A DNA stretch of 21,555 bases, taken from a virus. Made by a program: the position numbers and the translations under genes. The stretch spans positions 1 to 21,555 of the IMG/VR virus record IMGVR_UViG_3300005293_000055; one strand, written 5' to 3'. Below, one piece after another: positions 1 through 21,555 of the stretch. Each line of letters opens with the position of its first letter. The first letter of the stretch is position 1. The notes under the pieces were generated by a model, which worked only from the letters and a program-made list of their open reading frames with translations, was not told the DNA's origin and did no database searches.

Positions 1-1
1 A

Positions 2-175
2 TCAAGTAACTATATTCGATGCTATCCAATGAAACAACCCCTAAAATGGTGGCGCGACATACCAAAACAAACCAAAGCCGATATAATGGCAAAGAATAAC
101 ATTAAGGTTATGACGTTTGAGGCTATTTGCATGTTGTATGAGGATCAAAAACGCAAAGACAGTAACATACTATAG
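2..175 (+). CDS. Unknown protein, 3' end only (5' truncated by window edge)
   Basis: The frame is open from the first bases of the window to TAG at 173-175, so this is most likely the C-terminal 57 residues of a longer gene. An internal ATG at 29 would give 48 residues (MKQPLKWWRDIPKQ...). The visible part is basic with a WW pair (KWWRDIPK) and no membrane segment. It precedes a stretch of about 110 nt that ends in a promoter, so it probably belongs to an upstream transcription unit. I do not recognise the family. The frame and stop are seen directly; the true start cannot be seen. Confidence 0.5.
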   Translation, partial: SSNYIRCYPMKQPLKWWRDIPKQTKADIMAKNNIKVMTFEAICMLYEDQKRKDSNIL

Positions 176-212
176 TTTAAAAATTATCGTGGTTTATATG
201 GGTTGTTTTGGG

Positions 213-250
213 ACGGTTAAATAAATGTAATATGTTAAAGAAATGTTAAA
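213..250 (+). repeat. Short direct repeats GTTAAA upstream of the first promoter
   Basis: ATGTTAAA occurs at 232-239 and again at 243-250, an 11-nt period, with a weaker third copy (GGTTAAA) at 215-221. The repeats end 37 nt before the -7 element at 287. One-helical-turn spacing upstream of a promoter suits a protein binding site on one face of DNA. In AT-rich DNA such repeats can also arise by chance. I see no gene in 176-321. Confidence 0.3.
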
Positions 251-263
251 AGTTTATTTTATG

Positions 264-294
264 TTTACGTAACTAGATTTATAATGTATCTTTG
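264..294 (+). promoter_or_regulatory. Bacteroidota-type promoter P1
   Basis: TATCTTTG at 287-294 fits the -7 consensus TAnnTTTG exactly. TTTA at 264-267, 19 nt upstream of it, is an imperfect -33 element. Transcription would start a few bases downstream, leaving a leader of about 20 nt before ATG 322. The first transcribed bases (CCAACA at 297-302) have the same spacing from TTTG as in the promoter at 3520. P1 would drive the small-gene block 322-1919. Confidence 0.65.
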
Positions 295-321
295 ACCCAA
301 CAAATAAAAACAATAGGAATT

Positions 322-537
322 ATGAGCTACTTAGAAAGAATAAAAACACTTTTTATTGATGTTGAAAACTTAAAAGCGTCAGTAGTGACAATAAACGGAG
401 TTAATACGAACTCACCAACAAGAAAAGAAGAAGTGTTTTCTATATCTAAATCTGTATCTGTTTATGGGCTTGAAGAACACATAAAAAATATGGTGGATAC
501 TTACGAACCTGCAAAAATTGTTTACTGCGAAGTTTAA
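322..537 (+). CDS. Small unknown protein, 71 aa
   Basis: First gene after promoter P1. I chose ATG 322 (MSYLERIKTLFIDVENL). The in-frame TTG at 292 lies inside the -7 element and so cannot be translated from P1. ATG 322 has the AATAGGAATT-ATG leader typical of the block. The product is a soluble, mixed alpha/beta small protein with no membrane span, no Cys cluster and no motif I recognise; a single Cys lies near the C-terminus (YCEV). It is 21 nt upstream of the next gene and probably co-transcribed with it. Function unknown. Confidence 0.7.
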   Translation: MSYLERIKTLFIDVENLKASVVTINGVNTNSPTRKEEVFSISKSVSVYGLEEHIKNMVDTYEPAKIVYCEV

Positions 538-558
538 AATAACTAAAAAATAAAAATT

Positions 559-735
559 ATGGGAAGAAAAAGACTAGAATCAGGAGAAAAATTAGTTCTA
601 TTAAGAGTTTACGTAAAAGAAAAATACTTAAATCCTCTTAATGCACTTGAAATAAACTACGCTGTAAATGATAGTTTGTCAAGAATTGCGGAACAACAAC
701 GAATTATAAACCAACAAAAAATAGATGAATTATGA
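559..735 (+). CDS. Small basic unknown protein, 58 aa
   Basis: ATG 559 follows an A-rich leader (AAATAAAAATT-ATGG) like its neighbours, and the frame ends at TGA 733-735, overlapping the next start as ATGA. The protein begins with a basic patch (MGRKRLESGEKLVLLRVYVKEKY). It ends in a Gln/Ile-rich helical stretch (RIAEQQRIINQQKIDEL) that could form a coiled coil. The basic N-terminus could contact nucleic acid, but that is inference; no helix-turn-helix is evident. The spacing and overlap support it as real. Confidence 0.65.
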   Translation: MGRKRLESGEKLVLLRVYVKEKYLNPLNALEINYAVNDSLSRIAEQQRIINQQKIDEL

Positions 736-848
736 AAGAGCAACTTTTTACAGATATTCAGATGTTTATTTTCTGCTCAGGATCATTTATTGCAGGAGTT
801 ATTGCAGGAGTACTATTACTATCTTCAATTTTAAATAAAGATAAATGA
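732..848 (+). CDS. Single-span membrane peptide, 38 aa
   Basis: The start overlaps the preceding stop (ATGA, 732-735), and the stop overlaps the next start in the same way (845-848). The sequence has a short polar N-terminus (MKEQLFTDIQ), then one hydrophobic segment of about 23 residues (MFIFCSGSFIAGVIAGVLLL...), then a basic tail (LNKDK). This is the pattern of a one-span inner-membrane peptide, with an AGVIAGV small-residue motif that could mediate helix packing. Tiny membrane proteins of phages include holins, spanin parts and exclusion proteins. Nothing here decides among them. Confidence 0.65.
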   Translation: MKEQLFTDIQMFIFCSGSFIAGVIAGVLLLSSILNKDK

Positions 849-916
849 TAATATTATATTCATTTATAGGCGTGGCAATAGTTATCGCACTATACGATAC
901 ATTTTCAGAACAATGA
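845..916 (+). CDS. Very small hydrophobic peptide, 23 aa
   Basis: This frame runs MIILYSFIGVAIVIALYDTF plus SEQ, and links the 38-aa membrane peptide to the beta-barrel gene by ATGA overlaps at both ends (845-848 and 913-916). Almost its whole length is one hydrophobic helix with a short acidic C-terminus. It could be a genuine micropeptide of a membrane complex. It could also merely relay ribosomes to the next start by termination-reinitiation. The double ATGA overlap is the main support; the length alone is not significant. Confidence 0.5.
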   Translation: MIILYSFIGVAIVIALYDTFSEQ

Positions 917-1377
917 GAGCAATTTTAATAATTCTATTGCTGTCTTCGTCGATGGCAATAGCACAAACAACAATACATTTCTATGCTAGTTCAAAACTTA
1001 CAACTGGATCGGAATGTTTAATCGATGGTAAAGCAGGTTTTGGATTCTCAGGAGCTTGGGACGTTAAAGCAACTGTACCTGGAAGAATAACAGAAAACCA
1101 ATGGAAGCGAGCGTATACACGTTTTAGAGAAGAATGGTGTAGCTTATACGGTACGGCATCATTTGGATATCTTGGCCAAGTATTAGTAAAGTACAGAGGT
1201 GGTTTAGCGGTTTATCAAGATAAAGTAGATTTTGATACGTATTGTAAGGTAGATAGGGTAAGATACAGTCCTATGATTGGAATTAGTGGTATGTATTCTA
1301 TTTCTGATGCTGTTGGAATTGAGATTGGTTGTGATACGTTTAATAAAGTAACTGCGGGAATAACGGTATTATTTTAA
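913..1377 (+). CDS. Secreted outer-membrane beta-barrel candidate, 154 aa
   Basis: The first 17 residues form a signal peptide (MRAILIILLLSSSMAIA, cleavage likely before Q18). The mature chain has alternating strand patterns rich in Gly, Tyr and Phe: AGFGFSGAWDV, YGTASFGYLGQVLVKYRGGLAVY, MIGISGMYSISDAVGIEIG and AGITVLF. It ends in Phe, the usual C-terminal residue of outer-membrane barrels. Four Cys lie in the mature part. The small size fits a roughly 6-8-strand barrel. Phage-encoded small barrels such as lambda Lom alter the surface of the infected or lysogenic cell, so a surface-modifying, superinfection-exclusion or lysis role is possible. No homology to Lom is claimed. It sits in a block of small membrane peptides. 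Confidence 0.65.
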   Translation: MRAILIILLLSSSMAIAQTTIHFYASSKLTTGSECLIDGKAGFGFSGAWDVKATVPGRITENQWKRAYTRFREEWCSLYGTASFGYLGQVLVKYRGGLAVYQDKVDFDTYCKVDRVRYSPMIGISGMYSISDAVGIEIGCDTFNKVTAGITVLF

Positions 1378-1391
1378 AAAGTAGATTATGG
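1371..1391 (+). repeat. Translation-initiation module, copy 1 (copy 2 at 1819-1839)
   Basis: The 21 bases here recur at 1819-1839 with one mismatch (G at 1381 against A at 1829). Both copies end in TAGATTATGG, with the start codon of a tiny membrane peptide inside. The first copy starts in the stop region of the upstream gene. Either the segment was duplicated or selection keeps this AT-rich ribosome-binding context. Confidence 0.6.
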
Positions 1392-1480
1392 GAATAAGTA
1401 AAGTATTACTAGCTATAAGCATTTGTATTCAAATAATTGCATTAATACTTAGTGTAGTTTTGTATCAATCACATAAATAA
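1388..1480 (+). CDS. Single-span membrane peptide, 30 aa
   Basis: The frame reads MGISKVLLAISICIQIIALI then LSVVLYQSHK. One hydrophobic helix of about 21 residues follows a short N-terminus with one Lys, and the tail is polar/basic. It starts 10 nt after the barrel gene in a 21-nt initiation module that is repeated before the 27-aa peptide at 1836. Too short for statistical support on its own; the repeated initiation module and the neighbouring peptides of the same type support it. Function unknown. Confidence 0.5.
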   Translation: MGISKVLLAISICIQIIALILSVVLYQSHK

Positions 1481-1501
1481 CCACAATAAAAAGATAATAT
1501 T

Positions 1502-1816
1502 ATGAGCGAATTTAAAGGAACAAAAGGAGAGTGGCAGTTAATTGAATATCATTATGGACAACTAATAGGAATAAAAGTAGTAGTCGATAATGAAGACGGA
1601 GAAGAAACAATAATTCACGATACTGATACGTCAGGATATATCGATAATGAACAAGAAGCCAACGCAAAACTAATTGCATGTTCGCCAGAGATGTTGGAAG
1701 CTTTGATTAAAATAAATGACTTTATTGATAAAAACGAAAATGTAAATTATTGGGCTAGATTACTAAGTAGAGAAGTCCCTAACATAAAAGAACTTATAAA
1801 TAAAGCAACCGAATAA
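1502..1816 (+). CDS. Small phage protein with EANAKLIACSPEMLEAL motif, 104 aa
   Basis: ATG 1502 is preceded by AAAAAGATAATATT. The protein starts MSEFKGTKGEWQ. A middle part rich in acid residues (DNEDGEETIIHDTDTSGYID) leads into EQEANAKLIACSPEMLEAL at about residues 50-68. This E.NA.LIA.sPEmleAL pattern is common in small uncharacterised proteins of many tailed phages. The rest is a helical tail (NKATE). The family is recurrent but its function is not known to me; it is not a virion protein in the systems I recall. Probably transcribed from P1. Confidence 0.7.
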   Translation: MSEFKGTKGEWQLIEYHYGQLIGIKVVVDNEDGEETIIHDTDTSGYIDNEQEANAKLIACSPEMLEALIKINDFIDKNENVNYWARLLSREVPNIKELINKATE

Positions 1817-1818
1817 CA

Positions 1819-1839
1819 ATTTTAAAAAATAGATTATGG
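1819..1839 (+). repeat. Translation-initiation module, copy 2 (copy 1 at 1371-1391)
   Basis: Second copy of the 21-nt leader and start segment, differing by one base from copy 1. It holds ATG 1836 of the 27-aa peptide. It begins just after the TAA of the previous gene. Confidence 0.6.
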
Positions 1840-1919
1840 ACATAGATACATTATTTGAAATTATATTTATAGCTTTGTTTATATGGGCTGTATGGATATA
1901 TTTAAATAGAGAATTTTAA
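1836..1919 (+). CDS. Single-span membrane peptide, 27 aa
   Basis: The frame reads MDIDTLFEIIFIALFIWAVW then IYLNREF. An acidic N-terminus (D2, D4, E8) is followed by a hydrophobic helix with two Trp near the end and a short basic tail, giving an apparent N-out/C-in charge distribution. It is the last ORF before the terminator at 1922. Support comes from the duplicated initiation module and from the series of similar tiny membrane peptides in this block. Function unknown. Confidence 0.5.
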   Translation: MDIDTLFEIIFIALFIWAVWIYLNREF

Positions 1920-1921
1920 CC

Positions 1922-1957
1922 ACAACAAAACGTCTTTAATTAGGCGTTTTTTGTTGT
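1922..1957 (+). terminator. Rho-independent terminator T1
   Basis: AAAACGTCT (1927-1935) pairs with AGGCGTTTT (1942-1950) with one G-T wobble, around a short AT loop. The arms extend outward through ACAAC/GTTGT, and a T-tract lies at 1947-1952. It begins just after the last small gene and ends the accessory block. Its T-tract also forms the -33 element of the next promoter. Confidence 0.8.
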
Positions 1958-1980
1958 TATGGAAATTTTGTGTAATTTTG
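1950..1980 (+). promoter_or_regulatory. Bacteroidota-type promoter P2 for the terminase genes
   Basis: TAATTTTG at 1973-1980 matches the -7 consensus TAnnTTTG. TTTG at 1950-1953, exactly 19 nt upstream, matches the -33 element. The leader to ATG 2001 is only about 15 nt and AT-rich. This promoter would start the packaging operon directly after terminator T1. Confidence 0.7.
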
Positions 1981-2000
1981 AATAATCATATTTTTTCAAG

Positions 2001-2273
2001 ATGTCAGATAAAACACACGGAGGAGCAAGAGAAGGAGCAGGAAGGAAGCCAAAAGCAGATGAAATTAAAATAGCTGAGCAAATGGACGCTATTATGATGC
2101 CAGATCATGTTTGGTCAGCATTATCTTTTAAAGTTATCGATGGAGATGTACAAGCTATTAAAACATGGCTAGGGTATAGATTTGGAATGCCTAAACAAAC
2201 TATAGAGCAAACTAATACTAACGTAGATATGACCCCTATTTTTGGAGATAACCCATTGGACAACAATGTTTAA
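2001..2273 (+). CDS. Candidate terminase small subunit, 90 aa
   Basis: The N-terminus MSDKTHGGAREGAGRKPKAD carries the GGAREGAGRK motif often found at the start of phage terminase small subunits and other small phage DNA-binding proteins. A helical centre follows (ADEIKIAEQMDAIM..., ...AIKTWLGYRFGMPKQTIEQ), then an acidic, low-complexity tail. Its stop (2271-2273) overlaps the start of the large terminase gene at 2266, the usual small-large terminase order. It would recognise the packaging site on the concatemer and load the large subunit. At 90 residues it is short for the family, and no clear helix-turn-helix is visible, so the call rests on motif and position. Confidence 0.65.
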   Translation: MSDKTHGGAREGAGRKPKADEIKIAEQMDAIMMPDHVWSALSFKVIDGDVQAIKTWLGYRFGMPKQTIEQTNTNVDMTPIFGDNPLDNNV

Positions 2274-3498
2274 ATTTAAACCTACAACAGCATTATACAA
2301 AATTAAAACCCTGTTACGTAATATTAGCAGGGTTTTTGTTATTAGCGGAGGACAGGGAGCGGGAAAAACAATATCTATATTAATGCTTATTATAGATTAC
2401 GCACACCGTAACGATAAAAAGAAAATATCTATTATATCAGGTGAATTATCTAAAATGAAAAAGACAGTTATCAAAGATTTTTTAGATATCATGGTAGATT
2501 GGAATATGCTGCAATATGGTGTTTGGAATAAGACCGAAAGTACATTTACTTTTAAGAATGGAACATTTATTGAGTTCTTAGCTTTAGACACCCACGATGT
2601 AGGTAAAGGTATGCGTAGGGATTTAGTTTACTTCAATGAGGCTAATAAATTAAAATTAGAAGCCTATAGGCAAGTTGCCTCACGTTGTAAATTAAACATT
2701 ATTGACTTTAATCCAGATCAAAAGTTTTGGGGTCATGATTTAATAGATACAAATAACTACATAAACCTAACTTTTAAAGACAATGAGTACTTAAGTAAAG
2801 AAGAAGTTGAAAGTATTCAAGACTACTACAAAAAAGGATATTCAGATACAGGAATAATCATAAATGAGTATTGGGCTAATATTTGGCGTGTTTATGGATT
2901 GGGTGAGATTGGAAGTGTAGAAGGCCGAATATTTACGCATTTTAAGACAATATCTTATAATGATTATAATAAAGTGCCATTACCTAAAGTTTACGCTATA
3001 GATTGGGGACGAAATCACGGATTCGGAATAATAGAGGGAAAATTTGACCGTTATGATAATAAATACTATGTTCACGAATTAAACTATAAATCAGAAAATA
3101 AATTAATATCTGAATTAAACGACTCTCAAAAAACATTGATTAATAGCGGTCAGAATGGAGGTATTATAATTCATACTGTAAATAAATGTAACATTCCTAA
3201 AGATGGGACTATTGTATGTGATTCGGCAAGGCCTGACAATATAAGACTATTGCGTGATTATGGCTGGGAATATGCTTATGGTATTGACAAACCAAAAGGT
3301 TCTGTTATGGCAAATATTTCTCTATTGCAATCAACTAACGTGCTTTATACTGAATGTTCTACAGGAATAGAATTTGAGCATCAAAGTTATCAATATAGAC
3401 AGGATAGAATGGGCGTAGTAGATGACGAAGTATTGAAAGAGAATGATGATTTAATCGATCCAATTATGTATCTAAGAAGGCACTTTGAAAAGAATTAA
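2266..3498 (+). CDS. Terminase large subunit (packaging ATPase and nuclease), 410 aa
   Basis: Packages DNA into the prohead and cuts it. In the N-terminal ATPase domain, GGQGAGKT at residues 28-35 is the Walker A loop and LVYFNEAN at about 120-127 is the Walker B region, with Glu125 as catalytic acid; Asn replaces the usual Asp before it. DFNP at about 147-150 resembles the coupling motif. In the C-terminal RNase-H-like nuclease, Asp246 (YAIDWG), Asp319 (VCDSARPDN) and Asp398 (LIDPIMY) are the likely metal ligands. I chose ATG 2266, overlapping the small subunit's stop. The upstream in-frame ATG at 2242 would add 8 unremarkable residues. The layout fits a PBSX-like TerL. Confidence 0.93.
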   Translation: MFKFKPTTALYKIKTLLRNISRVFVISGGQGAGKTISILMLIIDYAHRNDKKKISIISGELSKMKKTVIKDFLDIMVDWNMLQYGVWNKTESTFTFKNGTFIEFLALDTHDVGKGMRRDLVYFNEANKLKLEAYRQVASRCKLNIIDFNPDQKFWGHDLIDTNNYINLTFKDNEYLSKEEVESIQDYYKKGYSDTGIIINEYWANIWRVYGLGEIGSVEGRIFTHFKTISYNDYNKVPLPKVYAIDWGRNHGFGIIEGKFDRYDNKYYVHELNYKSENKLISELNDSQKTLINSGQNGGIIIHTVNKCNIPKDGTIVCDSARPDNIRLLRDYGWEYAYGIDKPKGSVMANISLLQSTNVLYTECSTGIEFEHQSYQYRQDRMGVVDDEVLKENDDLIDPIMYLRRHFEKN

Positions 3499-3519
3499 TG
3501 ATAATTAAAATAAATTAAT

Positions 3520-3527
3520 TATATTTG
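3520..3527 (+). promoter_or_regulatory. Promoter P3 upstream of the portal gene
   Basis: TATATTTG matches the -7 consensus. No TTTG or TTG lies at the expected -33 distance, so it may need an activator. The bases after it, TT-CCAACA and then ATAAACAA, resemble the starts at P1 and P5. Transcription would begin at about 3532-3535. Confidence 0.55.
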
Positions 3528-3533
3528 TTCCAA

Positions 3534-3621
3534 CATAAACAATTATTGTAGTGATTACAAAGATTGACCAAAATACTAATCAAAGGATTCATCGTGACAT
3601 TATTGCGATGAATCCTTTTTT
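3534..3621 (+). ncRNA. Candidate short leader RNA or sRNA between promoter P3 and terminator
   Basis: About 88 nt lie between the expected start of P3 transcripts and the end of a strong terminator. The 5' end carries CATAAACAA (3534-3542), which recurs at 16781-16789 after another promoter. A small inverted repeat ACAAT-T-ATTGT lies at 3539-3549. If the terminator works, P3 yields a free RNA; if it is read through, this is the portal operon leader. A GTG-started 27-codon frame (3551-3634) also ends in TAATG, overlapping the portal start. A run of that length is not rare by chance, so I leave it uncalled. Confidence 0.4.
3582..3621 (+). terminator. Terminator or attenuator T2 in front of portal
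   Basis: AAAGGATTCATCG (3582-3594) pairs perfectly over 13 bp with 3606-3618 around an 11-nt loop, and T3616-3621 is the T-run. It is the strongest hairpin I see in the window. It ends 12 nt before the portal ATG, so portal expression needs read-through or anti-termination. Confidence 0.75.
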
Positions 3622-3633
3622 GCTTTTATTTTA

Positions 3634-4905
3634 ATGAGCTGGATAAAAAACGGACTTATCAATTATTTAGGATTGGATTACTTAGATTCTTTAGTTACAT
3701 ACGTTAACAAAGAATTGAACGGAACAACTAACTACAATGATTATACCAGCGATACACAGAAGCTAGAACTAATATTCTCTAACCAAGCCTTATTGAAAGT
3801 ATTTGCTTTGCAATGTGATTTATTCAGCATTGGTAAAGTTTATGTGTATAAAGATGGAGTTGAATTACCAGATGATCAATTCCTAAAAATGATTAAAAAT
3901 CCTAATCCTTTTCAAATGCAATCCCAATTCCTTTGGGATGTAATGTTTTGGAACATGTTAGGAAATACTTATAATTATTGCGAATCTAAAATAGTTTCAG
4001 AAGACAATAAATTATACATTCTAGAGAATAACAAAATACAGTTTCCTGTTGAAATGGATGCTTATCGAGATAAGATAGTATTGTCTAAAACGGAATTAAA
4101 TAAGATTAAAAACTTTCAAATTGAATATACTTATGCCGATGGTAGCAATACTAGATTAAAGTGGGGTAATATTATTCACATGCCGGACTTATCAAACGGT
4201 ACAGGCAGTTGGTTTAGAGGCGGTAGCAGGATAGATGCTTTGGTTAAGATCATAAGCAATGCAGAAGCCTCTTTGGATGCTACTAATATAAATGTTCGTT
4301 ACAGTGGTAAATTCATGGTAGCAGGGCAAGCAGACCCAAACAACGTTACCCAATTACCAATGGGCGAAACTGAAAAGAAAGATATTGAAACAAAGATGAA
4401 CGGGAGCAAATCTGTTCACGCGGTTAAATCAATGATTGATATTAAGCGTTTTGTTGAAAATATAGGGGCGTTGCAATTACCCGAAATATACTTGCAGCAA
4501 TATTTTTTAATAGGTTCTTTGTATAATATTCCTAAAGACGTTTTAGAAGCATACAACTCAGGAACGTATGAAAACCAAGAGAAAGCAAGAGGGGCTTTTG
4601 TTTCTTACTGTTTACAGCCTAAAGGCGATTTATTCTTTCAAGGGCATTCTAAGTTTTTTGGATATTCAGATGAAGGAAAGGATATTGTAATGGATTGGGA
4701 GCATTTACCATTCATGCAGGTTTTTGCAAAAGAAAGAGCCGATACTGACAAGGTAAAATCTGAAACATTGCTTAATTACATGAAAGCTGGGGTTAATATA
4801 GATGAGATAAACAACTGCATGGATACTAATTTTACTGAATTAAATTATGAATCAGCACAACGAACAAACCAAAACGGAAATAGTCAAACAAATACTGGAA
4901 ACTAG
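3634..4905 (+). CDS. Portal protein, 423 aa
   Basis: Forms the dodecameric ring at one capsid vertex through which DNA enters and leaves. The order TerL - portal - protease - capsid and the motifs fit the HK97-type portal family: NPNPFQMQSQFLWDVMFWNM followed by LGNTYNY at about residues 89-115, and IIHMPDLSNGTGSWFRGGSR at about 180-200. A helical core then runs to PEIYLQQYFLIGSLYNIPKDVLEAYNSG. Length is typical. The C-terminal tail is low-complexity Asn/Gln/Thr. Its last 59 bases overlap a 41-residue gene in another frame. ATG 3634 is chosen because it begins right after T2 and gives the usual N-terminus (MSWIKNGL). Confidence 0.9.
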   Translation: MSWIKNGLINYLGLDYLDSLVTYVNKELNGTTNYNDYTSDTQKLELIFSNQALLKVFALQCDLFSIGKVYVYKDGVELPDDQFLKMIKNPNPFQMQSQFLWDVMFWNMLGNTYNYCESKIVSEDNKLYILENNKIQFPVEMDAYRDKIVLSKTELNKIKNFQIEYTYADGSNTRLKWGNIIHMPDLSNGTGSWFRGGSRIDALVKIISNAEASLDATNINVRYSGKFMVAGQADPNNVTQLPMGETEKKDIETKMNGSKSVHAVKSMIDIKRFVENIGALQLPEIYLQQYFLIGSLYNIPKDVLEAYNSGTYENQEKARGAFVSYCLQPKGDLFFQGHSKFFGYSDEGKDIVMDWEHLPFMQVFAKERADTDKVKSETLLNYMKAGVNIDEINNCMDTNFTELNYESAQRTNQNGNSQTNTGN

Positions 4906-4972
4906 CAATCCGGTATTAAAAGCAATATTAGAAAAACGATTAAAAGAAATCGATAAAGAAGTAAAGAAATGA
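4847..4972 (+). CDS. Small charged protein bridging portal and protease genes, 41 aa
   Basis: Starts inside the 3' end of portal and ends with ATGA overlapping the protease start (4969-4972), so it fills the only gap between the two genes. The product MNQHNEQTKTEIVKQILETS then NPVLKAILEKRLKEIDKEVKK is highly charged and helical, with Leu/Ile spacing suited to an amphipathic or coiled-coil helix. Without it the protease gene would have a 63-nt untranslated gap in an otherwise tightly packed operon. Function unknown; it may act in head assembly or only in translational coupling. Confidence 0.6.
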   Translation: MNQHNEQTKTEIVKQILETSNPVLKAILEKRLKEIDKEVKK

Positions 4973-5769
4973 AAGTATTTTGCATAGAACTTAACAAAGA
5001 ATTTGATTCTAAAGCAGAAATGTTTAAGGAGTTGATAAACAATGAATCTAATATAATTTCAGTTAAAAAGGCTGCTATTAAAGAAAGTGATTCTGTTTCT
5101 ATATTCTTTGAATCTAAGCAAGAAGCTATCAAATCATTAAATTTTGTAAAAGAAGGTTATGTTTATCCAGTGATTAACACGACTAATTTTAAAGATTCTC
5201 ATGGTGACGTACATTTCCCTAATATTTGGAATAAGTCACTAAAAGATAAAGCTAAAAAGATATTTTATGTGTTAGAACATAAACTATCAATTGATAATGT
5301 TATTGCGTTCCCTAACGATGTAAATGCTTTTGTAAAAACATTATCATGGAAAGAATTAGGTTATGATTATGAAGGAGATACACAAGCATTAATATATGAA
5401 ATTGCAAAAGACAAAATTAAGATACCGAAAATAAAGGAGTTGTTCGAGGAAAAAACACCTTTTGAAAACTCGGTAAGAATGAGATACATCACAATTAAAT
5501 TAGCCATTAACTCAAAAGATGCTGATATGGCTAAATACAAGGCTATTTGGGACGAAAAGATTGATTCAGTTGTAAATGTAGATAAAGATGAAGAAGATGG
5601 CTATTTTTGGGCTATCGAAGAAGCAAGTATTGAAAAAGAAGGTAGTTTGTGTTTGTTTGGTTCAAATAGCGCGACACCTGTAATATATGAAGCCGTTAGT
5701 AACACTTCAAAGCATAATACCGAGCCGTTAAACAACACTCAAACTAGACGTAAAATATTTATTAATTAA
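4969..5769 (+). CDS. Prohead maturation protease, 266 aa
   Basis: A serine protease of the HK97 prohead type that removes the scaffold part of the capsid protein. The chain has the family order: strand VINTTNFKDSHGDVHFPNIW (about 69-87), catalytic His104 in IFYVLEHKL, and candidate nucleophile Ser168 in PFENSVRMRYITIKLAIN. Then comes EEASIEKEGSLCLFGSNSATPVIYE, matching the family's A-x-I-x-E-x-S-L-V segment near the C-terminus. The N-terminal 60 residues are an unassigned extension. The first codon overlaps the 41-aa gene's stop (ATGA). Its position between portal and major capsid is the standard one. Assignment of the catalytic Ser and His is inferred from motif position. Confidence 0.8.
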   Translation: MKVFCIELNKEFDSKAEMFKELINNESNIISVKKAAIKESDSVSIFFESKQEAIKSLNFVKEGYVYPVINTTNFKDSHGDVHFPNIWNKSLKDKAKKIFYVLEHKLSIDNVIAFPNDVNAFVKTLSWKELGYDYEGDTQALIYEIAKDKIKIPKIKELFEEKTPFENSVRMRYITIKLAINSKDADMAKYKAIWDEKIDSVVNVDKDEEDGYFWAIEEASIEKEGSLCLFGSNSATPVIYEAVSNTSKHNTEPLNNTQTRRKIFIN

Positions 5770-5783
5770 ACACAACTAAAACT

Positions 5784-7100
5784 ATGTTTGTTTACAAAAC
5801 AGAAGCCCAATTAGAGGCAATGTCGGCAGCGGAAAGAGATACTTATGCAGCCGAAAAAAGAGCGTACGAAGCAGGACTTCAAAAAGAAGCTATTAAAGAG
5901 GCTAATAAAGTCTTAAAAGCAGAACTTACAGAAGCTCAGAAAGCTGAAATTTCTACACAAGTAGAAGCGTTAAAATTATCTTTAGGAATTACTAAAGAAC
6001 AATTAGATGAGTTCAAAGAAGATTTGAGAACTATCAAAGAAAATCCAACTGCTGTTAATGGTAGAGGTCAATTTGACTTAATGGGAGCTATTGAAGAAGG
6101 GCTTAAAACTTTCTTGCCTAAAGTTAAAGAAACTGCAAAAGCATCAGGTAGATCAGGCTTTGAGATTGAAATGACTGTAAAAGTACCTGTTAACATGAAC
6201 ACTGGTTCTGTTACAACTGGTTATTCTGTTCCGGTGGCTTATGTTTCACAAGATCAAACAACTTATGCGGAAGACGTAAGACAGCAAGAGTATATCTTGA
6301 ATTACCTTTCAAAAGGAAGTACTTCAAAAGCAACTATTGCTTATGTAGATAAGTCTCCAACTGAAGGAACAATGACAATTACAGCAGAAGGAGCTTTAAA
6401 ACCTCTTATTTCTATTGCTTTTGTTATTCGTTATTCACAAGCGCGTAAAATGGCTGGTAGAACTAAAATCTCAGAAGAGGCTTTAGATGATATTCCTTTT
6501 ATTATGTCAGCTATTAGAAATGAATTAGCTTATGCACACTCGATTGGTGTTCAAACTGATGTATTCACTACTGTATCTGCTTTTGCTCCTGCATTTGTAG
6601 CTGGTGATTTAGCTGCTTCAACTACTTTACCATCAAATTATGATGCAATTAGAGCCGCTATTTATGCGGTTAAAATCGCTTCTAAAGGAAAATATATTCC
6701 TAATGTAGCTTTAGTCCCTTCTAGCGATTTATACGCAATGGGAGCGACAAAAGAAACTACAGGTCAATATGTATTCCCTCCATTTGTTTTGCCTGATGGT
6801 ACTAAAATTTCAGGTGTTCAGATTGTTGAAGTTCCTGATGGTGTATCTGTTCCTGCTGGATCATTTATTGTTGGTGACTTTAAAAAACTTCATTACGAAA
6901 GCTATAAATCGTTTACAGTTAGAATCGGTCAAGGTATTCAAGGAAGCGCAACTGCTGCCAATATCATTTCAGATTTCGAAAGCAACATGTATACTTTAAT
7001 TGGTGAATCTCGTTACCATTTATGGATTTACGAAAATGAGAAAATCGCTTTTATTAAATCAACTTTCGCGGCTGTAAAAACTGCAATTACTAAACCTTAA
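5784..7100 (+). CDS. Major capsid protein, HK97 fold with N-terminal scaffold domain, 438 aa
   Basis: The shell protein. Residues 1 to about 110 are charged, Ala/Glu/Lys-rich and helical (AAEKRAYEAGLQKEAIKEAN...), as in the delta (scaffold) domain cleaved by the prohead protease. The rest shows the usual late-capsid pattern: KISEEALDDIPFI (spine-helix region), YIPNVALVPSSDLYAMGATK and YVFPPFVLPDGTKISGVQIV, then SFIVGDFKKLHYESYKSFTVRIG and the final ESRYHLWIYENEKIAFIKST. Length fits. The cleavage point is probably near residues 95-125, but I cannot place it. It starts 15 nt after the protease stop. Confidence 0.92.
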   Translation: MFVYKTEAQLEAMSAAERDTYAAEKRAYEAGLQKEAIKEANKVLKAELTEAQKAEISTQVEALKLSLGITKEQLDEFKEDLRTIKENPTAVNGRGQFDLMGAIEEGLKTFLPKVKETAKASGRSGFEIEMTVKVPVNMNTGSVTTGYSVPVAYVSQDQTTYAEDVRQQEYILNYLSKGSTSKATIAYVDKSPTEGTMTITAEGALKPLISIAFVIRYSQARKMAGRTKISEEALDDIPFIMSAIRNELAYAHSIGVQTDVFTTVSAFAPAFVAGDLAASTTLPSNYDAIRAAIYAVKIASKGKYIPNVALVPSSDLYAMGATKETTGQYVFPPFVLPDGTKISGVQIVEVPDGVSVPAGSFIVGDFKKLHYESYKSFTVRIGQGIQGSATAANIISDFESNMYTLIGESRYHLWIYENEKIAFIKSTFAAVKTAITKP

Positions 7101-7111
7101 TTATAAATAAA

Positions 7112-7393
7112 ATGGCAGAAGAAAGCAAATTCAAAAGAGAAGACATTGTAAAAAGTCAAGCTGAATATAAAGGGAACAGCCACTTTGATCTTGTAGAAGT
7201 AGAAATTATCAAAGATGGTGATTATTACAAAGAAGGAGACAAAGATAAAGTACATCCTACACTGGCAGCTATTTTGAAAGCTAAAGGGCTTATTAAAGGG
7301 TATGATACTAAAGTTGTAAAACGTGATTCTGCTGCTCCTTTGCTTAGTGATTTAGAAGTGCAAAAGATTCAAGAAGGCGACAGAGAACTGTAA
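7112..7393 (+). CDS. Small unknown head-region protein, 93 aa
   Basis: Starts 12 nt after the capsid gene with MAEESKFKREDIVKSQAEYK. The sequence is charged, with a central HPTLAAILKAKGLIKGYD segment that looks like a short helix ending in a Lys-rich turn. An acidic tail follows (LSDLEVQKIQEGDREL). Its place right after the capsid gene suits a decoration protein, head fibre or minor head component; no sequence feature proves that. No membrane or Cys motifs. Confidence 0.6.
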   Translation: MAEESKFKREDIVKSQAEYKGNSHFDLVEVEIIKDGDYYKEGDKDKVHPTLAAILKAKGLIKGYDTKVVKRDSAAPLLSDLEVQKIQEGDREL

Positions 7394-7408
7394 TAATAAA
7401 ATAAACCA

Positions 7409-8098
7409 ATGTACATAATAGACGACACATATTTTCAAGCACCAAAACGAGAAGTTCCTAATTTGGACGAAGCAGATAGCAAATCATTTGCCGAACTAGA
7501 ATTATTGATTGATGAGAAGTGCCGTCTATTATTGCAAGGTTTTTTATCAGTTGAACAGTTTGCTGAGTTTGACAGTTATTTAGTTGATGGTATATTTCCA
7601 GTTGATGCGCAGCCTGATGAACTACTACCTAATTATGTTCCTAAAAAGTGGATTGATTTAGTTAATGGAGTAACTTATACGGTTAATGATATTACTTTAA
7701 AATGGAATGGGTTAATTTATACTAAAGGCACTTACAAAGGTTCTTTGCTTGCCGATTACGTTTATTATTATTGGATAACTGAAAATGTTAGTTATATGAC
7801 AGGCGTAGGAGATGCAAAAGGGAATCCTAAAGGGGCTAATTTAGTTAATCCAACGCAAAGAGTAGTTAATGTTTGGAATGATTTTGTTAAACAATATCAG
7901 TCTAATTTGTATGGTTGTTACTCTCATGGTGATTTGTGGTATTTAGGTGTGGGTTTTGAATTTAGACCAGATTTATATCCTTATTCATCATTGAATAATA
8001 GTCAAGTTTCTTTATTGCAATTCTTGTACGATCATAATGACGATTATACAAATGACAATAGAATATCTTTTGCTATCCAAAATCAATTAGGATTATGA
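7409..8098 (+). CDS. Probable head-tail connector (adaptor), 229 aa
   Basis: Lies at the usual adaptor position, two genes after the capsid and directly before the tail-completion candidate, with which it overlaps by ATGA (8095-8098). The N-terminal half is acidic and helical (DEADSKSFAELELLIDEKCRLLLQGF). A middle helix GSLLADYVYYYWITENVSYMTG is followed by NPTQRVVNVWNDFVKQYQ, then a Tyr-rich C-terminus. The aromatic helix and this overall shape recur in Bacteroidota phage genes placed here. The role is inferred: such proteins dock under the portal ring and begin the neck. Confidence 0.55.
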   Translation: MYIIDDTYFQAPKREVPNLDEADSKSFAELELLIDEKCRLLLQGFLSVEQFAEFDSYLVDGIFPVDAQPDELLPNYVPKKWIDLVNGVTYTVNDITLKWNGLIYTKGTYKGSLLADYVYYYWITENVSYMTGVGDAKGNPKGANLVNPTQRVVNVWNDFVKQYQSNLYGCYSHGDLWYLGVGFEFRPDLYPYSSLNNSQVSLLQFLYDHNDDYTNDNRISFAIQNQLGL

Positions 8099-8607
8099 TT
8101 GTTTCAGAAACTATACTAAGAGAAATATTTGCTCAGTTACCGCCTTATACAGACAGTAATGACAAAGATTTTCCTATTAGATATGAATGGGGTGATCAGG
8201 CAGACTTAATCCTTTATTTAAAACAAATTGCAGGAAATAAATACCCTTTAATTTGGTTAGTAAATGGAAGTCAAACAATTGATAGAACAGCGCACTCTTT
8301 AACTAGAAAATGTAGATTGCTTTTAGCTAAGGATAGCAAACATGTAACTAATCGTAATCCTACTGTTTGGGATACTGAGTTTACAACGTGTTTAAATCCA
8401 TTATTAGATAATGTATTGAAAGCATTAGAAAGAAGCGGAGTGACTACTATTATAGGAACGTTTGACGAAAATAGATCAGCAAATTATACTGAGGAAGATT
8501 TGTTAAAAGCAACTGATTTTTGGAATGTTATCGTTTTAGATATTACTATCAAATTCGATGAAAAAGCAGATGGAACGCCCAACTGCATTAAAACTATTAA
8601 ATTTTAA
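8095..8607 (+). CDS. Probable tail completion or head closure protein, 170 aa
   Basis: The start overlaps the connector's stop, showing tight coupling. The sequence has the size (150-180 aa) and mixed alpha/beta pattern of neck and tail-terminator proteins. An N-terminal helix (ETILREIFAQLPPY) is followed by a strand with YPLIWLVNGSQT, a CRLLLAK strand, a helix (CLNPLLDNVLKALERSG), and final strands FWNVIVLDITIKFDE and CIKTIKF. Position between the connector and the major tail protein supports the role. No diagnostic residue was identified. Confidence 0.55.
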   Translation: MIVSETILREIFAQLPPYTDSNDKDFPIRYEWGDQADLILYLKQIAGNKYPLIWLVNGSQTIDRTAHSLTRKCRLLLAKDSKHVTNRNPTVWDTEFTTCLNPLLDNVLKALERSGVTTIIGTFDENRSANYTEEDLLKATDFWNVIVLDITIKFDEKADGTPNCIKTIKF

Positions 8608-8609
8608 AC

Positions 8610-8625
8610 AATGGCTTTAGAAGAT
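8610..8625 (+). repeat. 16-nt direct repeat, copy 1 (copy 2 at 8798-8813)
   Basis: AATGGCTTTAGAAGAT occurs here and at 8798-8813, covering the start codon and first residues (MALED) of two consecutive genes. The copies are 188 bp apart, so recombination between them would delete the 62-aa gene cleanly and keep the downstream start. Confidence 0.7.
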
Positions 8626-8799
8626 AAAGATAAAAAAGAATATAAGGAATATTTAGAGCTTCCAGAAAAGGAATTGCCTAAATCATTCAAAGTACTAAAA
8701 GAGTTTACTCTTGATAGACTTTACAAAGCGGGTAATTCAATTGAATTGCTAAATGGAGAAACAAAAGATATATTAATCTCTAATAAATTTATAAAATAA
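8611..8799 (+). CDS. Small charged unknown protein, 62 aa
   Basis: MALEDKDKKEYKEYLELPEK opens a highly charged chain, continuing KSFKVLKEFTLDRLYKAGNSIELLNGETKDILISNKFIK. The second half reads like a small beta domain (a KAGNSIELLNGE.. turn, as in short SH3-like modules). Its stop and the next start share a base (TAATG, 8797-8801). The first 16 bases are identical to those of the major tail gene. It has the place of a minor tail or neck protein, but I do not recognise it. Confidence 0.6.
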   Translation: MALEDKDKKEYKEYLELPEKELPKSFKVLKEFTLDRLYKAGNSIELLNGETKDILISNKFIK

Positions 8800-8813
8800 T
8801 GGCTTTAGAAGAT
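8798..8813 (+). repeat. 16-nt direct repeat, copy 2
   Basis: Second copy of AATGGCTTTAGAAGAT, holding the start of the major tail protein. It diverges from copy 1 immediately after this stretch (C at 8814 against A at 8626). Confidence 0.7.
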
Positions 8814-9701
8814 CAAATTAACAGAGTAGATTGTTCTGCAAGCGGTATTTTAGGTACGGGATTAGCAGGATGTAGAATTGACAGAAAAAGGGTTACTGCT
8901 CTTGGATTAGTTAAAAAAGGCTTTGTATTCGATGAAGAAATCACAAAAGATTATATGCGTGAATTGCAACAAGCTGGAACACTTATAATGTTGCAGGGAG
9001 TTGTTTCTTTTGCTGATAATACAGCAGAGGATACAATAATTACACGTGAAGGATCAGGTGAAAAAGTTGTAGCTGGTAAAATGCCTTATGAATATTTAGC
9101 TACTTTCGACAATGGTATTAATTTTCATAAAGCGTTAACATCATTATCAAGCCATAATGCATATGATTTAATTCTTTTCGATGTAGACAATACATTGTTT
9201 GGAACTACTCAAAAAACAGGAGGCTTCAAAGGATTGACATTGGGTATGTTTGAGAACGGTAAATATACAGGTTCAAACGGAACAGATGCGTCTTCACAAA
9301 CAGTATCTTTCCAATTAATCAATCGTATTGAATGGGATTTGTACGCTGGATGGATTACTAATGATGAATTGGATTTTGTTTATTCTGAATTGACAGGAGT
9401 AAATGAAGTGTTAATAACTCCTAGTCCTGTAGCTGCTGGTACTTCAATTATAGTAAACGCTTTTTTACTAGATAAAAGTCATCCAGTTGAAGGATTGCTT
9501 TTTGGCGATTTTAAAGTAACTAAAAATGGTTTGGCTAATAATCCAACGGCTGCAGTTTATAACGCGTCAACAAAGAATTATACACTTACAGTTCCGGCTT
9601 TATTAGCTGCTCAAATTGTAGAAGTTTCTTTGAATGGAATTGTTTTAACCCCTTCGGATGTGCTTTATAAATCAAATATTGCTACGGTAGTAGTTACATA
9701 G
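8799..9701 (+). CDS. Major tail (tube) protein with C-terminal Ig-like domain, 300 aa
   Basis: Residues 1 to about 200 form the tube-forming part, with strands and turns such as CSASGILGTGLAGCRIDRKRV, AYDLILFDVDNTLFGTTQKT and SSQTVSFQLINRIEWDLYAGW. From about 200 the sequence becomes Ala/Thr/Val-rich and repetitive in strand pattern (LITPSPVAAGTSIIVNAFLL, NPTAAVYNASTKNYTLTVP, IVEVSLNGIVLTPSDVLY), as in the surface Ig-like domains added to tail tube proteins. Two Cys lie in the first 27 residues. Position before the tape-measure block supports the call. It is the last gene before terminator T3, as expected for an abundant product. Confidence 0.75.
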   Translation: MALEDQINRVDCSASGILGTGLAGCRIDRKRVTALGLVKKGFVFDEEITKDYMRELQQAGTLIMLQGVVSFADNTAEDTIITREGSGEKVVAGKMPYEYLATFDNGINFHKALTSLSSHNAYDLILFDVDNTLFGTTQKTGGFKGLTLGMFENGKYTGSNGTDASSQTVSFQLINRIEWDLYAGWITNDELDFVYSELTGVNEVLITPSPVAAGTSIIVNAFLLDKSHPVEGLLFGDFKVTKNGLANNPTAAVYNASTKNYTLTVPALLAAQIVEVSLNGIVLTPSDVLYKSNIATVVVT

Positions 9702-9721
9702 TATTTATTACATAATGATTG

Positions 9722-9753
9722 AAAAGCCGTTGCATTATCGTAACGGCTTTTTT
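9722..9753 (+). terminator. Rho-independent terminator T3
   Basis: AAAAGCCGTT (9722-9731) pairs perfectly over 10 bp with AACGGCTTTT (9742-9751), and the T-run is 9748-9753. It ends the head and major tail operon 20 nt after the major tail stop. Confidence 0.9.
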
Positions 9754-9763
9754 GTTATCTTTG
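9730..9763 (+). promoter_or_regulatory. Bacteroidota-type promoter P4 for the tail operon
   Basis: TATCTTTG at 9756-9763 matches TAnnTTTG and begins 3 nt after the T-run of T3. TTG at 9730-9732 lies 23 nt upstream as a possible -33 element inside the hairpin. The leader to ATG 9780 is only about 10 nt. Confidence 0.65.
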
Positions 9764-9779
9764 AAATAAAAATAGTGCT

Positions 9780-10046
9780 ATGATAATATTAGACGAATAC
9801 GGAGGATTTACATTAGATGGTAATTATTATGATGAGGAGGATTTTAAAAATTTAAGTAGACTTCAATCACAATTATTTTCTGAAGAAAATATAATTGCCT
9901 CATTTAGAGAATGTGCTAATATATGGCAAAATCATTCATGGAGTTTACACGCTAGTTGGATGGACTTTCCAAATGATTATTTATATATATTAAAATATAT
10001 AAAAGAATCAGAGGGATTCGTGTCTTTTGATGAATGGTCTTTTTAA
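9780..10046 (+). CDS. Small, very acidic unknown protein, 88 aa
   Basis: First gene after the T3/P4 pair. The protein has 16 Asp/Glu against 5 Lys/Arg, with an acidic cluster DEED near residue 18, and is rich in Trp, Tyr and Phe (IWQNHSWSLHASWMDFPNDY). It has no signal peptide or membrane span. It is inserted between the major tail gene and the tape-measure group, where known tail proteins are not expected to need a new promoter. A strongly acidic small protein behind its own promoter could be an accessory (moron-type) inhibitor or DNA mimic, but that is inference only. It could equally be a minor tail protein. Confidence 0.6.
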   Translation: MIILDEYGGFTLDGNYYDEEDFKNLSRLQSQLFSEENIIASFRECANIWQNHSWSLHASWMDFPNDYLYILKYIKESEGFVSFDEWSF

Positions 10047-10047
10047 A

Positions 10048-10527
10048 ATGACCACTATAAACGACTACATAAAAAAATGCCAATTCGTCAAATCTAATTT
10101 GATGGCAGAACAAGAGCGTATTATAATGAATCATGAAAATGATATAATTAGATTAAATACTTCCCAATTCGAAGAAGGCCGAGGAAGCGATAACAAAGAA
10201 TTAATAAATTCGGAAAAAGGATATTCGGGAAGATATACTTATTATACACAAATAATATCCTTATTTGAGCATCCTGTAGCTCCAAAAAAAGAAGGAAAAC
10301 TTTATAATTTTGCATGGACTGGAGACTTTCTAAGAGGATTGCAATTAAAAATATTACCAAGTAAGTATCAATTCGATATATTATCAACAGGCACAGGAAG
10401 CGGAGGTAAAAAATCGTTCTTCGATGGATATACTAATTTATTTGGATTGAACAAAAATAATACTGAAATAGTTAATTGGGAATTGATATATCCTGATTTA
10501 ATGGCTTATATTAATAAATACTTATAG
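10048..10527 (+). CDS. Candidate minor structural or virion-morphogenesis protein, 159 aa
   Basis: I chose ATG 10048 (MTTINDYIKKC), two bases after the previous stop; the in-frame TTG 10027 and ATG 10030 would overlap the upstream gene. The middle reads DIIRLNTSQFEEGRGSDNKE, then SGRYTYYTQ, and EGKLYNFAWTGDFLRGLQLK. This resembles a pattern I recall in Bacteroidota phage neck/tail proteins: D-LNT-QL--G-D--G, then Y, then L--TGDF-. The recall is not verified. The C-terminus has a Gly-rich loop (STGTGSGGKK) and a helix. Cytoplasmic, no membrane span. Confidence 0.5.
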   Translation: MTTINDYIKKCQFVKSNLMAEQERIIMNHENDIIRLNTSQFEEGRGSDNKELINSEKGYSGRYTYYTQIISLFEHPVAPKKEGKLYNFAWTGDFLRGLQLKILPSKYQFDILSTGTGSGGKKSFFDGYTNLFGLNKNNTEIVNWELIYPDLMAYINKYL

Positions 10528-10529
10528 TT

Positions 10530-10790
10530 ATGGAAGATCAAGAATATTTAAAATCACAGAATCAATATTTAGAAGGTCAAAAAATACTGATTGAACATTT
10601 AGAATTAAATATTGTTAATGATGAAAATATGATTTCGATTCATCAAAGAGCATTATCAAATAATACTATTGCATTAGCTCACGAAAAAATGCAGTTAGAA
10701 AAATATCTTAAATTATATCCTTATTTAAAAGAATGTAATATAAATGCTTCAGAAAGGGATACAACTCCAGATGTAACTAAATATTTATGA
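10530..10790 (+). CDS. Small helical (coiled-coil) unknown protein, 86 aa
   Basis: MEDQEYLKSQNQYLEGQKIL begins a long helix with regular Leu/Ile spacing through HEKMQLEKYLKLYPYLKE, followed by a short disordered tail (ASERDTTPDVTKYL). The stop overlaps the start of the next gene as ATGA (10787-10790). Its place just before the chaperone candidate and tape measure suggests a tail-assembly helper. I found no canonical slippery heptamer upstream of the stop that would fuse it to the next frame. Confidence 0.55.
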   Translation: MEDQEYLKSQNQYLEGQKILIEHLELNIVNDENMISIHQRALSNNTIALAHEKMQLEKYLKLYPYLKECNINASERDTTPDVTKYL

Positions 10791-11443
10791 AAAACCCATT
10801 TAAAAGACAGGAAGTTGTAAAACTTAATGAAAAATACTATAATTCTATCGACACACTCCCATTGTACAACTTCGACAAGTACCGAAACACAAAGGACTGT
10901 AATTGGTTTATAGTTTCATTCGATGGTAGACAAACCAAAGAAAAAACTTTAGAATTAGAATTGATTGAAAAAGCTATTTTAGATGAGTATTTCAAGGCTA
11001 TAGATGACCGGTCTTTTACTTCACGGTTACAGAAGTTAACCCAAATTGAAGATTTAAAGCTAAAATATAATGTAATAAAATCTTTGATCAATCGCATGTG
11101 GTTAGGTTTTGGAGATAATCAAATGGAAACTAGATTAATATTCATTAAGCAATTAGCGAAACATGGTAAAGGTTTTTCTATTCCTGAGATAAATTCTAAA
11201 GATGGAGATGCAGAAGAATTGTTACGAATAAATACATCTTGTGAAGGGTTAAAAACAAAGTTTCATTTACTAGAAAATGAATTAAAAAAGGATGAAGTAA
11301 AAGAAAGTGCATCACTCGCAAAACAATTGCAAATTGCTACTATCGGACTTCAATATCCATACAGACTAAATCCAAAAGAAATAACCGTTTCAGAATGGAT
11401 TGAAATTTGCAAATTACTAGAAGAAAAAGCTAAACAGAATTAA
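10787..11443 (+). CDS. Candidate tail assembly chaperone, 218 aa
   Basis: Located directly before the tape measure gene, the place of tail chaperones (gpG/gpT type) that coat the tape measure during assembly. The chain has IDTLPLYNFDKYRNTKDCNW, FDGRQTKEKTLELELIEKAILDEYFKAIDDRSF, RMWLGF and PYRLNPKEITVSEWIEICKLLEEK. It is mostly helical and soluble. I recall the same motif order in genes before tape measures in Bacteroidota phages. No frameshifted extension is seen, so it would be a single-product chaperone, unlike lambda. Confidence 0.5.
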   Translation: MKNPFKRQEVVKLNEKYYNSIDTLPLYNFDKYRNTKDCNWFIVSFDGRQTKEKTLELELIEKAILDEYFKAIDDRSFTSRLQKLTQIEDLKLKYNVIKSLINRMWLGFGDNQMETRLIFIKQLAKHGKGFSIPEINSKDGDAEELLRINTSCEGLKTKFHLLENELKKDEVKESASLAKQLQIATIGLQYPYRLNPKEITVSEWIEICKLLEEKAKQN

Positions 11444-11444
11444 T

Positions 11445-14168
11445 ATGGCAAGAAATAATAACGCAGTTGATGCGGTAATAGCACAAGAAGCAATAAAGCA
11501 AGTTGACAATCTTATCTCAAAGCTAAGTCAAGCCGATGCAGAATTGATTAAAATATCTGAATCAGCATTAAAAGCAGGAAAGGGAATAGCTAGCATTTCA
11601 ACTCCTAGCGGAATGGATAAAGCTATTTCAAATACAACTTCCCTTAACGCACAATTACAAAAACAAAATGATATTGTAAATAAATTACATTCTGATATAG
11701 CAAAAAAGGCAGAGCAAAGTAGATTAGCAGAAATAAAGCTACAGCAACAAAGAGAAAAGGCATTTGATTCTTTCGATAAAAATGCAAAAAAAGAAGCTGC
11801 AATAACTGAAAAAAACTCTAATCTTTATAACAAGACACAACAGCAAATAAATACACTTACTAAGTCTTACAATGATTTAGCAGTTAAAAAAGAGCGTTAT
11901 GGTAATTTAACAGCCAATGAAGAAATGCGATTAAAAACGCTTCAAGCTGTTACCGAAAAATATAATGGAGTATTAAAAAATACTGACGCTCAAATAGGTA
12001 AAAATCAAAGAAATGTTGGTAATTATGCTAGCGGATATAACGCTTTAGGTAATTCTATAAATCAATTAACACGTGAAGCTCCGGCTTTTGCAAATAGTTT
12101 GAATACAGGATTCATGGCTATTTCAAATAATTTACCCGCTTTATTTGACGCTATTGGAGGTATAAAAAAACAATTAGCTGAGGCCAAAAAAGAAGCGATG
12201 TCAGCTGCTGTTACTCAAGGATTATTAGCAAAAGAACAAGCAATATTAGGAGGGGCAACAGAAGAAGCTGCATCTGCTATAGGTGATCAAGCTAAGGAAT
12301 TAGCCCTTTCTTCTGCCGAAGGGGTTAAAGGGAAAGGAGTTTTAAAGCAGTTAGCTAGTTCTTTTTTTAGCATAAGCACACTATTGTCTATAGGCGTAAC
12401 ATTGCTTACTATTTATGGTGGTAAATTAATAGACATGGCTTTTGGAGCTACAGAAGCCTCAAAAGCTCAAGACGCGTTAAATGAAGCAATCAGTGATTCT
12501 AAAAACACTATTTCTTCTGAATCGGCACAATTAAGTTCATTAACATCTATTGTATTAGACCATAATGAAAGTCAAACTAATAGAAAATTAGCATATGATG
12601 AAATAAAGAAGACTTTACCTGGTTTAACTTCTGCAACTTATGAACAAGCTATTTCAACAGGGGAATTAACGATAGCTACTAATTTATATATAACATCATT
12701 AATCCAAAAAAACATAGTAGAAGCCGAGGCCAAATCGATTGCGGAAGATCAAACAGCGCTAAATAAAAGAAGTGCTTTATCTATAAAAGAAAGACAAGGA
12801 AGTTTTATTGCGTTTATGAACATGATAACTTTTCAACAAGAAGCAGGAGAAGTATTGTCTAAGGCTAGATATGCTAGAGAAGATAAAGTTTTGCAAAAAA
12901 GTTTAGATGAAAGAAAAAAAGCACTTATACAGGCGCAGGAGGATTTTCTAAAAACACAAGCAAAATTAAAGCCTTTTATTACGCCTCCGGAAAAGGAAAA
13001 GAAAGCAAAAAAAGTAGATACTACTCCAAAGGTTCAGCAGTTAGAAACTTTCTTAAAATCTGTTAGCACAACAATGGGGCAGATAAACGCTGAAATCGAT
13101 AGGTTACAGGTTGAAAAAATAACAGCAGGATGGGAAGAATATCCTTTAATAAATTTACAATTAGAATATTTTTTAAAACTTAGAAAAGAATTAAACGGAT
13201 TACCTGATGGGAATGTAAACATTGTTAATACTACACAAAAAGCTGCGGAAGCAATTAAAAGACTAAGTGAAGAACAAAAAAATTATCTTAATAGCTTTAC
13301 TCAGGACTTAGTATCAAATACAGGTTTTACAGAAACCTTTAAAATGCTTAATAGCGAAATAGAAGGATTCGGTGAAAATTGGAAGGTAACTACTGTTGCT
13401 ATAATGGAAAGCATGCAGGAAATGTTTAATTTCATTAATCAAAATTCAGAATCTAATTTTAACGCAGAAAGCAAAAGATTACAATATCAAAAAGATATTT
13501 CCATAAAATATGCCGGAGAGAATGCAGTAGCAAAAGCAAAGATTGAAGAAGATTTTAATAAAAAGCAAGCTGAGTTAGAATACAGACAAGCCAAAGCAAA
13601 ACAAAAGCAAGCATTATTTAACATAGCCATTGATACAGCTCAGGCTATAATGGCAACACTTGGAGAAGCTGGATTTGCAGGTATTCCTTTATCCGTTATT
13701 GTGGGTGCTTTAGGGGCTGCTCAATTAGCTATGGTAGCTACTCAAGATATCCCTAGATACTTCGATGGAGGTGTTCATGGTGGAGGTTTAGCAATGATTA
13801 ACGATGCAGGAGGTTCTAACTATGTAGAAACAGTTGTAACTCCTGATGGCAAAGCACAACAATTCAAAGGGCGTAATGTAATAACTGATTTACCTAGTGG
13901 TTCTGAAATCTTTACACCTGAACAATGGAGAGAAAGACAATTATCAATGATGCTGAATGAAAAAGGAATTTCAATGAGTAAAAACTATAATTCATCAAAC
14001 GGAATGACAGCGAATGAAATGGATTTAATTCTATCAAAACACTTTTCTAAAATACAAACTAATCACACTACTTTTGACAAGAACGGTTTTAGAAATTGGA
14101 GCGAGAAAAACGGAAATAGAACTATAAATAGTAATAATAGAGGGGCTGGTATTGGCTATAAAGTGTAA
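11445..14168 (+). CDS. Tape measure protein, 907 aa
   Basis: Sets tail length and is ejected with DNA. The N-terminal third is Gln/Lys/Ala-rich and coiled-coil (AQLQKQNDIVNKLHSDIAKK..., EIKLQQQREKAFDSF). A hydrophobic stretch at about 300-330 (FFSISTLLSIGVTLLTIYGG) could enter the host membrane, and a second lies at about 723-768 (LSVIVGALGAAQLAMVAT). A Gly-rich segment follows (IPRYFDGGVHGGGLAMINDA), then a conserved-looking tail with SGSEIFTPEQWRERQLS. By the known ruler relation (about 0.15 nm per residue) the tail would be roughly 130-140 nm. It starts 1 nt after the chaperone candidate's stop. Confidence 0.9.
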   Translation: MARNNNAVDAVIAQEAIKQVDNLISKLSQADAELIKISESALKAGKGIASISTPSGMDKAISNTTSLNAQLQKQNDIVNKLHSDIAKKAEQSRLAEIKLQQQREKAFDSFDKNAKKEAAITEKNSNLYNKTQQQINTLTKSYNDLAVKKERYGNLTANEEMRLKTLQAVTEKYNGVLKNTDAQIGKNQRNVGNYASGYNALGNSINQLTREAPAFANSLNTGFMAISNNLPALFDAIGGIKKQLAEAKKEAMSAAVTQGLLAKEQAILGGATEEAASAIGDQAKELALSSAEGVKGKGVLKQLASSFFSISTLLSIGVTLLTIYGGKLIDMAFGATEASKAQDALNEAISDSKNTISSESAQLSSLTSIVLDHNESQTNRKLAYDEIKKTLPGLTSATYEQAISTGELTIATNLYITSLIQKNIVEAEAKSIAEDQTALNKRSALSIKERQGSFIAFMNMITFQQEAGEVLSKARYAREDKVLQKSLDERKKALIQAQEDFLKTQAKLKPFITPPEKEKKAKKVDTTPKVQQLETFLKSVSTTMGQINAEIDRLQVEKITAGWEEYPLINLQLEYFLKLRKELNGLPDGNVNIVNTTQKAAEAIKRLSEEQKNYLNSFTQDLVSNTGFTETFKMLNSEIEGFGENWKVTTVAIMESMQEMFNFINQNSESNFNAESKRLQYQKDISIKYAGENAVAKAKIEEDFNKKQAELEYRQAKAKQKQALFNIAIDTAQAIMATLGEAGFAGIPLSVIVGALGAAQLAMVATQDIPRYFDGGVHGGGLAMINDAGGSNYVETVVTPDGKAQQFKGRNVITDLPSGSEIFTPEQWRERQLSMMLNEKGISMSKNYNSSNGMTANEMDLILSKHFSKIQTNHTTFDKNGFRNWSEKNGNRTINSNNRGAGIGYKV

Positions 14169-14171
14169 CAT

Positions 14172-16754
14172 ATGAAATTTCAATTAGACTTTAAAAGTGA
14201 CGATTTCGGGAAGAAAACAATAGATGAACCTTTCGGGCTTGATGCAATTTCTTTTTCCTTAAAACAGAAGGAAAATGGCATGGCTAGAGATATATCATTA
14301 ACAGGTGGCGAAGCAATGTTCGAGTTTACACACATGAGAAATCACGAACTTAAACAATTACTTTACTATCATAGAAAGTTTGGGTATGAAGCATTAGTTA
14401 ATCTAATAATAGAAATAGACGAAAACAATAAATTCGTTTGTGAACTAGATTTTGCAAACTCAGAAACTGATGATTTAGAGTATTTTAAATGCAAAGGAAT
14501 ACAACAGGGAGTTTTTCAAGTTTTAAAGCGTAGAAATGAAGCAAAAGTAGATGTAAAGAGCGATTCTGATTTAGATGGAAACTTTATAGGCGGGTTAGTT
14601 CCTGATAATATGCTTTTATTAGCTAAGCCTGTACTTCAAATAAGTGAATTAAAACAAAGTGTAACAAACGGAGGTACATTTAATGGTTATGGTCAGGACG
14701 CAATGTTTTTTTCTATCGCTGATACTATAGTGACTTATGATATAGAAAATACATATGTTCCATTTAATAAAAGCACTTTATTACCCCCTAAATATTCAAA
14801 TGAACAATATAAGGAAGCTGTTAATTTAAATACAATAGTAGAAGCTAAAAGCAATCTTAATTCAGTAGTAATAAACATTAAAGGATTATCTGTAAATGTT
14901 GGAGATATTGGATTTAGCACTAGAAAAACATTATCTATTATTTATTCAAAAACTTTTGATACTAGCCAATCTACAACAATTAGATTAGAAGATACAAACG
15001 GAACATTAAGCGTTGTAAATAAAGATTATTTAGTAACTATTCCAACTATTGAAAGAGACGTTAAAATTGCTATAATTGTAACTGTTTTCCAACCTTATAC
15101 ATTACCAGCTACTAATCCAGTAAGTACATCTTCTGTTTCAATAACTTTGTCAGGGAATATTAAAATTTCAGCAGAAAGCACAGCGTATAATTCTATTTCA
15201 AGTTCGTTAAGGTTAGTTGATGTCATGCGCCAAGTTGTAAAGTCTTCATCTGGATTAGATATAAATGCGCCTAGATTTGAATTAGGAGGCGAATTTTATG
15301 ATAATAGATTATTAGATGGTAATTATCTAAGAGGTATAAATGATAAAAGTTTTTCAGTATCATTGGAAGATTTAGAAAATTCATTAACTGAAATGAAAGG
15401 CGACTGGGAAATAGGAATCGATGGTAAAATATTTTTCGGAATTGAGCAAGATTTTTATACTCAAATAGAAAGCGGTTTTTTTGATAATACCCAGTTTTCT
15501 GAGATGAACAAGACATTTAATCCTAAATACAAAGTAAATGAATTTAGATATACATATAAAAATTATCAATCATTAAAAGAAAACGAAGAGCCTAATAGTG
15601 CCGACACTATTCATGGAGAAAGTAGGTTTACATTATTTAATAAGTTAGTAGAGAATAAAAAAGAAAATAATATAGAATGGACTAGAGATGCTTTTTTAAT
15701 TGAGGAAACCCGTAAAAAAGCATTGATTATAGAGAAAAATACAGCATCTCAAAATGATGACACTTTGTTTTGTATAGACTCTATAAATACAAATCACGAT
15801 AACACATTTACAGAATCTTCACCGTTAACACATTCTTTTTCTGCATCCACTCATAGACTTACATTAACTAATGATGGCACTGTTAACTTTATTTCTCTAG
15901 GAATACAAGTGGGAAGCCAATTTATAATAGAACCTACAGATAAAAATACAGGAACATACACGGTATTTGCAGTAATTAATAATTTATTAGAACTGACAGG
16001 AACTAATTCGGGAGCAGTTGGAAACGGTACTAGATCAACAACCTATACATACACTTTAAAAGAATCTCTTGTTCCATTTACAAATTATACTGATCAGGGA
16101 TTTACTGAGACTGAAAATTTAGGCTCTGCAAACAGTTACAGCAATAGACGTTATTCAATAGCGCGTAACGTTTACAACTATTGGAAATCGTATTTAGCAA
16201 CCTGTAATTTATATTGGAAAGACAAACCTTTAAAAAACACATGGTATAAAAATAACGGTGATTATACAACTAAATATGCAGGAGTTAAACTAACAGAAAA
16301 AGCCGATTTCACACCCGACAATCCTATTTTGTCGCCAATATTATACAATGATATTGTTTTTGCAAATGTAGAGTTTGAAGACTTCATAACGCTTCAAAAT
16401 AATATTAGATCACAAAGGGGTTACATTAGGACAATCGACAATAACGAGCAAGTTATAAAGATTTATCCTGTAGATATGGAGTATAAACTATTGGAAAAAG
16501 AATTGACTATTAAAGGAGAAGAAAAGTACGAGCCTGTAGGAATGAGTATTTCTACTGAGCATAGTTATATCTTAATCAATAACCAAACAAGGATTTCATC
16601 TTTGCAATGGGAAATTAAAGGACAAAAGCTGTATTTATATGATGAGAATCGTTATAGATTGTATAATCCTGTCTTTTGGCATGAAGTTGCAATAAATAAT
16701 GCTTTTGCTGATAGCATAGAACAATTGGAATCGTGGTTAAATTTGGTTAATTAA
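14172..16754 (+). CDS. Distal tail / baseplate hub candidate, 860 aa
   Basis: Follows the tape measure, as distal-tail and tail-associated hub proteins do. The N-terminus (MKFQLDFKSDDFGKKTIDEP, then FEFTHMRNHELKQLLYYH) looks like an attachment domain to the tail tip. A long beta-rich middle with Ser/Thr/Asn repeats contains SVSITLSGNIKISAESTAYN. A second conserved-looking part has FNPKYKVNEFRYTYKNYQSL and IARNVYNYWKSYLATCNLYW. The C-terminus reads LSTEHSYIL-like and ends LESWLNLVN. No peptidase or lysozyme motif is seen. The size fits a fused Dit/Tal type protein of Bacteroidota siphoviruses. Last gene before promoter P5. Confidence 0.6.
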   Translation: MKFQLDFKSDDFGKKTIDEPFGLDAISFSLKQKENGMARDISLTGGEAMFEFTHMRNHELKQLLYYHRKFGYEALVNLIIEIDENNKFVCELDFANSETDDLEYFKCKGIQQGVFQVLKRRNEAKVDVKSDSDLDGNFIGGLVPDNMLLLAKPVLQISELKQSVTNGGTFNGYGQDAMFFSIADTIVTYDIENTYVPFNKSTLLPPKYSNEQYKEAVNLNTIVEAKSNLNSVVINIKGLSVNVGDIGFSTRKTLSIIYSKTFDTSQSTTIRLEDTNGTLSVVNKDYLVTIPTIERDVKIAIIVTVFQPYTLPATNPVSTSSVSITLSGNIKISAESTAYNSISSSLRLVDVMRQVVKSSSGLDINAPRFELGGEFYDNRLLDGNYLRGINDKSFSVSLEDLENSLTEMKGDWEIGIDGKIFFGIEQDFYTQIESGFFDNTQFSEMNKTFNPKYKVNEFRYTYKNYQSLKENEEPNSADTIHGESRFTLFNKLVENKKENNIEWTRDAFLIEETRKKALIIEKNTASQNDDTLFCIDSINTNHDNTFTESSPLTHSFSASTHRLTLTNDGTVNFISLGIQVGSQFIIEPTDKNTGTYTVFAVINNLLELTGTNSGAVGNGTRSTTYTYTLKESLVPFTNYTDQGFTETENLGSANSYSNRRYSIARNVYNYWKSYLATCNLYWKDKPLKNTWYKNNGDYTTKYAGVKLTEKADFTPDNPILSPILYNDIVFANVEFEDFITLQNNIRSQRGYIRTIDNNEQVIKIYPVDMEYKLLEKELTIKGEEKYEPVGMSISTEHSYILINNQTRISSLQWEIKGQKLYLYDENRYRLYNPVFWHEVAINNAFADSIEQLESWLNLVN

Positions 16755-16773
16755 AAAACAATAATTACATTTG
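16742..16773 (+). promoter_or_regulatory. Bacteroidota-type promoter P5
   Basis: TACATTTG at 16766-16773 is the -7 element, and TTTG at 16742-16745 is the -33 element with a 20-nt spacer. This is the best complete match in the window. The -33 element lies in the end of the preceding gene. Downstream, CATAAACAA at 16781-16789 marks the transcript start region, shared with P3. Confidence 0.75.
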
Positions 16774-16779
16774 TCTCAG

Positions 16780-16891
16780 CCATAAACAAAGTAGGTTTTG
16801 TTTATAGTTTAGATTTTGGGGAATCAAATATCATGTGAAGTTACATGAAGCCATTAATAACACTAAAGCACCTTTAAACGGGTGCTTTTTT
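16780..16891 (+). ncRNA. Candidate structured leader or small RNA with three hairpins
   Basis: About 112 nt lie from the P5 start region to terminator T4, with no ORF above about 10 codons. Three stems follow in order: ATAAACAAA/TTTGTTTAT (16782-16790 with 16797-16805, 9 bp), TCATGT/ACATGA (16831-16836 with 16843-16848, 6 bp) and the terminator. The 5' stem contains the CATAAACAA box shared with the RNA at 3534. It could be a free small RNA or an attenuator for the Cys-rich gene at 16906. Structure is read by eye, not computed. Confidence 0.5.
16865..16891 (+). terminator. Rho-independent terminator T4
   Basis: AAAGCACC (16865-16872) pairs with GGTGCTTT (16881-16888), loop TTTAAACG, T-run 16886-16891. 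It lies only 14 nt before ATG 16906 and no promoter fits between, so the gene at 16906 depends on read-through. Confidence 0.85.
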
Positions 16892-16905
16892 AATTTATAG
16901 AAATT

Positions 16906-17604
16906 ATGGAAAAAGAATGTGCATGCAAGAAGCTAATCAAAGACGATAAAGTTACATTAATAACTGAATGTAATGTTTGCAAAAAGAATCGGAGAAAAGA
17001 CTTAAATTTACTTATTGAATTATGCAAAACAGTATCGGATATTGTAAAAAAACCTGTTCCACAATATAATAAAACAGTTATTTCTACCTTCGAAAGAATA
17101 AAAGAAGCTGTAGAGTCAGAAAATTTATTTGTAGTAAATGAATCTAGAGAAAAAATAAAGATTAGATTATCTCATACGTCAGGAGACGATGTAGTATTTA
17201 AACACGTTCCTGAGCATAAAGAAAAAGATAATCATTTAGAGGACGCTTTAGGCTATATATGTCCTAAATTCTTTGAAAAATTAACACCTACAATAGACGA
17301 TATTTCTTACGCAATTAAAAAAGAATTGGAAGAACAATACTCAGGAACTATAATAAACGACGAAACAAGAGCGTTAATGTGCTTTGATGGATTAATATCT
17401 AAAATACCGAAAGGATGGTCAATTTTTCATTTTAAGAAAGCAGAACTTGTTAATAATGAAGATAAGAAATGTAATTGCTGGACATTAAAAAAACATACTA
17501 AATTAAATGGCAATATAGGCGTTTTCCCTGACTACAATCATTCGTTTGATTTAATAGATTTTTATAAATGTATTCAATGCGAAAAAGAATATTATTTTAA
17601 ATAA
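16906..17604 (+). CDS. Cys-rich putative zinc-binding protein, 232 aa, moron-like
   Basis: Both ends carry a CxC plus CxxC set: Cys5, Cys7, Cys22 and Cys25 at the N-terminus (ECACKKL..., CNVCKKNRR), and Cys189, Cys191, Cys222 and Cys225 at the C-terminus (KCNCWTLKK..., KCIQCEKEYYF). Each set could hold one zinc ion. The centre is charged and helical (LLIELCKTVSDIVKK; DDISYAIKKELEEQY). No signal peptide or membrane span. It sits between the tail hub and baseplate genes but is bracketed by T4 upstream and T5 downstream, the usual layout of an inserted accessory gene. It might bind nucleic acid or a host protein, or be a metal-stabilised tail part. I do not recognise the family. Confidence 0.65.
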   Translation: MEKECACKKLIKDDKVTLITECNVCKKNRRKDLNLLIELCKTVSDIVKKPVPQYNKTVISTFERIKEAVESENLFVVNESREKIKIRLSHTSGDDVVFKHVPEHKEKDNHLEDALGYICPKFFEKLTPTIDDISYAIKKELEEQYSGTIINDETRALMCFDGLISKIPKGWSIFHFKKAELVNNEDKKCNCWTLKKHTKLNGNIGVFPDYNHSFDLIDFYKCIQCEKEYYFK

Positions 17605-17658
17605 TCAAATATGGAAACTTTCTAATACATTTACAAAACTCAATTAGCTTATTTTTTT

Positions 17659-17694
17659 ACTCCAATTCATTTTTATAATGGTTGGAGTTTTTTT
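17659..17694 (+). terminator. Probable terminator T5
   Basis: ACTCCAA (17659-17665) pairs with TTGGAGT (17682-17688) around a 16-nt loop, and a run of seven T follows (17688-17694). It is 55 nt after the Cys-rich gene. The loop and 3' arm hold ATG 17678 of a possible small ORF, so the hairpin could also hide that start. Confidence 0.65.
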
Positions 17695-17806
17695 ATTATA
17701 TTTGCTTGTGAAAAGATTTGCTAACTTAGCTGAGTGCATTTCTTCTAAAATAGAAATGGATAGTAAGAGACTATCGGAATCTTTTTTTAATCCAACGTTG
17801 AGATAA
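17678..17806 (+). CDS. Possible small membrane protein, 42 aa (overlaps terminator and promoter)
   Basis: ATG 17678 opens MVGVFLLYLLVKRFANLAEC, ISSKIEMDSKRLSESFFNPTLR, stopping at TAA 17804-17806, 9 nt before the next gene. It has a short hydrophobic N-terminus of about 10 residues, then an amphipathic, charged helix. Against it, the first third is also the arm of terminator T5 plus the -7 element of promoter P6, and the later part folds into hairpins. From P6 only a near-leaderless GTG at 17708 (32 residues) could be used. I treat it as an open alternative to a non-coding leader. Confidence 0.35.
   Translation: MVGVFLLYLLVKRFANLAECISSKIEMDSKRLSESFFNPTLR
17697..17704 (+). promoter_or_regulatory. 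Possible promoter P6 for baseplate and fibre genes
   Basis: TATATTTG matches the -7 element and begins 2 nt after the T-run of T5, the same terminator-then-promoter layout as T3/P4. No good -33 match lies at the right distance. The following 110 nt contain inverted repeats at 17737-17758 (7 bp) and 17759-17775 (GATAGT/ACTATC). Confidence 0.45.
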
Positions 17807-17815
17807 CAGGGGAAT

Positions 17816-18628
17816 ATGACAGTTAAGCCGTTTATAAATTTATACAGAACAACTCAGGAGGCTTTTTTCTTCAAGAATAGCCAATTAAACACGCAATATA
17901 TTTTTAAAGGTGTTCAACTACTCCCTAATAATACAGCTAAATACATTCAAGTTACTGATACCCCAAACGGTATAGATTTAGAAGACTGGACTGTTAACAT
18001 TGTAGATTTAGACAGCGGAATTAAAACAGATATTACTCCTTACTTCTTTGTTGATTCACTTGCAAACGATTTAGATGGCGCACCTCAGTTGTATTGGTCG
18101 CTTACAAACGTGCCTTTTGACTTTGGATATAGTTTAGTTTATTTAGAAATTTATGAGGCTTTAGGGGGTGAATATTTTTATTCTACACCTTTTCTATTAA
18201 CCGATATTGAAAGCGAAAAAGTTTCTCAATTTCATTACAAAGACAGTAAAGACGAAGTTTATCAAAGTATTGGATTGCAATCGTGGTTTGATCAAGAAGA
18301 CAAAAAGACTGAACTTACTACTTACTACGAATTATCTACACGTAATACAGTATCAAAAGCTATTAAGACAAGTCAATTAGAAATATACAGGACTGAACCA
18401 ATGCCTAAAAACGTATTGATAAACTTATCTTATATTTTAGAAAGTCCTATTTGCTACATTAATTACATCCGTAGCTCATTGTATGAAGCAATTGACATTC
18501 CTAAAAAAACATCTCAGGAAAACTTCGGAGAAATAGAATTTACAGTTTCGCCAAATTACAATGATAACTTTTTTGGTATTCCTGATTACTTAGGCATAGA
18601 TTACGGAACAGCAGACTATAATATTTAA
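17816..18628 (+). CDS. Probable baseplate or tail-tip structural protein, 270 aa
   Basis: MTVKPFINLYRTTQEAFFFK begins a beta-rich chain with many aromatic residues (YFFVDSLANDLDGAPQLYWS, FGYSLVYLEIYEALGGEYFY). The motif HYKDSKDEVYQSIGLQSWFDQEDKKTEL sits near the centre, and the end is acidic (FFGIPDYLGIDYGTADYNI). No signal peptide or membrane span. It lies between the tail hub and the fibre genes, 4 nt before the collar-domain gene, so it may link the tail tip to fibres. The function is inferred from place and composition. It starts after the P6 leader with a purine-rich CAGGGGAAT before ATG, one of the few G-rich pre-start sequences in the window. Confidence 0.5.
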   Translation: MTVKPFINLYRTTQEAFFFKNSQLNTQYIFKGVQLLPNNTAKYIQVTDTPNGIDLEDWTVNIVDLDSGIKTDITPYFFVDSLANDLDGAPQLYWSLTNVPFDFGYSLVYLEIYEALGGEYFYSTPFLLTDIESEKVSQFHYKDSKDEVYQSIGLQSWFDQEDKKTELTTYYELSTRNTVSKAIKTSQLEIYRTEPMPKNVLINLSYILESPICYINYIRSSLYEAIDIPKKTSQENFGEIEFTVSPNYNDNFFGIPDYLGIDYGTADYNI

Positions 18629-18632
18629 GACT

Positions 18633-19202
18633 ATGACATACGCACAAATACATGATTTAATAACCGATAATCTAGAAAGTAATACTAAAATCCCAGCTTC
18701 AAAACATAGGGAAGTAGAATATGCATTGCTTGATTATATTCAGGCTAACTTAGCTCAATCAGGAGATATAAAGCTAATAAAATGTGATGTAGATTATTTG
18801 AATGCTAATTTTGAACCTACAGGTTTAGGTAAAAATCTACGTTTAGGATGGGCGATTTGTAACGGTAACATACACAGCGGGCAACAGGTGGAAAATTTAG
18901 CAGGACGTACTGTAATTGGGTGGGGAGGTTCTTTCTCAACATTTGGAGCAGAAGGTGGCAGTCCTGATACAGTTTTAGTTTCTCACTTTCATAATTCAGT
19001 AGCGAGTGTAACTCCCGGAGGTGAATATTCTGCAACAAATAAATATACTGCCGCATTTAGAAATTCAGGTGGTGATTCTGCATATGGCTTACAAGGGACT
19101 GCAACAGCTACAAATACAGGTAGTACTTCTGAGGTTGGAGTATCAGGTGCAGGAAAAAACTATCAGCCTTATAAAGTTGAATTATACATACAAAAATTAT
19201 GA
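18633..19202 (+). CDS. Tail fibre protein with phage tail-collar domain, 189 aa
   Basis: The N-terminal 60 residues are helical (IHDLITDNLESNTKIPASKH), probably for trimerisation or attachment. From about residue 70 comes the collar/microcystin-dependent-protein pattern: LGWAICNGNIHSGQQVENLAGRTVIGWGG, then GAEGGSPDTVLVSHFHN with the usual His pair. A Gly/Ser/Thr-rich segment follows, and the end is GAGKNYQPYKVELYIQKL, the common closing motif of the family. Such domains sit at fibre tips and may bind host surface structures. The stop overlaps the next start (ATGA, 19199-19202), so the two fibre genes are coupled. Confidence 0.85.
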   Translation: MTYAQIHDLITDNLESNTKIPASKHREVEYALLDYIQANLAQSGDIKLIKCDVDYLNANFEPTGLGKNLRLGWAICNGNIHSGQQVENLAGRTVIGWGGSFSTFGAEGGSPDTVLVSHFHNSVASVTPGGEYSATNKYTAAFRNSGGDSAYGLQGTATATNTGSTSEVGVSGAGKNYQPYKVELYIQKL

Positions 19203-21555
19203 GCTTAGTAATAACAAAGCAAACAGGGAATTTTTTTAGTCTAGTTTTAGACGGTGGAGAGCCTATAATATCAGAACAAAATAGACTTACCACTATTGGT
19301 GATTTATGTAATTTTAAAACTGCCAATGGTGCTAATTTAGTTCTAAAGCAAAATATTCCTTTTTCAGATGTTACGGTTGTAGCAAGTGGTACTTTTACTT
19401 TTGCTTCTGTTGATTCATTATGGGATAAGTTAATTGAAATTGGGTTCTTTGATGGCACTGCTATAATTCCTCCAGGAACAATAGTTAGATTTGATCAATT
19501 ACAAGATACATTTGATTATTTCGGTAGGGATGGACAGGTAGTAATAGTTAATGAATCTGAATTAAAATTAGAGACACAATCTATTGCTTTTTTATCACCA
19601 GAAGATAAAATAAAAATTGATGGAATTGAAGCAGGAGCTCAGAAAAATGTTCAATCAGATTGGAACGAGAGTAATCCTGATGTAGATTCTTTTATAAAAA
19701 ACAAACCCGCTATAATTGCAGATGCTGAGATAATATCCAACAAGCAAGACAATATGGATGTTGATGGTACGGGTCAAAAATACCCTACTGTTGATGCGGT
19801 AAATGATTTAACTAATACTATTGCACGTGCTACAATGGCGGTTGGTTTTATAGATACAACTGATAGCTTTGTATTATCTGTTGTAAATTCAACTACATTA
19901 GGCGTAGGAGCTTCTCAATATGGGATAGTATTTCCTGAGCATTTTAAAACTACACCATACGCTCCCGAAACAGGGATAAAGTTTTTGACAGCTAGAAACA
20001 TAGCACTGCCTATTTTCTCAGGGACAGGAACAGCGGTTAAATATGTAGGATGGAGAGAATCGGATGATACTATTTTATTCAGCAATGATCCTTATATTCA
20101 AAATATAGACATTTGTCAATTAGGTTTAGTTTTTATTAAATGGTCTGCGGGGGTAACATCATTTTTAGATGCTACAAGAGACGTTTTAACAGTTCCTGAT
20201 ATATCTGCTTATTCTAATCTTGAAACTGTAGGAATAGGCATTAAAAGCGATGTTATTGTAGGTCATACAGGATCAGGAATGACTATTAAAAATACAGCGG
20301 GAAGCGTTAAGGGTATTTCTGTAAATTGGCATGGTACAAATAATGATTTTAGAAATGTTACATCTGCTAATCCTTCTAATTTTCAAATATTAAGCCCTGC
20401 AAATAATCTAACTGCAACACCTCCAGCAATTACGACTACAGTTGTAGTAAGTAATTATTTTAACGGAACTGCAATTGTTCCAATACCAGCAGCTAACAAT
20501 GCAGCAGTACATGCTATATTATTGACAATAAGAGGCACTATAGTTATACAAGTAGCTGAACAATTCTTTGCTGATTTTCAGTCCGCAAAAGATAACGCTG
20601 CAACTGTTGTATTTTCAAATGTGCTTCCAATTGGTACTTATGTTGAAATAGGCAGATTAGTTAGTAAAAAAAGCACAACTAATTTAGCCAATAATGTCGA
20701 TGCTGTATTTATAAGCGGTGGTGGTAGTGGAGGCGGATCTGCTTCGGGCACTACAGATTTACAAGGTGCTTATAACGCTTCTGTAATTCCTCAGATTTTA
20801 ACATCTACATCTTTAGGAGCAGTAACAATAAAACGAGGCTCAGCAGCCGATACAGATGACATTTTAGTTGGGCAAAATGGGGCGGGGACTACTACATCTG
20901 GCTTAGATGGATCTGGTTTTTTTAAGGCTAAAAAAATAAGAGTAGGTAGCGGCCCAGGAAGTTCAGGTCTTAACTTTGAAGTTCTTGGCGTTTCCGGAGA
21001 AAATTTATATTGTTATGTTAGCAATGGCGATAACAATTGTTTTTTAGGCGTCAACGGAACAGGCCCATTAATGGGTACATTTTCATCTAAGTTAGATATG
21101 TATGTAGGGTCAGGTACAAAAGCTAGGGTATATAATACAGGAAATTTTGTTTTGCAAAACGGGGGCACATTCTCAGATAACGGAGTCGATAGATTACAAG
21201 TAGGAGGAACAGTTTTATCTACAGGTTTTAAAGTGACAGGAACGACAGGTTTTTTAAAATCTGATGGTACTGTTGATATAAGTGGCATTACTTTACCTCC
21301 TAATCCTGTTGGTTCTACTACTTACGGTATATCACAAGTAATTGGTGGTAGTGATTCATGGCAGATATTCGGAGAAGCTTCTGTTATAGATCAGGGTAAA
21401 ATGGTGTTTCAAGTAAATGACAATGGTTTGCCGATAGCTTCGGGTGGGCAATCTTTCGAGTTTAGATACTCGGCCGGTTCGTCAGGAGTAGCAAAAACCC
21501 CATTAATAGTAGATTACAATGATATAACAGCATTAACCAATTTTAAAGCTAGTGG
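19199..21555 (+). CDS. Long tail fibre / receptor-binding protein, 3' truncated by window, at least 785 aa
   Basis: The frame stays open from ATG 19199 (overlapping the collar gene's stop) to the last base, so the gene continues beyond the window. Near residues 138-170 it has KIDGIEAGAQKN followed by VQSDWNESNPDVDSFIKNKP, motifs that recur in tail fibres, the second typical of Bacteroidota phages. VDGTGQKYPTVDAVNDL follows. Near 505-515 a Gly/Ser linker (SGGGSGGGSASG) leads to LQGAYNASVIPQIL, then repetitive Gly/Thr/Asn/Val strands, as in a beta-helical shaft. The C-terminal tip, perhaps with a self-cleaving chaperone domain, is not in the window. It should determine host binding. Confidence 0.8.
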   Translation, partial: MSLVITKQTGNFFSLVLDGGEPIISEQNRLTTIGDLCNFKTANGANLVLKQNIPFSDVTVVASGTFTFASVDSLWDKLIEIGFFDGTAIIPPGTIVRFDQLQDTFDYFGRDGQVVIVNESELKLETQSIAFLSPEDKIKIDGIEAGAQKNVQSDWNESNPDVDSFIKNKPAIIADAEIISNKQDNMDVDGTGQKYPTVDAVNDLTNTIARATMAVGFIDTTDSFVLSVVNSTTLGVGASQYGIVFPEHFKTTPYAPETGIKFLTARNIALPIFSGTGTAVKYVGWRESDDTILFSNDPYIQNIDICQLGLVFIKWSAGVTSFLDATRDVLTVPDISAYSNLETVGIGIKSDVIVGHTGSGMTIKNTAGSVKGISVNWHGTNNDFRNVTSANPSNFQILSPANNLTATPPAITTTVVVSNYFNGTAIVPIPAANNAAVHAILLTIRGTIVIQVAEQFFADFQSAKDNAATVVFSNVLPIGTYVEIGRLVSKKSTTNLANNVDAVFISGGGSGGGSASGTTDLQGAYNASVIPQILTSTSLGAVTIKRGSAADTDDILVGQNGAGTTTSGLDGSGFFKAKKIRVGSGPGSSGLNFEVLGVSGENLYCYVSNGDNNCFLGVNGTGPLMGTFSSKLDMYVGSGTKARVYNTGNFVLQNGGTFSDNGVDRLQVGGTVLSTGFKVTGTTGFLKSDGTVDISGITLPPNPVGSTTYGISQVIGGSDSWQIFGEASVIDQGKMVFQVNDNGLPIASGGQSFEFRYSAGSSGVAKTPLIVDYNDITALTNFKAS

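Follow-up and report, generated by a model that had tools for sequence, protein, structure and literature searches.

The late switch of phage lambda (pR'-6S RNA-tR', controlled by Q antitermination) consists of a promoter, a short terminated leader RNA and a terminator placed before phage genes. The leader analysed here, at positions 16766-16905 of a 21,555-nt stretch of viral DNA (IMG/VR record IMGVR_UViG_3300005293_000055, positions 1 to 21,555; hereafter the window), resembles it in having a promoter, a short leader predicted to be terminated and a terminator ahead of a phage gene. However, Q acts through DNA, whereas the family to which this leader belongs carries a conserved RNA hairpin (H1) in a shorter leader, with the terminator abutting a head or accessory gene. 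The nut/boxB site of lambda, like H1, forms a small hairpin in the nascent RNA, its loop rich in purines, but it has a pentaloop, whereas H1 has a hexaloop, comes without boxA (a boxA-like GCTCTT is present in 2 of the 52 leaders among the matches listed) and was found with no N-like gene. GCTCTTA, also boxA-like, lies between H1 and the terminator in two Bacteroides phage leaders only, L083 and L154. The put element of HK022 is likewise a cis-acting phage hairpin that follows soon after a promoter and lies upstream of terminators, but it spans ~70 nt with two stem-loops (PMC9378689), whereas H1 is a single hairpin of 18-22 nt with a GAAGNN loop. Leader-peptide attenuators (trp type, tna) share with the H1 leaders a short ORF entering a terminator just before a gene; by contrast, no regulatory codon run was seen here, the leader at 16766-16905 forms no alternative antiterminator helix, and H1 leaders precede phage genes and carry the extra conserved H1. 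Finally, conAn of conjugative plasmids is also an RNA element that stands where a mobile-element operon begins and acts together with terminators, but it has a protein partner and acts over a long distance (PMC8955417), and no such partner was found for the H1 leaders.

The window carries terminase, portal, major head protein, tape-measure and tail genes, and its named-phage relatives infect Flavobacterium, Olleya, Cellulophaga and Tenacibaculum, so Bacteroidota-type host signals are to be expected in it. The -7 element of the primary Flavobacterium promoter is TAHHTTTG, with its G at -5 (PMC6847099). By pattern, a promoter of this type lies on the + strand at 16742-16773 (TTTG at 16742-16745, a 20-nt spacer and TACATTTG at 16766-16773), which places the predicted transcription start at ~16778. 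The window holds two copies of the full pattern where 0.88 would be expected, which is not significant alone; the support for this promoter is therefore its conservation in relatives, including the closest related leader, L217.

Folding of the RNA downstream (16774-16905) gave -28.9 kcal/mol, compared to -19.9±3.0 for shuffled sequences (z = -2.96), with none of 200 shuffles equally stable. The fold begins with a 5' hairpin, H0, whose 9-bp core pairs ATAAACAAA (16782-16790) with TTTGTTTAT (16797-16805) and which only this leader and L217 carry. Next come a weak third hairpin (16815-16828) and then H1, the latter a 6-bp stem (UCAUGU-GAAGUU-ACAUGA, 16831-16836/16843-16848) that was recovered by fold, pattern, covariation and model match and has the UGU-GAAGNN-RCA signature of the family. 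After a further 16 nt comes an intrinsic terminator of 9 pairs (AAAGCACC..GGGTGCTTT, stem 16865-16888) with a U tract to 16891, which is kept in related leaders; ATG 16906 lies 14 nt past the U tract and 17 nt past the stem, within the ~30 nt that define the family. From H1 it is ~53 nt back to the predicted 5' end and 57 nt on to the ATG. H1 is separated by 57 nt from the TANNTTTG promoter, a spacing otherwise seen in L217 and compared to 3-16 nt in other family leaders, because of the additional hairpin H0. Thus the promoter, the 9-bp and 6-bp stems and the terminator 14 nt before ATG 16906 that the earlier note had read from the letters were all recovered by pattern and fold, and are conserved in L217. 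Its statement that there is no real ORF holds only in part: a possible leader ORF of 21 codons with a GTG start inside H1 (16835-16900, + strand) crosses the terminator and stops 5 nt before ATG 16906, and a second short frame with an ATG start (16845-16877) stops inside the terminator loop. The GTG frame is also open in L217, although it is not universal among the leaders most similar to this one.

We collected the family by scanning IMG/VR for TATATTTG followed by UGUGAAGNNRCA, which returned at least 120 contigs, mostly metagenomic; as the scan demands both TATATTTG and GAAG, it under-represents members whose promoter box or loop differs. Stem lengths among the matches listed had two peaks (24 matches at 3 bp and 80 at 6-8 bp), so that real members can be separated from chance matches, and across 78 non-redundant places among those matches the three outer pairs, which the pattern leaves free, were paired in 64, 64 and 61 cases, compared to 37, 33 and 31 in shuffles. 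The resulting H1 consensus is a hairpin of 18-22 nt with UGU-GAAGNN-RCA on a 6-8 bp stem, in which the stem varies and the GAAG loop, itself part of the search pattern, is invariant. At least 52 non-redundant H1 loci lie downstream of TATATTTG in IMG/VR contigs. Among the matches listed, 34 of 52 have the order promoter, H1, terminator, ATG, with the terminator 13-47 nt after H1 and the ATG 8-28 nt past the terminator; the same scan detected no terminator in the other 18, a few of which are on contigs that are cut off. The genes that follow H1 leaders among these matches are mostly portal or head-protease genes, and those tested fall into different families (Phage_portal and SPP1_portal for portals, XkdF/S78_2 and S49 for head proteases).

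When 33 leaders from the matches listed were aligned, 96.6% of cells in the H1 and terminator stems were paired, compared to 72% in shuffles, and two-sided changes occurred in 14 of 18 pairs (152 cells versus 39 in shuffles, with slid controls collapsing). Compensatory changes, whose absence among homologous loci the earlier note had named as grounds for giving up the RNA, are therefore abundant in both stems. A covariance model built from these leaders without the window sequences, for which E-values are rough, gave its two highest scores within the window to 3520-3636 (50.6 bits) and to 16810-16906 (39.6 bits). A further match at 2237-2354 is coding sequence at the start of terL and was not counted. 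The first terL codons also hold a terminator-like inverted repeat (CCCTGTTACG..AGCAGGGTTTTT, 2312-2345) that is largely kept in close relatives and could be explained by coding constraint.

The higher-scoring site is a second H1-family leader on the + strand, before the portal gene, with the same order of elements: a TATATTTG promoter (3520-3527), an H1-like hairpin (3546-3560), a terminator (3582-3618) and a leader ORF (3551-3634) that overlaps the portal ATG at 3634. Some relatives have promoter, leader, terminator and ATG before the portal gene, and others a bare promoter adjoining the ATG. A frameshift fusion of leader ORF and portal, considered because U UUU UUA is present, was rejected since the stop and start frames vary among relatives.

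A second pattern search, for leaders with a GCACC..GGTGCTTTTTTAATTTATA terminator and with the addition of L113 and L015, gave nine loci including 16766-16905. Each precedes a small gene of its own (50-232 aa), and the products of these genes show no detectable similarity to one another. H1 covaries modestly here too (eight sequences); some of these leaders have no recognisable promoter, and about three of the nine have no suitable leader ORF. L217 and the window share a 160-bp block of 89% identity that opens shortly before the -7 box, ends precisely at the ATG and goes no further, and the flanking genes differ, which indicates that the -7 box, H0, H1, the terminator and the start codon move together as a single cassette. 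On these comparative grounds, 16766-16905 is a real and evolutionarily conserved element, a predicted leader RNA that runs into a terminator before a gene.

That gene (16906-17604, + strand) encodes a 232-aa Cys-containing protein for which no relatives were found. It is absent from the homologous site in 16 relatives with readable sequence after the tail gene, and is thus an insertion of the moron kind; most of these relatives have a TATATTTG promoter at the site, usually leading to a homologue of gene 17816. In the window, a terminator and a TATATTTG promoter lie downstream of the Cys-containing gene, at ~17658-17704, ahead of gene 17816, an arrangement common to relatives. The leader therefore probably serves the Cys-containing gene alone, and the suggestion in the earlier note that it might also control the distal tail genes is not borne out. 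A different, small hairpin occurs after TATATTTG shortly before late-gene start codons, in the window at 17790-17815 and in L003-L007, L011, L013, L015, L017, L026, L031 and L035. Its loops are of the GUGA, GAGAU, GAUGAU or GUAA type (e.g. AUGUU-GUGA-AACAU), and it is sometimes followed by an AGGGG or AGGAG Shine-Dalgarno-like stretch, unusual for the phylum.

We consider it somewhat more probable than not that 16766-16905 is a leader that acts in cis as an attenuator and belongs to a phage RNA family not described before, with translation of a leader ORF as the likely trigger. Transcription would start at the TANNTTTG promoter, H1 would be made, and the polymerase would meet the intrinsic terminator immediately before the gene. 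By default it would terminate, releasing a predicted ~115-nt RNA, and the gene would be made only upon read-through. There is no + strand TANNTTTG promoter between 16774 and 16906, so any transcript of the gene has to pass the terminator, whether begun at 16778 or further upstream, and the conserved terminator directly before it is best explained as conditional. Forbidding the terminator in the fold (at a cost of 11.7 kcal/mol) produced no competing helix; an alternative antiterminator pairing was thus rejected, and something outside the leader must supply the condition, be it a ribosome, a protein or a modified polymerase. The likely trigger is a ribosome translating a short leader ORF that begins within H1 or directly behind it and extends into the terminator, and H1, perhaps protein-bound, may set that translation. 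In 28 of the 34 family leaders among the matches listed, a leader ORF extends as far as the terminator (14.5 on average and 25 at most in shuffles), many of these frames stopping inside it, and 6 of 34 have no suitable ORF; in the portal family of the window the count is 13 of 13, versus 7.6 in shuffles, and the ORF stop abuts or overlaps the portal ATG in 12 of 13. These sequences are related, so the counts overstate their independence. The GTG in the H1 loop was rejected as a universal start codon, as several members read GTG AAG TAG. A translation-coupled trigger is the likeliest reading, supported for the head-gene leaders and weaker for the copy at 16766-16905.

The second-ranked explanation, which we regard as unlikely, is that H1 is a processive antitermination signal (put/nut-like), the terminator blocking only unmodified polymerase and the leader ORFs being incidental. 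It would account for the position of H1 straight after the promoter among most members listed (transcript positions 0-13, median 6.5), for a constant GAAG loop on a varying stem, as expected of a factor- or polymerase-binding site (with the caveat that the loop was searched for), for the presence of about one H1 per phage genome and for H1 at gene starts without a terminator. However, the operons of these phages close with additional terminators, behind which new promoters take over, and a processive system would override such ends; neither the leaders, 50 of 52 of which lack the boxA-like motif among the matches listed, nor the two-stem put RNA of PMC9378689, which H1 does not resemble, point in this direction. 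In addition, no shared candidate regulator gene (N- or Q-like) was found among 17 H1-bearing contigs, a search that would miss a diverged Q. We rank translation-coupled attenuation first, and the general description as a regulated attenuator leader is safer than either mechanism.

Rather improbable is the proposal that H1 is a 5'-end mRNA stabiliser or translation-start element beside a merely leaky terminator. H1 does start no more than 13 nt from the predicted 5' end in most members listed, and in seven terminator-less loci among these matches it lies 7-22 nt before the gene, indicating that H1 has a use without a terminator; yet in the window it stands far from both the 5' end and the ATG and is retained beside the terminator all the same. 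Least probable, by a little, is that the predicted ~115-nt terminated RNA is itself the product of a small RNA gene, for which its own promoter, terminator and stable folds speak, as do intergenic promoter-RNA-terminator units followed by a new promoter at the same site in relatives L004-L007, but a free small RNA gene would not need H1-family terminators placed 8-28 nt before a start codon, nor a conserved block that ends at ATG 16906 with no other promoter before it. Of the two options left standing in the earlier note, a phage small RNA or an attenuation/antitermination leader, the second is thus favoured, because the promoter-to-ATG unit ends at a start codon, precedes unrelated genes and has counterparts before head genes in relatives; a terminated RNA of ~115 nt would be expected under both options.

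Searches of Rfam 15, in gathering and E-value modes, returned nothing credible and no family above the gathering cut-off, and a DNA search of named phages and plasmids gave only short chance-level matches, mainly to the terminator. The leader is absent from the named isolates P12024L, P12024S and Harreka_1, and the portal gene of stinky9-1 has no H1 leader, being preceded by a promoter and a GUGA hairpin without a terminator. H1 was rejected as a host-chromosome element, as only 3 of 301 genomes of Bacteroidaceae and 2 of 395 of Bacteroidia carry it; in phage records, chosen for having H1, there is about one per record (36 matches versus 2 for the reversed pattern). H1 leaders with terminators were also seen in Bacteroides, Prevotella and Phocaeicola phages or prophages (L232, L260, L257, L187 and L258), before genes that, judged by eye, are scaffold-like, tail, holin-like and Rha-like; the family thus spans the phylum. 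Another leader-like RNA follows TATATTTG in L223 (G012, 8670-8791, - strand), L224 (G023, 19917-20038, + strand) and L228 (stinky9-1, MN812238, 13580-13704), where a long-range stem with ends of the GTGAGAAGC type and the terminator-like sequence AATCC..GGGATTTTT precede a small protein of 70-78 aa, two of which have a C-terminal LDKSTSIKFAKTIRTEINKI-like end and that of stinky9-1 a variant. By its features this RNA seems to be a further conserved one of Flavobacterium phages, also undescribed.

We found no papers on the timing of structural genes in Bacteroidota phages in the open-licence literature. A bolder and tentative idea, to which we give perhaps one chance in a few, is that the GAAG-loop hairpin serves the phages of Bacteroidota throughout the phylum as an antitermination device, which the host polymerase or a host factor would read; it would gate head genes and have been copied as a promoter-hairpin-terminator cassette before accessory genes. 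The strong covariation of an unnamed RNA at the head genes of divergent Bacteroidota phages, whose portal and protease families differ, suggests that these phages have a step of control in common. As far as sequence comparison can tell, the occurrence of one RNA family mostly before head genes in many Bacteroidota viruses suggests a shared on/off switch for phage genes, and the H1 leader may become useful as a novel regulatory part in a phylum for which genetic tools are scarce.
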